Source: Myxococcales bacterium
Lineage (GTDB): Bacteria > Myxococcota > Myxococcia > Myxococcales > JAJYLH01
Direction: 5' to 3'
Assembly (NCBI GenBank): GCA_021787845.1
Contig: JAJYLH010000025.1
Coordinates: forward strand, 1-64,000
Length of the DNA: 64,000 bases
The notes below the pieces were generated by a model. It saw only the letters and a program-made list of their open reading frames with translations. It had not been told where the DNA came from and made no database searches. Position numbers and translations under genes: made by a program. Positions 1 to 64,000 of this stretch are shown piece by piece (positions within the stretch are counted from its first letter, which is position 1; the number at the start of each line of letters is the position of its first letter).

Positions 1-430
1 GCGTGTTCAGCAACCGTCCCACCGTGGTGGAGCTCACCTTCCAGCCATCTTTCACGAGCGCGGAGGCCAGATTCGCTCGGCTCTTGCAGGTCCACCGCAG
101 TGGCGACATCGGGTCGCCACGCGTCAGTGGATCCACGAGACGCTCCAATGCCTCCAGCAGTCCTGGCTGCGAGATCTCTACGCTCGGCCGGCCAGCGCCA
201 GGCCCGCGTATCCGCGTGGTCTCCTGGACCCCCCGCTCGATCTCCCGGCGGCCTTTGCGGATCGTATCGCGCGCAAGGCCCGTCGCCGCCGAGACCAGCG
301 AGTCGCCTCCGTACCCGATCGCTCGAGATTCCGCGGCCGCCCACAGTCGTCGCGCCCGCTCGTTGAGCGCCGGTGCCACAGCCGCGTACTTCGTCACGAT
401 GGTAGCTTCGAGTTCCTCGTCGCGTAGCAT
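1..430 (-). CDS. ISAzo13-type transposase, N-terminal part (cut by window edge)
   Basis: Reading the complement from the ATG at 430 gives an uninterrupted 143-residue frame that runs off the left edge. It contains ERARRLWAAAESRAIGYGG, a helix-turn-helix-like stretch (TGLARDTIRKGRRE), then GAGRPS and RGDPMSPLRWTCKS. From memory of the family this series is characteristic of the N-terminal part of ISAzo13-family transposases, where the RGDPMSPLRWT block precedes the catalytic core. The catalytic DDE residues would lie outside the window, so intactness cannot be judged. Codon use is less GC-extreme than in the neighbouring genes, which fits a mobile element. An AT-richer patch at about 455-475 lies just upstream of the start and may carry its promoter or the element end; I could not identify a terminal inverted repeat with certainty. 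Confidence 0.8.
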   Translation of the reverse strand, partial: MLRDEELEATIVTKYAAVAPALNERARRLWAAAESRAIGYGGDSLVSAATGLARDTIRKGRREIERGVQETTRIRGPGAGRPSVEISQPGLLEALERLVDPLTRGDPMSPLRWTCKSRANLASALVKDGWKVSSTTVGRLLNT

Positions 431-905
431 GGCTGCAGTCTACTCGCATGCTTGCCGAGTTGACAAGCTAATTTACGAGCGGGCGCTAACCGACTCACTG
501 GTGGTGGGCCGCTGGCCCATCTGCCGGACCATCGGTCCGGACTACCAAGATTCCTCGGGTGCGGTGCCTACACCCGGACATCCACGTGTCCGGCTCCAAC
601 TCCCACTCGAAACGGCGCAGAACCCCAATTACGACGGGCACGCGGAGTAGGATGGATGGGAGCCAGGGGGTGTGCGAAACCCGCGCACTGATCCAGCCAG
701 GCTGCCGCAGGTGCCAGGCCGCTCGTCTTGACCCGCACCTCCGTCCGCGGCTAGCCTTCGCGCTGGCGAGCGGGCTCGATCGCCCTCGTCGCCGGAGTGA
801 AGTCCCATCGACCCCTCGCCCCAGCCGCCGGAAAGCCCTCCCGCCGCGCCGCCAGCCCCGCCGGCCGCCGAGCCCTTACCGGCACCCCGTGTCCGCAGGC
901 GTCGC
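431..905. other. Intergenic region with small palindromes, no gene seen
   Basis: No convincing coding frame. It holds several short palindromes: TGGGCC-GCT-GGCCCA at 505-519, CCGGACC-ATC-GGTCCGG at 524-540, and CCGGACA/TGTCCGG arms at 574-593. The last belongs to a repeat family seen again near 46.1, 46.2, 50.3 and 58.9 kb. AGTAGGATGG at about 647-656 is shared with elements at 50.4 and 55.6 kb. This looks like a landing zone for small intergenic repeats next to the insertion sequence. Confidence 0.5.
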
Positions 906-2843
906 TTGAGCCGCGGTCTTCTCTGGACTGCGGCCGTCGCGGCGGTGATCCTTGCCTACATCCATGGCGCGCGTCCGGCGTTGGCTCGCGCGGGCATCCA
1001 GCTCGGTCTCGCGGAGGACACGCTCGCGGCGCTCAAGGCGCTACTCGCCTGCACGGCTGCGGGGCTCGCGCTCGCGGAGGCGTTTCGCCGCCTGCGTGGC
1101 CGGCCGGTGTCGCCGCGGCTCGTCGCTTGGATCGCTGGCGTTCTGGCCGCACTGGGCGCGGCGGGGTACCTCGCGTCCGACACGGTCAATGCCGAGAACT
1201 ACGCGCATCTGTGGGAGTTCTTTCACTACTACGTCGGCTCGAAATACCATGCCGAGCTGGGCTACGGACGCCTCTATGTCTGCACGGCGGTGGCCCAGTC
1301 GGAAGTCGGACCGGCGGCCCGAGCGGCTCAGAAGAAGGAGACCATCCGCGACCTCGACAACGAAGGAGAGATGCCGGTTTCGCAAGCGCTGAAGCGGGCG
1401 GCGGAGTGCCATGCGCGGTTCACAAAGGCGCGCTGGCGGGCCTTCCGCGCCGACGTCGACTGGTTTCGCACGCACACCGAGCCTGGCTACTGGGCGTCGA
1501 TGCAGCGCGATCACGGTTACAATCCGCCGCCCCTTTGGACCGCGTACGGAGGTGCCATCGCGTCGCTCGTGCCGCTGTCGAACCGCAACCTCGACATCCT
1601 CGCCTCGCTGGACATCCTGCTCTTGTGCGCGGTCTTCCTCGCCATCTGGTATGCCTTCGGCTGGCGGGTGATGTCTCTGGCGCTCATCGGCTTTGGCACC
1701 CAAATCCCCAGCGCGGCGACGTTCACCGGCGGCGCGTTCCTGCGTCAGGATTGGCTCTTCTTGACCGTGCTGGCGGTGGTTCTCGCGCGGCGGCACCGGC
1801 CGGCGGCGTCGGGGGCGGCGCTTTCGGCCGCGACCCTGCTTCGGATCTTTCCGCTCTTGCTCTTTGCCGGGCCGGCGGTGGGCGCCATCGTGCACCTCGT
1901 TCGGCGACGGCGGCCGAAGCGCGAGCATCTTCGCTTCTTCGTTGGCGCGGCCGTCGCCGGCGTGGTGCTGATCGGCGCGGGCTCGCTGCGGACCGGCTTT
2001 AAGGACTACCCGCGCTTCGTCCGACACATCCGGCGCCACGGCGCGGTGCCACTGACCAACAACATGGGACTGCGCGTGCTCGTCGCCCGGCTCGACGATC
2101 TGGGCGGGCTGGGCTTCTGGAACCGCCAGCCGATCATCGCGCTCCATCCGTTGCTCCCGTTGCTCCCGCGGCGCCCGATTCTGTCGCTGCAGCCGGCGCA
2201 CGGGCTTCCGATCAAGGCGCTGCGCCCGGTTCCTCCGCGCGCGCTCGCGCCAACCTCGAGCGCACCACATGTCCTGCGCCCGCTCCAACGGCTGATAGTA
2301 CCTTCGACGGCGCCGCCGCGCCGCGCGCCGCTCATCCGGCTTCGTTCCTTGCGCCTGCCCCGCGGCTCGGTGATGCGATGGCCCCATGCCGTGCCGGTGC
2401 ATCTGACGAAGGCGACCGCGGCTCAGGGACCGGGACCGTTGCTCGGTCGTCCGATCTTCGGAACCGGGCGAGTCTGGCTCCTCGCGCTGGCGCTTCTGTT
2501 CGTCGTCGCGTTCGCGATGGCCGCCGGCCGGGTGCGAACGCTGTGGCTCGCCCAGGTGCTGGGGCTCGTGCTGGTCGTCGCGTTGCTGGAAATCACTTGC
2601 TACTACTACTCGATTTTCATCCTCGCGGCGCTGGCGACTCGCGTGGACCGGCGCCTCGAGTGGAAGCTGCTCGCCGCGAGCGCCTTGAGCGCCTGGGTCC
2701 TCGTGTGGCCGCGGCTTTCGGCGACGATGACCGACCGCTACGCGACCCAGACCGCCCTCTTCGCCGCCCTGGCGCTGGCGCTGCTCCTTCCCTTCGCGCT
2801 CCGGCCTTTCCGCCGCCGGCGTTCGGCGGCAACCGGGTATTAA
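906..2843 (+). CDS. Polytopic membrane protein, GT-C/DUF2029-like mannosyltransferase candidate
   Basis: 645 residues with TTG as the only plausible in-frame start near the first hydrophobic helix. There are about ten hydrophobic segments (residues roughly 5-20, 43-60, 72-90, 215-235, 240-300, 315-335, 525-620). The first large loop, around residues 95-200, contains ENYAHLWEFFHYYVGSKYH. Layout and loop resemble polyprenyl-phosphate-dependent GT-C glycosyltransferases of the DUF2029/GT87 kind, but no catalytic residue can be assigned with certainty, so the function is inferred. Odd feature: residues about 402-520 form a Pro/Leu/Arg-rich low-complexity stretch interrupting the helix pattern. 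It could be a long loop or a local artefact. The gene stands alone; a nested inverted repeat lies directly downstream. Confidence 0.6.
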   Translation: MSRGLLWTAAVAAVILAYIHGARPALARAGIQLGLAEDTLAALKALLACTAAGLALAEAFRRLRGRPVSPRLVAWIAGVLAALGAAGYLASDTVNAENYAHLWEFFHYYVGSKYHAELGYGRLYVCTAVAQSEVGPAARAAQKKETIRDLDNEGEMPVSQALKRAAECHARFTKARWRAFRADVDWFRTHTEPGYWASMQRDHGYNPPPLWTAYGGAIASLVPLSNRNLDILASLDILLLCAVFLAIWYAFGWRVMSLALIGFGTQIPSAATFTGGAFLRQDWLFLTVLAVVLARRHRPAASGAALSAATLLRIFPLLLFAGPAVGAIVHLVRRRRPKREHLRFFVGAAVAGVVLIGAGSLRTGFKDYPRFVRHIRRHGAVPLTNNMGLRVLVARLDDLGGLGFWNRQPIIALHPLLPLLPRRPILSLQPAHGLPIKALRPVPPRALAPTSSAPHVLRPLQRLIVPSTAPPRRAPLIRLRSLRLPRGSVMRWPHAVPVHLTKATAAQGPGPLLGRPIFGTGRVWLLALALLFVVAFAMAAGRVRTLWLAQVLGLVLVVALLEITCYYYSIFILAALATRVDRRLEWKLLAASALSAWVLVWPRLSATMTDRYATQTALFAALALALLLPFALRPFRRRRSAATGY

Positions 2844-2982
2844 TCGTTGCGAAAGTATCTGCACCTCGCATCATCAGTCGTGGCACGGGCGTCCCCGCCC
2901 GTGTAGCCTTCGTTGTGGCTTTCACAGGCGAGGACGCCTGTGCCACGAGACCCCGACTGCGACTACTTTCGCAAACGATTAA
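2838..2982. repeat. Nested inverted-repeat element (GTGGCAC family, copy 1)
   Basis: Outer arms: TAATCGTT-GCGAAAGTA at the left and, at the right, the reverse complement of TAATCGTTTGCGAAAGTA; they differ by one inserted T. Inside sit a second pair of arms of about 26 bp, beginning TCGTGGCACGGGCGTCC at about 2878 and ending GGACGCCTGTGCCACGA at about 2945, with only a few mismatches. The left outer arm overlaps the stop codon of the preceding gene. The whole could fold into a stem of more than 40 bp. It resembles a MITE or REP-like element and lies between convergent genes, where it might also act as a bidirectional terminator. A second copy of the inner arms lies at 63776-63886. Confidence 0.75.
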
Positions 2983-2998
2983 TAGCAGGAGCTTCTTC

Positions 2999-3724
2999 TC
3001 ACTCCGCGAGGAGCTTGCGGGCGGCGTGGACGAGCGCGTCGCGGGCTCCGCCGTGGGCGATCGCGCGCAGCTCGTTCTTCGGGAGCCCCGGGAGGAGCCG
3101 GAGCGCCACCGGCGGGGGCGCCGCCGGGTTGCGCACGATCGCCGTCCGCAGCCGCACGTCGTTCACCCACGTCGCGACGCCCGCCATCAGCTCGAACGCT
3201 TCCGGCGCGAGCGTCGGCAGCTTCGCCGCGAAGATCACCTCGTCGAGGGTGATGCGCGGATTCTTCAGAACGTGGACGTGGAGGGTCTTGTTCGAGTCCT
3301 TCAGGAGCGCGAGCCGCTCCTCCCGCTCGCCGGCGCGGGCGAGCTGAATCTTCTCCGCCAGCCGCAGCCGCGCGACGCGGTCGGCGACCGTCCCCTCCGG
3401 GGGCGGGGTCGGCGAAGCCTCGGTCGAGGCCGCCTGAAGGGGCGCCGCCGCCGTCGTTTGCCCGGAGCGCAGCCGCTCGGCGGCAGCGGTGATTTCCGGC
3501 GGGAGCGCCTCGATGCGCACCGAGGTCCCGATGCGGCCGACCCGCTCGACGGTTCCCTCCACCGTTCCGAGGAGCGCGTCGCCCAGCACGAGGTCGATTT
3601 CACACCGCGTGACGCCCGGCTCCGGTTGCGAGCCGCGGACGATCAGCCCGCCGTTCGACAGCTCCACCTCGAAGGCTTCGAGGAACGCTTGCGGGGTCGG
3701 GTAGATGGAGCGGCAACGCCACAT
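2999..3724 (-). CDS. PilZ-like domain protein with helical C-terminal domain
   Basis: 241 residues. The N-terminal ~75 residues (SNGGLIVRG, then beta-strand-like segments ending in GTSVRIEALPPEI) match the divergent PilZ domains common in myxobacteria. The RxxxR c-di-GMP-binding element of canonical PilZ domains is not visible, so nucleotide binding is doubtful. A linker rich in Ala, Pro and Thr (about 85-115) leads to a C-terminal helical region (about 120-241) with KTLHVHVLKNPRITLDEV, which looks like HEAT/leucine-rich-variant repeats. A cytoplasmic scaffold or regulatory role is an inference. The gene is convergent with the membrane protein to its left and is separated from the alcohol dehydrogenase on its right by about 110 bases. 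Confidence 0.55.
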   Translation of the reverse strand: MWRCRSIYPTPQAFLEAFEVELSNGGLIVRGSQPEPGVTRCEIDLVLGDALLGTVEGTVERVGRIGTSVRIEALPPEITAAAERLRSGQTTAAAPLQAASTEASPTPPPEGTVADRVARLRLAEKIQLARAGEREERLALLKDSNKTLHVHVLKNPRITLDEVIFAAKLPTLAPEAFELMAGVATWVNDVRLRTAIVRNPAAPPPVALRLLPGLPKNELRAIAHGGARDALVHAARKLLAE

Positions 3725-3831
3725 GCGGGGCGGGACCCTACCTCAGGAACCGGCGAGCGCCCGGGCGGCGTCCCCCGGAAGTCGCCCCGAAAACTACGGA
3801 GACGAGACCGCAGCCGGCGAGCGGCAGCGGT

Positions 3832-4989
3832 CTACCAGCTCTGCCGGATCAGCGCCCGGAAATCGTCGGCGCCGCAGGGTCGCGGGTTGGTCTGGTGACG
3901 CGCGTCCTCCAGCGCCTTGCCGACCAGCGCCGGAATCATCTCCTCGCGCACCCCGTGCTGCGAGAGCCCGCCGCTCAGGCCGATGTCCTCCTTGAGGCCC
4001 CTCACCAGCTCCACCACCGCCGCCGCCCGCTCGACCGCCGAGGCCCGCGCGTCGAACCCCAGCGCCACCGCCAGGTCCGCCAGCCGCTCCTGCGCCTGGT
4101 CGCGGTTGAACGCCAGCACCGCCGGGAGCACCAGCGCGTTCGCGTGCCCGTGGTGCATCCCCGCGACCGCGGTGAGCGCCTGCGCCAAGGAGTGCGCCGC
4201 CCCCAAGCCCTTCTGCATCGCGATGGCGCCCATGCTCGACGCGAGCAGCATCTCTTCCCGCGCTTGCAGGTCGTTCTGCCCGTCCTTCACCGCCCGCCGG
4301 AGGAACCGGGCGACCCGCGCGGTGCCCCCGAGCGCCATCGCGTCCGCGAACGGATGGTTCCTGAGAGCGATGTAGCTCTCCAGGTTGTGGGCGAGCGCGT
4401 CCATCCCGGTCGCCGCGGTGATGAAGGGCGGCAAGCCTTGCGTCAGCTCCGGGTCGAGCAGCGCCGCCTTCGCCAAGAGGTGCGGCGAGAAGAGCGTGGT
4501 CTTGCGCCGGGTGTCGTCGAGGAGGATGACGCTCGTGCGCGCGACCTCGCTCCCGGTGCCGGCGGTGGTGGGGATGGCGACGAGCGGCGGCAGGTGGGCG
4601 GTGACGTGCTGCTCGCCGCCCTGGGTCTCGTCGTAGCGGGAAATCGGCGGCGGGTGGTGGGTCATCAGCGCGATCGCCTTGGCGGCGTCGAGGGGGCTGC
4701 CGCCGCCCAAGCCGACGATGGCGTCGCAGCCGGCCGACCGGTACGCCTCGACACCTTCCCAGACGTTCTTCTCCACCGGGTTCGAGTCGACCCGCTCGAA
4801 GACCTGGAAGCGCGCCCCGGCGCTCTCCAGCACCTGGGCCACGGTCCTGGCGATGCCAGCGCCGACGACCCCGCGGTCGACCACGACGAGCGGCCGCTTC
4901 GCCCCGACGTTCTCGAGCTCGGCCGGCAGCTCCCGCACGCAGCCCGCGCCGAACAGCACCCGCGTCGGGAAGCTCATCAGGTGCGACAT
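3832..4989 (-). CDS. Iron-containing alcohol dehydrogenase
   Basis: 385 residues. Group III (Fe-ADH) fold: the NAD(P)-binding half carries GLGGGSPLDAAKA and PTTAGTGSEV. The metal-binding half carries D-x3-H in GMDALAHNLESY and two further His in AAHSLAQA and GMHHGHANA, the expected metal ligands. Length is typical of the family (380-390). The start was chosen because GAGGAGG lies six bases upstream of this ATG; the open frame extends far upstream but without family similarity. It probably interconverts an alcohol and an aldehyde with NAD(P)H in the cytoplasm; the substrate cannot be read from sequence. It is divergent from the two-component genes across a roughly 300-base gap. Confidence 0.9.
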   Translation of the reverse strand: MSHLMSFPTRVLFGAGCVRELPAELENVGAKRPLVVVDRGVVGAGIARTVAQVLESAGARFQVFERVDSNPVEKNVWEGVEAYRSAGCDAIVGLGGGSPLDAAKAIALMTHHPPPISRYDETQGGEQHVTAHLPPLVAIPTTAGTGSEVARTSVILLDDTRRKTTLFSPHLLAKAALLDPELTQGLPPFITAATGMDALAHNLESYIALRNHPFADAMALGGTARVARFLRRAVKDGQNDLQAREEMLLASSMGAIAMQKGLGAAHSLAQALTAVAGMHHGHANALVLPAVLAFNRDQAQERLADLAVALGFDARASAVERAAAVVELVRGLKEDIGLSGGLSQHGVREEMIPALVGKALEDARHQTNPRPCGADDFRALIRQSW

Positions 4990-5291
4990 CCGTTCCTCCT
5001 CGAAGCTCGGCCAGGCTCCCGCGAGGAACCCGCTCCTCCTCGGCTTTCGTCGAGGGAGCCCGAGCCGCCGAAGCTGGCACGCCTTTCGCGGACGCCGCAA
5101 GCGTTCGAGGACCGGGATGGGCCGCGCGTCCGGCTTTCCGTTCGCTCGCGGCGCGTGTCGAGGCACGATCGGGCGAGGCGGCCGCCCCCGCGTATCGACG
5201 GTCGCGCGGGCGTGGTTCAGAAGATCGAGAGTGCTGCCGACCTGGGAATCGGCTGCGGGCTGGCGAACCCGGTCCGAACGAGGCATTGCGG
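4990..5291. other. Divergent intergenic region, nothing specific seen
   Basis: About 300 bases between two divergent genes. It must hold promoters for both the alcohol dehydrogenase and the two-component genes, but no convincing -35/-10 pair, riboswitch or repeat was recognised. Confidence 0.4.
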
Positions 5292-6380
5292 ATGGAACAT
5301 CGGATCTTGCTGGTCGACGACGAGCCGGCGAACCTGCACCTGCTGGAGAAGATGCTCGCGCCGACCGGGTGGCGCACCGCGCTCGCGAAGGACGGGCGGG
5401 AAGCGCTGGCGCTCGCGGACAAGACCCCGTTCGATCTGGTGCTGCTCGACGTGCGGATGCCGGACCTGGACGGCATCGACGTCCTCACCCACCTGCGGGC
5501 GCGGCCCGACTGGGTGCCGGTGATTCTCGTCACCGCGTCGAACACCCGCGAGGACCGCATCCGCGGCGCGGAGGCCGGCGCCGACGATTTCCTGGAGAAG
5601 CCGATCGACCTGCCGGTGCTGCTCGCGCGGGTGCGCACGCTCTTGAAGCTCAAGGAAACGCGCGAGCAGCTCGCCCAGCGCCACCAGGCGCTCCAGCGGA
5701 CCTTGGAGCGCGAGCAGGAGCTGACCGGGTTCATCGCCCACGACCTGAAGAACCCGCTGGCGGTGATGGCGACCAACATCGCTTTCGTAAAGCGGCAGCT
5801 CGCCCCGGGCTCGACGGCAGCGGAAGCGCTCGGCGACGCCGCCGACGCGGCTCAGCAGATGCTGCGGCTCATCGACAGCCTTCTCGCCGTGCGCAACGAC
5901 GACCATCTCGCCCCGCTGGTCGACCGGGTGGTGCTGGAGCGCCTCCTGGACGAGCTGTGCCACGCCCACCGGCGGGAGGCGGACGAGCGCGGCGTCGCGC
6001 TCGACCACGGGGTGGCGCCGGGCCTCGAGCTGAACGCGGACGGCTTCCTCTTGCGGCGCGTGTTGGACAACCTCGTCGAGAACGCGCTGCGCTACACGCC
6101 GGCGGGCGGCCGGATCCGGGTCGCCGCCAAAAGGGGAGCGGGACCGGTCCTGACTGTTTCGAACAGTGGGACGCCGATTCCGCCGGAGCATCGGGAGCGC
6201 ATCTTCGACAAGTTCGCGCGGCTCGACCCGACCGAGCACCGCGCGGGCCGTGGCCTCGGGCTCTATTTCGCGCGGCGGGTGGTCGAGGCCCACGGCGGCA
6301 CCATCCGGGTGGTCGAGGACCCCGAGTGGCCGACCCGGTTCGTCATCGAGCTGCCGGCGAGCGCCGAGGCCGCGCCATGA
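5292..6380 (+). CDS. Hybrid response regulator-histidine kinase (REC-HK)
   Basis: 362 residues, soluble, no transmembrane segment. An N-terminal receiver domain (1-118) has phosphoacceptor D53 in LLDVRMPD and K103 in LEKPID. A short coiled coil follows (about 120-145). The HisKA dimerisation helix has H150 in FIAHDLKNPLAVM. The HATPase domain has its N box near 255-270 (VLDNLVENALRYTP) and a G box GRGLGLYFARR. A TTG two codons upstream is an alternative start. The REC-first layout means the kinase is probably gated by phosphorylation from another kinase. The stop overlaps the ATG of the next gene (ATGA), so the two are translationally coupled and very likely act in one phosphorelay. Confidence 0.9.
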   Translation: MEHRILLVDDEPANLHLLEKMLAPTGWRTALAKDGREALALADKTPFDLVLLDVRMPDLDGIDVLTHLRARPDWVPVILVTASNTREDRIRGAEAGADDFLEKPIDLPVLLARVRTLLKLKETREQLAQRHQALQRTLEREQELTGFIAHDLKNPLAVMATNIAFVKRQLAPGSTAAEALGDAADAAQQMLRLIDSLLAVRNDDHLAPLVDRVVLERLLDELCHAHRREADERGVALDHGVAPGLELNADGFLLRRVLDNLVENALRYTPAGGRIRVAAKRGAGPVLTVSNSGTPIPPEHRERIFDKFARLDPTEHRAGRGLGLYFARRVVEAHGGTIRVVEDPEWPTRFVIELPASAEAAP

Positions 6381-9300
6381 GCGCCCGCTGGCAGCTCGTG
6401 CTCACCGCCCTGGCGGTGGCGATGCTCGTCCACCTGCGTTCGAGCTTCGATCAGCACGAAATGGAGCGCGTCATGCGCGAGCAGAGCGCGCAGGCGGAAC
6501 GCGGGCTCGCCATCGGCGAGGCGCTCAACGACGTCGCCCTGCACGCCCTCGACCTCGAGGCCGGCCTTCACGGATGGCTCGCGACCGGGCAGCGCTCGTT
6601 TCGCGAGTCGTGGGATCGGGACCGCGCCACGGTGGACTCGGACCTGGACCGGCTCTCCCGGGTCGAACGGAGCGACCCCCAGTCGGCCGCGCTGGTCCAC
6701 GAGGTGCGCTCGCAGCTTTCGGCCTGGATGAGCGGGGTGGCAGCGCCGCTGCTCACCATGAAGCCGGCGGAGCCCGAGTCTCCGGCGACGCTCGCGCTGC
6801 AGCTCGAAGGCAAGCGCGAGATGGATGCCGTGCGCGACGCCATCGCGCGCCTGCGCGCACACCTTCGCGCCCAGCACGCCGACGCGCACCGGGCGGCGCT
6901 CGCCGTCCTCGCGACCCAGAAACGGCACCGGACCGAAACCGAGCTCGGGGTCCTCGCCGCCATCGTCCTCGCGTTCGCCGGTGTCACCCTCACGCTCGAC
7001 CGGCCCCTCGCCAAGCTCGCCCGCCTCGCCACCCGCCGCGACCTGCCCGCGCTGCGCGACGTGAAGCTCCACGCGACGACCGAAGTGCGGCGCCTCGCGA
7101 AGGCGCTCAACGGCCTCGCCGAGCGGGTCCTCAGCCTGGAGAAGTACGGCGAGCGGCTCCTCGACCTGCGCGCCCTCATCTCGTCGACCGCGAGCGCCCC
7201 GGAGCTCGGCGAAAAGGGGCTGTCGCTCATCGCCACCGCTCACGCGGCCCGGGCCGGAGTCCTGTGGGTCGCGCCGAGCGACAGCGCTGCCCTGAAGCGG
7301 TTGGCCGTGTTCGGCCTGGATGCCGCGCGCCTGCCCGACTCGCCGCCGCCGGCGGTGCTCGACGCGCAAGCGAGCGGACGCGCGACGCGCCTGACGAGCG
7401 CAACGCCAGACCATCTGACCGTGCAGGGCACCTTCGCCGACGTCGCGCCGCGGGTCGTGCTCATCGCGCCGGTGGTGGCGGCTCCCTCCCATCGGGTGGT
7501 GGGCGTCGTCGAGCTGTCGAGCGCGGATCCGCAAGGCTTTCCCGACGACCTCTCCGGCGAGCTGTCGAGCCTCGCGATGTCGCTGGAGAAAGCGCTCGCG
7601 ACCGAGGAGATCGAGCGGCTGGGGCGGGTCATCGCGGACGAGCGGGCGCAGCTCAGGTCGATCTTCCACGCCCTCCCGGACGGCCTCGTGCTCCAGGGAC
7701 CCGACCGGCGCATCGAGCGGGCCAACCCGGCGGCCGAGGCGCTCCTGGGCCCGCTGAGGGGGGGAAGCGTCGACGATTTGTGGAAGCGCTTGCGGGTCAC
7801 GGGAGGGCAGTTGGAAGCCAGAGAGCCCTCGCAGCTCGAGAGCGGTTCGGTCCACCTGCGGGTCGACGCGCCGGCGGGACAGTCCCGGCTGATGCACGTG
7901 GTCTACGCGCCGGTGACGCGCGCCGACGGCAGCCGCAGCGGCCAGTTGATCGCCTCGATTCGGGACGAGACCGAGGACGCGAGGCTGCGCGAGCGGGTCA
8001 CCGCCCAGAACGAGGAGCTCCAGGCGCAGAACGAGGAGCTGCGCGCGCAGGAAGAGGAGCTTCGGGCGCAGTCGGTCGAGCTCGCCCGCGCGTCCAACGC
8101 GAAGAGCGATTTTCTCGCGACCATGTCGCACGAGCTGCGGACGCCCCTGAACGCCATCCTCGGCTTCTCCGAGCTCTTGCTCTCGAACCCGGGCGCCGGC
8201 GACCAGGCGCGGGGGGCGCTCGCCGACATCCACGCGGCGGGGCAGCAGCTCCTGCTCCTCATCAACGAGGTGCTCGACCTCTCGAAGATCGAGTCGGGAC
8301 GGCTGGACTTGCATCCCGCGGTCGTCCGCCTTTGCGAGCCCGCCTCGCAGGCGCTCGCCTTCGTCGCGCCGGCCGCGCAGAAGAAGCGCCTCGCGATGGA
8401 GTCCAGCATCGCTCCCGAGCTGTTCGTCGAAGGCGACCCCGACCGGCTCCGGCAGGTGCTGACGAACCTGCTCTCCAACGCGGTCAAGTTCACGCCCGAC
8501 GGCGGTCGGGTCGCGCTGACGGGGGTCCCCGAGGGGGAGCGGCTGCGCGTGTCGGTCCAGGATAGCGGCATCGGTATCGGCAAGGAGCAGCAGTCCCGCC
8601 TCTTCGAACCGTTCACGCAGCTCGAGACTGGTACCGCACGGCATTACGGCGGGACGGGCCTCGGGCTCGCCATCTCGCGGCGGCTGGTTCGCGCGATGGG
8701 CGGGGAGATCGGCGTCGAGAGCGAACGGGGCCAGGGCTCGACGTTCTTCTTCACGCTCCCTTGGGCGTCCGCCCCGAGCGAGCCGGCCGGCCATTCGGCG
8801 CCCGCGACCGGCGCGGGCGATCGCATGTCCGCGCTGCCATCGGGAGAGCCGTCACGGGGGCGCCCGCGGCTGCTTCTGGTCGAGGACGAGGAGCCGGCCC
8901 GCCGGATGGTGGCGACCAGCCTTTCGGCGGCCGGGTTCGAGGTGGAAGAGGCCGCCAGCGGCGAGGACGCGCTCTTGGCGTTCGAACGCTCCCCGCCAGC
9001 GGTGCTGCTGGTCGACCTGGGCTTGCCGGGCCTGGGCGGGCGCGAGCTCATCGAGGGGGTGCGAGCGACAGGGCGCGGCCGGGCGGTGTCGGTGGTGGTG
9101 CTGACCGGCCAGGACCTGGAGGGCGAGGAGCGGGTCTCGCTCGAACGGCTCGCCGACCTGGTGGTGCAGAAGGGCGCGGTGTCGCGGGCGGACTTCGTCG
9201 AACGGCTGCGCCGGCTTTCGCAGGAGGGCAGGAGCGGTCCCAAGCGGCTCGCGATCCTGGTGGTCGACGACAGCGCGCAGAACCGCCGGGTCGAGCGGGC

Positions 9301-9634
9301 GATGCTGGAGGCGCTGGGGCTCGAAGTGCGGGAGGCTGGCGGGGCCCAGGAGGCCCTCGAGCTGGCGGCAGCCGAGCCGCCCGACGCGATTCTGATGGAT
9401 CTGGAGATGCCGGGGACCGACGGGTTCGAGGCGACGCGGCGGCTGAAGAGCGACCCGCGCACGTCCGAGGTCCCGGTGATCGCGGTCAGCGCGCACGTCT
9501 TGGAGCGCGATGCCGGCCGGGCGCGGGAGGCGGGGTGCGTCGCGTTCGTCGCGAAACCGGTCGCGCGCCAGCAGCTCGCCCTCGCGGTGGAGGAGGCGAT
9601 GAGGAGCCGGAGCGCGCCGGCGAGGACCGGCTGA
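6377..9634 (+). CDS. Membrane hybrid sensor kinase: CHASE3-like/GAF/PAS-HisKA-HATPase-REC-REC
   Basis: 1085 residues. A first hydrophobic helix (about 5-20) and a second (about 190-212) bracket a CHASE3-like helical sensor (LEAGLHGWLATGQRSF). Next come a HAMP-like linker, a GAF-like domain (about 275-405), a PAS-like domain (about 425-540), and a repetitive coiled coil (NEELQAQNEELRAQEEEL). HisKA has H585 in SHELRTPLNA; the HATPase domain has NLLSNAVKFTP, DSGIGIG and GGTGLGLAIS. Two receivers follow, with acceptor Asp at about 880 (VDLGLPG) and 1008 (MDLEMPG). In the first receiver the usual KP at the end is replaced by VVQKGAV, so the Lys is kept but the Pro is lost. The ligand is unknown; the coupled upstream REC-HK is the likely partner. 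Confidence 0.92.
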   Translation: MSARWQLVLTALAVAMLVHLRSSFDQHEMERVMREQSAQAERGLAIGEALNDVALHALDLEAGLHGWLATGQRSFRESWDRDRATVDSDLDRLSRVERSDPQSAALVHEVRSQLSAWMSGVAAPLLTMKPAEPESPATLALQLEGKREMDAVRDAIARLRAHLRAQHADAHRAALAVLATQKRHRTETELGVLAAIVLAFAGVTLTLDRPLAKLARLATRRDLPALRDVKLHATTEVRRLAKALNGLAERVLSLEKYGERLLDLRALISSTASAPELGEKGLSLIATAHAARAGVLWVAPSDSAALKRLAVFGLDAARLPDSPPPAVLDAQASGRATRLTSATPDHLTVQGTFADVAPRVVLIAPVVAAPSHRVVGVVELSSADPQGFPDDLSGELSSLAMSLEKALATEEIERLGRVIADERAQLRSIFHALPDGLVLQGPDRRIERANPAAEALLGPLRGGSVDDLWKRLRVTGGQLEAREPSQLESGSVHLRVDAPAGQSRLMHVVYAPVTRADGSRSGQLIASIRDETEDARLRERVTAQNEELQAQNEELRAQEEELRAQSVELARASNAKSDFLATMSHELRTPLNAILGFSELLLSNPGAGDQARGALADIHAAGQQLLLLINEVLDLSKIESGRLDLHPAVVRLCEPASQALAFVAPAAQKKRLAMESSIAPELFVEGDPDRLRQVLTNLLSNAVKFTPDGGRVALTGVPEGERLRVSVQDSGIGIGKEQQSRLFEPFTQLETGTARHYGGTGLGLAISRRLVRAMGGEIGVESERGQGSTFFFTLPWASAPSEPAGHSAPATGAGDRMSALPSGEPSRGRPRLLLVEDEEPARRMVATSLSAAGFEVEEAASGEDALLAFERSPPAVLLVDLGLPGLGGRELIEGVRATGRGRAVSVVVLTGQDLEGEERVSLERLADLVVQKGAVSRADFVERLRRLSQEGRSGPKRLAILVVDDSAQNRRVERAMLEALGLEVREAGGAQEALELAAAEPPDAILMDLEMPGTDGFEATRRLKSDPRTSEVPVIAVSAHVLERDAGRAREAGCVAFVAKPVARQQLALAVEEAMRSRSAPARTG

Positions 9635-9673
9635 AGACCGGGCCGGACGCGCGACGGTTCCTCCGCGCCGCCG

Positions 9674-10528
9674 TCAGCGCCGGGCCCACACGCCCGCTTC
9701 GGACTCGAGCCGCACGAGCCGTTCGACCGGCCCGCGCGGGCTTTCCGACTCGTCGAGGAGGAGGAGCCCTCCCGGCTCGCACGCGCGGACCAGCGCCTGG
9801 CTCAAGCGCTCCTGGGCCTCAGGACCGAGGTAGATCAGCAGGTTGCGGCAGGAGATGAGGTCGAACGACGCGAGCACCGCGGCGGGTGGCGTCGGGTGGA
9901 CCGGATCGAGCGCGTCGTGGCGGACGAAACGTACCTGGCGCGCGAGCGCGGGCGTGACGCGCGCGCGCCCGCCCGCCCGCGCGAGAAAGCGGGCCGCGAG
10001 CTCCGCCGGGACTTCGGCAGCGCTTTCGGGTGGTATCAGCCCTGACGCCCCCCGTGCGAGGGCCTCGCCGTCGACGTCGCTCGCGAGCACCTCGAAGTCG
10101 AGCCCGGTCCCGGCCGCGCCGCGCGCCTCCTCCAGGCACATCGCGACCGACCACGCCTCTTCCCCGGTCGCGCAGGCGGGCACCCAGGCCCGCAGCGTGT
10201 GGCCACCTTCTCGTCGCCGCCGGGCGGCCAGCTCGGGCAGCGCCCGCTCGCGCAGGAGGGCGAACGTCCGCGCGCCCCGGAACATCCCCGTCGTCTGGAT
10301 CAAGAGAGCCGAGCGTAACCGCTGCACTTCCCCGGGATCGGTTCCGAGGAGCTTCAGGTAGTCCTCGAGGCTGGCGGCCTCCCGCATCCGGGCGCGATGC
10401 TCGACGCGCCGCCGGAGCACGGTCCGCTTGTACGCGGGAAAGTCGATGCCGGTCGCGCGCTGGGCGAGCGCCAGAATCTCCTCCAGCGCCGCCGGCGTGC
10501 CCACACCCCAAGGAAGCGGCTCGCTCAT
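9674..10528 (-). CDS. CheR-type protein-glutamate methyltransferase
   Basis: 284 residues. The N-terminal helical CheR domain (1-75) is followed by an SAM-dependent methyltransferase domain with PACATGEEAWSVAM, equivalent to the family S-adenosylmethionine loop (A/S)CSTGEE, and with LASDVD and ISCRNLLIYL typical of CheR. It would methylate glutamates of chemoreceptor-like proteins using SAM. The start ATG was chosen because family similarity begins immediately after it; the longer frame upstream is low complexity. No chemoreceptor or other che gene is in the window. It is convergent with the hybrid kinase, so it may belong to the same signalling output, but that is only positional. The small insertions usual for CheR in chemosensory operons are not obvious. 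Confidence 0.88.
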   Translation of the reverse strand: MSEPLPWGVGTPAALEEILALAQRATGIDFPAYKRTVLRRRVEHRARMREAASLEDYLKLLGTDPGEVQRLRSALLIQTTGMFRGARTFALLRERALPELAARRRREGGHTLRAWVPACATGEEAWSVAMCLEEARGAAGTGLDFEVLASDVDGEALARGASGLIPPESAAEVPAELAARFLARAGGRARVTPALARQVRFVRHDALDPVHPTPPAAVLASFDLISCRNLLIYLGPEAQERLSQALVRACEPGGLLLLDESESPRGPVERLVRLESEAGVWARR

Positions 10529-10787
10529 CGCGGTCGGTGGTTCCCGGCGGCGGGCGGAGGAGCCGTCGGCGAACCTTCTCGTCGAACGCGATGCTAGCGC
10601 CGCCCATCGTGCCGCGGCGTCCTGCCCGTTTGCGTCGCGGCGCCCAACGGAGCTAGAACCCGCGACCTTGAGCGGAATCACGGGCGGCTTCCGCTGGTTC
10701 TCTTTCGCCTGGCGCAAGACCGTTCTTTCGGGGCGCCGCTCGGCCGACCGCTTTCGCTCCCTCTCTCAGGGGACAGGGTTCAAAACG

Positions 10788-11882
10788 ATGAAGCTCAACA
10801 GGTTCGCGGGCAAGCTCCTGGTCCTCCCCCTCGCCGCGGTGGCGGCCCTCTCGGGGTGCGGCAAGACCTCGACACCGGCGCCGACCTCCGGCAGCGCTCC
10901 TGCCACCACCCCGAACAGCCCGGTGGTCGCCCGGGTCGGCGACTCGGTCATCACCGCCGCCGAGCTGCGCCGCAAGCTCGGCGAGCAAAGCCCGTACCTG
11001 CAGGCGCGCTACGAACAGATGAAGAACAAGAAGGAGTTCTTGGACAACCTCATCCGCTTCGAGCTCCTGGCGCAGGACGCGAAGAAGCGCGGCATCGACC
11101 GGGAGCCGAAGGTCCAGGACGAAATCAACAAGGTGCTGGTCAGCCAGCTCACGAGCGAGATGTTCGACGCGAGCCAGGAGCACGACACCGACGCGCAGCT
11201 CAAGGCGTACTACGACCAGCACATCGCCGAGTTCCACCAGCCGGCGCGCATCCGCGCCCGGCAGATCTTCCTCGCCGCGCCGGCCGCCGACCGCGCCGCG
11301 CGCGCCCGGGCCAAGCGGCAGATCGCCTCGTTCCTCGCGAAGCTCAAGACCAACCAGCTCGAGGCGAGCCCGCAAAGCCCGCGGCACGACGACTACCAGC
11401 CGACGATGTTCCAGGACCTCGCCCGCCGGTTCTCGGACGACCCGATGACCAAGGGCCAGGGCGGCGACATGCTCTACCTGTCGCAGGCGGACATGGCGAG
11501 CCACTATTCGCAGCCCTTCGCGGACGCGGTTTTCGCGCTCGACGAAGAGCAGCCGCTCAGCGGGGTCATCGCCGACGAAAAGGGCTACCACCTCGCGCTC
11601 TTGACCCAGCGGCAGCTCGCGGTCGACCTCCCGTTCGACAAGCCCGAGGTGAAGCGGACGATTCACGCGCGGCTCGCCTGGCAGCACCGGATGGACGCGT
11701 TCAACCAGTACATGGCGAAGCTCAAGGCCGACGCGCACATCCAGGTCGACGAGAAGGTGCTGGCGAGCGTGGAGCCGCCAGCGCCGGGCAATCCGCCTCC
11801 GAACACCGGCGGGCTGGTGCCGCCGCCGGTCCCGCCGCGCGCGCGGGTCGTGATTCCCGCGAAGGCGCCGGTGGTGCATTAG
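10788..11882 (+). CDS. PpiC/SurA-family peptidyl-prolyl isomerase lipoprotein (first of three)
   Basis: 364 residues. A signal peptide with lipobox LSGC predicts a lipid anchor at Cys24. The N-terminal SurA-like chaperone helices contain VVARVGDSVITAAEL (about residues 45-60). A parvulin-type PPIase domain follows at about 145-275: IRARQIFLAA, then GGDMLYLSQADM, then GVIADEKGYHLALL. A Pro-rich tail (about 325-364) is unusual. It is expected to assist folding of outer-membrane and secreted proteins in the periplasm. It is the first of three consecutive same-strand genes of this family; about 115 bases separate it from the next. The upstream gap to cheR (divergent) probably holds the promoter. 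Confidence 0.88.
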   Translation: MKLNRFAGKLLVLPLAAVAALSGCGKTSTPAPTSGSAPATTPNSPVVARVGDSVITAAELRRKLGEQSPYLQARYEQMKNKKEFLDNLIRFELLAQDAKKRGIDREPKVQDEINKVLVSQLTSEMFDASQEHDTDAQLKAYYDQHIAEFHQPARIRARQIFLAAPAADRAARARAKRQIASFLAKLKTNQLEASPQSPRHDDYQPTMFQDLARRFSDDPMTKGQGGDMLYLSQADMASHYSQPFADAVFALDEEQPLSGVIADEKGYHLALLTQRQLAVDLPFDKPEVKRTIHARLAWQHRMDAFNQYMAKLKADAHIQVDEKVLASVEPPAPGNPPPNTGGLVPPPVPPRARVVIPAKAPVVH

Positions 11883-11997
11883 GGCGGGCGTCGACCGGCC
11901 GCGACGCGGCTCGACCGATGACCGCGCGCCCCCTTGTTTCGGGGCCGGGGAACGCTTACGCCTTCGAGCCGGATTCTGCGCCTTGGCGGAGGCTTTC

Positions 11998-12978
11998 GTG
12001 GCACTGGGTGGCGAGCGGCGGAAGCGACGGGCCAGGCGGCCGGCCTCGATGGCCCTGGCAGCGCTTCTACTCATCGGGAGCGGTTGTACCAGGCGTACGC
12101 CCTTGCCTCCGGCGGTCGCCTACATCGGCCAGCAGCCGATTCGGGCGCCGGAGCTGAAGGCGGAGCTCGACCGGGTGCGGCGCGCCTTGGTTCCCCGGCG
12201 CGACCCGAGCGAGCCTTCGGTCGCCCCGGGCGAGCAGGCGCTCCAGGTGCTCCGGCGGACGGTGCTCGACGACCTGATCGACCGGCGGCTCCTCCTCCAG
12301 CAGGCGAAGAAGGCGGGCATCACCGTCAGCGCCGAGGAGGTGCGCAACGCCCTTGCGGCACGGCAGCCGCCCAGCGCCGACGGGGGTGTCGCGCCGGGGG
12401 TGCCGGAGAACAGCCCGCTGTGGGCGAGGACCCGCGACCAGCTCGTCATCGACCGGTTCCTGGTTCGCGAGGTGGCGGCGCGGGTGGCGGTCTCGCCGCA
12501 GGAGGAGCAGGCGTATTACGACGCTCACCAGGACCGGTTCAGCCGGCCGGAAGAGGTGCGGTGCTCCGAGATCCTGGTGCCCCGGCGGGAGGACGCGCAG
12601 GCGCTCAAGGTGCAGCTCGCGCGGGGGGCGGACTTCGCGAAGCTGGCGCGGGAGCAGTCGGTCGCGGTGGACCGGGCCGAGGGCGGGGACCTCGGCTGGT
12701 TCGGCCGCGGTGAGATGCCGCCGCCGCTCGAGAACGGGTGCTTCGGGCTCAAGAAAGGGCAGACGAGCGGCATCGTGCAGAGCCCCTACGGCTACCACCT
12801 GTTCAAGCTCGTCGACCGGCGCGCGGCGCAGAAGCTTTCGTTCCCCGAGGTCGAGGAGCAGATCAACCTCCTGCTCACCCGCCGGAAAGTCGCCCGGGCC
12901 GAGCGCGATTACATCGAGAAGCTGCGGACGGAGCAGGACGTGTCCCTGGTCGAGGCGGAAATCGACAAGGTTCGTTAA
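11998..12978 (+). CDS. PpiC-family peptidyl-prolyl isomerase lipoprotein (second of three)
   Basis: 326 residues from a GTG start. The GTG was chosen over a TTG fifteen bases upstream because GGAGG sits five bases before it. An Arg-rich n-region is followed by a hydrophobic helix and lipobox IGSGC (Cys30). The SurA-like N-terminal helices include VLRRTVLDDLIDRRLLLQQA. The parvulin domain (about 180-275) contains VRCSEILVP, ADFAKLAREQS, GGDLGWFGRGEMPP and SPYGYHLFKL, an almost complete set of family signatures, more canonical than in the preceding gene. Probably a periplasmic foldase anchored to a membrane. Only 13 bases separate it from the third paralogue. Confidence 0.92.
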   Translation: MALGGERRKRRARRPASMALAALLLIGSGCTRRTPLPPAVAYIGQQPIRAPELKAELDRVRRALVPRRDPSEPSVAPGEQALQVLRRTVLDDLIDRRLLLQQAKKAGITVSAEEVRNALAARQPPSADGGVAPGVPENSPLWARTRDQLVIDRFLVREVAARVAVSPQEEQAYYDAHQDRFSRPEEVRCSEILVPRREDAQALKVQLARGADFAKLAREQSVAVDRAEGGDLGWFGRGEMPPPLENGCFGLKKGQTSGIVQSPYGYHLFKLVDRRAAQKLSFPEVEEQINLLLTRRKVARAERDYIEKLRTEQDVSLVEAEIDKVR

Positions 12979-12991
12979 AAAGGATAATCGC

Positions 12992-13942
12992 ATGCGACGC
13001 GCGAGGGCGCTCATCGGATCGCTGCTGGCTCTTCTGGTCTTCGCCGCGGTGCCGGCGGACGCGACGATCGTGGACGGGATCGCGGCGGTGGTGAACGGAC
13101 AGGTCATCACCTTGAGCGACCTCGCCGAGCGGGTGGGCCCGAAGCTGCCGCCGGCGGACGCGACCGGGGACGAGAAGACGCTGCGCCACGAGCTGCTCCA
13201 GTCGGCGCTGGACGACGCCATCGACGAAAAGCTGCTCGATCACGAGGCGAAGGCGGAGGGTTTCGTCCCGACCGAGGCGGAGATCGACAGCGCGGTCGAG
13301 GACGTGCAGAACGCGAACCACATCGACCAGGCGACGCTGGTGAAGGCCCTCGCCCAGCAGGGGCTGTCGATGGCCCGCTACCGCCAGATGCTCAAGGCGC
13401 AGCTCGAGCGGATGAAGCTCATCTCCGAGAAGATCAAGAACACCGTCACCGTGAGCGACGACGAGGTGAAGGCCCGGTACGAGAAGCTCGCCGCCGCGAT
13501 GCCGGCGAAGAAGGAGGTCCACGCGCGGGACATCTACCTGCCGGCGGGAAAGGACCCGGCGGCGACGAAGAAGGCGCTGGAGGCGGCGCGGGCGCGCATC
13601 GAGGCGGGGACGCCGTTTCCCGAGGTGGCGAAAGGGATGGGCGGGCCGCTCGCCGCGAGCGGTGGCGACCTCGGTTGGTTCTCGAAAGGGATGATGCTGC
13701 CGGCGCTGGAGAAGGTGGCGTTCTCGCTCGAGCCGGGAGAGGTGAGCCAGGTCTTCCAAGCGGGCGGCGGCTATCACCTGTTGAAGGTGGAGGGGGTCCG
13801 GAGCAAGGGAGGAGCGCAGCCGCTCTCCGAGGCGCGGGCGCAGATTCGGCAGCAGATTCTGCAGGAGAAGCTGGAAAAGGCGACCAATGCCTACCTCGCG
13901 AGCCTGCGGCAGAACGCCGACATCCAGATTCTCTTCAAGTGA
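12992..13942 (+). CDS. SurA-like periplasmic chaperone/PPIase (third of three)
   Basis: 316 residues. A cleavable signal peptide (about 1-24, ending ADA) lacks a lipobox, so unlike its two neighbours the product should be soluble in the periplasm. TIVDGIAAVVNGQVITLSDL is the classical SurA N-terminus. One parvulin domain follows at about 168-260 (VHARDIYLPAGKD, GGDLGWFSKGMM, AGGGYHLLKV). E. coli SurA is about 430 residues with two parvulin domains; here one is missing, as is common outside the enterics. Purine-rich AAAAAGGATAATCG just upstream serves as ribosome-binding site. Likely the main outer-membrane-protein chaperone of the trio. Confidence 0.9.
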   Translation: MRRARALIGSLLALLVFAAVPADATIVDGIAAVVNGQVITLSDLAERVGPKLPPADATGDEKTLRHELLQSALDDAIDEKLLDHEAKAEGFVPTEAEIDSAVEDVQNANHIDQATLVKALAQQGLSMARYRQMLKAQLERMKLISEKIKNTVTVSDDEVKARYEKLAAAMPAKKEVHARDIYLPAGKDPAATKKALEAARARIEAGTPFPEVAKGMGGPLAASGGDLGWFSKGMMLPALEKVAFSLEPGEVSQVFQAGGGYHLLKVEGVRSKGGAQPLSEARAQIRQQILQEKLEKATNAYLASLRQNADIQILFK

Positions 13943-13984
13943 CGGCCGAGCATTGAAGAGAGCGGGGCCGCAGATTCTGCCGCG

Positions 13985-16900
13985 TTATTGGCAGTACGGC
14001 GTCGGCGGCTCGCCCGGACCGTAGCACAAGCAGTAGACCCCGGGACCGGTATAGGCACAGTAGTAGCCTTGGCTCGGCAGCCAGCAGCAACTTCCGCCGC
14101 CGCCGACCCAGCTACACCACGTCGAGCCCGAGATGGACCCGCCTCCGCAGCTCGTCTGGCAGGTACCATTGTAGCAGAGGCCGCCAGGGCAGGAGCTGTA
14201 GTTGGACTTGTTCGTGTAGCTGCACACGCCTCCAGAGCAATGGCCCACGGTGCAGCCGTTGGTGTTGTTGCAGTCCGCGTCGGTGGTGCACTGGGGAGAG
14301 CAGCGCGCCTTGCAATAGGACCCAGCGCAGCTTGCCGAGCCGCCGTAGCCAAAGCACGTCTGAGAGTAGCAACTTTGGGACTGGGTTTGGACGCTGGCCT
14401 GGCAACCGCCACCGGAGCAGGAGTAGGAGGTGACTGAACGAGTCTGTGGCCATGCACAGGTGCAGTCGTCGCTGTGCGTTGGACAGACGCCCGTCCAACG
14501 GCCGTATTGCGTGCTTCCGCAGCTCCACCCGTTGGTGTTGCGCGAGCAACTCTCCGTCGGGTAGCCGTAGCTCGTGCCGCAGGTTCCACCGGAGCAGGTG
14601 TGCGTTTCCGCGTAACACGTTTGCGTGCCGGTCTCGCCGCAGGTGCCACTGAAGCCTCCGCATCCGTAACAGTACAAGTTCTGTGTGCTCGCGCAGGTCG
14701 TCCCGTTGGTGTTGCGCGAACAGCTCTGCGTCTGCCAGGAGGTGCTCCCACTACAGCTTCCGCCGGAGCAGGAGTAGTTGACGACGAGGCACGACTGCGT
14801 TCCCGACTCCCCGCAGGTGCCGCTGAAGCCGCCGCACGAGTTACAGAAGATGGTCTGACTCGAACCACAGCTCGTCCCGTTGGTGTTGCGCGAGCAGCTC
14901 TGCGATTGGTACCCAGTGCTCGCGTTGCAACTGCTGCCGCCGGAACAAGCGTACGTCGTCACCGAGCGCGACTGTGTTCCGCTCTCGCCGCAAGTGCCGT
15001 TGAAGCCACCGCACGAGCTCCAGCTTCCGTACTGGGTGGACCCGCAGCTCGTCCCCGACGGAAGGTAGGCCGGGGCCGGGCAGTAGATGCTCGACCCGTT
15101 GCAGTACTCGTTCTCGCCGCAGGGGCCGGCCTTCGAATAACAGAGACCGCCCGAATTGGCGGCGACGCAAACGCCGGAGCCCCACTGGCCGCAGGAGTTG
15201 CAAGTCACTTTGACGACGCCGCAACCGCCCGTCCCGCAGGGCGTGGGATAGATGACCGTTCCCGGGGTGCAGACCGGAGAGTTCGGGCAGGAGCAGCTTT
15301 CCCAGCCGCAGGAGCCGGAGCAGGTCTCGGTTCCGTAGGTGTTGCAGGACCGCGTCGCGCCCGGCGAGCAGACCCCTTGGCTGGTGCAAGCGCCTGCCGA
15401 TCCCCACTGGCCGCAGGCGTCGCAAGTCTCGATGGCCGTGCCGCAGTTCCCGCAACCGACATTCCGGCGGCTGCCGGGAATGCAAACGGATCCGCCGCCG
15501 CACGAGCAGCCGCCCCAAGTGCAAGAGTTGGTGCAGGTCTGGCTACCATACTTGTTGCAGCTCTCGGTGCTTCCCGGAAAGCAGACGCCTTGCCCGTTGC
15601 AGCTCCCGCTCGACCACTGGCAGCTCGCCGAGCAGGTGTCGGTTTCCGACCCGCAGTTGCCGCAGGACTCGCTCTTCGTCGTGCTGGGCGTGCAAACGCC
15701 TTGTCCGGAGCAGCTTCCGTTCGACCACTGACAGCTCGCCGAGCAGGTGTCGGTCTGCGAGCCGCAGTTTCCACAGCCCTCGCTCCGTGTCGCCCCGGGC
15801 GAGCAGACGCCTTGCCCGTTGCAGCTCCCGCTCGACCACTGGCAGCTCGACGAGCAGGTGTCGGTCTCCGATCCGCAGTTGCCGCAGGACTCGCTCTTCG
15901 TCGCGGTGGGCGTGCAGACGCCCTGTCCGGCGCAGCTTCCGTTCGACCACTGGCAGCTCGACGAGCAGGTGTCGGTCTCCGACCCGCAGTTGCCGCAGGC
16001 CTCGCTCTTCGTCGCGCCCGGCGAGCAGACCCCTTGGCTGGTGCAAGCGCCTGCCGAGCCCCACTGGCCGCAGGCATCGCATGTCTCGATGGCCGTGCCG
16101 CAGTTCCCGCAACCGACATTCCGCGTGCTCCCCGGGGCGCAGACCGGGGCGCTGCCACACGAACAGTTTTCCCAGGCGCACGAGCTGGAGCAGGACTGCG
16201 TCCCGTACGTGTTGCAGGCTTGCGTCGCGCCCGGCGAGCAACCCCGATGGGTGCTGGCGGGGCAGGTGGCGCTGGAACCCGTGCAGTAGGACGCGTTGGT
16301 GCAGGTGGTCGCTGCCTGGCACAGACTGCCCGCCGGGTCGTCCTGATTGGGCGGACACGCCGCGCTCGAGCCGGTGCAGTAGGCATCTTTCTGGCAGCTT
16401 CCCGCGCTCGGCCGGCAGAGGGTGGTGGCTGGCTTGTCCGTCTTCGTTGGACAGTAGGCGCTCGAGCCGGTGCAGGTCGCGTTGTTCTCGCAGACATCCG
16501 AAGCGGAGGCGCACACGGTGCCCGCCGCGACGTACTGGCTCGCCGGGCAGGCCGCGCTCGCTCCCGTGCAGTAGGCGTCGTACTGGCAGCTTCCCAAGGC
16601 CGAGCGACACTTGTACGAGGCCGCCCGGTAGGCGTTCGCCGGACAGGTGGTGCTCGAGCCGTTGCAGGTCGCCGCGAGTTGGCAAGGACCCGCCGAGGCG
16701 CGGCAGACGGTTCCACCGGTCACCGCCCGGCACGCGCCGGGGCTCCACTGCCCGCAGGAATCGCAGGTGTCGGTCTCCGTCCCGCAGCCCGAGCCGCAGG
16801 AGAGGGTCCGGCGGGCGCCCGGGACGCAGACGGACCCGCCGCCGCACGGGCACGCTCCCCAGGTGCAGAAGCTGGTGCAGGTCTGATTACCATATTTGTT

Positions 16901-19900
16901 GCAGGCCTGTGTCGCGCCCGGTGTGCAGACGCCCTGGCCGGTGCAGCTTCCGTTCGACCACTGGCAGCTCGACGAGCAGGTGTCGGTCTCCGATCCGCAG
17001 TTGCCGCAGGACTCGCTCTTCGTCGCGGTGGGCGCGCAGACGCCCTGCCCGGCGCAGCTTCCGTTCGACCACTGGCAGCTCGACGAGCAGGTGTCGGTCT
17101 CCGACCCGCAGTTGCCGCAGGCCTCGCTCTTCGTCGCGCCCGGCGAGCAGACTCCTTGGTTGGTGCAAGCGCCTGCCGAGCCCCACTGGCCGCAGGCATC
17201 GCATGTCTCGATGGCCGTACCGCAGTTCCCGCAACCGACATTCCGGGTGCTCCCCGGCGCGCAGACCGGAGCCTGACTGCACGAGCAGCTTCCCCACTTG
17301 CAAGCGCTGGAGCAGGTCTGAGAACCGTAGGTGTTGCACGCCTGGGTCGTGGTCGGCTGGCAGCCTTGCCCGAGGCAGCTTCCCCACTGGCAAGAGTTGT
17401 TGCACGTTTCGGTGCCGCAGTTTCCGCAAGCCTGCGTCTGTGTGGGTATACAGACCCCTTGTCCGTTGCAAGCGCCGTTGCGCAGGTTCGCATACAGGAC
17501 GTAGGCGTCGCACGTGACTGGCGCCCCGGCGACCCGGAGGACCTGAACGTTCCAGTGGCCTCCCGGCGGCGCGGCGTCTGGCTCCGTCACGGATGCCATC
17601 GGCCCTCCGACGAGGTGCCACTGACCGTCGTAGACCTCGACCTGGAACTCGGGCTTCGACGTTCCGCTGACCATCACCATCGGGTTCTGCGAGAAGCCGA
17701 AGTTCAAGCGCCAGTCACCGTTCGCGGTGGCAGAGACCGAATACCAGTCGCTCAGTCCCGCGGCCGGCAGCTTTCCGGGTTGGCTGCTGACCGTTGCGCC
17801 CAGGCTCAGCGAACCCAGATTCGTCGGGGAGCTCGGGTGCCCGCTGCTGGTCACCGAGGCGTCGTCCTGGCACTCGCAGCCGTCCGCGAACTGCTTGTCG
17901 ACGTCGTACCACCCGGAGTCGCAGGAGGAGACGACACACTTCGCGCTCTGGCAGAGCGTGCCCGACGCGTTGGGCGCGGAGCCGCAGATGACGTTCGCCG
18001 GGTTGTCGATCTGCCCGTCGCAGTCGTCGTCCTGGCCGTCGCACACCTCCTTCTTGGGAAGCTGCTCGCCTTGACACGAGCCCCAGGACGCGGTTCCGGG
18101 ATACGGCGGCGGGCTCGTGGTGTAGGTCCCGTTTCCGTTGTTGATCGACGGCGTGATCTTGACGAACGCCGCGTCGCAGCTCTGGCTGCCGCCGTGGCAG
18201 ATGCCGACCCCATCGGTTCCCGTCTTTCCGGTGTAGCAGTACTGGGTGAGCGTGTCGTTCGCGCTCGTCCCCGGCGCGTTGTCGACGTAGCCATCGCAGT
18301 CGTCATCGACCCCGTTGCAGACCTCGGGCTCGGAGAGCGCCACGTCCGGCACGCAGGACTGGCTCTTGCCGGCGATGCAGTTTTGCCCTTGCACCGTGCA
18401 TCGCCCGAAGCCGCAGGTCGTTTGCCCCAGCCCCTCGTCGATCTGTCCGTTGCAGTTGTTGTCGGTCCCATCGCAGACCTCGGGGGTGGGGGCGACATAG
18501 TCGTGGCAGCTCTGGTAGGAGCTGACGCCGGACCCCGAGGTCGCGTTGCAGTACTGGACGCCGTCCTTGCAGTCTCCGACACCCCTGTCGCCAACCGGCA
18601 GCGTACCAGGCCAGCACGCGAGCTTCAGGGTGTCGTTCGCCTTCGTTCCCGGCACGTTGTCGACGTAGCCATCGCAGTCGTTGTCGAAGCCGTCGCACAC
18701 GTCCGGGCTCGGCTCGACGTCGGGCGTGGTCACCGTCCATGTCGCCTTCCCGCTGCCCAAAGTCGCGGTGCACGCCTGCACCCCCGGCTTGCAGACGCCG
18801 ACGTTCTCGGTGCCGTTCGGACCCTGATAGTAGGGCCGGGTCAGGCTGTCGGGCTGCATCGATTGGACGACGCCGTTGATTTCCTGGTTGTCCACCACCC
18901 CGTCGCAGTTGTTGTCGAGGCCGTCGCAGATCTCCGCCGTCTTCTTCGCGACGTCCCCGGCGGGAGGACACACGTTCGGCTGGTCGTTGGCGGCGACCGC
19001 GATGCCGTTCGAACCGGTGTCGCACGGCAGCGCCGTCGCCTGGCCGTCGGCCGAGAGCGGTGCCGTCCCGCAGGTGCACTTCGGCAGGGTTTCCCGGCAC
19101 ACGCCGAGGCCGCAGGTCGAGTAGCCGATGCCGGGGCCGTTCGGGTCGTCGGTCAGCTCGTCGATCTGCCCGTCGCAGTCGTCGTCTCTGTTGTCGCAGA
19201 CCTCGTTCGTCTTCTTGGCGGCGTCGCCGTAGACCGTGACGTTCGGGCCGCCGGTGTAGCTCTTGACCACCGTCGCATGGCAGCCCGCCGTCCCGGGCGC
19301 GCAGCCGACGCAGCTCTGCTCGACTCCGGAGATGCAGTTGGCGAAGGTCGTCCGGCAGACGCCGTTCCCACACTGGGTCTGCCCCAAGCCATGGAAATGC
19401 CATGCCTGCAGCCAGGACGGCGTCGGGTCGGCGATCTCGTCGACGATGCCGTCGCAATCGTTGTCCACGAGATCGCATTTCTCTTGCGCTGGAAGCTTCG
19501 CGGTGCAATCGGGCGCGTCGTAGCCCGGCGGCGGGTTCGTCGAGTCGACGTAGCCGCCGGTCGCGTTGTAGTACGCCACCTGGTCGAAGCAAACGGGCTC
19601 GCTCGAGCCGGGTTGCGGCTGCGCGTCGCAGTGGACCAACTGCCCAAAGGAATTGCACTGCCGGGCCTCTAGCGCGCACGCGCCCACCCCGCACGGAATC
19701 GGCTTGTTGATCCAGTGGCCGCTGTTCGGCGGGTACTGGACCATGTCGCAGCCGTCGTCGAGCGTCATCGCGAAGTTCAGGTCCCGCTTGTCCTGCGTGA
19801 AGGCCGGAGTCGTGTAGTCGAGGGGATTCAGTCGGATCAACCGCTCTTGGCGCAGGAAGCCCGCCAACCGGTCCCTGCCGCCCACCGGGTCCTGATACAC

Positions 19901-20584
19901 GGTCCCGTCGTCCTCGGCCGCGAGGCCCACCGACATCGGCTCGTTGACCGTCCCCTGGCCGGGCGGAATGTAGAAGTCCAGCGAATACGCCGTCTTCGCC
20001 GTCAGCGCCCCGCCCGGCACGCCTTCGAGATGGAAGAAGTGCGCCGTCACCCGGTAGTCCGCTCCCACCGGCATCGAGTCGGCGTCGAGCCCGAAATACC
20101 CGAGCGGAATCGCCTGCGAATCGAGCCCGCTCAGGGTGAACACCGTCGGGTCGACCTCCCCCTGGCGCAGCACGAAGATGTACACCCCCATCACCGGGTC
20201 CCCGGCGGGCACGTCGAAGAGCCGCTTCACGGTGAACGTCAGGCTGCCGGGCTGCCGCTGGAGCATCCCGCTCGGGTACGCGCTCGTCTCGAACGTCTGC
20301 GCGACCTGCTTCTCGATGCGGTCGTCGTTGCCGCCGCCGGTCACGACGAAGTAGGCGCTGTCGACCAGGTGGGAGGCATTCGGGTCGGAGCAGATGAGCG
20401 CGCTCTGGTCCCCCTGCACCGCTTTCGCTTCCTCCGCCGGCGGGCACGCGACCGGCACCGAAAACGCCGTGTCCGCCTGCTGCGCCGAGCCGAGCGGCGG
20501 CGCTTCCCGCGGGCCAGGGCTCGTGCACTCGACGGCCGCGAGAACGGCCACCGCGGCAACCACCCGTCCGAGACTGCGCACCAT
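13985..20584 (-). CDS. Giant secreted Cys-rich protein with seven MopE-type metal-binding motifs
   Basis: 2199 residues. GGGGAGG lies just before the ATG, and a signal peptide ends near AAVEC, possibly a lipoprotein. Residues about 30-330 form an N-terminal beta-rich domain. Between about 365 and 860 lie seven copies of the MopE-like motif C-D/N-x2-D-N/D-D/N-C-D/N-G-x-V/I-D-E/N, of which CDGFDNDCDGYVDN is one; MopE of Methylococcus binds copper and similar acidic loops bind calcium. A beta-sandwich domain (about 865-1035, LSDWYSVSATANGDWRLNFGF) follows. The C-terminal half (about 1040-2199) is built of Cys-rich repeats such as CGNCGSETDTCSSSCQWSNG. Such proteins are typical of myxobacterial surfaces; function unknown. 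It is convergent with the foldase genes, which may assist its many disulfides. Confidence 0.88.
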   Translation of the reverse strand: MVRSLGRVVAAVAVLAAVECTSPGPREAPPLGSAQQADTAFSVPVACPPAEEAKAVQGDQSALICSDPNASHLVDSAYFVVTGGGNDDRIEKQVAQTFETSAYPSGMLQRQPGSLTFTVKRLFDVPAGDPVMGVYIFVLRQGEVDPTVFTLSGLDSQAIPLGYFGLDADSMPVGADYRVTAHFFHLEGVPGGALTAKTAYSLDFYIPPGQGTVNEPMSVGLAAEDDGTVYQDPVGGRDRLAGFLRQERLIRLNPLDYTTPAFTQDKRDLNFAMTLDDGCDMVQYPPNSGHWINKPIPCGVGACALEARQCNSFGQLVHCDAQPQPGSSEPVCFDQVAYYNATGGYVDSTNPPPGYDAPDCTAKLPAQEKCDLVDNDCDGIVDEIADPTPSWLQAWHFHGLGQTQCGNGVCRTTFANCISGVEQSCVGCAPGTAGCHATVVKSYTGGPNVTVYGDAAKKTNEVCDNRDDDCDGQIDELTDDPNGPGIGYSTCGLGVCRETLPKCTCGTAPLSADGQATALPCDTGSNGIAVAANDQPNVCPPAGDVAKKTAEICDGLDNNCDGVVDNQEINGVVQSMQPDSLTRPYYQGPNGTENVGVCKPGVQACTATLGSGKATWTVTTPDVEPSPDVCDGFDNDCDGYVDNVPGTKANDTLKLACWPGTLPVGDRGVGDCKDGVQYCNATSGSGVSSYQSCHDYVAPTPEVCDGTDNNCNGQIDEGLGQTTCGFGRCTVQGQNCIAGKSQSCVPDVALSEPEVCNGVDDDCDGYVDNAPGTSANDTLTQYCYTGKTGTDGVGICHGGSQSCDAAFVKITPSINNGNGTYTTSPPPYPGTASWGSCQGEQLPKKEVCDGQDDDCDGQIDNPANVICGSAPNASGTLCQSAKCVVSSCDSGWYDVDKQFADGCECQDDASVTSSGHPSSPTNLGSLSLGATVSSQPGKLPAAGLSDWYSVSATANGDWRLNFGFSQNPMVMVSGTSKPEFQVEVYDGQWHLVGGPMASVTEPDAAPPGGHWNVQVLRVAGAPVTCDAYVLYANLRNGACNGQGVCIPTQTQACGNCGTETCNNSCQWGSCLGQGCQPTTTQACNTYGSQTCSSACKWGSCSCSQAPVCAPGSTRNVGCGNCGTAIETCDACGQWGSAGACTNQGVCSPGATKSEACGNCGSETDTCSSSCQWSNGSCAGQGVCAPTATKSESCGNCGSETDTCSSSCQWSNGSCTGQGVCTPGATQACNKYGNQTCTSFCTWGACPCGGGSVCVPGARRTLSCGSGCGTETDTCDSCGQWSPGACRAVTGGTVCRASAGPCQLAATCNGSSTTCPANAYRAASYKCRSALGSCQYDAYCTGASAACPASQYVAAGTVCASASDVCENNATCTGSSAYCPTKTDKPATTLCRPSAGSCQKDAYCTGSSAACPPNQDDPAGSLCQAATTCTNASYCTGSSATCPASTHRGCSPGATQACNTYGTQSCSSSCAWENCSCGSAPVCAPGSTRNVGCGNCGTAIETCDACGQWGSAGACTSQGVCSPGATKSEACGNCGSETDTCSSSCQWSNGSCAGQGVCTPTATKSESCGNCGSETDTCSSSCQWSSGSCNGQGVCSPGATRSEGCGNCGSQTDTCSASCQWSNGSCSGQGVCTPSTTKSESCGNCGSETDTCSASCQWSSGSCNGQGVCFPGSTESCNKYGSQTCTNSCTWGGCSCGGGSVCIPGSRRNVGCGNCGTAIETCDACGQWGSAGACTSQGVCSPGATRSCNTYGTETCSGSCGWESCSCPNSPVCTPGTVIYPTPCGTGGCGVVKVTCNSCGQWGSGVCVAANSGGLCYSKAGPCGENEYCNGSSIYCPAPAYLPSGTSCGSTQYGSWSSCGGFNGTCGESGTQSRSVTTYACSGGSSCNASTGYQSQSCSRNTNGTSCGSSQTIFCNSCGGFSGTCGESGTQSCLVVNYSCSGGSCSGSTSWQTQSCSRNTNGTTCASTQNLYCYGCGGFSGTCGETGTQTCYAETHTCSGGTCGTSYGYPTESCSRNTNGWSCGSTQYGRWTGVCPTHSDDCTCAWPQTRSVTSYSCSGGGCQASVQTQSQSCYSQTCFGYGGSASCAGSYCKARCSPQCTTDADCNNTNGCTVGHCSGGVCSYTNKSNYSSCPGGLCYNGTCQTSCGGGSISGSTWCSWVGGGGSCCWLPSQGYYCAYTGPGVYCLCYGPGEPPTPYCQ
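15823..17270 (-). repeat. Near-identical internal duplication in the Cys-rich gene
   Basis: Two stretches of roughly 330 bases, about 15823-16150 and 16937-17270, are nearly identical at base level. Corresponding positions (for example TCGCGGTG at 15901 and 17023) are 1122 bases apart, a multiple of three, so the reading frame is kept. Both encode consecutive CGNCGSETDTCSSSCQWSNG-type units followed by a CGNCGTAIETCDACGQWG unit. The low divergence suggests recent duplication or gene conversion. It also makes this region vulnerable to assembly collapse or expansion. Confidence 0.8.
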
Positions 20585-20834
20585 GCGAACCTCCCCGTCA
20601 AAGTGGTTAAACCACCCGGGGCGCTGCGGTGCAAGCCTCGTGCGTCTCCGGGCCGAGCGGCCGGAGAATCACCGGAGAACCCTCGGTGTCTTCCCGGTGC
20701 ACTGACGCTCGTCGGCGCGAGGTGCCCTCCCGCCGGTGCCCCACCCTCACCCGCGGGCTCGCCGAGGGGATCCGGTCGGCTTATCGTCGGGGCGCACCGC
20801 GGGGGCCCGGCGCGGAGTCGAGGTCAGAGAGGTG

Positions 20835-21809
20835 ATGGACAGCTCTCTTCGGACGGGTTCGCGCCCGCGGGTCGCGGTCACCTTGGGCGATCCGAGCGGC
20901 ATCGGCCCGGAGGTCGCGGCGAAAGCGCTCGCGGATTGCGCCGCGGACGTGGAGGCGGTGGTCTTCGGCAACAGCATGGCGTGGGCGCGCGGGTGCGAGG
21001 TCGCCGGCGCCCGGCCGCGGGTCGAGCTCGTGGCGACCGACGAGACGCCTCTTTCGGCCCTCCCCTTCGGGGCCGGGTCCGCCGAGTCCGGCCGGTCGGC
21101 GGTCGCGGCGCTCGCCCGGGCGACGGACGAGCTGCTCGCCGGGCGGGTCGACGGGCTCTGTACGGCACCGCTCTCGAAGAGCGCCGTGCAGCTCACGCAG
21201 CCGTCGTTCGTCGGGCACACCGAATACCTCCAACAGCGCTTCGGCTTGGCTCGGGTGGTGATGCTGATGGCCGGCGAGCGGCTGAAGGTCGCGCTGGTGA
21301 CGACCCACGTCGCGATTTCCGAGCTGCCGCGGGCGGTGACGCGCCCGGCGATCGTGGAGACCTTGGAAATCACCGCGCGAGAGCTACGGGAGCGCTTCGG
21401 CCTGGCGGAACCGCACCTGGCGGTCTGCGGGCTCAACCCGCACGCGGGCGAGGCCGGGCATTTCGGCGACGAGGAAGCGCGGGTCATCGAGCCGGCGATC
21501 GCGGAGGCGCGGCGGCGCGGCATCCTCGCCGACGGACCGTTCGCCGCGGACGGCATCTTCCCGCGCGCGAGCGAGCTGGGCTACCAGGCGGTGGTCGCGA
21601 TGTACCACGACCAGGGGCTCGTCGCGTTCAAGCTGACCGAGTTCCACGCGGGCGTGAACGTCACCCTGGGCCTGCCGCGGCCGCGCACGAGCCCCGACCA
21701 CGGGACCGCCTGGGACCTCGCGGGAAAGGGCCTCGCCGACCCGCGGTCGATGGCGAGCGCGCTCGGGCTATGCGCCCAGCTCGCGCGGCGCGACCATCGC
21801 CCCCGCTGA
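20835..21809 (+). CDS. pdxA: 4-hydroxythreonine-4-phosphate dehydrogenase PdxA
   Basis: 324 residues. It oxidises 4-phosphohydroxy-L-threonine with NAD(P) in the DXP-dependent route to pyridoxal phosphate, in the cytoplasm. Signatures: VTLGDPSGIGPEV near the start, the metal/substrate His in VGHTEYL, NPHAGE and MYHDQGL, and the closing G-N/T-TWDLAGKG-like segment (TSPDHGTAWDLAGKG). Length matches the family (about 330). ATG was chosen because AGAGAGG lies a few bases upstream; the longer upstream frame is low complexity. It is divergent from the giant Cys-rich gene and is followed by the broken ORF6N gene. It stands outside any visible vitamin B6 operon. Confidence 0.93.
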   Translation: MDSSLRTGSRPRVAVTLGDPSGIGPEVAAKALADCAADVEAVVFGNSMAWARGCEVAGARPRVELVATDETPLSALPFGAGSAESGRSAVAALARATDELLAGRVDGLCTAPLSKSAVQLTQPSFVGHTEYLQQRFGLARVVMLMAGERLKVALVTTHVAISELPRAVTRPAIVETLEITARELRERFGLAEPHLAVCGLNPHAGEAGHFGDEEARVIEPAIAEARRRGILADGPFAADGIFPRASELGYQAVVAMYHDQGLVAFKLTEFHAGVNVTLGLPRPRTSPDHGTAWDLAGKGLADPRSMASALGLCAQLARRDHRPR

Positions 21810-21846
21810 CGTGCTATCTCCCGCCGACGGCGCTGGGAGAAATCTC

Positions 21847-21867
21847 GAGGTGCCAAATTGTCACCTC
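21847..21867. promoter_or_regulatory. Operator-like palindrome upstream of the ORF6N gene
   Basis: A 21-base imperfect palindrome, GAGGTG-C-CAAATTG-T-CACCTC, lies about 48 bases upstream of the ORF6N start in a locally AT-richer patch. The CAAATTG core is shared with the perfect palindrome inside the coding region at 22120-22144. This suggests binding sites for the same dimeric protein, possibly the ORF6N product itself; that link is inference. Confidence 0.5.
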
Positions 21868-21914
21868 AAGATCGCGCGTCGGTTGCCGCGCTGGCGCCGG
21901 AAGGAGAGCGAGCC

Positions 21915-22419
21915 ATGGCCGCTGAGTCGGCGCTGGTGCCCGTCGAACGAATCGAGCAGGCCATCCTTCTGATTTCGTGGCCACAAGGTGATGCTCGATG
22001 CCGACCTGGCCGCCCTTTATGGCGTGGACACCCGAACCCTCGTCCAAGCGATCAAGCGCAACGCTGAGCGTTTCCCCGAGGACTTCGCGTTTCAGCTCAC
22101 GATGGAAGAGTTCGACAACTTGAGATCACAAATTGTGATCTCAAGGCGGGGCGGTCGCCGGTACCCGCCGTACGCCTTCACCGAGCAGGGCGTCGCGATG
22201 CTGTCGAGCGTTCTTCGCAGCGAGCGCGCGGTGCGGGTGAACATCGAGGTCATGCGGACGTTCGTGAAGCTGCGCCGCATGCTGGCGACGCACGAGGACC
22301 TCGCGCGAAAGCTCGACCTGCTCGAACGCAAGTACGACCAGCAGTTCAAGGTCGTCTTCGACGCCATCCGCCAGCTCATGACGCCGGTGCCCCGGCCCCG
22401 GCGTCGGATTGGATTCGGC
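21915..22419 (+). pseudogene. ORF6N-domain protein, frameshifted and lacking its own stop
   Basis: The ATG at 21915, preceded by GGAAGGAGAG, opens a frame reading [20 protein letters not shown], the standard ORF6N opening. It then breaks: the DNA GATTTCGTGGCCACAAGG has one base too many. Removing one T gives the expected [10 protein letters not shown], and the +1 frame continues with [36 protein letters not shown] and a C-terminal coiled coil ending RRRIGFG. The family normally stops near this point, but here the frame runs on into the antisense of the next genes. ORF6N proteins are phage- or mobile-element-related DNA-binding proteins. A sequencing error in the T run is possible, but the lost stop supports genuine decay. 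Confidence 0.8.
22120..22144. promoter_or_regulatory. Perfect intragenic palindrome in the ORF6N gene
   Basis: A perfect 12+1+12 inverted repeat: TTGAGATCACAA, a central A, then TTGTGATCTCAA. It lies inside the sequence coding for [12 protein letters not shown]. Perfect dyads of this length are unlikely by chance and are not needed by the protein code. Its CAAATTG centre matches the palindrome upstream of the gene, suggesting an autoregulatory operator pair. Confidence 0.6.
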
Positions 22420-22527
22420 AGCGGCTGGCGGCGAGTCGGCGGCGGCACGGCGACCTTTGAAGCCCTCCGCCTACCCCCGTGCGACCGATGCTTCGAGCTT
22501 CTTGCCGAACGCGGGGTGGAAACCGTT

Positions 22528-22833
22528 CTACTTGACTCCCAGTCGGGCGAGGATTTCGACCGTGCCGTGGTAGTCCGGCCATTGCTCCGACACGACGCTC
22601 GTATAAAAAGCACAGGACATGCAGTTGTCGAGCTTGGCGGCGAAGGCTCCCTGGACCTTGCCTCCGCAGAAGGTACCGGCGATCGCCCAGCACGCCCGCC
22701 CGCCGTTGACGCCGCCGTTGATGCCATTGGCCCGCTGCTCCTGAGAGGCCGGGCAGACTCCGAACTCCTGGACTTTCGCCCCCTGCGGCTGGCGCCCGCA
22801 CTGCTTGGCTTCCCAACAGTTGACTTTGCTCAT
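22528..22833 (-). CDS. Two-CW domain-containing small protein
   Basis: 101 residues. From memory it fits the small two-CW family: [10 protein letters not shown] near the N-terminus and [12 protein letters not shown] in the middle supply the two CW pairs. GVCPAS and DNCMSCAFY add further cysteines, for at least eight in all. The spacing suggests a zinc or iron-sulfur site; no enzymatic function is known to me. Cytoplasmic, no signal peptide. ATG was chosen because similarity starts directly there (MSKVNCWE). It follows the Ppx-type gene on the same strand by about 70 bases. In related genomes such proteins often accompany signalling genes, but this one's role cannot be inferred. Confidence 0.8.
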
Positions 22834-22905
22834 CGCGCTCCTCGCCCCGCTGCTGTTCACTCTTGCACTTTCGGCTTCCGCGGTCAAGGCCACGGAAGCA
22901 CCGAC

Positions 22906-24414
22906 CTACCCGCGCGCGACCGACGCTTCGAGCCTCTTGCCGAACACCCGGCGGAACAGCTCGCTCTCGCGCTCGAAGTCCCACAGCTCGAGGTCGACCG
23001 GCGCGCGGATCTTGAGCGACACGTGCACGGCGTCGCGGCGGGTCGAGACGTGGAGGTCCTTCACCGGCTGGTTGTGGCTGCGGTCGAACGAATCGGCGAT
23101 GCGCAGGATCGTCGCCAGGCGCCGCACCGCCCGGAAGTCGGTCGCCGGCACCGCTTGCAATCCCGGGTGCGACCGCTCCGGCGGGCTGCGCCGATGGTAG
23201 CGGGCGACGAGCGCCACCAGGCCCCGCTCGCGATCGGTCAATCCGGGCAGGTCCGCGTTCTGGATCAGGTAGGCCGAGTGCTTGTGGTGGCTGCGGTAGT
23301 TCACCGCGTGGCCGATGTCGTGCAGGAGCGCGGCGACCTCGAGCAGCGGCCGCGCCGACTCCGGCAGCTTGTGCAGCTTCCCGAGCGAGTCGAAGAGGTC
23401 GAGCGCCAGTCGCCCGACCTGCCTCGCGTGCGCCTCGTCGAAGCCGAAGCGCCGCCCCAGGGCGACAGCGGCGTCGGAGAGCGACGCGTCGCGCACCCGG
23501 TCGGCGGTCCGCCGTTGCAGGTCGACGAGGAGCCCGTCGCGCAGGCTGCGGTCGACCGCCGCGATGGAGTTGAGCCGCAGGTGGCGCATCGCGGTCTCCA
23601 GCACCACCGCGCCGCCGACCACGATCTCGGCGCGCTTCGGGTCGAACAGCCGCCGCCGCTCCTCGGGACCGGTCGCGGCCAGCTTGTCGACCGCGCGGTG
23701 GATCTGCTCCACCGTCGCCAGCGCCGCGCCCTCCGCCGCGACCCAGCCGACCAGCGCGCCGATGGTGCCGGAGCTGCCCAGCGCCGCTCTCGCCCAGTCG
23801 GTTCGCGGCCGCGGCATCGCCTCGCGAAACGCCTCGTCGGCGTAGCCGCGCATCAGCTCGATCTTCTTGCCCGAGACCTTGCCGCTCGACTCGAAGATCT
23901 CGGTCATCCGCACCGCGCCCAAGGGGACGCTCCACAGCTCCTTCGGCTTCTCGCCCTGCGCGTAGGCGACCTCGGTCGACCCGCCGCCGATGTCGATGAG
24001 CACGTTCTTCGACTCCGGGGGCTTGCCGTGGAGGACGCCCAGGCAGATGAGCCGCGCCTCCTCGCGGCCACTGACGACCTCGAGGTCGAGCCCCGCCTCG
24101 TCCCGCACCCGGCGCACGATCGGGTCCTTGTTCTTCGCCTCGCGCACCGCGCTCGTCGCGACCGCCCGGACCTTCGCACGGAACCGGCGGCAGAGCGCCG
24201 CGTAGCGCCGCAAGGTGGCGAGCAGCCGGCCTTGGACCTCGTCGGGAATCGACCCGGTCGCGAAGACGCCCTCGCCCGGCCGCACCGGGTCGCGCTCCTG
24301 GTGGAGCAGCTCCAGCGAGCCGTCGGCGAGCGGCCGAGCGATTTCCAGGCGCACCGCGTTGGTGCCGACGTCGATGGCGGCGAGAACGGTTCCGTAGGAA
24401 ACGGCGCGCGGCAC
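22906..24414 (-). CDS. Ppx/GppA-family exopolyphosphatase or pppGpp phosphatase with HD domain
   Basis: About 502 residues. An N-terminal ASKHA phosphatase core ([47 protein letters not shown]) is followed by a C-terminal HD-type helical domain ([24 protein letters not shown]). This two-part layout is that of long Ppx/GppA proteins, which cleave terminal phosphate from polyphosphate or pppGpp. Sequence alone does not separate the two activities. A GTG start at the beginning of the conserved region was chosen; the frame extends about 23 codons further up. Polyphosphate kinase lies about 20 kb away, so the window carries both synthesis and degradation of polyphosphate, and a RelA/SpoT-like gene is 4 kb away. 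Confidence 0.9.
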
Positions 24415-24504
24415 TGAGGGAGCATAGCGTGCCCGCCCGCGCGGCTTCGCCGAAAACCGCGGGGCGGAGCCCTCGCGTCCCAAGAAAGCCGCCTCGAGAG
24501 CGAC

Positions 24505-25293
24505 CTACAGCCCGTGGAAGCTGCGCAGCCTCTGCCCGCCGTCGATGATCAGGTTCGCGCCCGTGATGAACCGGGCGGCATCGCTCGCGAGGAACACCAC
24601 CGCTCCCGCACAGTCGTCCGGGGTGGCGAAGCGTTGCCCGAGCGGGATGCGCGCGCAGAGCCGCTGCATCGAATCCGCGTCGGCCCACAGCCGGCTGTTC
24701 GCGCCCTCGGTCGACACCGAGCCCGGCGAGATGGCGTTGACGCGCACGCCCATCGGCCCCCACTCCAGCGCCAAGGTTTCGGTCAGCGAGAGCACTGCCG
24801 CCTTGCCCGCGCCCGAGTGCGCCATCAGCGGCGAGCCGTTCCAGCCGTTGGTCCCCGCGTTGTTGATGATGCAGCCGCCGCCCTGGTCGAACATCCGCCG
24901 CGCCGCCGCCTGGGAGCAGAAGAAGGTCCCGTCGATGAGCGTCTGGGTGATGGTCCTGAATCCGTTCGGGGTGATGTCGATCGCCGGGGCGAGGAAGTTC
25001 GCGCCCGCGTTGTTGACGAGCACGTCGAGCCGCGAAAAGCGGGCCGAGAGCTCGGCGAAGCAGCGCTCGACGGACTCGGGCTCGCGCACGTTCAAGGCGA
25101 AGGCGGCGCTCGGCCGGCCGAGCTCGGCGATCTCGGCGGCGACCTTCTCGCACACCTCGACCTTGCGGCTCGCGACCGCCACGGTCGCTCCCGCGCGAGC
25201 AAGGGCGAGGGCGATTTCCCGGCCGATGCCGGTGCCGCCGCCGGTGACGAGGCAGACTTTTTCGTGGAGCGCGTCGGGGACGAACGTCGGCAT
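24505..25293 (-). CDS. SDR-family reductase of the 2,4-dienoyl-/enoyl-CoA reductase type
   Basis: 262 residues, a single Rossmann domain. The cofactor loop is TGGGTGIG and the NNAG motif is present. Where classical SDRs have Tyr-x3-Lys, this protein has Ser-x3-Lys in HSGAGKAAV. That replacement is the signature of the 2,4-dienoyl-CoA reductase/peroxisomal trans-2-enoyl-CoA reductase branch, where another Tyr takes part. It therefore probably reduces an unsaturated acyl-CoA with NADPH. It is the first gene of a same-strand run SDR, Ppx, two-CW with gaps of about 90 and 70 bases. An acyl-CoA dehydrogenase is about 10 kb away. The assignment of branch is inference from the motif. Confidence 0.85.
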   Translation of the reverse strand: MPTFVPDALHEKVCLVTGGGTGIGREIALALARAGATVAVASRKVEVCEKVAAEIAELGRPSAAFALNVREPESVERCFAELSARFSRLDVLVNNAGANFLAPAIDITPNGFRTITQTLIDGTFFCSQAAARRMFDQGGGCIINNAGTNGWNGSPLMAHSGAGKAAVLSLTETLALEWGPMGVRVNAISPGSVSTEGANSRLWADADSMQRLCARIPLGQRFATPDDCAGAVVFLASDAARFITGANLIIDGGQRLRSFHGL

Positions 25294-25555
25294 CGAAACC
25301 TCGTGACGAACGATCTACTCTCGCGCGGGTCGCGCGGTGGTCGAGCGACGAGATCACGATCGATCGTGTCGCCGGAGGGCGCGAGTGGTTATGCTCTCGC
25401 GGTCATGGTGACGGAGATTCTCCCACCACTCGAGCCGTCTGTCGGCGCCCGCGCCCGGCGCGAGCCGGCGCCGGGCAAACGTGCGTCCCGGGTTCGTCCT
25501 CAACCTCCCCTGGCCGCGTCGTTCGTCGCGGCCGCGAAAACAAGGAGCTAGTCCG

Positions 25556-26203
25556 ATGGCCATTCGCAAGAAGAAGAGCCTCGCGAAGAAGGCGGCGCCG
25601 AAGAAGAAGGTCGCGGCGAAAGCGCCGGCAAAGAAGGCGGCGCCCAAGAAGGCCCCCAAGAAGCTCGCCGCTCGCGCGAAGAAGGCGGCGCCGAAGAAGA
25701 CCGCGACCCGCGCGAAGAAGCCGGCGCCGAAGAAGACCGCGACCCGCGCGAAGAAGGCGGCGCCGAAGAAGACCGCGACCCGCGCGAAGAAGCCGGCGCC
25801 GAAGAAGGCCGTGACCCGCGCGAAGAAGCCGGCGGCGAAGAAGGCCGTGACCCGCGCGAAGAAGCCGGCGCCGAAGAAGACCGCGCGCCCGGCCCCGGCG
25901 AAGAAGCCCACCCGGCGCCAGCGGGCACCGAAAGCGCAGCCGCCCCCCGAGAGCCATGCGCCCGCGGCCGAGCCCGCCAGGCGGGAGATGGAAGCTCAGG
26001 GAACGCCAGAGCCGGCCGAAAGCCCAGCCGCCAAGCAGGAGCCACCGGCCGCCGCGGTGTCCGAGGAGGCTTTCCCAGAGCCCGACCTGGAGCCCGAGGA
26101 GATGGAGACCGCCGTCGACGAGCGGGCGGAATCGTTCCCGCAGGGCGAGAGCGCTACCGGACCCGATGAGGCGCCCGACTCCGGCCGGGAGCCGCAGGAG
26201 TAG
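25556..26203 (+). CDS. Histone H1-like basic protein with acidic C-terminal tail
   Basis: 215 residues. Residues 1-120 are almost entirely Lys, Ala, Pro, Arg and Thr in repeats such as [12 protein letters not shown], spaced about 12 residues, as in bacterial H1-like nucleoid proteins. Residues about 125-215 switch to an acidic Glu/Asp/Pro-rich tail ([13 protein letters not shown]). The bipolar charge resembles the layout of CarD-like and HMGA-type proteins of myxobacteria, but without a recognisable CarD domain. It probably binds DNA non-specifically through the N-terminal part. GGAGC lies upstream of the ATG. Two bases separate it from the peroxiredoxin gene, so it heads a four-gene operon. 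Internal DNA repeats of 36 bases reflect the peptide repeats. Confidence 0.85.
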
Positions 26204-26205
26204 CG

Positions 26206-26712
26206 ATGGCCCCGAAGAAGGAGCCGGCGGTGCCGGGAGCGGAGCTTCCCGAGGGAATGCCGGCGCCCGGCGACCTCGCGCCCGACTTCACCCTCGAAAG
26301 CGACGAGGGCGAGAAGGTCCGCCTCTCGTCGTGGCGCGGGCGGCGGGTCGTGCTCTACTTCTATCCGCGGGACAACACGCCCGGGTGCACCATCGAGGCC
26401 CAGGACTTCAGCGCGCAGCTCGCCGAGTTCGAGGCGAAGAACGCGGTCGTGCTCGGGGTGTCGACCGACTCGCTCGAGAGCCACCGGAGGTTTCGCACGA
26501 AGTGCGAGCTGAAGGTCAAGCTCCTCGCGGACCCGGAGCGGGTGGCGCACGATGCCTACGGCGCCTGGCGCGAGAAGACGAGCTACGGGAAGACCTCGTG
26601 GGGCACCCAGCGCTCGACCTTCCTCATCGACGAGAAGGGCAGGGTCGCGAGGGTGTGGCCGAAGGTGAAGGTCGACGGGCACGTCCTGGAAGTGCTCGCC
26701 AGCCTGGCGTGA
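26206..26712 (+). CDS. BCP/PrxQ-type peroxiredoxin
   Basis: 168 residues. Thioredoxin-fold thiol peroxidase reducing H2O2 or organic hydroperoxides. The peroxidatic Cys is C61 in [16 protein letters not shown]. In E. coli BCP a resolving Cys follows five residues later; here that position is Gln. The only other Cys is C100 in RTKCELKV, on the helix where atypical BCPs place their resolving Cys, though about three residues shifted. So it is either an alpha-3-type 2-Cys or a 1-Cys enzyme. A 20-residue basic/Pro N-terminal extension ([10 protein letters not shown]) echoes the H1-like protein upstream. Tightly packed between H1-like and MarR genes; oxidative control by the latter is plausible. 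Confidence 0.9.
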
Positions 26713-26715
26713 GCG

Positions 26716-27210
26716 GTGCGGGAGAGCGGCGAGTATCTGTACGTCTTGTTGCGGCGGGCGGCGCGGGAGCTGGAGAAGCTCGAGGCGGCGGCGCTCGGGC
26801 GGACGCGCGCGCGGCTGCGTCCGGCCTACGTGCCGGTGCTGGTGGCGCTCTTGGACGCGAGCCCCCTGACGCCGGGCGAGCTGTCCGCGAGGTGCGAGGC
26901 GGAGCCGTCGACGATGACGGGGCTCTTGCGCACGCTCGAGGAGCGGGGGCTGATCGCGCGGGAGCGGATGGCCCGGGACGAGCGGACGTACGCGATCTCG
27001 CTGACTCCGCGGGGACGCGCCGCGGCGCGCGTCGCTACCCGGCGGCGCTCCTGGGCGGAGAATGCGGTGCTGCGGGTCCTGCCGCGGGGCGCGGGGAAGA
27101 AGCTGCGGCCGCTGTTGGGCGAGGTGGCGGCGGCGGCGAGGACCCTCGAGGCGAGCGTGGCGGACAACCCCCGGGCGGCGCTCAAGGTCCTGCGGAGGTC
27201 GAGCCGATGA
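26716..27210 (+). CDS. MarR-family transcriptional regulator
   Basis: 164 residues, GTG start three bases after the peroxiredoxin stop. A winged helix-turn-helix core: [33 protein letters not shown], with the recognition helix at about 70-85, followed by the wing [15 protein letters not shown]. Flanking helices would form the MarR dimer interface. No Cys is positioned as in OhrR (near the N-terminus); the only Cys lies within the HTH, so thiol sensing is uncertain. The position directly after a peroxiredoxin gene and overlapping a macrodomain gene suggests it autoregulates this operon. No operator palindrome was located with confidence upstream of the first gene. Confidence 0.88.
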
Positions 27211-27749
27211 ACGGCGACCTCGCCCGGCGGCTCCAGGTGGTCGAGGGCGACATCACCCGGCTCGAGGTCGACGCGATCGTGAACGCCGCGAACCGGTCGC
27301 TGCTCGGCGGCGGAGGGGTGGATGGCGCGATTCATCGGGCAGCGGGACCGGAGCTGCTCGCCGAGTGCCGGACCCTGAACGGCTGCGCCACCGGCGACGC
27401 GAAGATCACCGGCGGCTACCGCCTGCCGGCCCGCCACGTGATTCACACGGTGGGCCCGGTCTGGTCCGAGGCCCGCGCCGAAGAGTGCGCTCGCGAGCTC
27501 GAAAGCTGCTACCGCCGGTCGCTCGAGCTCGCCGAAGAGCACGCCCTCGGGAGCATCGCGTTTCCGTCGATCGGCACCGGCGCGTACGGGTTTCCCCTCG
27601 ACCGGGCGGCCGTGGTTGCGGCCTCGGCCGTCGTCGCGTGGATGGAGAAGCACGCGCTGCCGGAGCGGATTCTGCTGGTCGCGTTCGGCGCCCGCGCGCG
27701 TCACGCGCTCTGGCTCGCGCGCGAGAAGGCCCTCGAATCGCTCGGGTGA
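27207..27749 (+). CDS. Macrodomain protein, O-acetyl-ADP-ribose deacetylase type
   Basis: 180 residues. A complete macrodomain: [37 protein letters not shown] binds the ADP-ribose diphosphate, followed by HVIHTVGP, and [18 protein letters not shown] is the second phosphate loop. NAAN and [10 protein letters not shown] are the catalytic-loop features of the YmdB/MacroD subgroup, which hydrolyses O-acetyl-ADP-ribose and removes mono-ADP-ribose from proteins. The ATG overlaps the stop of the MarR gene, so they are co-translated. The combination H1-like protein, peroxiredoxin, MarR and macrodomain suggests a stress response linked to ADP-ribose metabolism; no ADP-ribosyltransferase or sirtuin is in the window. 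Confidence 0.92.
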
Positions 27750-27889
27750 TCGCTCTTCGCCTCGGACGACTGCTCATCCGGTTGGCCACACCTGGCGAGA
27801 GCGCCTGCACAAGTCGGTGGTGGCGGGCCGCTGGTGCGGTCAGCCGGCTCGGCCGGGAACGAGCGCCGTCGCCGGGGCACGCCGGGTCT

Positions 27890-28606
27890 CTACCGCAGCG
27901 TTCGCCAGGTGTGGAGGAGAAGGTAGGCGACCGGGACGAGCAACAGCAGAGACAGCACCCGGGCGCGCAGGCTCAGCCGGTGGCTGCGCAGGGCGTTGGC
28001 GAGGCTGAAGAGGGCGATGCCGGCGAGGACGAGCGACGCGCCACCGGTGAGAGCGGGATGGGTGCTGCTCAGCGCCAGCGCTTCCAGGCCGCACACCGCG
28101 ACGATCACCAGCGGCCAGGCGCGGGCGACCCAAGCCGGAACCCGCGAGCTTTCGATCGGCGCCCAGGCCGACAGGAGCGCTTTCGCCGCTTCGAATCGCT
28201 CCAGGGAAGCCGGAAGAAAGAGGGGCGGCTCCCCGGCGGCGGTGAGGACCAGGCCCCGGGCGGGCCAGGTGGTGGCGACGATGCGCTTCAAGGCCCGGCG
28301 CTCCAGGCTCCTCGTCCCGCGGACGGTCGCGACCCGGAGCCGGTCCGCCTCGAGCGACCCCTGCCACCCCGAGAGGAAGAAGCGCCGCCGCCTCCAGTCG
28401 AGCAGCAGCGCAACCGCCCCTCCCAGCGCGATGAGGAGCGCGGCGAGACCGAGCTGCTGAAAGGAGCGTTCCCGGGGCGTGCGCAGGAAGAGGGCGAGGA
28501 CCGCGGTGGTGGAGGCGGCGAGGGCGAAGAGGCCGACGCCGAGCGCCTCGCGAAAGAGCTCTCCCAGCGCCCGCGGCTCGAGCTTGAGCGAAATCGGTTC
28601 GGTCAT
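27890..28606 (-). CDS. Membrane protein of unknown function, four hydrophobic segments
   Basis: 238 residues. Hydrophobic segments at about 22-40 and 54-72, a soluble middle (about 75-160) with beta-strand character (GSLEADRLRVATVRGTRSLE), then two further segments at about 168-185 and 190-232. The middle has a PH-like feel, as in bacterial membrane proteins with bPH domains, but similarity is too weak to claim. ATG was chosen at MTEPISL; an in-frame ATG three codons earlier is possible. It is convergent with the macrodomain operon and divergent from the RelA/SpoT-like operon. Not recognised as any named family. Confidence 0.6.
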   Translation of the reverse strand: MTEPISLKLEPRALGELFREALGVGLFALAASTTAVLALFLRTPRERSFQQLGLAALLIALGGAVALLLDWRRRRFFLSGWQGSLEADRLRVATVRGTRSLERRALKRIVATTWPARGLVLTAAGEPPLFLPASLERFEAAKALLSAWAPIESSRVPAWVARAWPLVIVAVCGLEALALSSTHPALTGGASLVLAGIALFSLANALRSHRLSLRARVLSLLLLVPVAYLLLHTWRTLR

Positions 28607-28777
28607 CGGCCCCATCCTAGAGCGGCCATCGCCCGGGCGCGGGGGCAAAGGCCGCCCGGACGGGTGCCCGGTCGCCAGGCCTTGTCTTCGCGGTGAAAGT
28701 CCTTAAGAATGCGCCGCCTTTGCCTCAAGGCGCGTTCGGCTCTCGCAAAAGGCGCGCCGGCAGCGGGGCGGCGGAGA

Positions 28778-29959
28778 ATGGTCGATGGCGTGCGGGACGG
28801 CGGCGCTCGGAAGCGCCCAAGGGCTCTCGTGAGCGAGACCGCGCGCGGGCAGGTGTCGCGGCCGACGCTGTTCGAACGGTATGCGCTCGACCGGCTGGAG
28901 GCCGGCGACCTGGAGACCCTGCGGCTCATCCTGCGGGGCGGGTCGGTGATCGACTGGAAGCGGCTGCACTTCAAGACCCGGGGCGAGGTCGACCATTTCC
29001 TGCGCACGAACCTGTTCGACCCGGACGACCCCATCGACGTGCGCCGGATGCGGGAGATCCTCCGGCAGGCGGTGGAGTACCTGCGCAAGACCTTCCGCTA
29101 CCGGGTGGCCGAGCCGGTCGCAAAGCCGCGAGGGATCCAGGACCTCTTCCTCCTGGCGTCAGGGGTGCTGGAGCCCACGAGGCTCCGGCGCATCGCCTGC
29201 GTGGTGCTCAAGGTGATGCACACCGTCCAGCACGTGGAGGCGCGGGAGCTGCTGCACCGGGCGCGGGTGTCGGAGGTGGAAATCGCGCAGATGGTCGACC
29301 ATCGGGTGCGCGGGGTGGTCGAGCGGCTGGTGCGCGAGGAGCGGTTGCCGATCGTGGAGTTCGACGGCAGCGCCAAGTCGCGCCATTCGGTGGTGACGAA
29401 GCTCATCGCGAAGCGGGAGAACGTCGCGGCCCAGGTGTACGACCGGCACCGCTACCGGGTGGTGGTCGAGGACCTCGCCTCGGTCGTGACGGTGGTGCTG
29501 GTCCTCGCGCACGAGATGTTCCCCTTCAACTACGTGGTGCCCGGGCAGGCGCAGAACACCCTCGTCAGCCTGAGCGAGCTCGGCCGCGCGCACCCGCGGC
29601 TGCGCGAGCTGGCGCGCGCCCATCCCGACGGTTCCGAAGACGACGGCCTGCGGCAGTCCAACGAGTTCTCCGGCCGGTCCTACCGGATCCTGAACTTCAT
29701 CGTCGACCTCCCCCTGCGCATCGACGCGACCGCGCTCGCGACCAAGCACGAGCGCGACGACGACCTCGGCCGAATCGTGTTCGCCCCGGTCGAGCTGCAG
29801 GTGGTGGACAAGCTGACCGCCCACGCCAACGAAGAGGGCGAGAACGCTCATGTCCGGTACAAGAAGCGGCAGCTCCGGCAGGTCCTCTCCCGGCTGAGCC
29901 GGGGCCTGGTGGTGCCCCGCCGGCGCAAGGCCGAGCCCGACGGCAACGGCGCCGGCTAG
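28778..29959 (+). CDS. TIGR04552-like protein with RelA/SpoT-like nucleotidyltransferase features
   Basis: About 393 residues (start uncertain; other in-frame starts are the ATG at 28709 and the GTG at 28829). I recognise it as TIGR04552-like, a deltaproteobacterial family of unknown function. The residues line up with the RelA/SpoT synthetase fold: AKSRHSVVTKL (about 199-209) matches the RxKSxxSIxxKL ATP-binding helix, with the leading Arg replaced. YDRHRYRVVV (about 221-230) matches D-x2-G-x-R; YRILNFIVDLPL (302-313) matches the YRSLHLIVEVP segment with His replaced by Asn. VELQV (338-342) holds the catalytic-Glu position, and ENAHVRYK (355-362) matches the closing AAHxxYK. This alignment is my inference. 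It heads a tight operon with an NYN-domain gene. Confidence 0.65.
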   Translation: MVDGVRDGGARKRPRALVSETARGQVSRPTLFERYALDRLEAGDLETLRLILRGGSVIDWKRLHFKTRGEVDHFLRTNLFDPDDPIDVRRMREILRQAVEYLRKTFRYRVAEPVAKPRGIQDLFLLASGVLEPTRLRRIACVVLKVMHTVQHVEARELLHRARVSEVEIAQMVDHRVRGVVERLVREERLPIVEFDGSAKSRHSVVTKLIAKRENVAAQVYDRHRYRVVVEDLASVVTVVLVLAHEMFPFNYVVPGQAQNTLVSLSELGRAHPRLRELARAHPDGSEDDGLRQSNEFSGRSYRILNFIVDLPLRIDATALATKHERDDDLGRIVFAPVELQVVDKLTAHANEEGENAHVRYKKRQLRQVLSRLSRGLVVPRRRKAEPDGNGAG

Positions 29960-29988
29960 GACCGCGGACGATCCTTTCGAGGTGGATG

Positions 29989-30888
29989 ATGGCGGAGCGG
30001 ATGGACAAGAAGAGCGTCGCGTATCTGGACCTGGAGACGGCCCGCGCCACCCTGGAGGAGACCGGCGGCGCTTTCGTTCAGCTCGGCGGCAAGGTGGCGG
30101 CGCTGGCGCGGGCCTACGGCCGGCTGCTCTCGGCGACGGTGTACGGCGACCTTTCGACCGAGGAGGCGCGGGAGCTCAAACGCGAGGGCCTGGAAAGGCA
30201 CCTGACGACCGAGGAGGGCGAGGGCTCTTCGCCGGAGAGCATCGCCATCGCGCTGGACGCGGGGGTGGCGCTGGGGCAGGGCGTCCACGCGGAAACGGTG
30301 GTGCTGCTCTCCGACGACCCCCAGCTTTCCGACCTGGTCCGGCGCTGGAGGCGGCGGGGGAGCTACGTGGTGGTCGTCGTGCCGCAGGCGTTCGTCGACC
30401 GGGAGCCGGCGAAGGCGGCGGACCGGTCGGTGACCGTCGAGTCGCTCCTCGCGCGCCCGGTCGAGGCCGAGGCGCCGCCGGAGCCGGTCCGGCACGAGGT
30501 CCGAACGCGGGTAGCGGTAGCGCCGCTGGACCTCGAGACGTACGACTGGACCCGGCTCGTCCTCCTGATGCGCGACCTGGAAGCGAAGATGCCCTTCGTC
30601 GGGATGCGGTGGCTGAAGAACAAGGTGCTGGGGCCGCACAACGTGGGGGTGGTGGGCATCGCGGACAAGCAGGCGCTCTTGAACCGGGCGGTGGACAACG
30701 GCTTCATCGAGACCTACCGGGTGGGCAACCGCGACGAGCAGGGGGAGCCGGTGACCGCCTGCAAGCTGGTGCGGGAGAACGAGGCGGTGAAGGCGGTCCT
30801 CGCCGCCAATCCGCTGCCCCCGCCGGTCGCCCCGGGCGCCGCGCCCGGCGAGGCGCCGCCGGCCGACACCGCTGAAGAAGTCCGATAG
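29989..30888 (+). CDS. NYN-domain protein (PIN-like nuclease fold) with C-terminal winged-helix-like region
   Basis: About 299 residues; an ATG one codon upstream is equally possible. The N-terminal half fits an NYN/LabA-like fold: VAYLDLETA near residue 12 supplies the first acidic residue, [12 protein letters not shown] the second, and [20 protein letters not shown] the third, followed by YVVVVVP. These acidic positions match the metal-binding residues of NYN ribonucleases. The C-terminal half (about 185-275; [36 protein letters not shown]) resembles a winged-helix or OST-HTH/LOTUS-type RNA-binding module. It lies 29 bases after the RelA/SpoT-like gene and 22 before lysC. An RNA-processing role is inference. 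Confidence 0.7.
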
Positions 30889-30910
30889 CGGTCCCCAAGG
30901 GCCTAAGGCG

Positions 30911-32134
30911 ATGCTGATCGTCCAGAAATACGGCGGCACCTCGGTCGGCACGGTGGAGCGCATCCAAGCCGTCGCCCGCCGGGCCCTCGTCGCTCAGGCG
31001 GCGGGCGACGAGGTGGTGGTGGTGGTCAGCGCGATGAGCGGCGAGACCAACCGCCTCCTGGAGCTCGCCCGGAGCGTTGCCGCGCGGCCGGACGGGCGGG
31101 AGCTGGACGTCGTCCAGGCGACCGGGGAGCAGGTGGCCATCGGCCTGTGCGCGCTGGCGATTCAGGCGCTGGGCGGGAAGGCGCGCTCGTTCACCGGGGC
31201 GCAGGCGCGCATCGAGACCGACTCGGTCCACACCAAGGCGCGCATCGTCTCCATCGACCGGGCGCGCCTTTCCGAGAGCCTCGGGGCGGGCGAGATCCCG
31301 GTGGTGGCGGGCTTCCAGGGCGTCGACCGGGCGGGAAACGTGACGACGCTCGGCCGCGGCGGGTCGGACACCACCGCGGTGGCCCTGGCGGCAGCGCTCT
31401 CGGCCGGCAGGTGCGAAATCTACACCGACGTCGACGGGGTCTACACCACCGACCCCGCCGTCTGCCGGGCGGCGAAGAAGCTCTCCCGCATCACCTACGA
31501 GGAGATGCTGGAGCTTGCGAGCCTGGGCGCGAAGGTGCTGCAGATCCGCTCGGTGGAGCTCGCGAAGAAGTACCGGGTCCCGTTGTGGGTGAAGTCGAGC
31601 TTCACCTCCGACGAGGGCACGCTCGTCGGCGAGGAGACGGTCTTGATGGAGCAGCCGATTGTCAACGCCATCGCCTACGCCCGCGACGAGGCGAAGATCG
31701 CGGTCCGGCGGGTGCCCGACCGCCCCGGCATCGCCCACAGCCTCTTCCAGCCCCTCGCGGAGGCGAACATCGTCGTCGACGTGATCGTGCAGAACGTCTC
31801 CCGCGACGGCTACACCGACGTGACCTTCACCCTCCCGCGCGGCGAGCTCGTCCGGGCGAACGAGGTGATGGCGGCGGTCGTCGGGCGGATCGGCGCGGAA
31901 GGGTTCGAGACCGACACCTCGATCGCCAAGGTCTCCATCGTCGGCGTGGGCATGCGCAACCACGCCGGCGTCGCCGCGAAGATGTTCGAGGTGCTCGCCA
32001 AGGAAGGCATCAACGTGCAGATGATCTCCACCTCCGAGATCAAGGTGAGCTGCATCATCGCCGAGAAGTACGTCGAGCTCGCCGTCCGGGCGCTGCACAC
32101 CGCCTTCGGGCTCGACGCGCCCGAGCCGAAGTAG
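30911..32134 (+). CDS. lysC: Aspartate kinase
   Basis: 407 residues. It phosphorylates aspartate, the first step of the lysine, threonine, methionine and diaminopimelate pathway. The catalytic amino-acid-kinase domain runs from [10 protein letters not shown] through [18 protein letters not shown] and [12 protein letters not shown]. Two ACT domains form the C-terminal part (about 265-400; [12 protein letters not shown] in the second), as in the alpha subunit of the Bacillus/Corynebacterium type, which is feedback-inhibited by lysine plus threonine. Length is typical (about 405). No lysine riboswitch fits in the 22-base upstream gap, so expression follows the operon promoter. Placement with nucleotide-signalling-like genes is not the usual amino-acid context. 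Confidence 0.96.
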
Positions 32135-32141
32135 GGCACCG

Positions 32142-32624
32142 ATGCGCTCTTCGGCGCTCGCCTTCCTCGCGCTCGTGCTCCTCGGCACCGCCGCCGCTCG
32201 GCACCTCGCCGGCTCGGCGCGCCGGCCGGTCGCGCCCCTCGGCTGCGGCGAGGTGGTCGCCCTGCGGCGACCGAACGGAATCCGGCTGGCCTGCCGGAGT
32301 GATGAAGCGCTCTCGAAGTGCGGCACCGTCGCCGCTGGGCGCGAGTACCGTGGCTGCCGGCCGGTGGGGTTCGTGCGGGGCCCGGTCCTCGCGATGCGCG
32401 GCGAGCCGATCGACGTCGACCTGGCGCCGGCCGACGACTTGCGGGCGCTGCCGGGCATCGGCGAGACGTTCGCCCGCCGGCTCGTCGAGGCGCGGCGGAG
32501 GCGTCCGTTCTGCGCGCTCGCGGACCTGAAGCGGGTGAAGGGCCTCGGACCCAAGCGCCTCGTTCGCCTCGCCGGGCACGTCGCGTTCGGCGCCCCCCTT
32601 TGCGGGAAAGCGCCCGCGCGCTAG
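32142..32624 (+). CDS. Secreted helix-hairpin-helix (ComEA-like) protein
   Basis: 160 residues. A hydrophobic signal or anchor at about 1-20 is followed by a Cys-containing middle (four to five Cys; GCGEVVALRR, CRSDEALSKCG). The C-terminal double HhH (about 95-150) has LRALPGIGETFARRLVEARRRRPF and LKRVKGLGPKRLVRL. This is the arrangement of ComEA-type DNA receptors involved in DNA uptake, which hold DNA outside the cytoplasmic membrane. Shorter and more Cys-rich than classical ComEA, so a different extracytoplasmic DNA-binding role is possible. Seven bases separate it from lysC. Confidence 0.75.
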   Translation: MRSSALAFLALVLLGTAAARHLAGSARRPVAPLGCGEVVALRRPNGIRLACRSDEALSKCGTVAAGREYRGCRPVGFVRGPVLAMRGEPIDVDLAPADDLRALPGIGETFARRLVEARRRRPFCALADLKRVKGLGPKRLVRLAGHVAFGAPLCGKAPAR

Positions 32625-32658
32625 AGTCCTTGGCTTCCCTCTCGCGCGGGGTAGCGCA

Positions 32659-33843
32659 GTGTTCGTCCGATGCGATCGGTGCCGCGCAGTCTACGCCCTC
32701 GACTCCGAACCCGGGGACCCGCCGGTCGTCCGGTGCGGCCGCTGCGAGCAGGTGTTCGTCGCCCGGGAGCCGGTCCGCTCGGTCGCGGTGGAGGGAAGGC
32801 TCGGGGGAGCGGCGGACCCGGCGGCCGTCGTCCGCGCGCCACCCGGCGGCGGTCCCGCTCTGCCCCCCGCGGCCCGGCGTCCCCGGCCGGCCGTTCGCCT
32901 GGCGACCCGGCAGCCGCCCGAGAAGAGCGGTGCCGGTAAGTGGCTGCTCTTCGGGGGAGCGCTGGCGGTCCTGTTCGGCGCGGGAGCGCTGGTCGCCTGG
33001 GCGCTCGGTCGCTTCGAAAGGCGCCCGGCGCTGTCGGAGCCGGACCAGGCCGCGCTGAAGCTCGCCCAGACCAAGCTCCTGCTCGACGACGAGGCCGACC
33101 TGGAGGCGGCGCGCGCGGCTTTCGACCATCTCGCCCGGAGCTATCCCCGCGCTCCGCGGTTTCTCGCCCGGGGCGCGCTGGCGGCAGCGCTCTTGGGCGC
33201 GTCGAACCGGGCGGAGGCCGAGGACCTGCAGGACGAGCTCGAGCGGTTGGACCGGAGCATCGCCGCGACGAGCAGCGCCGGCGACCCCGATGCCCGGGCC
33301 CGGGTCGCGCAGGCGCGCGAAGAGGAGGAGGACCTGCGGGCGCGGCTGAAGGTGGTGAGCCAGACCGCGGGAGCGCGGCTGCACGACGCGGCGCAAGAGG
33401 CGGACCAGGCGCTCCAGGCGAACCCGGGGCTCAAGGACGCGGTGCGGGCACGGATGATCGGCGCGGCGGAGACCGGTCACCTGACGGCGGCGGTGCGGGA
33501 TGCGCGTCGGTTGGGAACCGGCGACCCCTGGGCGGACTACGTGAGCGGTCTGACTTGGCTGGAGCGCAATAGGGGGCCGGCAGGGCTCCAGCAGGCCGAA
33601 GCCGATTTTCGGGCAGCGCTGGCGGTGAACCCGGGGATGATTCGGGCGACCTGGGCCCTCGGGCGGGTGGCGGCGCGGGAGCAGGATTACCGTCGCGCGC
33701 AGAAGTTCTTCGAAGAAGCGCTGGCGCGAAGCCCGCGTCACGAGGGCGCGCAGCGGGGGCTCTCGTTGGCGAAGAGCCTCATCGCACAAACGCCAGCGCC
33801 GCCGAGCGCAGTTCCGGCGATGGCGACGGCCCCCCAGCGGTAG
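32659..33843 (+). CDS. Zinc-ribbon, single-TM, TPR protein
   Basis: 394 residues from GTG. The N-terminus fits an MJ0042-type zinc ribbon with two CxxC knuckles (CDRC at 5-8, CGRC about 27-30). A Pro/Arg linker leads to one transmembrane helix (about 95-115, LLFGGALAVLFGAGALVAWAL), then a helical region and TPR-like repeats (about 285-375; AEADFRAALAVNPGMIRATWALG, AQKFFEEALARSPRHEGAQRG). Cytoplasmic zinc ribbon plus external TPR is a layout common in myxobacterial signalling or secretion proteins; the function is unknown. It lies 34 bases after the HhH gene and is the last gene of the operon. Confidence 0.75.
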   Translation: MFVRCDRCRAVYALDSEPGDPPVVRCGRCEQVFVAREPVRSVAVEGRLGGAADPAAVVRAPPGGGPALPPAARRPRPAVRLATRQPPEKSGAGKWLLFGGALAVLFGAGALVAWALGRFERRPALSEPDQAALKLAQTKLLLDDEADLEAARAAFDHLARSYPRAPRFLARGALAAALLGASNRAEAEDLQDELERLDRSIAATSSAGDPDARARVAQAREEEEDLRARLKVVSQTAGARLHDAAQEADQALQANPGLKDAVRARMIGAAETGHLTAAVRDARRLGTGDPWADYVSGLTWLERNRGPAGLQQAEADFRAALAVNPGMIRATWALGRVAAREQDYRRAQKFFEEALARSPRHEGAQRGLSLAKSLIAQTPAPPSAVPAMATAPQR

Positions 33844-34813
33844 CTTGCGTCTTGGGGGGGGCGTGGCGCCCACCGCTCTTCAGTGTGCCTGGCGCGGGCA
33901 CTGCGCCCGAGAACGAAGCTTCGGGTCCACGCAGTCCCTTCCCAACACTCGTCTCCCTCTGGCCCTGAGGCGGCATCAGCCCACGAGATCGGGGTCGTCG
34001 ACCGAGCGCAACGGCGCGGCCCTCGAAGGCATGCCCTGAGCCCCGTCGAAGGGGCCATCGGTTCGCGGCACGCAGCTCGGAACCCTCGAGCGCCGCCCTT
34101 CGGGGCCGAGTGATCGAGCTCCGTGCCCCGCAGCGCTCGGCGGGTGCCCAGCGCCTTGGGCAGAGCGGATCATCCAAACGCCGGGTCGAGAATCTGCAAA
34201 GCGCCGAGAAGGCTTCGCGGCTCCGGAGGTTCGGGGTCATCGGCTTCCCGGACCGCCTCGGTGTCCCGGTTTCTCTTCCCCTCGGAGGGCGCGAAGAGAC
34301 GCAAGAAGCGAGAACCGCCGGACGATCGACGCGGAGCTGGGGCGCGTTCGCTTCTCGCTCTCCGCCGCGCTGGGCTCGACGATCCCATCACAGTCGATGC
34401 ACGACAAGGCGCCGACCGCGACGGCGCCCGGATCACTCAGGGCGCCCTCGGTTCACCGGAGCACTCCAGAGCCGATGATGTGTTTGATCCCGGACGTTGG
34501 CCTCGCCCGCCTCTCGGACGCCCATCCTCCTTGCCGGTGGGCGCAAGGTGCCAAACCCGGTTCCGATCGACAGAGCGCAGCGGCGCCGTCTCCTGGTCGA
34601 ACAGGCTTATGGTCAGATAGATTCGCCTCTGCCGGGCCGGTCGGGTCGGTTCTCGTCCGCGCCCCCGAGGCCCTCCGATTGACAGGCTCGGGGGACCCTG
34701 CCAGAGGCCGGACGGGCCCGCTGAAGAAAACGGTGGCGTTCGGAACCAAGACGGCTAAGATGAGCAGCGATTGGTTTGATGTCTTCCCCCGGGGGGCGGA
34801 GAAAGCAAAGGCG
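33844..34813. other. Long non-coding region with repeat remnants
   Basis: Nearly 1 kb without a frame showing family similarity. It contains CCCTGAGCCCCGTCGAAGGGG near 34035, a copy of the widespread CTTCGACnnnGCTCAG-type intergenic repeat also seen near 50.3 and 58.8 kb. Base composition is slightly less GC-biased than neighbouring genes, and the reading frames are short, as expected of decayed sequence. The promoter of the following H1-like gene probably lies in the last 150 bases; no firm element was identified. Confidence 0.45.
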
Positions 34814-35587
34814 ATGTCCAACAACAACGTTCTGACCGTGCAGGAGTTCGACCAGTTCATGGCGCGCATTCGCACGACGATTGCGCGCGCGCAGGAGGCG
34901 GAGGCGCTGCGGGCGGCCATCGGCCGGGTGTTGGGGGTCATGGCTCCCGCATCCGCGCCGGCCACGCCCGCTCCCAAGCCGGCGGCCAAGGTCGCGGCCA
35001 AGCCGGGCCCGAAGCCGGCGGCCAAGGTCACGGCCAAGCCGGGTCCGAAGCCCGGCCGCAAGCTCGCTGCCAAAGCGGCGCCCAAGGCTGCCAAAGCCGC
35101 TCCCAAGGCGGCGCCTCAGGCTGTCAAGGCCGCTCCCAAGGTGGCGCCTCAGGCTGTCAAGGCCGCTCCCAAGGCGGCGCCTCAGGCTGTCAAAGCCGCT
35201 CCCAAGGCGGCGCCTCAGGCTGTCAAGGCCGCTCCCAAGGCGGCGCCTCAGGCCGCCAAGGCCGTCAAGCCGGCCGCCAAGGTCGAGGGGCCCAAGCCGC
35301 CGCCGGCGCCCAAGCCGGTCGCGCCAATGGTCGAAGGCCCCAAGCCGCCGCCGGCGCCCAAGCCGATTCTGCCGCCCAAGGCGCCGCGCAAGGCCCTCGA
35401 CCCGGCGGTGGTGCTGGCCCAGGTGGCGCGCAACGAAGCGGGACTGACCGCTTCGCAAGTCGCGGATCTCTTGGGCGAGAAGAGCCGGCCGCGGGTGCTG
35501 ACCGCGCTCGCCAAGCTGCGGACCGATGGCAAGGTGAAGCTGGTCGGCGAGCGGCGGCAGTCGCGCTGGCAGCCGGTCAAGGCGTAG
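34814..35587 (+). CDS. Histone H1-like protein with C-terminal winged-helix-like domain
   Basis: 257 residues. A short helical N-terminus (1-40, VQEFDQFMARIRTTIARAQ) is followed by a Lys/Ala/Pro region (about 50-175) made of H1-like repeats. Five near-identical copies of an 11-residue unit, KAAPKAAPQAV, are included. A Pro-rich linker (KPPPAPKP twice) follows. The C-terminal ~60 residues (LAQVARNEAGLTASQVADLLG, RVLTALAKLRTDGKVKLVG) look like a winged-helix DNA-binding domain. So it should have a sequence-specific or structure-specific head attached to a non-specific DNA-coating tail. ATG chosen over one 18 codons upstream because the upstream peptide lacks similarity. The second H1-like protein in the window, otherwise unrelated to the first. 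Confidence 0.8.
   Translation: MSNNNVLTVQEFDQFMARIRTTIARAQEAEALRAAIGRVLGVMAPASAPATPAPKPAAKVAAKPGPKPAAKVTAKPGPKPGRKLAAKAAPKAAKAAPKAAPQAVKAAPKVAPQAVKAAPKAAPQAVKAAPKAAPQAVKAAPKAAPQAAKAVKPAAKVEGPKPPPAPKPVAPMVEGPKPPPAPKPILPPKAPRKALDPAVVLAQVARNEAGLTASQVADLLGEKSRPRVLTALAKLRTDGKVKLVGERRQSRWQPVKA
35097..35262 (+). repeat. 33-base coding tandem repeat
   Basis: About five consecutive copies of a 33-base unit containing CTCCCAAGGCGGCGCCTCAG, each coding for one KAAPKAAPQAV block. One copy has GTG for GCG (Val for Ala). The base-level identity exceeds what the peptide requires, so the array probably expanded recently and may vary in copy number between strains. Confidence 0.85.
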
Positions 35588-35743
35588 GTTCGAACGGGGT
35601 TCGCGGGCCGGCCCGAGGCTTTGACGCCTTCGCCGGCTCGCGACCCGCTTGGTCGTCCAGCTTGCGCGGGCGTTCTGGTTCGGGCAGAACGGCTTCCTGG
35701 AGGACGCGCCTTTCTAGGTCCGGGCGCGTCGAAGGAGCCAACG

Positions 35744-37543
35744 ATGAGCCAACGCGCAAAGCCCGCCCTCCCCGAAGACGACACCGCCCGCGGCGGTGCC
35801 TTTCTGTTTGCGCCGGTCGGCGCCCGGCCGGTGTTCTGTCCCGAGCGCTTCACCGACGAGCAGCGGCAGACCTATCGGACCGCGGTGGACTTCGCGGTCA
35901 AAGAGATCCTGCCGCTCGCCGATCGGCTGGAAAAGAAAGAGCACGGGCTCTGGCGGGGCATCCTCGAGAAAGCGGGTGAGCTCGGTCTGTTGATGACCGA
36001 CATCGGCGAGGAGTACGGCGGCCTCGGGCTCGACAAGGTGACGAGCTGCCTCTTGTCCGAGGCGAGCGCGGTCTACGGCTCCTGGAGCGTCACCTTCGGC
36101 GCCCACACCGGCATCGGCACCCTGCCGATCGTCTTCTTCGGCAACGAGGGGCAGAAGCGCAACTATCTCCCTCGGCTGGCGACCGGAGAAATCGTCGCCG
36201 CCTACGCGCTCTCGGAGGCCGGGAGCGGTTCCGATGCCCTCGGCGCCAAGACCCGCGCCGTCCTCTCCCCCGACGGGAAGCACTGGATTCTGAACGGCTC
36301 CAAGCAGTGGATCACCAACGCCGGCATCGCCGACCTCTTCGTCGTCTTCGCCAAGATCGACGGCGAGAAGTTCAGCGGCTTCCTGGTGGAGAAGGGCACG
36401 CCGGGCTTTAGCACCGGTGCCGAGGAGCACAAGATGGGCCTGCGCGGGAGCACCACCCGCGCGCTGATTTTCGAGGACGCGAGGGTCCCGGTCGAGAACC
36501 TCCTGGGCGAGCCGGGCAAGGGCCACCGCATCGCCTTCAACATCCTGAACTTCGGGCGGCTCAAGCTGGGCGTGGGCACCGGCGGCGGGGTGAAGAACGT
36601 CCTCGAGCTGGGCGTGAGCTACGCGAAGGAGCGCAAGCAGTTCGGCACCGCTATCGCCGAGTTCGGGCTGATTCGGGAGAAGCTCGCCCGGGTCGCCGCC
36701 TACGCCTACGCCCTCGACTCGATGAACTACCGGACGGCGGGCCTGGTGGACGAGATGCTCGCCAAGGCCGACAAGAGCGCTCCCGACTACCATCAGGCGG
36801 CGCTCAAGGCGCTCGAGGAATACGCCATCGAGTCGTCGATCATGAAGGTCTTCGCGAGCGAGACCTTGGCCTGGAGCGTGAGCGAGATGCTCCAGGTCCA
36901 CGGCGGCTACGGCTATGTCGAGGAGTACCCGATCGAACGCGCCTACCGGGACGAGCGGGTCAACCGCATCTTCGAGGGGACCAACGAGATCAACCGGATG
37001 CTGATTCCGGGGATGCTCTTCAAGCGGGCGATGAAGGGGCAGCTTCCATTGATGGAGGTGTCGGCGCAGCTCGACCAGGAAATCGCCGACCAGAAGCTCT
37101 TGCCCTCTCCGACAGGGCCGCTGGCGGACGAGGTGTTGCAGTGCGAGCTCGCGAAGCGGCAGGTGATTTTCGCGGCACGGGCGGCGGCGATGCGGTTCGG
37201 GCTCGAGCTGGAGCAGCACCAGGAAGTCTTGGGCGCGCTCGCCGACGCGACGATCCAGGCGTACGCGATGGACTCTTCCATCGCCCGCACGGCGCAGGTC
37301 GAGGGCGCCGCGGCGGACCCGGTGCGGCTTTCGATGGTGCGGCTGGTGGTGGCGGACGCGCGGGAGACGGCCTACCGGCGGGCGCGCGACGTGGTGGCCG
37401 GCGCGACCGAAGGCGAGGAGCAGAAGCGCTCCCTGGAGGCGCTGGCGCGGCTGTACCGCTACGTGCCCTACGACCCGGCCGAGCTCAGGGAAGCCATCGT
37501 CCCGGCGGTGCTGGAGAAGAACGGCTACCCGTTCCCCTACTGA
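35744..37543 (+). CDS. Acyl-CoA dehydrogenase (long, VLCAD/ACAD9-like)
   Basis: 599 residues; FAD-dependent alpha,beta-dehydrogenation of acyl-CoA thioesters in beta-oxidation or amino-acid degradation. Conserved features: YALSEAGSGSDALGAKT (FAD/substrate loop), WITNAGIADLFVVFAK, MGLRGSTTRALIFEDARVP, LQVHGGYGYVEEYPIERAYRD and RIFEGTNEINR, whose Glu is the candidate catalytic base. About 200 extra residues after the standard 380-residue core match the C-terminal domain of very-long-chain-type dehydrogenases. GAAGGAG lies upstream of the ATG. It stands alone between the second H1-like gene and the polysaccharide operon; an SDR of the dienoyl-CoA reductase type is about 10 kb to the left. Confidence 0.93.
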   Translation: MSQRAKPALPEDDTARGGAFLFAPVGARPVFCPERFTDEQRQTYRTAVDFAVKEILPLADRLEKKEHGLWRGILEKAGELGLLMTDIGEEYGGLGLDKVTSCLLSEASAVYGSWSVTFGAHTGIGTLPIVFFGNEGQKRNYLPRLATGEIVAAYALSEAGSGSDALGAKTRAVLSPDGKHWILNGSKQWITNAGIADLFVVFAKIDGEKFSGFLVEKGTPGFSTGAEEHKMGLRGSTTRALIFEDARVPVENLLGEPGKGHRIAFNILNFGRLKLGVGTGGGVKNVLELGVSYAKERKQFGTAIAEFGLIREKLARVAAYAYALDSMNYRTAGLVDEMLAKADKSAPDYHQAALKALEEYAIESSIMKVFASETLAWSVSEMLQVHGGYGYVEEYPIERAYRDERVNRIFEGTNEINRMLIPGMLFKRAMKGQLPLMEVSAQLDQEIADQKLLPSPTGPLADEVLQCELAKRQVIFAARAAAMRFGLELEQHQEVLGALADATIQAYAMDSSIARTAQVEGAAADPVRLSMVRLVVADARETAYRRARDVVAGATEGEEQKRSLEALARLYRYVPYDPAELREAIVPAVLEKNGYPFPY

Positions 37544-37560
37544 ACCGGCGCCGGCTCGCG

Positions 37561-37602
37561 CGGCTCGATCCGATCGGTCGGACAGGTCCGATCGGTCCGA
37601 TC
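37561..37602. repeat. GATCGGACC-type short repeat cluster (copy 1)
   Basis: Intergenic run of interleaved TCCGATCGGT/CGGACAGGTCCGATCGG octamer-like units between convergent genes. The same units recur at about 53083-53120 and 60525-60570, always outside genes. The motif is self-complementary and could form hairpins or serve as a protein-binding array. Confidence 0.6.
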
Positions 37603-38713
37603 AACGGCGGCGCGACCGGCCGTGCTCCCGCAGCACTTCGTCATAGACGCGAATCGTCTCGTCGACCATCCGCTCGCGGTCGAAGAGCGCTTCCGCTCGG
37701 CGCCGGCCGGCCGCGCCCAGCTTCGCCCGCAGCGCCGGATCCCTCGCCAGTCGCTGGAGCGCCTCGACCAGCGCCGTCGAGTCGTCGACCGGCACCAGGA
37801 GTCCCGCCTCGTCGCCGACCACTTCCCGTAGCGGCCCGAGGTCGCTCGCGACCACCGGCCGCCCCGACGCCATCGCCTCCACCGCCGCCAGGCAGAAGCC
37901 CTCCCGCCAGGCAGTGTGGACGAGCACGTCCAAGCCGGCCAGCAGCTCGGGGACGTCGGTCCGCAGGCCGAGGATTCTCACGGGTGACGAGAGCGCCGCC
38001 GCTTCCCTTTCGAGCTCCACCCGGGCCGGCCCGTCGCCGATGAGAAACCCTTTCGCACGCACGCCGTCCCGCTCGAGCTCGGCGAGCGCGCGCACGAACC
38101 GCTCCGGCCGCTTGACCGAGTCGAGCCGCCCGACGATGCCGAACGCGGTTTCGTCGGCCGCGACGCCGAGCCTCGCGCGAGCGCGGGCGCGCGCGTCGGG
38201 CGATGGCACGCAGAACCGGTTCAGGTCGACGCCGTTGTAGACGACGTGCACCCGTTTCACGTCGAGCGCGGCGACGCGGGCGCCGTCCTCGGCCACCGCC
38301 CGCGAGACCGCGATGAACCCGTGGGTCGCGCGGGAGAGAATCGCGAACGACAGGCGCCAGGCGCGGCCGTAGGAGCCGTAGAGGTTGTGCCAGCTCGACA
38401 CGATCGCCGGGACGCCGGCGATTCGAGCGGCGGCGCGCGCCACCGTCCCCGGATGGGTGTGCACGACGTCGAAACGGCGGTGGAAGAAGCGGACCAGACG
38501 CGCGAATTCCCGGGCCGGCGCGCGGCGGACGTCGAAGACCGTCACCGGCACCCGGCGGTCGCGCAGATGATCCACCAGCGGGCCGCCGCCGAGGACCGTC
38601 GCGACCTCCACCGAGAGTCCGCGCTGTGTCTCGCCCACCGCGAGGGCGGCGACCACGTTCTCGGCGCCGCCCCGGGCGAGCGACGAGACGGCGTGGCAGA
38701 CGCGCAGGGTCAC
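37601..38713 (-). CDS. GT4-family glycosyltransferase
   Basis: 370 residues, GT-B fold. The N-terminal acceptor domain starts with RVCHAVSSLARGGAENVVAALA, and DVVHTHPG follows. The C-terminal nucleotide-sugar domain has GIVGRLDSVKRPERFVRAL and REGFCLAAVEAMASGRPVVASD, whose E-x7-E is the GT4 signature. Retaining transfer from a sugar nucleotide to a surface glycan is expected. The GTG start overlaps the stop of the upstream ligase-like gene (GTGA), so translation is coupled. Last gene of a four-gene minus-strand polysaccharide operon. Sugar specificity cannot be read. Confidence 0.92.
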   Translation of the reverse strand: MTLRVCHAVSSLARGGAENVVAALAVGETQRGLSVEVATVLGGGPLVDHLRDRRVPVTVFDVRRAPAREFARLVRFFHRRFDVVHTHPGTVARAAARIAGVPAIVSSWHNLYGSYGRAWRLSFAILSRATHGFIAVSRAVAEDGARVAALDVKRVHVVYNGVDLNRFCVPSPDARARARARLGVAADETAFGIVGRLDSVKRPERFVRALAELERDGVRAKGFLIGDGPARVELEREAAALSSPVRILGLRTDVPELLAGLDVLVHTAWREGFCLAAVEAMASGRPVVASDLGPLREVVGDEAGLLVPVDDSTALVEALQRLARDPALRAKLGAAGRRRAEALFDRERMVDETIRVYDEVLREHGRSRRR

Positions 38714-40224
38714 GTGCCGGTTCCCGTTCGATCGGCCACGCGCTCTGCGGCAGCGGATTCGCTCGACGCTTGCGCTCTCGGCATCAGGGTGGGCTGCCGT
38801 TCGGCAGCACTCCGGGCGCGCGCCCGGCGATGGAGCGCAACCGTCGCGGCGGCGTAGGCGGCGAAGAGCGGCCACGACTTGTCGTCGGTGAACGAGGTGT
38901 CGAGGCAGGAGCCGACGGCGAGGGCGGTCATCCCGACCGCGCAGGCGGCGGCGACCCACGCGTCGTCCCCGCCTCGCCAGGCGAGCTTCACCGCCAGGCC
39001 GACGAGGAGCGCGATCATCGCGAGGTATCCGCCGACCCCGAAGACGCCGGTCTCCGCCGCGAGGCTGATGACGCTCGATTCCGGATTCCCCCACCGGATG
39101 AGGCCGCGCCGAGTCGGCGTCCAGGGGCCGTGGGAAGGCCATTGGCCGCAGCCGACCCCGGTGAGCGGGTGGGCGGCGAGGATCTCCAAGCCGCGGTGCC
39201 AGAGGGCGAACCGGTCGTTGGGGGCGGCGACCGTGGCGCTGGCCGGGGCGGGGCCGGCGACGGGCGTCCCCTCCACCTCCTCGCCGATGCTCTCGGCGCG
39301 GGAGACCATCTGCGCGCCCGCCTTGGGGACGAAGAGCGAAAGCGCGACGAACACGGCCGCGATCGCGCCGGCGGGAACGAGCCATCGCTTCACCGCGCCC
39401 CACCGCCCTGCCAGCGCGAGCACCGGCAGGCCCGCGCCGAACGCGACCCACCCGGAGCGCTTGAACGACAGGAGCATCACCAGCGCCGCGACCACCGAGA
39501 GCGCTACCGCCAGGCGGCTGCGCAGCCGGTCATGGGATTCGTAGGCGACCAGCACCAGCGCGAGGCCGGCCATCACCACCGAGAAGACGGTGCTGTTGAA
39601 GGTGGTCCCCGAGGGGTAGGCGCCGATGACGAAGCGCATCGGGTCGTCGGCGTGCATCGCCCAGTTGAAGAGGAAGTCCTTCAACCGGTCGTTCATCACG
39701 TCGGGCTCGTAGAGGACGTGCCCGAAGGGGCCGAGGAGGAGGTGGCGCAGGCGGTCCTGGCCGAGGCCCATCTCGGCGAGACCGATCGCGAGCTGCAGGA
39801 CGAGCCCGACGAGGGAGGCGAGGACCACGCGGCCGGCCGCGCGGGCGTCGGGAAGGTGGGCGGCGAGGAGCCAGAACGCGGCCCCGAACAGAAACCACGG
39901 CCGCGCCGCCTTGAGCCACTCGAACGGGTGGGGCGCGACCGAGAGGCTCGCGACGATGGCCGCGAAGAGCGCGACGAGCGGCACGTCCACCGGCGTCGAC
40001 AAGAGCGGCTTCGCCTTGCCCCGCAGGAGCGCGAGCCCCCAGGAGACACAGGCGAGAAAGACGAGGAGGTCGGTCGAGCGCAGGGTGAAATGGCTGTAGA
40101 CGTTGACGTAGAGCGGCGTCGCCGCGGTCGCCACCGCGAGGAGCAGGAGCGATTCCGTCAGGCGGCCCGGCCGTCCGTCGCTTCCCGCGGCGCGTTGAGC
40201 GGGCTTGGCGGTGGCGAGCGGCAT
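38710..40224 (-). CDS. O-antigen ligase/polymerase-like (WaaL/Wzy) membrane protein
   Basis: About 504 residues; a TTG five codons upstream is an alternative start. Ten to twelve hydrophobic helices. A large periplasmic loop (about 300-390) includes RFALWHRGLEILAAHPLTGVGCGQWP, matching the Wzy_C/O-antigen ligase signature with RxxxW and H-P-xx-GxG. Such proteins join undecaprenyl-linked glycans to lipid A core or polymerise O-units at the periplasmic face. An Ala/Arg-rich C-terminal tail follows the last helix. Lies about 60 bases downstream of the flippase gene and overlaps the GT4 gene. Ligase versus polymerase cannot be settled. Confidence 0.85.
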   Translation of the reverse strand: MPLATAKPAQRAAGSDGRPGRLTESLLLLAVATAATPLYVNVYSHFTLRSTDLLVFLACVSWGLALLRGKAKPLLSTPVDVPLVALFAAIVASLSVAPHPFEWLKAARPWFLFGAAFWLLAAHLPDARAAGRVVLASLVGLVLQLAIGLAEMGLGQDRLRHLLLGPFGHVLYEPDVMNDRLKDFLFNWAMHADDPMRFVIGAYPSGTTFNSTVFSVVMAGLALVLVAYESHDRLRSRLAVALSVVAALVMLLSFKRSGWVAFGAGLPVLALAGRWGAVKRWLVPAGAIAAVFVALSLFVPKAGAQMVSRAESIGEEVEGTPVAGPAPASATVAAPNDRFALWHRGLEILAAHPLTGVGCGQWPSHGPWTPTRRGLIRWGNPESSVISLAAETGVFGVGGYLAMIALLVGLAVKLAWRGGDDAWVAAACAVGMTALAVGSCLDTSFTDDKSWPLFAAYAAATVALHRRARARSAAERQPTLMPRAQASSESAAAERVADRTGTGT

Positions 40225-40286
40225 CGACGGGAGGCTCAAGCTTCAAGGCAGCCGAACGGCCAAGGAACGCAAGAAAACGGTGGAAG

Positions 40287-41861
40287 CTACTTCATCTTCG
40301 CGCGGCGCGCGCGAAGGAAGCGAAGCGTCTGGCCGAGCTCGTCCATCTTCGTCGCGTGAGCGACGGCGACGAAGGCGAGGAGGCCGAGGATGCCGCCCGA
40401 GGCGAGCCGGGCGAGCGCGTCGCCGAGCGGCGCAGCGACCGGCGGGAGAAGGCGGGTGGCGAGAAAAGCGGCGGCGAAGGCGGCGGCCATCGCGAGGAGG
40501 AGGCGGGCGACGAACCGGGCGCGGCCCGGCGCCGGCAGGCGGATGGCGCGGTCGATGAGGACGACGAGCAGGAGGTAGCTCGCGGCGGAGGAGATCGCGA
40601 TGCCCATGGGGCCGAAGCGGAGCATCAAGGGCCAGTTCAGGAGCACGTGGAAGGCGAGAACGGCGAGGGAAATCCAGGCGGTGGCGGCGAAGCGGCGGTC
40701 GGCCTGGAGGACGCGCATCGTCACGCCCTGGGCGGCGGCGGTGGGCAGGCAGAGGGCGAGGAAGGCGACGACCTCGGCGCAGCGCTGGGCGGCGGCGGGA
40801 TCGAACTTGCCGCGCAGGTAGAGCGCGTGGACCGCCGGGACGGCGAGGGCGGCGAGGAGGGCGGCGATGGGCGCGGTCAAGAAGAGCGTCCCGCGGACGG
40901 TGGTGCGGACGGTGTCCTCCAAGCGCTGCCGCTCTCCTCGGGCGGCGAGGTCGGCGAGGACCGGGAGCGCGACCGTGGCCACCGGGCCGGCGACGATGAG
41001 GCCGGTCTGCCAGAGGGGGTCGGCGTAGGCGAGGGCGCTGGCGGCGCCGGGCCCCAAGTGGATGGCCATCGCGCGGTCGGCGAGCGCCATCAGGCCGTAG
41101 ACGGAGCCGCCGACGATCGCGGGGACGGTCTCGCGCAGGAGGCGAGCGACGCGGGCGCGGTCTTGGCGGGTGGGACGGGCGAAAAAGAACCCGGCGCGAC
41201 GGGCAGCGAGAGCGCAGCCGAGCACCACGAGGAAGGTTCCGGCGAGGTGGCCGAGGGCGACCGCGGTGACGCCGAGGAAGGCGAGAAGCGGCACCACGAT
41301 GATCAGGGTCGAGTTGCGGATCGCCGCTTCCAGCGCGGGCCAGGCGAAGCGGAACTTCGCGTGCAGCATCCCGGTGAAGACCGAGAGCAGGGACCCGAGC
41401 ACCAGCATCGGCGCGACGACGCGCAACATCGGCTCGAGGAAGCGGTTGTGCGGCGCGAGGTGATGGGCGAGGGGTCCGGCGGCGAGGAAGATGACGCCCA
41501 CCAGGGCGACGCTCGTGGCGAAGACCAAGGCGGTGACCGCGGTGGACAGGCGGCTCGCGCTCTTCTCGTCGTCGGCGAGGCGGCGGGCGAGCTCGGCCTG
41601 GAACGTCGCGCGCAGGCCGCTGCCGGTGACGATGGTGGAGAAGGTGTTGGGGACGGAGAGCGCGAGGAAGAACGCGTCCATCCCCGGGCCGGCGCCGAAG
41701 AGGTAGCCGATGATCGCCTCGCGCAGGAGAGCGGCGGCCTTGCCGAGGAGCGCGATGACGGCGATGAGGGCGCTGTAGCGCGCGACCGACCGGCGCGGCG
41801 GCGTCGCAGTTCCCGTTCGGGCCTCGGCGATGGCGGAGGCGGGCGAAGGGGCGGCAGGCAT
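40287..41861 (-). CDS. MurJ/MviN-family lipid flippase
   Basis: 524 residues, about fourteen transmembrane helices, MVF fold. ALLGKAAALLREAIIGYLFGAGPGMDAFFLALSVPN carries the MurJ N-terminal signature (R-E and the GxGxxxDAFF stretch). PALEAAIRNSTLIIVV and GMLHAKFRFAWP are also typical. MurJ flips lipid II for peptidoglycan synthesis, but paralogues within polysaccharide clusters often export other undecaprenyl-linked glycans. Its position between two ligase-like genes and a glycosyltransferase gene favours the latter role; I therefore give no symbol. A 27-base gap separates it from the upstream gene. Confidence 0.9.
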   Translation of the reverse strand: MPAAPSPASAIAEARTGTATPPRRSVARYSALIAVIALLGKAAALLREAIIGYLFGAGPGMDAFFLALSVPNTFSTIVTGSGLRATFQAELARRLADDEKSASRLSTAVTALVFATSVALVGVIFLAAGPLAHHLAPHNRFLEPMLRVVAPMLVLGSLLSVFTGMLHAKFRFAWPALEAAIRNSTLIIVVPLLAFLGVTAVALGHLAGTFLVVLGCALAARRAGFFFARPTRQDRARVARLLRETVPAIVGGSVYGLMALADRAMAIHLGPGAASALAYADPLWQTGLIVAGPVATVALPVLADLAARGERQRLEDTVRTTVRGTLFLTAPIAALLAALAVPAVHALYLRGKFDPAAAQRCAEVVAFLALCLPTAAAQGVTMRVLQADRRFAATAWISLAVLAFHVLLNWPLMLRFGPMGIAISSAASYLLLVVLIDRAIRLPAPGRARFVARLLLAMAAAFAAAFLATRLLPPVAAPLGDALARLASGGILGLLAFVAVAHATKMDELGQTLRFLRARRAKMK

Positions 41862-41888
41862 CGGCGGAAACGAAAGAACAGCGAAAAG

Positions 41889-43247
41889 CTAAGCGGAGGG
41901 TGCCGGCCTGGTCAAGCGCGCGGCCTTCCTGGAGCCGCTCGCGAGCGCCCATGCGAGCGCGAGGACGAACGCCATCGAGAACGTCGCGTGAAAGAGCGGG
42001 TCGTGGACCAGCGACAGGAGCGCGAAGTAGGCGAGCGCGCCCCAGCCGAACGCGCCGCCCTGGGTCGACGGGTCGAGCCTCGCGCCGAGCGAGAGAAGCC
42101 AGAGGATGAACAGGAGCGCTCCTGGGATGCCGGTCTCGACGGCGAAGGTGAGGAACTGGTCGTGCGCCTTGCCTCCGAAGCCCTGCAGGAGGGCAGGACC
42201 GCTCGGGGGAACCCAATCGCCGACCCGGAACCGCCACAGGCCGATGCCGACGACCGGCGAGGTCTCGAGGGCGTGCGTCGCGGTCTCCCAGATCGCCGGC
42301 CGGTCGCCGCTGCCGGCGAAGGTGAGCGACGAGGCGAAGCGGGCGCGGACCGGCCGGATGAGGACGACGAGCGCGAGGACGAGGAGGAAGGTGCCGCCGA
42401 TGACGGCGAGCGCCCGGCGCCGGTTCGTGCTGCCCAGGAGCATCACCACCGCCGCGCCTCCCAGGACCGCTGCCGGTCCCGCGCGTACGTAGGCGAAGGC
42501 GACGATGGCGACGAGCGCGAAGGCGGCGATGCTCATCGCCAAGAGGCGGCGCCAACCCGTCTCGCGCATCGCGACCGCGACGCCGAAGAGGATTCCCAGG
42601 CACGAGACGTCGGAGAAGACGAGGCGATGGAAGGCGAGCCCGCCGGCCATGAAACGGGTGGGGATTTCCCGGCAGACAATGAGACCGGCGACGCGGGTGA
42701 AAGCCCCGCGCACCGGCTCGTAGACGCGGTCGGTATTCCAACCGAGGATGTTCCAGCGGCGCATGGTGAGCTGGTCGGGAAACGCCCCGAAGTGTTGCAA
42801 GCCCGCGACGAGGGCGGAGGCGACGAGGGTGACCGCTCCCGCCCAGAGCAGGTGTCGCCGCTGGCGTTCGTCGGCGATCTGGAAGGCGCGCAGCATCGCC
42901 GGCAAGGCGAGCCAGTCGAAGAGCCGGCCGACGCCGGTGCCGCTCGGCGCGTGGAGGGCGAAGAAGGGCGCGAAGACGGCCCAGACCGCGAAGGCGACGA
43001 GCCAGCGCCAGCGGGTGAAGAAGCTCGCCCAGTCGAGGGAGCGGCGGCGATACCAGGCGTCGGCGAGGGCGCCCGCGACGGTCAGCGCGAGCCCGCCGGT
43101 GGCGATGCCTTCGGAGATCTGGACGCCGACGAGGACGAGAAAGAGGCCGTCGATCATCAGGCGGCCGGGCCACCGGGGCATCGCGACCTCGGCGGGACCG
43201 GGTTCGGCGACGCGCGAAGGAAGGGTGAGCGAACCGGCGCCCGACAT
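41889..43247 (-). CDS. O-antigen ligase-like membrane protein (second paralogue)
   Basis: 452 residues, ten or more hydrophobic helices. The Wzy_C-type loop appears as DRPAIWETATHALETSPVVGIGLWRFRVGDW (about 305-335), where the usual R-x3-W-x4-P-xx-G-xG pattern is kept, followed by KAHDQFLTFAVETGIPG, the H-N/D-x-F/Y-L segment of ligases. It is the first gene of the minus-strand operon, so it sets the start of transcription; the 390-base region upstream probably holds the promoter. Only distantly similar to the other ligase-like protein, so one may polymerise and the other ligate. The start ATG lacks a strong ribosome-binding site. Confidence 0.85.
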   Translation of the reverse strand: MSGAGSLTLPSRVAEPGPAEVAMPRWPGRLMIDGLFLVLVGVQISEGIATGGLALTVAGALADAWYRRRSLDWASFFTRWRWLVAFAVWAVFAPFFALHAPSGTGVGRLFDWLALPAMLRAFQIADERQRRHLLWAGAVTLVASALVAGLQHFGAFPDQLTMRRWNILGWNTDRVYEPVRGAFTRVAGLIVCREIPTRFMAGGLAFHRLVFSDVSCLGILFGVAVAMRETGWRRLLAMSIAAFALVAIVAFAYVRAGPAAVLGGAAVVMLLGSTNRRRALAVIGGTFLLVLALVVLIRPVRARFASSLTFAGSGDRPAIWETATHALETSPVVGIGLWRFRVGDWVPPSGPALLQGFGGKAHDQFLTFAVETGIPGALLFILWLLSLGARLDPSTQGGAFGWGALAYFALLSLVHDPLFHATFSMAFVLALAWALASGSRKAARLTRPAPSA

Positions 43248-43638
43248 GGCGCCCGGAAGAATGCACCAGCCCGGCCCGGCTGGTCGAGGCGCCTGGCGCT
43301 CCGATCGATCCGCCCGAGGTCGTCGCCGTCGTTCAGGTGCTGGATATCCCGGTTGCGGCCGCCGATGCGAATCGGCAGTGCGGCGCTGCCTGACGGTCGC
43401 GGTACGGACCTGTGCTCGAGTGGACCCGGGATCCGGTCCGCGACCGTCAGAAGCGGCGCCCATGGCCCGATGGACCGGGTGGCGTCATGCGGATAAGCGC
43501 CCGTTCGGGTTCTCTGAGGCGAGTGGATAGTGGGCTGGCTCCGGAAAGCCCATGCACCGGGATTCGAGTGGGGTCGGCGCTCGAGCGGCCCAAGGGGTCG
43601 TGCCCCTGCGATGGCCGAACGGCGAAAGCCGTCAGGCG
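43248..43638. other. Intergenic region with one hairpin
   Basis: About 390 bases. CTGACGGTCGCGGTACGGACC at 43390-43410 pairs with GGTCCGCGACCGTCAG at 43435-43450 except for five extra bases in the left arm. No coding similarity. It lies between the first gene of the polysaccharide operon and the end of the polyphosphate kinase gene, both on the minus strand. Confidence 0.5.
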
Positions 43639-45867
43639 CTAGCTGACGGGTCTCAGGAGCGGTTCCGCGGGGGGCTCGGCGGTCTTCTTCGCGGCCTCGA
43701 CCAGGGCCATCTGGCTGCGCAGGGCGGTCTCGCCCTCTTCCGGGGCGCGCAAGCGGTACCGTCCCTCGGGGCCGAGCCGGCGGGCTTTGACGCTGTCGTG
43801 GAGCGCGAGGGCGAGCACCTCGTCGCAAAGCCGCGCCTTGAGCGCCCGCTCCTCGACCGGGCAGAGCACCTCGATGCGGCGTTGGAAGTTGCGGTGCATC
43901 CAGTCGGCGCTGGAGAGGAACACCTCGCACCTCTCGCCCGCGCCGAAGGCGAACACCCGGCTGTGCTCGAGGAAGCGGTCGACGACGCTGGTCACCCGGA
44001 TGTTTTCCGACAGGCCGGCGACGCCCGGCTGCAGGCAGCAGATGCCGCGGACGATGAGGTCGATGGACACCCCCGCCTGGCTCGCCCGGTAGAGCGCGCG
44101 AATCACGGTCGGCTCGGTGATCGAGTTCACCTTGGCGACGATCCGCGCGGCCTCGCCCTTTTTCGCCCGGTCCGCCTCCCGCTCGATGAGGGAGAGGATG
44201 CGCTCCTGGAGGCCGTAAGGGGCGACGGCGAGCTTCTTCCAGGCGGGGGGCTCGGCGTAGCCGGTGAGGAGATTGAACAGCGCGGTCGCGTCGTCGGCCA
44301 GGTCGTCGCGGGCGGAGAAGAACGAGAGGTCGGTGTAGGCGCGGGCGGTGGTCGGGTTGTAGTTGCCGGTGCCGAGGTGGACGTAGCGCTTGAGGCCGCT
44401 CCCCTCCCGGCGCACGACCAGCGCCACCTTGGCGTGGGTCTTGTAGCCGGGCACCCGGTAGACGACGTGGACGCCGTTCTCCTGCAGCCGCCGCGCCCAG
44501 GCGATGTTGTTGGTCTCGTCGAAGCGGGCGAGGATTTCGACCACGCAGGTGACCTGCTTGCCGTTCTCGGCCGCCCGCGAGAGCGCCTGGATGAAGGGGC
44601 TGTCGCCGCTCGTGCGGTAGAGCGTCTGCTTGATGGCGAGAACGTTCGGGTCCTCGGCCGCCTCGGCGACGAAGCGCACCACCGGCTCGAACGACTCGTA
44701 GGGGTGGTGCAAGAGCACGTCGTGGCGCGCGACGACCTCGAAAACCGACTCGGCGGCCTTGAGCTCGTGGGGCACGACCGGCAGGTGCGGCTCGACCTTG
44801 AGCTCCGGGCGCCCGTCGAGGTCGGCCATCTGCGCCAGGTCGCTGAGCTGGAGCGGTCCCGGCAGCCGGTAGACGTCCTGCTCATCGAGCTTGAGCGCGC
44901 CCGAAAGCTGCCGGGTCAGGTCCTCCGAGGCGTTCTCGGCGATGGTCAGCCGCACCGCCTGGCCGCGGTCGCGTCGCCTGAGCTCCTGCTGGATAGTGCT
45001 CAGGAGGTCCTCGCTCTCCTCCTCGTCGACCTCCAGGTCCCAGTTGCGGATGACGCGGAAGGGCGCGGTATCGCTCTTGGAGACCGCGTAGCCCGGGAAG
45101 AGGTCGGCGACGTGAGCACAGATCAGATCCTCGAGCAGCACGTAGTCCTGGCCGAAGAGGGAAGGCAGCCGCACGAGGCGCGGGAGCACCGCCGGGACCT
45201 GGACCACCGCGAGCAGGCGCTCCTTGGGCGGCGCTGTCCGGCGGCCCTTTCGCTTCTCGGCGCGGTAGACGGTCACGGCGAGGTTGAGCGACTTGTTCTT
45301 CAGGTGCGGGAACGGGTGGCCGGGGTCGATGGCGAGCGGGGTCAGCGCGGGGAACACGTTCTGGGTGAAGTAGGAGCGGGCGAAGGCTTTCTGCTCCTGG
45401 CTGAGAAGCTCCGGCCGGGTGAGCTGGACGCCGTGGGCCGCCAGCGCGGGCAGCACCTCCTCGCGCAGCACCCGGTACTCCTCGGCCATCATCGCGTGCG
45501 CGCGCTCGGAGATGCGGGCGAGCTGTTCGGCGGCGGTGAGGCCGTCGGCGGGCGTCTCCTGGACGCCGTTGACGAGCTGCTGCTTCAGGCCGGCGACCCG
45601 GACCATGAAGAACTCGTCCAGGTTCGAGCTGACGATGCCGAGGAACTTCAGCCGCTCGTAGGGCGGCAGCGTCTGGTCGCGCGCCTCTTCCAGAACCCTC
45701 TCGTTGAACGCGAGCCAGGACAGCTCGCGGTTGAAGAACGGGCGGGCCTCGCGCTCCTTGACCGCTTCGAGCACGGCGGGAATCGGCTCGACCGACGAGC
45801 GCTCGCCCTCCGGAGGTTCCGCCACCGCCGCCAGGGCGGCTGCGACGCGGGAAGGCTGCGAATCCAT
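43639..45867 (-). CDS. ppk1: Polyphosphate kinase 1
   Basis: 742 residues. Reversibly transfers the ATP gamma-phosphate to polyphosphate. The N-terminal helical domain (FFNRELSWLAFNERVLEEA, SNLDEFFMVRVAGL) is followed by the two phospholipase-D-like catalytic domains. The autophosphorylated His is expected at H478 in YKTHAKVALVVRR; LGTGNYNPTTARAYTDLSFF and SSADWMHRNFQRRIEVLCP are the other family blocks. ATG chosen at MDSQPSR with GAGG seven bases upstream; the open frame extends to 46491 but crosses a duplicated intergenic repeat. Length (about 690-740) is normal. Together with the Ppx/GppA gene at 23 kb it forms a polyphosphate cycle. Confidence 0.96.
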   Translation of the reverse strand: MDSQPSRVAAALAAVAEPPEGERSSVEPIPAVLEAVKEREARPFFNRELSWLAFNERVLEEARDQTLPPYERLKFLGIVSSNLDEFFMVRVAGLKQQLVNGVQETPADGLTAAEQLARISERAHAMMAEEYRVLREEVLPALAAHGVQLTRPELLSQEQKAFARSYFTQNVFPALTPLAIDPGHPFPHLKNKSLNLAVTVYRAEKRKGRRTAPPKERLLAVVQVPAVLPRLVRLPSLFGQDYVLLEDLICAHVADLFPGYAVSKSDTAPFRVIRNWDLEVDEEESEDLLSTIQQELRRRDRGQAVRLTIAENASEDLTRQLSGALKLDEQDVYRLPGPLQLSDLAQMADLDGRPELKVEPHLPVVPHELKAAESVFEVVARHDVLLHHPYESFEPVVRFVAEAAEDPNVLAIKQTLYRTSGDSPFIQALSRAAENGKQVTCVVEILARFDETNNIAWARRLQENGVHVVYRVPGYKTHAKVALVVRREGSGLKRYVHLGTGNYNPTTARAYTDLSFFSARDDLADDATALFNLLTGYAEPPAWKKLAVAPYGLQERILSLIEREADRAKKGEAARIVAKVNSITEPTVIRALYRASQAGVSIDLIVRGICCLQPGVAGLSENIRVTSVVDRFLEHSRVFAFGAGERCEVFLSSADWMHRNFQRRIEVLCPVEERALKARLCDEVLALALHDSVKARRLGPEGRYRLRAPEEGETALRSQMALVEAAKKTAEPPAEPLLRPVS

Positions 45868-46420
45868 GCGAGTGCCTCGAACGAAGGACCGACTGTCGAT
45901 TTTACTCCAGGATCGGCCCCAGGCGGTAGCTTCGAGCCGGCACGAGCGTCCGGCAGACCGCTGAACGGCCGCGACATCGCCCCCCGGATACACGGTTAAG
46001 CGACCCGAGGCGGGACGGCCAGCCGCCTTCTCTCGGCCCACGCCTGTCCGGCCAACACCTCGACGCCTCGTTGGAGCCGAACGCGTGAGTGTCCGGGTGC
46101 AGGCGAGGCGATCGTCGCAAAGCGACCCCGAGGCGGGACGGCCAGCCGCCTTCTCTCGGCCCACGCCTGTCCGGCCAACACCCCGACGCCTCGTTGGAGC
46201 CGGACACGTGAGGTCCGGGTGCAGGCGAGGCGTTCGTCGGTCGGGGAAGTTGCGCCACCGATTCCGCATCGCGCAGCACACGGCTGGAAGAGAGGCGACA
46301 GGCCGTGCCCTATCCGGACTCTCACCTGTCCGGCTTCCCTCGAACGGCTTGGTCCTCGCACAGATTCTGTCGTGGGGCCGTTTTCGGCTCGGCTCGTCGC
46401 CCACGGTAGAGTCGCCGCCG
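45868..46420. other. Intergenic region dominated by a duplicated repeat
   Basis: Divergent region between ppk1 and the membrane protein gene. Most of it is the two-copy 123-base repeat listed separately; the rest (46232-46420) contains further decayed GTCCGG-type repeat remains such as CTCACCTGTCCGGCTTCC. Promoters for both genes must be here but were not resolved. Confidence 0.5.
46000..46231. repeat. Two-copy 123-base direct repeat
   Basis: The segment beginning CGAGGCGGGACGGCCAGCCG occurs from about 46000 and again 123 bases later, with the remainder of each unit nearly identical. Each unit ends with TTGGAGCCGnACnCGTGAG and GTCCGGGTGCAGGCGAGGCG, tying it to the GGAGCCGGACACGT repeat family. 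123 is a multiple of three, so open frames pass through by chance; it lies upstream of ppk1 in non-coding sequence. Confidence 0.8.
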
Positions 46421-48031
46421 ATGTCCGCGCCGGCCCGCCGCCCTGGCTCAGCGCTCCTGCCCTTCGCCGCCGCTCTCGGCCTCGCGCTCATCCCTTGCGC
46501 CTACACGCCGCTCAATTCCGACCTCGGTTGGACCCTGCGCGAGGGCCAGCGGATCGTCCTGCACGGCGCCATCGCCACCCGCAACGCGCTCTCCTTCACC
46601 GACCCGCGGCACCCGGTGATTTCGTACCAGTGGCTCTTCTCGGCGCTCGCGTATCTCGTGCACCGCTCCCAAGGGGCAGCAGGGCTCATCCTCCTCAAGT
46701 GGCTGACGCTCTTCGTGACGGTGGCGGCGATGGCCGGGGCGGTCTCGGCGGTGGCGAAGCACCCGCTCGCGCGGCTCGTGGCGCTGGGGGTGACGGCGCC
46801 GCTGCTTGGCGCGGGCCTGCTCTTCGTGCGCTCGCAGATGTTCACCTACGCCTTCGTCCCGCTGGTCGCGTGGGCGGTGCTCTCGGAGAAGCGCTGGGCG
46901 CTCTGGGCGCTCGTGCCGCTCCTCGCGCTGTGGGCGAACCTGCACGGCGGGTTCATGCTCGGGCTAGCGCTGGTCTTCGCGATGAGCGGGGCGCTCTGGC
47001 TCGAGTCGCGGTCGATCTTCGAATGGCGGCAGCTTGTTCCCCGGCGCCTCAGAGTGCCTGGGCGATCGGGCCGGGGGACCAGCCCGCGCCTCCCGGAGCC
47101 GATGGAGGGCAGGAGCGCTCTTCCAACACGCGAGCTCGTGGCGATTCCCGTTGCCGCCGCGCTGGCGACCTTGGCGAACCCGTTCGGCTGGCGGCTGCAC
47201 CTCGCGGCGATCGCGTTGACGCGCGATCCCGGGCGCTCGCTCGACCACGAGTGGACGCCCTTGTGGCGGCTGCACGCTCTGATTCCCGCGGAATGGGAAG
47301 CGCTGGCGGTGCTGGTGCTCGCCCTGGCGCTGGCGCTGGTCTTCCTGCCGAAGACGAAGCTGCGGCTGTGGGTGCTCTGTGCGCTGCTCGTCCTGACGCC
47401 GACGGCGGAGCGCCATCTGCGGCTCGTGCCGGTGCTGGCGGCGCCGGTTCTCGCGGCGGCGTTCGAGACGGCCATCGCGCGCGCGAGCGACAAGCTGCGC
47501 GACCAGCTCGTACGGCCGGTGATGCTCGCGTCGGTCGCGGTGGCGGTGGCGACCTTCGCGCTCTTCGCAACGAGCCTCCCGCGCTCGTTGCGCTTCCACG
47601 GATTCCCGCCGCCGAACCCCGCGCCGGCGATCGACGTGCTGCGGCTGAACCACCTCAGCGGCAACGTCTGGAACGACTTCAACTGGGGTGGCCTCCTGCA
47701 ATGGGCGGCGCCCGAGGTGCGCGTCGCGTGCGACGGCCGGTTCGACCAGGCCTACTCGGAGCGCGTGCGCCGCGAGGTGATGCGGTTCGGCTACGACGAC
47801 CGCGATCCGCTGCGGACGCTCGAACGGTACGGCGCGGACCTGGTGCTGCTGCCGGCGACCAACCCGGCGATCGCGCTCATCGCGAACACCTACCGACCGC
47901 TCTACTGCGGCGAGGGCGTGTGCCTGCTGTCGCGCCGCGCGGACCAGCTCGCCCTCGCCGAGCACGGCCTCCTCAGGCTCCCGCCGGCACGCTCGACGCC
48001 CGAGAGCTTCTTCGACGCGCCGAACCCGTAG
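46421..48031 (+). CDS. Polytopic membrane protein, GT-C glycosyltransferase-like
   Basis: 536 residues. Around ten hydrophobic helices. The first extracytoplasmic loop has the GT-C-like pattern LNSDLGWTLREGQRIVLHG followed by ALSFTDPRHPVISYQWL, the layout of membrane glycosyltransferases where D-x-G-W precedes the catalytic region. ANLHGGFMLGLAL and a soluble C-terminal domain (about 400-536; SGNVWNDFNWGGLLQW, VACDGRFDQAYSE) are also typical of a widespread uncharacterised family. Residues about 205-235 form an Arg/Pro/Gly-rich insert coded by repeat-like DNA. Probably a polyprenyl-phosphate-sugar-dependent transferase, but substrate and even activity are inferred. Confidence 0.7.
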   Translation: MSAPARRPGSALLPFAAALGLALIPCAYTPLNSDLGWTLREGQRIVLHGAIATRNALSFTDPRHPVISYQWLFSALAYLVHRSQGAAGLILLKWLTLFVTVAAMAGAVSAVAKHPLARLVALGVTAPLLGAGLLFVRSQMFTYAFVPLVAWAVLSEKRWALWALVPLLALWANLHGGFMLGLALVFAMSGALWLESRSIFEWRQLVPRRLRVPGRSGRGTSPRLPEPMEGRSALPTRELVAIPVAAALATLANPFGWRLHLAAIALTRDPGRSLDHEWTPLWRLHALIPAEWEALAVLVLALALALVFLPKTKLRLWVLCALLVLTPTAERHLRLVPVLAAPVLAAAFETAIARASDKLRDQLVRPVMLASVAVAVATFALFATSLPRSLRFHGFPPPNPAPAIDVLRLNHLSGNVWNDFNWGGLLQWAAPEVRVACDGRFDQAYSERVRREVMRFGYDDRDPLRTLERYGADLVLLPATNPAIALIANTYRPLYCGEGVCLLSRRADQLALAEHGLLRLPPARSTPESFFDAPNP

Positions 48032-48264
48032 AAACGAGGTCTCGGTCGAACCGAAAAAAGGGCCCGGATCGTCCGCCGAGGCTCCCGGTCGATTGAAAAG
48101 AGGTCGCTTTCTCTCCGCCGAGGCTTCCGGTCGACCGAAAAGAGGTCACTTTCTCTCCGCCGAGGCTCCCGGTCGACCGAAAAGAGGTCACTTTCTCTCC
48201 GCCGAAGCCTCCGGTCGATGAAAAACAGCGTCCGATCGATGTGCCGAACCCTCCGGACCATCAT
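47902..48264 (-). CDS. Hypothetical 14-residue-repeat peptide downstream of the radical SAM gene (doubtful)
   Basis: An open frame of 120 codons starting with ATG ATG, 60 bases beyond the stop of the twin radical-SAM gene and on the same strand. It encodes three near-perfect copies of a 14-residue unit, RRRESDLFSVDREP, with only Ile/Val and Glu/Lys exchanges. Repeated cores next to a radical SAM enzyme recall ribosomal peptide precursors. Against it: no ribosome-binding site, the last ~50 codons overlap the 3' end of the convergent membrane-protein gene, and a second minus-strand frame is also open through the same repeat. I list it only as a candidate. Confidence 0.2.
   Translation of the reverse strand: MMVRRVRHIDRTLFFIDRRLRRRESDLFSVDREPRRRESDLFSVDRKPRRRESDLFSIDREPRRTIRALFSVRPRPRFYGFGASKKLSGVERAGGSLRRPCSARASWSARRDSRHTPSPQ
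48068..48230. repeat. 42-base tandem repeat (three and a half copies)
   Basis: Units starting GCCGAGGCTCCCGGTCGA occur at about 48075, 48117, 48159 and 48201 with a strict 42-base period; the last is partial and diverged. Because 42 is a multiple of three, two minus-strand frames are open through the array, one coding for repeated RRESDLFSVDREP, the other for EKVTSFRSTGSLGG. A flanking region of GATCGATCG-rich sequence follows. Confidence 0.85.
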
Positions 48265-48323
48265 CCGAACCGATCGATCGCCGATCAGAACCGACGGCGT
48301 GCGAACCGGAGGCGCATGGTCGA

Positions 48324-50132
48324 TCAGAGCTCCGGTCGAGCCGCATGGATCGGTCGCAGCTCGCAGGCACCGTAGAGATCTACGTAGCCGCGGCGAACGC
48401 CGAAGCAGGTATCGCGGCGCTCGCAGCCGGCACAGATCTCAGGCTGGACGAACTCGCCCCGGCCCACGTCCGGGGCCAGCGTCACGCTCGGCCAGAGGTG
48501 CGAGAGGCTCTCTGGAATCAGGCATGCGGGGATGCCGCACATCGTGTCCAGGCCGCCGATCGAGAGTTCCTTGACCTCGGCCCGGCGCAGCCCTTCCGCG
48601 AGCGCGGGAAGCATCTCTGAATAGGACGGGATGAGCTCTCGCGAGGCCGGCACGACGTCGCTCGAGCGCGCGACGAAGCTCAGCACGAGCTCCACCGTCG
48701 GCCAGCGGCGCGCAACGAAATCGACATGGTCGGGAAACGCCGCGAAGTTCTGACGGCAGAATACGAAGTTCAGTCGGACCATGGCTCCGGTGGCGACGGC
48801 GCGGTCGATACCGAGGACGGTGCGCTCGAAAGTGCCCGGCGCGCCGGTGATGGCATCGGAGATCGCCGCCGTGGGGCCGTGCAGCGAGATGAAGAAATGC
48901 GTCACGCCCGCCGCGACCAGAGTATCGGCGAGCGGCGGTTCGGCCAGGCGGACCGCATTGGTCTGCAGATCGATCACCGGCGCGCCCCGGTTCTTGGCGA
49001 GGCGAACGAAGTCGACGAGGCGCGGGTTCAAGGTCGGCTCGCCGCCGGAAAGGATCACCGGCCGGCCCTTCGAGGCGATGTCGGAAATCGCGGTCTCGAT
49101 GGCGCGGGTCGGCGCGGCCGGCAGATGCGTCGAGACAAAGCAGAACGCGCAGGCCTGGTTGCAGGCGAAGTTGATGCGAACGATGCGCGGCTGGCTCTCG
49201 CCGGTCGATCGCTCGACCTCGTCTTGGACCAGCTCGGCCGCGACCTGGGCGTCGATGTCCGTTGGGGTCGAGAAGCGGCGGCGAAGCGCGTCCGATGCGA
49301 TCGGGTCGACGCGCGGCTCGGGATGGCGGTCGAGCGCGCCGCTCGGAAACCCCGGACAGCGGTCGCGCAGTCGGCAGGCGTCGCAGGCGGCGACGCGGCG
49401 AAAACCCGGTCGCTCAGAGCCCCCAGGCGTCAGGCGGAACAGGTGCGCGAGCCGTCCGGGGGCCGGCAGCAGACAAGGAGGAACAGCCGCATCCTCGGCG
49501 AGGCTCGTCCGGAGCCCGGCCCGCCGCGCGGCGGCCTCGGCGGCGATGAGCGTTGCTGCCGCGGTCTCGGGGTCCAGGAGCTCGCCGGGCGCCGGCCCCG
49601 ACGTGGGCCAGCAGAGAATCCATTGCCGGACCGGGAGCGCGCTTTCCGCGAGCTGCTGGGGCAGCGACGCGATCTGCGGAGCGACGCGGCGGACCAGCGG
49701 CGTCGCGACTTCCAATTCGATGCCCCCCTCGGTCAAGGCGCGCATCCCGGCAAGCGCCGCGGGAAAGCTGCCGGGATCCCGAGTCACCGATTCGTAGACG
49801 CTCGCCCATCCGGGAAGATGGACCCGTGCGAGACCGAGCCCCGCCTCGCGAAGTCGCGCGGCCCGGCCGGCATCGATGAGCGTCGCGTTGGTCTCGAGAA
49901 CCACCCGGCCGGCGCCGAGCTCCCGCGCGGCTCGCACCAGCGATGGCAAGTCTCGACGCAGCGTCGGCTCGCCGCCCGTGAGGACCAGCGTCTGTGCGCC
50001 TCGCGCCTCCACGAGCCGAGCGAGCACTCGCGAGCGAGCGACGAGCTCCGGGTCCTCCGCCGGCCGCCGCGCGTCGCAGAACGCGCAATTCTGGTTGCAC
50101 GTCTGGTTCGTGATCACCCGGAGCGTTCGCAT
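48324..50132 (-). CDS. Twin radical SAM protein with SPASM/twitch-like cysteine sets
   Basis: 602 residues containing two complete radical SAM halves in one chain. Half one has C12-x3-C16-x2-C19 (CNQNCAFC), GGEP at 53-56, and a C-terminal CxxC-x5-C set (C250, C253, C259). Half two has C324-x3-C328-x2-C331 (CNQACAFC), GGEP at 363-366, and ICAGCERRDTCFG near the C-terminus. Each half thus has the SAM-cluster site plus Cys that could hold an auxiliary [4Fe-4S] cluster, as in SPASM/twitch enzymes. The start ATG begins exactly at the first conserved block. Not recognised as a named enzyme. Function may be peptide modification or cofactor synthesis; no obvious partner enzyme is adjacent. Confidence 0.88.
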   Translation of the reverse strand: MRTLRVITNQTCNQNCAFCDARRPAEDPELVARSRVLARLVEARGAQTLVLTGGEPTLRRDLPSLVRAARELGAGRVVLETNATLIDAGRAARLREAGLGLARVHLPGWASVYESVTRDPGSFPAALAGMRALTEGGIELEVATPLVRRVAPQIASLPQQLAESALPVRQWILCWPTSGPAPGELLDPETAAATLIAAEAAARRAGLRTSLAEDAAVPPCLLPAPGRLAHLFRLTPGGSERPGFRRVAACDACRLRDRCPGFPSGALDRHPEPRVDPIASDALRRRFSTPTDIDAQVAAELVQDEVERSTGESQPRIVRINFACNQACAFCFVSTHLPAAPTRAIETAISDIASKGRPVILSGGEPTLNPRLVDFVRLAKNRGAPVIDLQTNAVRLAEPPLADTLVAAGVTHFFISLHGPTAAISDAITGAPGTFERTVLGIDRAVATGAMVRLNFVFCRQNFAAFPDHVDFVARRWPTVELVLSFVARSSDVVPASRELIPSYSEMLPALAEGLRRAEVKELSIGGLDTMCGIPACLIPESLSHLWPSVTLAPDVGRGEFVQPEICAGCERRDTCFGVRRGYVDLYGACELRPIHAARPEL

Positions 50133-50328
50133 CGCCCGAGGCGACGCTAGCTCGAAGCCGACGCGACTGTCGAACGCCGGCCGTGCCTCGGCTCGCCAGG
50201 GCGCCGCGAGCCTCGAGACGGCAGGGCTTTCAAGGTGCGAGCGAGCGAAAAACGCTCGTCCTGAGCGGTCATCCTGAGCGCCAGTCGAAGGACGCATGCC
50301 TATCCGGTTGACGCACTTGCCCGATGTT

Positions 50329-50401
50329 GGAGCCGGACACGTCAGTGTCCGGGTCTGCCCGGGACGTCGTGCCCGACCCGGACACTGACGTGTCCGGCTC
50401 C
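50329..50401. repeat. Perfect inverted repeat, GGAGCCGGACACGT family
   Basis: Arms of 26 bases (50329-50354 and 50376-50401) are perfectly complementary, with a 21-base loop that itself contains CCCGGGACGTCGTGCCCG. Each arm also contains the near-palindrome CCGGACACGTCAGTGTCCGG. Single or half copies of the same sequence appear near 574-600, 46070, 46195 and 58922. Confidence 0.85.
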
Positions 50402-50427
50402 AGGTCCAATTCCAAGCGCGCCAACGA

Positions 50428-50506
50428 GTAGGATGGGTGGAGCGGCAGCGGAGCCCATCGTCGCCAGCGATCGCCCAGTTGATGGGCTCCGCTCCACCCA
50501 TCCTAC
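50428..50506. repeat. Nested inverted repeat, GTAGGATGGGTGGAGC family
   Basis: Outer arms GTAGGATGGGTGGAGCGG (50428-50445) and its perfect complement (50489-50506); an inner pair CGGAGCCCATC (50449-50459) and GATGGGCTCCG (50481-50491) is also perfect. The whole would form a stem of roughly 30 bp with a small bulge. Half copies of the outer arm occur near 647 and 55593. Confidence 0.85.
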
Positions 50507-50640
50507 GGCTTGGGTTGCGGGCATCAGCCCCGCGCCAGGCTTGCCGAAGGGCTCGGGATGAGCGGCGGTTCCGGCTCACGCCGCACCTTGAAATCCCTGC
50601 CTCGAGTCGGGCAAGGCGGCAACGGCGACAGGAACCGCTC

Positions 50641-52959
<2,319 letters not shown>

Positions 52960-53082
52960 GACGCGGACAGATAACACGCCGCCCACCGCCGTGCAGCAAG
53001 CGCGCGCCGCCGCGTCGGCGCCTCGACGAAACGGGCGCGCGTGCCTTCCGAGCCGCTCCTGGGGCGTCCGCCGGGACGTGGC

Positions 53083-53122
53083 TGGTCGATCCGACCGATC
53101 CGACCGATCGGACCGATCGAAC
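53083..53122. repeat. GATCGGACC-type short repeat cluster (copy 2)
   Basis: TCGATCCGACCGATCCGACC and overlapping units, upstream of the malic enzyme gene and outside coding sequence. Same family as the clusters near 37.6 and 60.5 kb. Confidence 0.6.
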
Positions 53123-53204
53123 GTCGCGGCGGGCCCCGTCCCCGAAGCGAAAGGAGCCGGCCGCGCGATGGCAACCGGCTCCCCTTCCGCCCAGCTCGAA
53201 CGGC

Positions 53205-55055
53205 CTAGTGGACCGTCCCGCTCGCGTCGATGGTCCAGGTCTTCGTCGGCGTCGCGTTCGGCGCGTTGTAGTCGAACTGCGAGAACACCACCTGGGTGTC
53301 GGAAATCTGCGAGACGGTGGCGTACCCGTAGCTGCCGCCGGACAGCGGCGCGCCGCCGTTGCCGACGATGACGAAGACGCTCGACGAGCCGCCGTAGCCG
53401 CTGGAGCCGGTGTTGAACCGGAACTCGTGGGTGTGCCCGTTGATCTCCAGGGTGAGCGGGTACTTGCGCACGATGCTCTCCGCCAGTTGCTCGTTCGGGC
53501 AGTTCGTGGTGCTCGGCGGCTCGTGCATGACGACGAAGGTGAAGGTCGTCTGCTTCTGGAGCTCCGTCGTCAACCAGCTCGACTGGGTCGAATCCCAGGC
53601 GTTGGGCGCGACCAGGACGATCTTCGCCGTCCAGTTCCCGTCCTGTCCCGCGAAGGAAAGCGCGTAGTACGGCTCGCTGTGGCCGAGCGGCGTGACCCAG
53701 GCGTTCATGAACGCCGTGAAGCTGTTGGTCACCCCGTCCGAGTTGCCGGAGCCGCAGTTGCTCTTGGTGTAGCCGGTGCACTCGTGGTTGCCGAGCGCGT
53801 GGAAGACGATGCCCGGGTACACCTGCTGCGCGTTGTGGTAGAGCTGAATCTGCTTCGCGCCTTCGTTGGTCGTCGGGTCCGCGTACATGTAGTCGCCGGT
53901 GGCGACGACGAAGCTCGGCTGCGGCGAGAGGCTCGTGATGTCGCTGTAGATCGTCGAGATGATCGACGACGGGTACGGATACGAGCTCTCATCGCTCGAC
54001 GACTTCCACTCGTTCGCCGGCCGGGTGTCGCCCACCACCGCGAAGTAGAGGCGCGACACCGTGCCGCCCTGGTCGGTGACGTTGCCGGTCACCGGCCCGC
54101 TCAAGGGGTTCCCCGTACCGCCGTCGCCAGTCCCGCCATCGCCAACCGAGTTCGGGGTGCAGGTCTGGGTGACCGTGTCGCAGGTCGTGTTCGCCGGGCA
54201 TTGCGAGCACTGGAAGCCCGAGCCGCCGTCGCCGTTGCCGCTCGACCCGCAGTTCGACGGCGGCGAGTGGCACCGGTTATCGGAGGTGTCGCAGTACCAG
54301 CCGCCGTAGCAGCCGTTCGCCTGGCATGGCTGGCCGTTGGAAGCGTTGCCGCCCGGCGAGCAGCTCTGGCACTGGGTGCCGCTCACGTCCGGACCCGCGT
54401 ACGTCCCGCACATCCCAGAACCGCTGCTGCCCCCATCGCCGTTGTTGGTCGTGTTCGGCTTGCAGGTCTGGTCCGCCTGGTCGCAGGTCGTGTTCGCGGG
54501 GCACTGCGAGCAGTTGAAGGTCGAGACCGGGTCGCAGCTCTGCGTCACCGTGTTGCACGTGGTGCCAGCCGGGCACTGCGAGCAGTCGAACCCGCCGCTC
54601 GAATTCGTCTTGCACGTCTTGTCGGCTTCGTCGCAGGTGGTCCCGGCCGGGCACTGATTGCAGTTGAAAGTGCTGGCCGGGTCGCACGCGAGCTTCGCCG
54701 GGTCGCAGACGGTGCCCGCGGGACAGGTCGCGCAATCGAAGGTCCCCTGCGCACACTTGTCGTCGGCGTCGAGACAGACCTCGGTCTCCAGGCCCGCGTT
54801 GTCCGGCTTGATGACCAACGTGCCGCCTCCCTCGCAGAAGCCGTTTTCTGCTTCCGGCAGGCAGCCTGAGCTCGCGCCGACCTGGACGCAGGCGTAGCCG
54901 GCCTGGCAATCCTTGTCGGTGAGGCAGTCGGTGCACGCCATGTTGTCGATGGTGTCGCCGCCGTCGCCATGACCCTGTTGGATCGGGCCGGGGTTGGTGC
55001 AGCCCGTCGCGAGAAGAATCGCCGCGAGCGCGCCGAGGGGGAGTGAGCGATGCAT
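53205..55055 (-). CDS. Metallophosphoesterase lipoprotein with Cys-rich CPAGTTC repeats
   Basis: 616 residues. GGAGAAGGAAGG directly upstream of ATG gives a strong start; lipobox LLATGC predicts lipidation at Cys19. Residues 40-300 contain five copies of a 20-odd residue Cys unit (CPAGTTCDEADKTC-like), two Gly/Asp-rich spacers and a CYGGWYCDTSDNRC block. A calcineurin-like phosphoesterase domain occupies about 335-600: VVGDTR, ATGDYMY, LGNHE, VMHEPP and INGHTHEF supply the metal-binding motifs. The first motif is GDT rather than D-x-H, as in some purple-acid-phosphatase-like enzymes. A surface phosphatase or nuclease on a Cys-rich stalk is the likely picture. Flanked by other lipoproteins but not co-operonic. 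Confidence 0.85.
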   Translation of the reverse strand: MHRSLPLGALAAILLATGCTNPGPIQQGHGDGGDTIDNMACTDCLTDKDCQAGYACVQVGASSGCLPEAENGFCEGGGTLVIKPDNAGLETEVCLDADDKCAQGTFDCATCPAGTVCDPAKLACDPASTFNCNQCPAGTTCDEADKTCKTNSSGGFDCSQCPAGTTCNTVTQSCDPVSTFNCSQCPANTTCDQADQTCKPNTTNNGDGGSSGSGMCGTYAGPDVSGTQCQSCSPGGNASNGQPCQANGCYGGWYCDTSDNRCHSPPSNCGSSGNGDGGSGFQCSQCPANTTCDTVTQTCTPNSVGDGGTGDGGTGNPLSGPVTGNVTDQGGTVSRLYFAVVGDTRPANEWKSSSDESSYPYPSSIISTIYSDITSLSPQPSFVVATGDYMYADPTTNEGAKQIQLYHNAQQVYPGIVFHALGNHECTGYTKSNCGSGNSDGVTNSFTAFMNAWVTPLGHSEPYYALSFAGQDGNWTAKIVLVAPNAWDSTQSSWLTTELQKQTTFTFVVMHEPPSTTNCPNEQLAESIVRKYPLTLEINGHTHEFRFNTGSSGYGGSSSVFVIVGNGGAPLSGGSYGYATVSQISDTQVVFSQFDYNAPNATPTKTWTIDASGTVH

Positions 55056-56071
55056 CCTTCCTTCTCCTTCGTCCGTCGTTCGGGAAAGCGAGCTTCCAGG
55101 TTCTCGGCCGCCGCCCATGAGGAGAGCGGGACCGGTGCGGACTCTTGAGAGCGGTCTCATCGACCGACACCCCAAGCGTTTAACGTGCATGCCGCTCGGG
55201 GGTCAATCGAAAGTCTCGCTGTCTCTTCGGCGCCCACGCGCACCGCCCAAAGAGAAGCGGCCGAGCACGGTGGCGGCGAATCCCGGGCGCTGGCATCGGG
55301 CGGGCGTCCGACGGGCGCGACGCTCCGGGTCGATGTCCGAAACGCCGCGAGAGAAAGAGGATTCTCATCGCCGCTCGCGAATGGCGCGGGGCGGCGAGGG
55401 GCGGATTTCGAGATGCGCGGCGGCTCGCGTGCCCTTCGCGGCAAGGCGCCTCGGCTTGCCCGCGGCTCCCGATTGATCGTACGCGCACGCCCGCGCGTCA
55501 CGCGCCCGCGCGCGAGGACGGATGGAACCGAACGGTAGGGGTCCTGCTTTACGCGAGGCCTGCACGGGGCGGCGTGCGGCTCGTTCGCCCCAGTAGGATG
55601 GACGGTCCGGTCGCGTCGGGATGAGCTGGGCGTTGGGTCGCTGGCGCGACCGGCCGTCCGTCGTTCCAGAGCGATCGCTCGAAAGGCGGGCGGATCGGCG
55701 ATCGCTCTGGGATGTCGGACGGCCGTTCGCCCGCCTGGCGGCGTGCGAACCGGACCGTCCAACCTACTGGGCGTGCGAACCGGACCGTCCAACCTACTGG
55801 GCGTGCGAACCGGACCGTCCAACCTACTGGGCGTGCGAACCGGACCGTCCAACCTACTGGGCGTGCGAACCGGTCCGTCCAACCTACTGGGCGTGCGAAC
55901 CGGACCGTCCAACCTACTGGGCGTGCGAACCGGTCCGTCCAACCTACTGGCCTTCGTCGGCCGCAGCAGGGAGGGCGCTCCGCTGTCCCCGACGCGCGAC
56001 GGCCCGCCCGGCCTCGCGTCGTGCGAGACCGAAGCGGGCCGCCAGGTGCGCTCCTAGAGAGCTCTAGCGGG
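55056..56071. other. One-kilobase repeat-rich non-coding region
   Basis: No family-like coding frame; several long open frames here exist only because the repeats have periods divisible by three. The left part (55157-55560) looks like unique non-coding sequence. The right part (55592-55950) is the hairpin plus tandem array listed separately. Confidence 0.55.
55592..55950. repeat. 30-base tandem array (7 copies) with inverted partner and inner hairpin
   Basis: Seven back-to-back copies (55741-55950) of a 30-base unit containing GCGAACCGGACCGTCCAACC. Copies 5 and 7 carry T instead of A in the central CGGaCCG; the others are identical. At 55592-55614 CCAGTAGGATGGACGGTCCGG is the inverted complement of one unit with one mismatch. 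Between them, CGGCCGTCCG...CCAGAGCGATCGC (about 55652-55680) pairs with GCGATCGCTCTGG...CGGACGGCCG (about 55703-55731). So an inverted-repeat element appears to have had one arm amplified. Confidence 0.88.
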
Positions 56072-57139
56072 CTAGCCGCCGGTCGTCGGGGTGTACTGGA
56101 CCGCCGCCGGGCAGGCCCCGCCTTCGGTGGTCGGCGTGTCGCTGTTCGGAACCTTGGTGAACGGGCCCTTCACCGAGATGTAGACGCCCAGGTACGCCTG
56201 GAGCTCGGCGCCATTGCCCGTGCTCGCCTGCGATGCGTCGTTCACCACGTACGGCGGCGGGAGGGCGACGCCCGAGGCGACCGTGGTCTGCGCGGTCAGC
56301 TTCTCCATCTCGTTCGCGCCCTTGTAGGCGCCGGCGGTGCCGGAGACGGTCACGTAGTCGCCGACCGCGGGAGGGGTAGAAGCGGCGCCGTTCACCTGGC
56401 CCTTGCTCACGTACACTTCGACGCCGCTGTGAGCCGCCGGCGTCCCGCCCGACGCCACCGGGTCCTCGATGTAGTACGAGTAGGTGCCCGTCTTCGAGCT
56501 CGCCTTGCCGGCCGCGATGACCACGCCGCTGATGGTGACGGTGCCGGTCCAGGTGCCGCTTCCTCCCTGGATGGCGGCGATGGTGTTGCTGCCCGACGGG
56601 GTCGCAGGAGCCGCGTTGCCGCCGCTCGGCGCGGTGCCGGAGAGGTCGCCGGCGGAGGTCGCGTAGAGGATGGTCGAGGTGCCGTCGTCGCCGGAAATCG
56701 CCCAGAGGCCGTTGAGCGCGCTGGGGCTGCCCTGCTCGGAGCCGGTCCAGCTCGAACCCACGTACTGGTAGCCGTCGATCACCACCTCGTTCCCGCTGCC
56801 GTCCTTGTACTCCGCGCCGTCGCAGTAGGTCTTGGGGGTGCCGCCGTCGCCGCCGGACGAGGTTCCGCAGGCCGACGACGCTGACGCCTCAGCCGCTGTG
56901 CAGTCGGTCGCCGACACGCAGTTGAAGCTCGACTGGACGGTGCCGCTGGCGTCGACGAGCTGGATCTGGGTGCCGCACTTCTTGGCGGTGTCGCCGTTCG
57001 AGCAGGTGACGTTGCTGTCCGTGGTCGGGGTGCAGGAGTTGTTGGTGCCGCCGTCGCCGTTGTTGTTGCTGTTGGTGCCGCAGGCAGCGAGGGCGAGGGC
57101 CATCGCGGCGACCAGGGCCGTGCTCAGGACTGTGCGCAT
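56072..57139 (-). CDS. Secreted lipoprotein, OB-fold-like, unknown function
   Basis: 355 residues. Signal peptide with lipobox LAAC (Cys about 20), then an Asn/Gly/Thr-rich low-complexity linker with a few Cys. The C-terminal part contains VGDYVTVSGTAGAYKGANEME, similar to OB-fold modules found in secreted nucleases and surface proteins. Cys content falls toward the C-terminus. ACGGAGAGAAC lies upstream of ATG. It is divergent from the next lipoprotein gene across about 310 bases. Function not recognised. Confidence 0.7.
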   Translation of the reverse strand: MRTVLSTALVAAMALALAACGTNSNNNGDGGTNNSCTPTTDSNVTCSNGDTAKKCGTQIQLVDASGTVQSSFNCVSATDCTAAEASASSACGTSSGGDGGTPKTYCDGAEYKDGSGNEVVIDGYQYVGSSWTGSEQGSPSALNGLWAISGDDGTSTILYATSAGDLSGTAPSGGNAAPATPSGSNTIAAIQGGSGTWTGTVTISGVVIAAGKASSKTGTYSYYIEDPVASGGTPAAHSGVEVYVSKGQVNGAASTPPAVGDYVTVSGTAGAYKGANEMEKLTAQTTVASGVALPPPYVVNDASQASTGNGAELQAYLGVYISVKGPFTKVPNSDTPTTEGGACPAAVQYTPTTGG

Positions 57140-57449
57140 GTTCTCTCCGTTTCTCCGTTTTCCGTCTTGCGAGGGGCGCGAACCCTCGCACGGGCCACGC
57201 CGCGCGAGGCATCCGCCGTGCGACCGACGGGCAAGATAGCCCAAACTCCGGCGCGAGTTGGGCGGCGGCGGCGCGAGGCGATTGGAAAAGCGCGTGCGCT
57301 CGCGCGCGACCCGCGGGATTGTGGAAAAAGCCATCGCCGCAGGCGTTTGTGGCATTGCGCTCTATTTCTCGGGCGCCATCAAACTGTCACAATCACGCGC
57401 TAGAGAGGCGCTCGCTCCGGGGGCCGGACAGCGAAAAGGCAGGTGTGCG
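57140..57449. other. Divergent promoter region between two lipoprotein genes
   Basis: About 310 bases. The patch at 57340-57400 (TTGCGCTCTATTTCTCGG, CAAACTGTCACAATCACG) is AT-richer than its surroundings and is the best place for the promoter of the right-hand gene, but no clear -10 was fixed. No repeat element is present, in contrast to neighbouring gaps. Confidence 0.35.
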
Positions 57450-58712
57450 ATGCGGATGGAGATCAAGCGGCTCGCGTTCTTCACCATCGTCGTGGCGGCG
57501 TGCGAGTGCGGCGGCACGCGGCTCCTGAACGTGAACACGAAGAAGCCCAACACGACCACCACGGTGACGAACAACAACAACCCGGGCAGCGACGACACCG
57601 ACGCCGGGACGCCGGGGATCACCCCGCCGCACCAGGGGCAGGGCTGCGCTGCTGGTAACGTGCAGGGCAACGCCTGTGCGCCGGACCAGCAGACGAAGAT
57701 CGCGAACGCGAACGTCGAGGTCAAGGGCACCGACTGCAAGGGCAACGCCTTCGACATCAAGACGACCACCGGCGCGAGCGGCGGCTACACGCTTCAGAAC
57801 GTGCCCAGCGGGACGTGGACGGTGACCGTCACCTCGGGCGCCTTCTCCACGAGCTACAGCGTGACCGTCATCCCGAACTCCACCGTGACGGTCAACCCGA
57901 GCCAGGGCGAGTGCTTCAAGAACACGACCACCACCGCCGTCGTCACCGGCTCGGGCGACAAGATCGAGCAGCTCCTGACGGGGATGGGGCTGAGCCCGAC
58001 GCTCTACGACGGCGCCACGAACTGGGCGACGGCGGGGCAGCCGTTCCTCGCGAACCTCTCGCAGATGGAGAAGTACAACATCATTTTCATCGACTGCGGC
58101 GCCTCGAAGTCCTACGACAAGACGAACTACACCGACGACATCAACTCCGGGCCGAGCACCACCGCCGAGAACGACGCGCTCATCGCGAATAACCTCCGGC
58201 AGTTCGTGGCCAACGGCGGGCACGTCTACGCCTCGGACTGGGGCTTCCTCTTCCTCGCCCTCGCCTGGCCAGACCAGATGCCGATGCGCCTCGCCCAGAA
58301 CCAGGCGATGGCCTCGCCGTTCCCGGTCGACGTGCTCGACGGCTACGGCGCCAAGTCGAACAACGTCGCGACGGTGAGCGTCACCGCTTCCGTGGCCGAC
58401 GCCGGATTGGCGAGTGCGATGGGGAAGACGAGCTTGAGCGTCGCCTTCCCGTATGGCCACTGGGGGCTCCTGCAGGACCAGGCGCCGAACGTGACGACCC
58501 TGCTCGAGGCGAGCGGCGTCCAGACGTGCGCGCAGAACAAGTATCCCTTGGACTGCGGGAAGGCGGGGGCGAGCGTGGACAACGTGCCGCTCGCCATCAC
58601 CTTCCAGCCGCAGGGCGCCTCGGGCCGGGTGACCTACACCTCGTTCCACAACATCGACCAGCCCACCGGCGACGTCCAGGCGTTCCTCCAGTACCTGGTG
58701 TTCAAGCTATAG
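57450..58712 (+). CDS. Secreted lipoprotein with carboxypeptidase-regulatory-like domain
   Basis: 420 residues. Short signal with lipobox VAAC (Cys18). A Thr/Asn-rich linker (about 28-60) precedes a carboxypeptidase-regulatory-like beta domain (about 82-150: ANVEVKGTDCKGNAFDIKTTTGASGGYTLQNV). The larger C-terminal part (about 165-420) contains YNIIFIDCGASKSYD, NNLRQFVANGGHVYASDWGFLFLAL and GRVTYTSFHN, an alpha/beta layout like ThuA/type-1 glutamine-amidotransferase-like folds, though no catalytic triad is clear. Exported and lipid-anchored; function unknown. Confidence 0.7.
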   Translation: MRMEIKRLAFFTIVVAACECGGTRLLNVNTKKPNTTTTVTNNNNPGSDDTDAGTPGITPPHQGQGCAAGNVQGNACAPDQQTKIANANVEVKGTDCKGNAFDIKTTTGASGGYTLQNVPSGTWTVTVTSGAFSTSYSVTVIPNSTVTVNPSQGECFKNTTTTAVVTGSGDKIEQLLTGMGLSPTLYDGATNWATAGQPFLANLSQMEKYNIIFIDCGASKSYDKTNYTDDINSGPSTTAENDALIANNLRQFVANGGHVYASDWGFLFLALAWPDQMPMRLAQNQAMASPFPVDVLDGYGAKSNNVATVSVTASVADAGLASAMGKTSLSVAFPYGHWGLLQDQAPNVTTLLEASGVQTCAQNKYPLDCGKAGASVDNVPLAITFQPQGASGRVTYTSFHNIDQPTGDVQAFLQYLVFKL

Positions 58713-58728
58713 CCTGCGTGTGGCGGCT

Positions 58729-58881
58729 CTTGCGCTCTCCGTCGACTGGGCTCGGGATGAGCGGGAGGGGCGCGCGCGCGCGTCAGAACCGATTCGGCGA
58801 GATGCCCAGGCGTGAGGATTCGCGGTGCCAGGACCTCCCGCCCTTCCGCTCGTCCCGAGCGCAGTCGAGGGAGAGCGCAAG
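58729..58881. repeat. Long inverted repeat (CGACTnGGCTCGGGATGAGC family)
   Basis: Arms of 38 bases at 58729-58766 and 58844-58881 differ at only four positions; the left begins CTTGCGCTCTCCGTCGACTG. It directly follows the stop of the preceding gene and precedes a GACAGTGACGTGTCCGGCTCC half element at about 58922. It could act as a terminator hairpin or be a mobile palindromic repeat. Confidence 0.8.
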
Positions 58882-58954
58882 CGGTCTCGCACCGCCCAAG
58901 CGGACCCACCGCCTGCCCCCGGACAGTGACGTGTCCGGCTCCAAGGGAACGCCA

Positions 58955-60373
58955 ATGAGCCTCCTGAAGCGCTTTCGCCTCTCGCTAGCGCTGGCGCTCT
59001 TCGCGAGCGTCACCGCGGGCGCGTGCAACTGCGACACCTACAACGTGGGCGGGCTGCACGACACGCACGTCACCATCCTCTCGCCGGCGGACGGCGCGAC
59101 CGTCGGCCCGACCGTGCACTTCTCGGCCAAGGCGACCGGCTCGACCGGGGTCCAGTCGCTCGCGCTCTATGTCGGGCCGTACACCGGGAGCCCGGACCAG
59201 ATCGCGAACTGCCAGCCGGCGAGCGCCCAGACCGAGATCGACTGCGCGAAGGATTTCTCGGTCGCCGCGGAGATCGCGCAGGAAGAGAACGACTCGCTCA
59301 CCTTGACCGCGGTCGCTCGGGATGCCTCCAACGCGGTCACCACCGCGCAAGTCACGGTCCTGCCGCCGGGGTTGACGGTGAAGTTCGACGCGCCGCCGCT
59401 CACCCAGCACAACCCGCCCATCGCCGCGGTCCGCGGCACGTCCGCCCTGACGCTCGAGGTGTCGAGCCTGGTCGCGGTCAGCTCGGTCGAGGTGATGGTG
59501 GACCACGGGACCCAGCCGCTCGCGTCCTGGTCGCAACCGAGCGGCGCGCAGCCGATGCTCCTCAACAAGACCGTCGATTGGGATTCGCTGGGGAAGGGCC
59601 CGCACAAGCTCGCCGCCACCGCGACCGACGTGAACGGCGACCGGACGGAAACCGACCTCCAGATCGTCGACGGCTGCGCCCAGGATGGCGACTGCCCTTC
59701 CGGAGAGCGCTGCTGCACGGCGGACGGGAGCTGCAACCCGACGGTCGGCCAGGGCGCGGAATGCTCTTGCGACAAGCCCTGCTCGACCGACGAGGGGTGC
59801 TTTCCCGGAACCTGCGGCACGCTCCCCGCGAAGTGCCGGCCGGGCTGCTTCCCGGGTTCGTGGGATCCGGCGCCGAACGGGACCGCGGCCGACACCTGCA
59901 GCCCCCAGCCGCAGGGAGGCCAGAACGTGGCCGCGTACTGCACCGCGCTCCCGCCGGGCGAGGTGACGGCGGCGAACAAGGGAGGCGGCTGCGCTCCCGG
60001 AGACAACTGCCAAGTGGTGCCGAACAACTGCCCTGACGCAGCCCTGAACCGCAACAGCCCCCTCAACGCGCAGACGAACCCGCTCGTCCACTACACCTGC
60101 ACCCCGATGAGCCCGGCGGTGAACGCCTGCATCCCGGCGGGAGCGGTCCCGGTCGGCGGCGCCTGCACCGAGAGCTGCGACAGCATCCAGCATTCCTGCG
60201 CACCGGGTCTGTTGTGCGCGGTGGACCAGAGCGGCCAGGCGAAGTGCGCCATCCAGTGCACCGACCCCGACCGGAGCGATGCGCCGGACTGCCCGAACGG
60301 CGAGGCCTGCGTCGCCCTCTACGGCCCGGGCAACGTCGAATACGCCACCGGCACCTGTGCGGCGCCGAGGTAG
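58955..60373 (+). CDS. Cys-rich secreted lipoprotein with Ig-like repeats
   Basis: 472 residues. Signal peptide with lipobox AGAC (Cys24). Two Ig-like/cadherin-type beta domains (about 35-235; VTILSPADGATVGPTVHFSAKATG and LTLTAVARDASNAVTT) are typical of surface adhesin-like proteins. Residues about 235-470 are Cys-rich (CAQDGDCPSGERCCTADGSC, CSTDEGCFPGTCG) in the style of myxobacterial lipoproteins with disulfide-knotted tails. No enzymatic motif. The preceding gap holds an inverted repeat; the following gap holds a duplicated fragment of the next gene. Confidence 0.75.
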   Translation: MSLLKRFRLSLALALFASVTAGACNCDTYNVGGLHDTHVTILSPADGATVGPTVHFSAKATGSTGVQSLALYVGPYTGSPDQIANCQPASAQTEIDCAKDFSVAAEIAQEENDSLTLTAVARDASNAVTTAQVTVLPPGLTVKFDAPPLTQHNPPIAAVRGTSALTLEVSSLVAVSSVEVMVDHGTQPLASWSQPSGAQPMLLNKTVDWDSLGKGPHKLAATATDVNGDRTETDLQIVDGCAQDGDCPSGERCCTADGSCNPTVGQGAECSCDKPCSTDEGCFPGTCGTLPAKCRPGCFPGSWDPAPNGTAADTCSPQPQGGQNVAAYCTALPPGEVTAANKGGGCAPGDNCQVVPNNCPDAALNRNSPLNAQTNPLVHYTCTPMSPAVNACIPAGAVPVGGACTESCDSIQHSCAPGLLCAVDQSGQAKCAIQCTDPDRSDAPDCPNGEACVALYGPGNVEYATGTCAAPR

Positions 60374-60686
60374 CCATCTCGGCCGCCCCGGGGGGAGCCA
60401 CCGCATCGGCGCTCGGCTCTTTCGTCTGCGCGACCGCCGCCACGACCTCGGCCGCCCGCCCGACGGCGACCGGCTGCGGGCCGTCAAGGCCGCTCGCCAT
60501 CGCTCCGGCTCGCGCTGCATTCGCGATGATCGGACCGATCGGTCGGATCGGTCCGATCGGTCCGATCGCCGCCGAAGGACCTGGGGGCTTCGCGCCGGGT
60601 CGGTCGCGCCCCCCTTGACCGCGAGCGCGCAAGTGTGGGCCGATCGCTCGCCCGTCGTCGTCGATCGATTGCGGGCGGAGCGTCCG
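60374..60686. other. Intergenic region with partial gene duplicate and GATCGGACC repeats
   Basis: About 60407-60466 repeats, with changes, the start of the next gene: the frame reads ALGSFVCATAATTSAARPT against ALGSLACATAATTSFVRPT in the gene. At 60525-60570 lies a third cluster of GATCGGTC/GGTCCGATC units. No complete gene. Confidence 0.7.
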
Positions 60687-63185
60687 ATGTCCCGCGAAGC
60701 TCGTGGCCGGCTGGCTTTCGCTTTGCTCGCGCTCGGCTCGCTCGCCTGCGCGACCGCCGCCACCACGTCGTTCGTCCGCCCGACCGGCGGCCCCGGCCGC
60801 ATCGTCGACGTCGCGACCGGCCGCGCCTTCACCGACTGCCGGACCGCGTTCGCCGAAGCGACCGGCGAAACCATCCTCCGCTTCTCCGCTGGGGTGTTCG
60901 ACTGCGGTCCCGAGCTCCAGGTCGCGAGCGACAACCTCGTCGTCCGCGGCGCCGGCCTCGGGCACACCTTCCTCGTCGACGGGCGCGCCAAGCTCGGCCT
61001 CCGCCTGACCGTGCTCGACCCCGGGCGCGAGCTGCGCGTCGAAGACCTCGCCTTCGGCGGCCTCGGCGCGCAGCCGACCCAGGACTCCGAGGCGACGATC
61101 GTCCGCTGCGCCGTCGCGACCGCCCGCCCGATGCTCTTCGGCACCTCCGACGGCGTCCAGGGCTCGGTGGTGGTCATCCATTCGGTCCTCGCGAAGTCGA
61201 CGAGACCGCTCCTGCCCACCGATTCATCGCCCGAGCCCATCGCCTACGACGGCAACGAGCACGTCGCACTCATCGAGAGCGTCCTCTCCGACGTCGAGCA
61301 GGAATTCGAACGCTATCCCGCGCCGGGGAGCATCGAGCTGCTCGACGGAGCGATGCAGGCGGCGTTCGCGGCGCACGAGCCCGCCGCCGGCCACCGGCGT
61401 GACCCGAGCACCCTGCCCAACGTCTCCTGCGGCAGCTCGGCCGACCCGCAGCTCGTCTGCCTCGGGTCGCCGGAGCGCGTCACCGGCGAGACGCCCATCG
61501 CCCGCGCGGCGAAGCTGTTCGTCACGCACGCGCCGCTCGAAGACCTCGAGGCGCCGCTGCGCGAGGCGGGCCGCGACTTCGCCCGGCGCTTCCACCAGAC
61601 CCTTGGCAACGCTCTGCGCCAGCCCGACGTGTTCTGGTTCGGCGACAGCCAGGCGAGCCTCGTCGCGAGCGAATCGCAGCTTTCCGGCCGGGCCGCCGAC
61701 GCCCAGCTCGTGCGCGCCCGCGCGCCCGAGGCCCTGCGCCGCTGCGCCGACCCGACCTCGCGGATGCGCGACGTCCTCGCCTGCGCGCGCGCGCTCGACC
61801 GGCTCCTCCCGCACCCGGCCATCGCCGCAGCCTGCGTCAAGGACCTGCGCCCCCGCGCCGTCGCCCTGCTGGACCGCTGCCGGGCTTCGTTCGACTGGAC
61901 GGGCGTGCTCCAGCAGGTGGCCGACCTCGACAGCGCGCTCGGCGACCACGGCGCCTCGGTCGTCGCGTGCAAGGAGAAGCTGCGCGCCCGGGCGCTCTCG
62001 CTCGCCCGGGCCGGGCCGCTCGCCCGGGCGTACCTGGGCGAGGTCGACCGCGTCCTCGGCCTTGGCGCGAACCTCGGCGCTGGCGCGCCGGCCTCGCTCG
62101 CCTCGATCAGCCAGTCGCTCCCCTGGGTCGTCACCCAGGCCGGGGTCTCGATACCGCTGCCGGCAAGCCCGAGCGCTCTCGATACGCTGGTGCACGCCGC
62201 GCTGACCCCGGGGAGCGGCGACGGCCGGCAGCTCATCGACGTGACGCCCGAGTGCGCGCTGGTGCCGGTCTCGCCCGGCTCGCCGGTGCAGAAGGCGGTC
62301 GGCGACGTCACGCTGGCGATCAAGTACCCGCACGCGGGACCCCACGACGTGCCGCAGGTGGTGCTCAAGCTCCCGGTCCAGGCGTCGATGGACGACCTGC
62401 CCCCCGGGACCGATGCTGGAGAGGCGGGGGTCGATCTCGTCAACGCCTGCGGCGCGAAGGCCGCCCAGAGCTACCCGGAAGCGGTCCGGCAGTACGTCGT
62501 CCAGGAGCTCGCCCGCAAGGCCGCGCTGGGGCCGGCTGGCGCGGACGCGGAGGTCGCGCTCTTCCTCGCCCAAGGCGCGGCGACGGGCGGGCAGGTCCAA
62601 GGGCCGCCGAAGAACGTGCCGCTCGTGCCAGAGGCGCTGGCCGCGCTGGCGGACGACCTCTCGCTCTCGCCGGCGATGGCGGTCGGGACCTCCGATCAGC
62701 CGCAGGGACCGGCGGCGCCGCCGCAGCCCGCCTCGACGGCGAAGGCGCCGCCCGCCTGGTCGATGCGGAAGCTGATGCGGGCGGCGGACCTCCTGTCGAG
62801 GTCGGGGCAGGTCAACCTCGCGAGCTGCGCGTTCTTCCTCGACGACGTACCGTGGCAGACCCAGCCGACGAAGATCTCGGGACTGGTGCTGCTGGACGGA
62901 GTGCCATCGCGGCTCGTCTGCCGGTCGCAAGGGGGCGCTTTCGAGCTCTCGGTCTGGGTGGATGGCCCGACGAAGAACCGGGTGCGCATCCTCTCGGCCC
63001 TCGAGAGGGCTCTCGCCAGGCGTCTGGGCGTGCCGGTCTCGATGAACACCGGATATGGCCCCGGCGTCGGTTGGGCCGCGACGCCGACCGAGCGGACCGC
63101 GTTCGTGTTCCGGTCGGTGCCGCCGCGCTCATCGATGCTCGGGTACCTCCTGGTGCCGCTCGGGTCGAGCTGGCCGCATCGATAG
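60687..63185 (+). CDS. Large secreted lipoprotein of unknown function
   Basis: 832 residues. Signal peptide with lipobox GSLAC (Cys21), followed by ATAATTSFVRPTGG. Residues about 40-190 look like a parallel beta-helix start (VFDCGPELQVASDNLVVRGAGLGHTFLVDG, the pattern of pectin-lyase-like right-handed helices). The rest is mixed alpha/beta with scattered paired Cys and no motif I recognise. The C-terminal part (MRKLMRAADLLSRSGQVN, VPSRLVCRSQGGAFELSVWVDG) is not similar to any family I know. GGGCGGAG precedes the ATG. It is the last protein gene before rnpB. Confidence 0.65.
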   Translation: MSREARGRLAFALLALGSLACATAATTSFVRPTGGPGRIVDVATGRAFTDCRTAFAEATGETILRFSAGVFDCGPELQVASDNLVVRGAGLGHTFLVDGRAKLGLRLTVLDPGRELRVEDLAFGGLGAQPTQDSEATIVRCAVATARPMLFGTSDGVQGSVVVIHSVLAKSTRPLLPTDSSPEPIAYDGNEHVALIESVLSDVEQEFERYPAPGSIELLDGAMQAAFAAHEPAAGHRRDPSTLPNVSCGSSADPQLVCLGSPERVTGETPIARAAKLFVTHAPLEDLEAPLREAGRDFARRFHQTLGNALRQPDVFWFGDSQASLVASESQLSGRAADAQLVRARAPEALRRCADPTSRMRDVLACARALDRLLPHPAIAAACVKDLRPRAVALLDRCRASFDWTGVLQQVADLDSALGDHGASVVACKEKLRARALSLARAGPLARAYLGEVDRVLGLGANLGAGAPASLASISQSLPWVVTQAGVSIPLPASPSALDTLVHAALTPGSGDGRQLIDVTPECALVPVSPGSPVQKAVGDVTLAIKYPHAGPHDVPQVVLKLPVQASMDDLPPGTDAGEAGVDLVNACGAKAAQSYPEAVRQYVVQELARKAALGPAGADAEVALFLAQGAATGGQVQGPPKNVPLVPEALAALADDLSLSPAMAVGTSDQPQGPAAPPQPASTAKAPPAWSMRKLMRAADLLSRSGQVNLASCAFFLDDVPWQTQPTKISGLVLLDGVPSRLVCRSQGGAFELSVWVDGPTKNRVRILSALERALARRLGVPVSMNTGYGPGVGWAATPTERTAFVFRSVPPRSSMLGYLLVPLGSSWPHR

Positions 63186-63271
63186 CGGAAAACAAGCCGC
63201 CGAAGGGCTGGGGCGGTCCGCCCGCGTCGGGCACGAAGCGGGAGCGACGACGTCTGGCGCGGGCGACCCCT

Positions 63272-63300
63272 TTGCGCTCGGACGCGATTTTCGCTACACG
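63272..63300 (+). promoter_or_regulatory. Putative promoter of rnpB
   Basis: TTGCGC and TACACG separated by 17 bases; the -10-like box ends seven bases before the predicted 5' end of the RNA. Each box keeps about half of the sigma-70 consensus, but spacing and position fit well. Confidence 0.4.
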
Positions 63301-63306
63301 GCTCGT

Positions 63307-63753
63307 CGTGCGGCTCGCCGGAGGCGGCGAGGCGAACGCTGGCGTTCCGAAACCTTTCGAGGCGAGGGCGCGAGAGGAAAGTCCGGGCTCCACAGGACAG
63401 GGTGCCGGCCAACGGCCGGTCGGGGCGACCCGCAGGAGAGCGCCACAGAAAACAGACCGCCGGCCGGGCCACGGAACTGGGCGCGGCCGGCAAGGGTGAA
63501 AAGGCGCGGCAAGAGCGCACCGCACGGGCAGCGATGCTCGTGGCTTGGCAAGCCCCACCCGGAGCAAGAGCAAATAGGGAAGCGGGCTCTTTGAAGTTCG
63601 GGCCCCGGTCGGTCCGGCCGGAAAGCTTCCGGGTACGCTCGCTCGAGGCCGGCGGCAACGTCGGCCCTAGAGGAATGTTCGCCCGCCGCGCGAAGGGAGA
63701 CCTTTCCGCGGCAGACAGAACCCGGCTTACCGCCGCCTCCGCCGGGCCGCACG
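63307..63753 (+). ncRNA. rnpB: RNase P RNA, bacterial type A
   Basis: The catalytic RNA that trims the 5' leader of pre-tRNAs. Diagnostic blocks: GAGGAAAGTCCGGGCTCC with ACAGGACAGGGTGCCGG after it (P4/P5 region), AGAGCAAATAGG later, and ACAGAACCCGGCTTACCG at the 3' end, the P4 partner. Ends were set by helix P1: CGTGCGGCTCGCCGGAGGCG at the 5' side pairs with CGCCTCCGCCGGGCCGCACG at the 3' side. Length about 447 bases is within the type A range, with rather long GC-rich P1 and P3-like arms. A promoter-like element lies just upstream. Confidence 0.95.
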
Positions 63754-63775
63754 CTCATTTCTCTGGTGGGCTGTC

Positions 63776-63886
63776 GCCTTCGTTCAGGTTCGGAGCCGGC
63801 TCCCGTTGGTCTTGTGGCACAGGCGTCCCCGCCGCGAGGACGCCCGTGCCACGGGAGATGAACCCGCGCTGAGCCTGAACGAAGGC
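63776..63886. repeat. Nested inverted-repeat element (GTGGCAC family, copy 2)
   Basis: Outer arms GCCTTCGTTCAGGTTC (63776-63791) and GAGCCTGAACGAAGGC (63871-63886) pair with one mismatch. Inner arms GTGGCACAGGCGTCC (about 63814) and GGACGCCCGTGCCAC (about 63838) also pair with one mismatch. The inner arms match the element at 2838-2982, the outer arms do not. It follows rnpB closely and may terminate its transcript. Confidence 0.75.
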
Positions 63887-63903
63887 AAGGCAATACCCCC
63901 TTT

Positions 63904-64000
63904 CTAGAGCAGCGTCATCTGCCGGCCGAGCTTCGACGGCCGGCGGAAGGTCGTCGCCGCGCCGGCGGATCCGAACCCGGCGTTGAGCCCGAGCCTTCGG
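63904..64000 (-). CDS. C-terminal end of an unidentified protein, possibly an outer-membrane barrel
   Basis: On the minus strand one frame is open from the right edge to a TAG at 63904. Its last residues read AATTFRRPSKLGRQMTLL. The F-x2-P-x2-LGRQ-x2-L pattern resembles the closing strand of TonB-dependent receptors and related barrels of myxobacteria, although the final residue is Leu rather than Phe. Only 31 codons are visible, so coding status is a guess supported by codon composition and by position after a hairpin element. Confidence 0.35.
   Translation of the reverse strand, partial: RRLGLNAGFGSAGAATTFRRPSKLGRQMTLL

Follow-up and report, generated by a model that had tools for sequence, protein, structure and literature searches.

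A two-module radical-SAM protein as a probable maturase of extended His-Xaa-Ser peptide systems

The locus described here raises the question to which pathway a protein with two radical-SAM modules in a single chain belongs, and what each of its halves would do there. The gene, T1 (protein P0001; 48324..50132 on the minus strand, stop included), encodes 602 amino acids and is located in the window, which is the whole 64,000-bp stretch of Myxococcales contig JAJYLH010000025.1 that was analysed. Its open frame starts from the ATG at 50132, with orthologues aligning from residue 1, and a single gene was called at the locus by a simple self-trained codon gene finder. T1 is flanked by a plus-strand gene for a membrane protein (46421-48031) and a minus-strand gene for a malic-enzyme/phosphotransacetylase-like protein (50641-52959), both named by eye and neither similar to a radical-SAM system. 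Among the window genes of at least 150 aa, T1 ranks last in codon score per residue (z of about -2.2), and its GC3 is 0.84 versus a mean of 0.92; the codon score hints at a history unlike that of the neighbouring genes.

Two modules with auxiliary-type cysteine sets

Enzymes of the radical-SAM superfamily cleave SAM reductively at a CxxxCxxC motif and abstract hydrogen. T1 belongs to this superfamily by its Pfam-recognised core, Radical_SAM (PF04055) matching two stretches with 122 bits (cut-off 29.5), and by the presence of CxxxCxxC and GGEP in both halves. The N-terminal module, delimited with Pfam and alignments (residues 1-285; 49278..50132, minus strand as all features of T1), carries CNQNCAFC (residues 12-19, with C12, C16 and C19; 50076..50099), GGEP (residues 53-56; 49965..49976), a PPC motif that is invariant in the orthologues and whose C220 is a putative fourth auxiliary ligand (residues 218-220; 49473..49481), and CxxC-x5-C (residues 250-259, with C250, C253 and C259; 49356..49385). 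The C-terminal module, delimited from alignments and a structure model (residues 305-602; 48327..49220), displays the same order of CxxxCxxC, GGEP, P-x-C and CxxC-x5-C: CNQACAFC (residues 324-331, with C324, C328 and C331; 49140..49163), GGEP (residues 363-366; 49035..49046), an MCGxPxC motif, invariant in six orthologues, that comprises the extra conserved C532 together with C537 (48522..48539), and CxxC-x5-C (residues 567-576, with C567, C570 and C576; 48405..48434).

Outside the window's genome (G000), orthologues were identified in genomes G091, G092 and G094, in the Polyangiaceae MAG OFTM3 (locus L033) and in a groundwater Deltaproteobacteria MAG (L034), the last with a frameshift between the halves. 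All listed cysteines and the GGEP of both halves are invariant in six T1 orthologues; since these are only 37-49% (N half) and 47-58% (C half) identical between lineages, the motif set is not a matter of chance. The sequence-only reading of this DNA, which had proposed two full radical-SAM modules with an auxiliary-type cysteine set in each, was thus correct in what it observed, and its interpretation is partly supported, as described below.

Across nine related modules the invariant cysteines are those of CxxxCxxC and CxxC-x5-C, and the PxC is present in eight of the nine. We take the CxxC-x5-C of T1 to resemble part of the SPASM signature, and the same reading had compared the C-terminal cysteines with SPASM or twitch domains. 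This comparison is borne out by shape and not by Pfam, as SPASM (PF13186) gave no match to either half at E≤1. An AlphaFold2 model of the C half (mean pLDDT 84.7, pTM 0.85), in which the region of the C-terminal cysteines is well modelled, aligns nearly end to end, up to its C-terminus, with the SPASM peptide maturases anSME (anSMEcpe, 4k38; Z 17.9, rmsd 3.5, 260 residues, model positions 8-290), SuiB (5v1s; Z 17.9, rmsd 3.9, 260 residues) and CteB (5why; Z 16.7, 254 residues), and with ChlB (9gm3; Z 16.7, 249 residues). The best structural match is viperin, with a Z of about 20, which covers the barrel. The likeness supports a SPASM/twitch-like nature of the C-terminal segment of the C half; T1 differs from the SPASM maturases in having one auxiliary-type cysteine set per module, duplicated modules and no Pfam SPASM match. 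Taken together, the cysteine sets and the modelled likeness make up to four iron-sulfur clusters per chain plausible. The full-length model is of moderate quality (pLDDT 71.6, pTM 0.54), and how the two halves lie with respect to each other was not read from it.

An old tandem family without a curated name

As the sequence-only reading had suspected, T1 falls into no named family: it remains far below the cut-off of every NCBIfam equivalog, with HxsC4 (NF038332) as the best match (150.3 bits, cut-off 500), and HxsC (TIGR03977) scores 114.2 bits (cut-off 267.9). Both models match each of the two halves. HxsC4 shares with T1 the C-terminal PxC...CxxC-x5-C set and an occurrence in His-Xaa-Ser (Hxs) systems; unlike T1, HxsC4 and HxsC are composed of a single module, and the true HxsC4 is a gene apart from T1 in the same genomes. 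A sequence search of the PDB returned no protein matching both halves, plasmid records yielded as best matches HxsC proteins with a single module, whose coverage of T1 stayed below 80% in every case, and no relative was found on viral contigs.

The two halves are 28% identical over 292 residues (E 1.5e-15), and their profiles match at 99.8% probability. The window's genome encodes two further full-length tandem relatives: a 638-aa protein on contig C19, whose N half lacks CxxxCxxC, and a protein on contig C40 (L010 8918-11878) of 986-1029 aa depending on the start, whose N half has GGTA and not GGEP. Another tandem paralogue, T2, is present in G092, G094 and L034. Every member of this family has an intact C half; degeneration of the N half was seen in two of the paralogues (C19 and C40). 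With at least three tandem proteins in the window's genome alone, the earlier statement that such enzymes are rare has to be qualified. When 39 modules were placed in a maximum-likelihood tree, one branch parted all N from all C halves (support 95/87), the split requiring one change versus a mean of 7.0 after shuffling. A recent internal duplication was rejected, as this one branch divides N from C halves in four paralogue groups. The two-module form therefore most likely arose once and then diversified, the halves most likely going back to one old duplication or fusion common to at least four tandem paralogues. The C-terminal extension of the C40 protein reads by eye as a GFO/IDH/MocA-like oxidoreductase.

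Association with Hxs systems

T1 (E≤1e-45) was found in 4 of 195 Myxococcota genomes, among which HxsB is above its cut-off in 31 and HxsA4 in 15. All six T1 genomes, these four and two from another collection, possess HxsA4 and HxsB above the curated cut-offs, and the HxsA4 scores of the four T1 genomes are precisely the top four of the 195. The nominal chance that all four would fall among the 15 HxsA4 genomes is 2e-5, with three of them sharing one genus; counted by genus (two genera) it is about 0.02, and for four lineages at the genus rate about 4e-4. Some HxsA4 genomes are without T1, which therefore lies outside the Hxs core. Its membership of the Hxs system as an accessory is well supported.

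The organization of the cluster is most clearly seen in G094, where an Hxs cluster of about 25 kb (contig C6, about 109.3-134.7 kb) encodes HxsA4 (100 bits, cut-off 55), HxsB (531, cut-off 370), HxsC4 (580, cut-off 500), HxsD (58, cut-off 50) and an HxsD-like protein (65, cut-off 41; all NCBIfam). It also contains T1, T2, a DUF483 protein, an 876-aa protein, a 654-aa protein that includes a SPASM stretch, and further radical-SAM proteins, two of which carry a methyltransferase or a peroxiredoxin domain as a fusion. The T1 block runs on unbroken into the Hxs genes. In total, 13 radical-SAM proteins with 16 Radical_SAM stretches (Pfam) are encoded within these 25 kb, a count from which the 876-aa protein was excluded, its radical-SAM matches being only marginal. 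The T1 orthologue of G092 is located in a cluster of the same kind. On contig JACPFM010000083.1 of the unrelated lineage L034, HxsC4, HxsA4, HxsB, HxsD-like and HxsD are found at 139.4-145.4 kb and T2, the 654-aa protein, a relative of the 876-aa protein and T1 at 155.2-163.1 kb (T1 at 161.3-163.1 kb), with HxsC4 60% and HxsB 65% identical to their G094 counterparts. T1 thus lies within about 20 kb of Hxs genes in this genome and in two genomes of one genus, so that two of the three cases of linkage to HxsA4 come from one genus; in these three of the six T1 genomes, T1 shares a cluster or contig with Hxs genes, HxsD included. No Hxs gene adjoins T1 in G091 or L033. On locus L028, within an Hxs cluster, radical-SAM genes are fused to an AhpC/TSA peroxiredoxin (6266-7765, minus strand) and to a methyltransferase domain (4479-6269, minus strand).

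A gene of the flavin-dependent tryptophan halogenase family (PF04820) was observed beside the Hxs cluster (L061 3713-5329, minus strand; also L030 9111-10706). It adjoins the cluster in G092 and G094 and is present on the Hxs contig in G091, and the HxsA4 of this genus ends in an invariant Trp. Flavin halogenation of this terminal Trp was considered as a core step and rejected, because the gene is absent from G000, G195 and G196; the halogenase is accordingly an accessory of one genus.

The search for a conserved small ORF near the tandem gene, proposed along with the first description of T1, had a mixed outcome: HxsA4 is found near T1 in orthologous loci, and no Hxs gene lies beside T1 in the window. 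Nearly every gene of the G094 cluster nevertheless has a reciprocal best hit in G000, on contigs C104, C58, C128, C35, C56, C3, C113 and C108. The genome also encodes HxsC4 (536 bits); T2 and the halogenase were not found. With its Hxs genes scattered over at least eight contigs, the window's genome thus has T1 as the lone local member of a dispersed system, and the system of the L033 genome is likewise dispersed.

HxsA4 consists of a short leader, a cysteine, a long run of His-Gly-Ser (HGS) triads (about 11 to 58 in the genomes examined) and a final Trp. The window's genome has two HxsA4 genes on C104 (L012 11357-11887 and 12203-12517, minus strand), encoding 58 and 34 HGS units, respectively, each with a terminal Trp; most other copies examined are much shorter. 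As read at loci L074, L075, L077, L078, L080 and L081, the leader is plain (non-Tat) in the T1 genomes and otherwise, among those examined, only in G163, and Tat-like (TRRDFL) in five other HxsA4 genomes, which suggests cytoplasmic and exported variants. A small protein of unknown family with a Tat-like signal adjoins a radical-SAM gene in G000 (L012 7793-8551, plus strand) and is conserved in the G094 cluster (L061 10432-10857, plus strand).

Proposed role and alternative explanations

Since T1 combines two radical-SAM sites with an occurrence alongside the Hxs system, it is probably one of the many maturation enzymes of this system, and we consider it a probable two-module maturase within a ribosomal-peptide system of the extended His-Xaa-Ser (HxsA4) type. 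HxsA4 as the direct substrate, the reaction itself and catalysis by both halves are what we infer. Each module would bind a SAM-cleaving [4Fe-4S] cluster via CxxxCxxC and probably one auxiliary cluster via PxC...CxxC-x5-C; the 5'-deoxyadenosyl radical would most likely take a hydrogen from an HGS-repeat side chain or at the leader junction of HxsA4, with the auxiliary cluster accepting the electron during formation of the new bond or oxidation. The main catalyst would probably be the C module, with the N module serving as a second site or as a substrate-holding copy. Characterised radical-SAM enzymes make i/i+2 links such as C2(His)-Cb(Ala) and C4(Phe)-Cb(Ser) (PMC11002830), so that a His(i)-Ser(i+2) cross-link in HGS is chemically plausible; by this analogy it may be formed within the Hxs system as a whole, by T1, HxsB or HxsC4, and T1 may instead do something else. 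HxsB and HxsC are themselves only putative maturases in the literature consulted (PMC9062424).

The division of labour between the halves admits a variant that is possible, if less probable, in which T1 acts in the Hxs system with the C module as sole catalyst and the N module as a decaying copy with a role in substrate binding or electron transfer. Faster evolution marks the N half, which has 45 positions invariant among orthologues versus 92 in the C half and the lower identity given above; its G091 version has a deletion of about 30 aa, and the C19 and C40 paralogues have lost its CxxxCxxC and GGEP, respectively. One half may therefore be non-catalytic, in contrast to the suggestion of the sequence-only reading that each half may perform a separate step; however, six T1 orthologues as well as T2 keep the N-half CxxxCxxC and GGEP/GGDP. 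The opposite case, in which both halves are active and T1 forms, with about 12 other radical-SAM proteins, an assembly line along the HGS repeats of HxsA4, is a doubtful extension. If true, HxsA4 would be among the most heavily radical-modified ribosomal peptides, and the two-site enzyme would act on neighbouring triads or perform two successive reactions.

Two further explanations place T1 outside peptide maturation by the Hxs system. FbiC (FO synthase) also holds two radical-SAM modules in one chain and uses two 5'-dA radicals (PMC11917521), and T1 could similarly be a two-step enzyme for a small molecule or cofactor, tied to Hxs indirectly, e.g. by supplying a cofactor to an Hxs enzyme; the solitary position of the window copy would fit, as would the presence in other T1 blocks of genes atypical of peptide maturation such as DUF483. 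We regard this as quite improbable, as the FbiC, CofG and CofH models are not among the best 25 of 62 NCBIfam matches to T1, the sub-threshold best matches include HxsC4 (first) and HxsC, SPASM peptide maturases figure among the structural matches, and in two lineages T1 and HxsA4 are physically linked. FbiC moreover makes a deazaflavin precursor, whereas T1 duplicates a single type of module, and both of its halves have an auxiliary cysteine set. It also seems unlikely that T1, T2, the 654-aa, 876-aa and DUF483 proteins constitute a separate pathway merely located beside the Hxs genes. They do form a block of their own in G092, G094 and L034, separated from the Hxs block by several unrelated genes in L034, and the 654-aa protein is restricted to G000, G092, G094 and G196; yet the T1 block showed no further precursor peptide, HxsA4 and HxsB accompany T1 in every genome, and the G094 block is continuous with the Hxs genes.

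With T1 as a probable Hxs maturase, an uncurated tandem radical-SAM family is added to a known kind of system, which can pack 13 radical-SAM proteins into 25 kb, and the family obtains a definite substrate candidate, (HGS)n-Trp. The literature searched held no paper describing HxsA4 or HxsC4, or solving His-Xaa-Ser chemistry. The question raised is whether one repeat peptide is modified twice by a two-site enzyme, and which half does what.

Two repeats border T1 in the window. Directly 3' of the gene, at 48035-48244, about four copies of a 42-bp tandem repeat are present, which were absent from the other loci examined. Between T1 and its upstream gene, at 50328-50402, a perfect 28-bp inverted repeat (GGAGCCGGACACG...) is found; because its core recurs in L009, L011 and L014, the repeat probably represents a dispersed REP-like element or a terminator.
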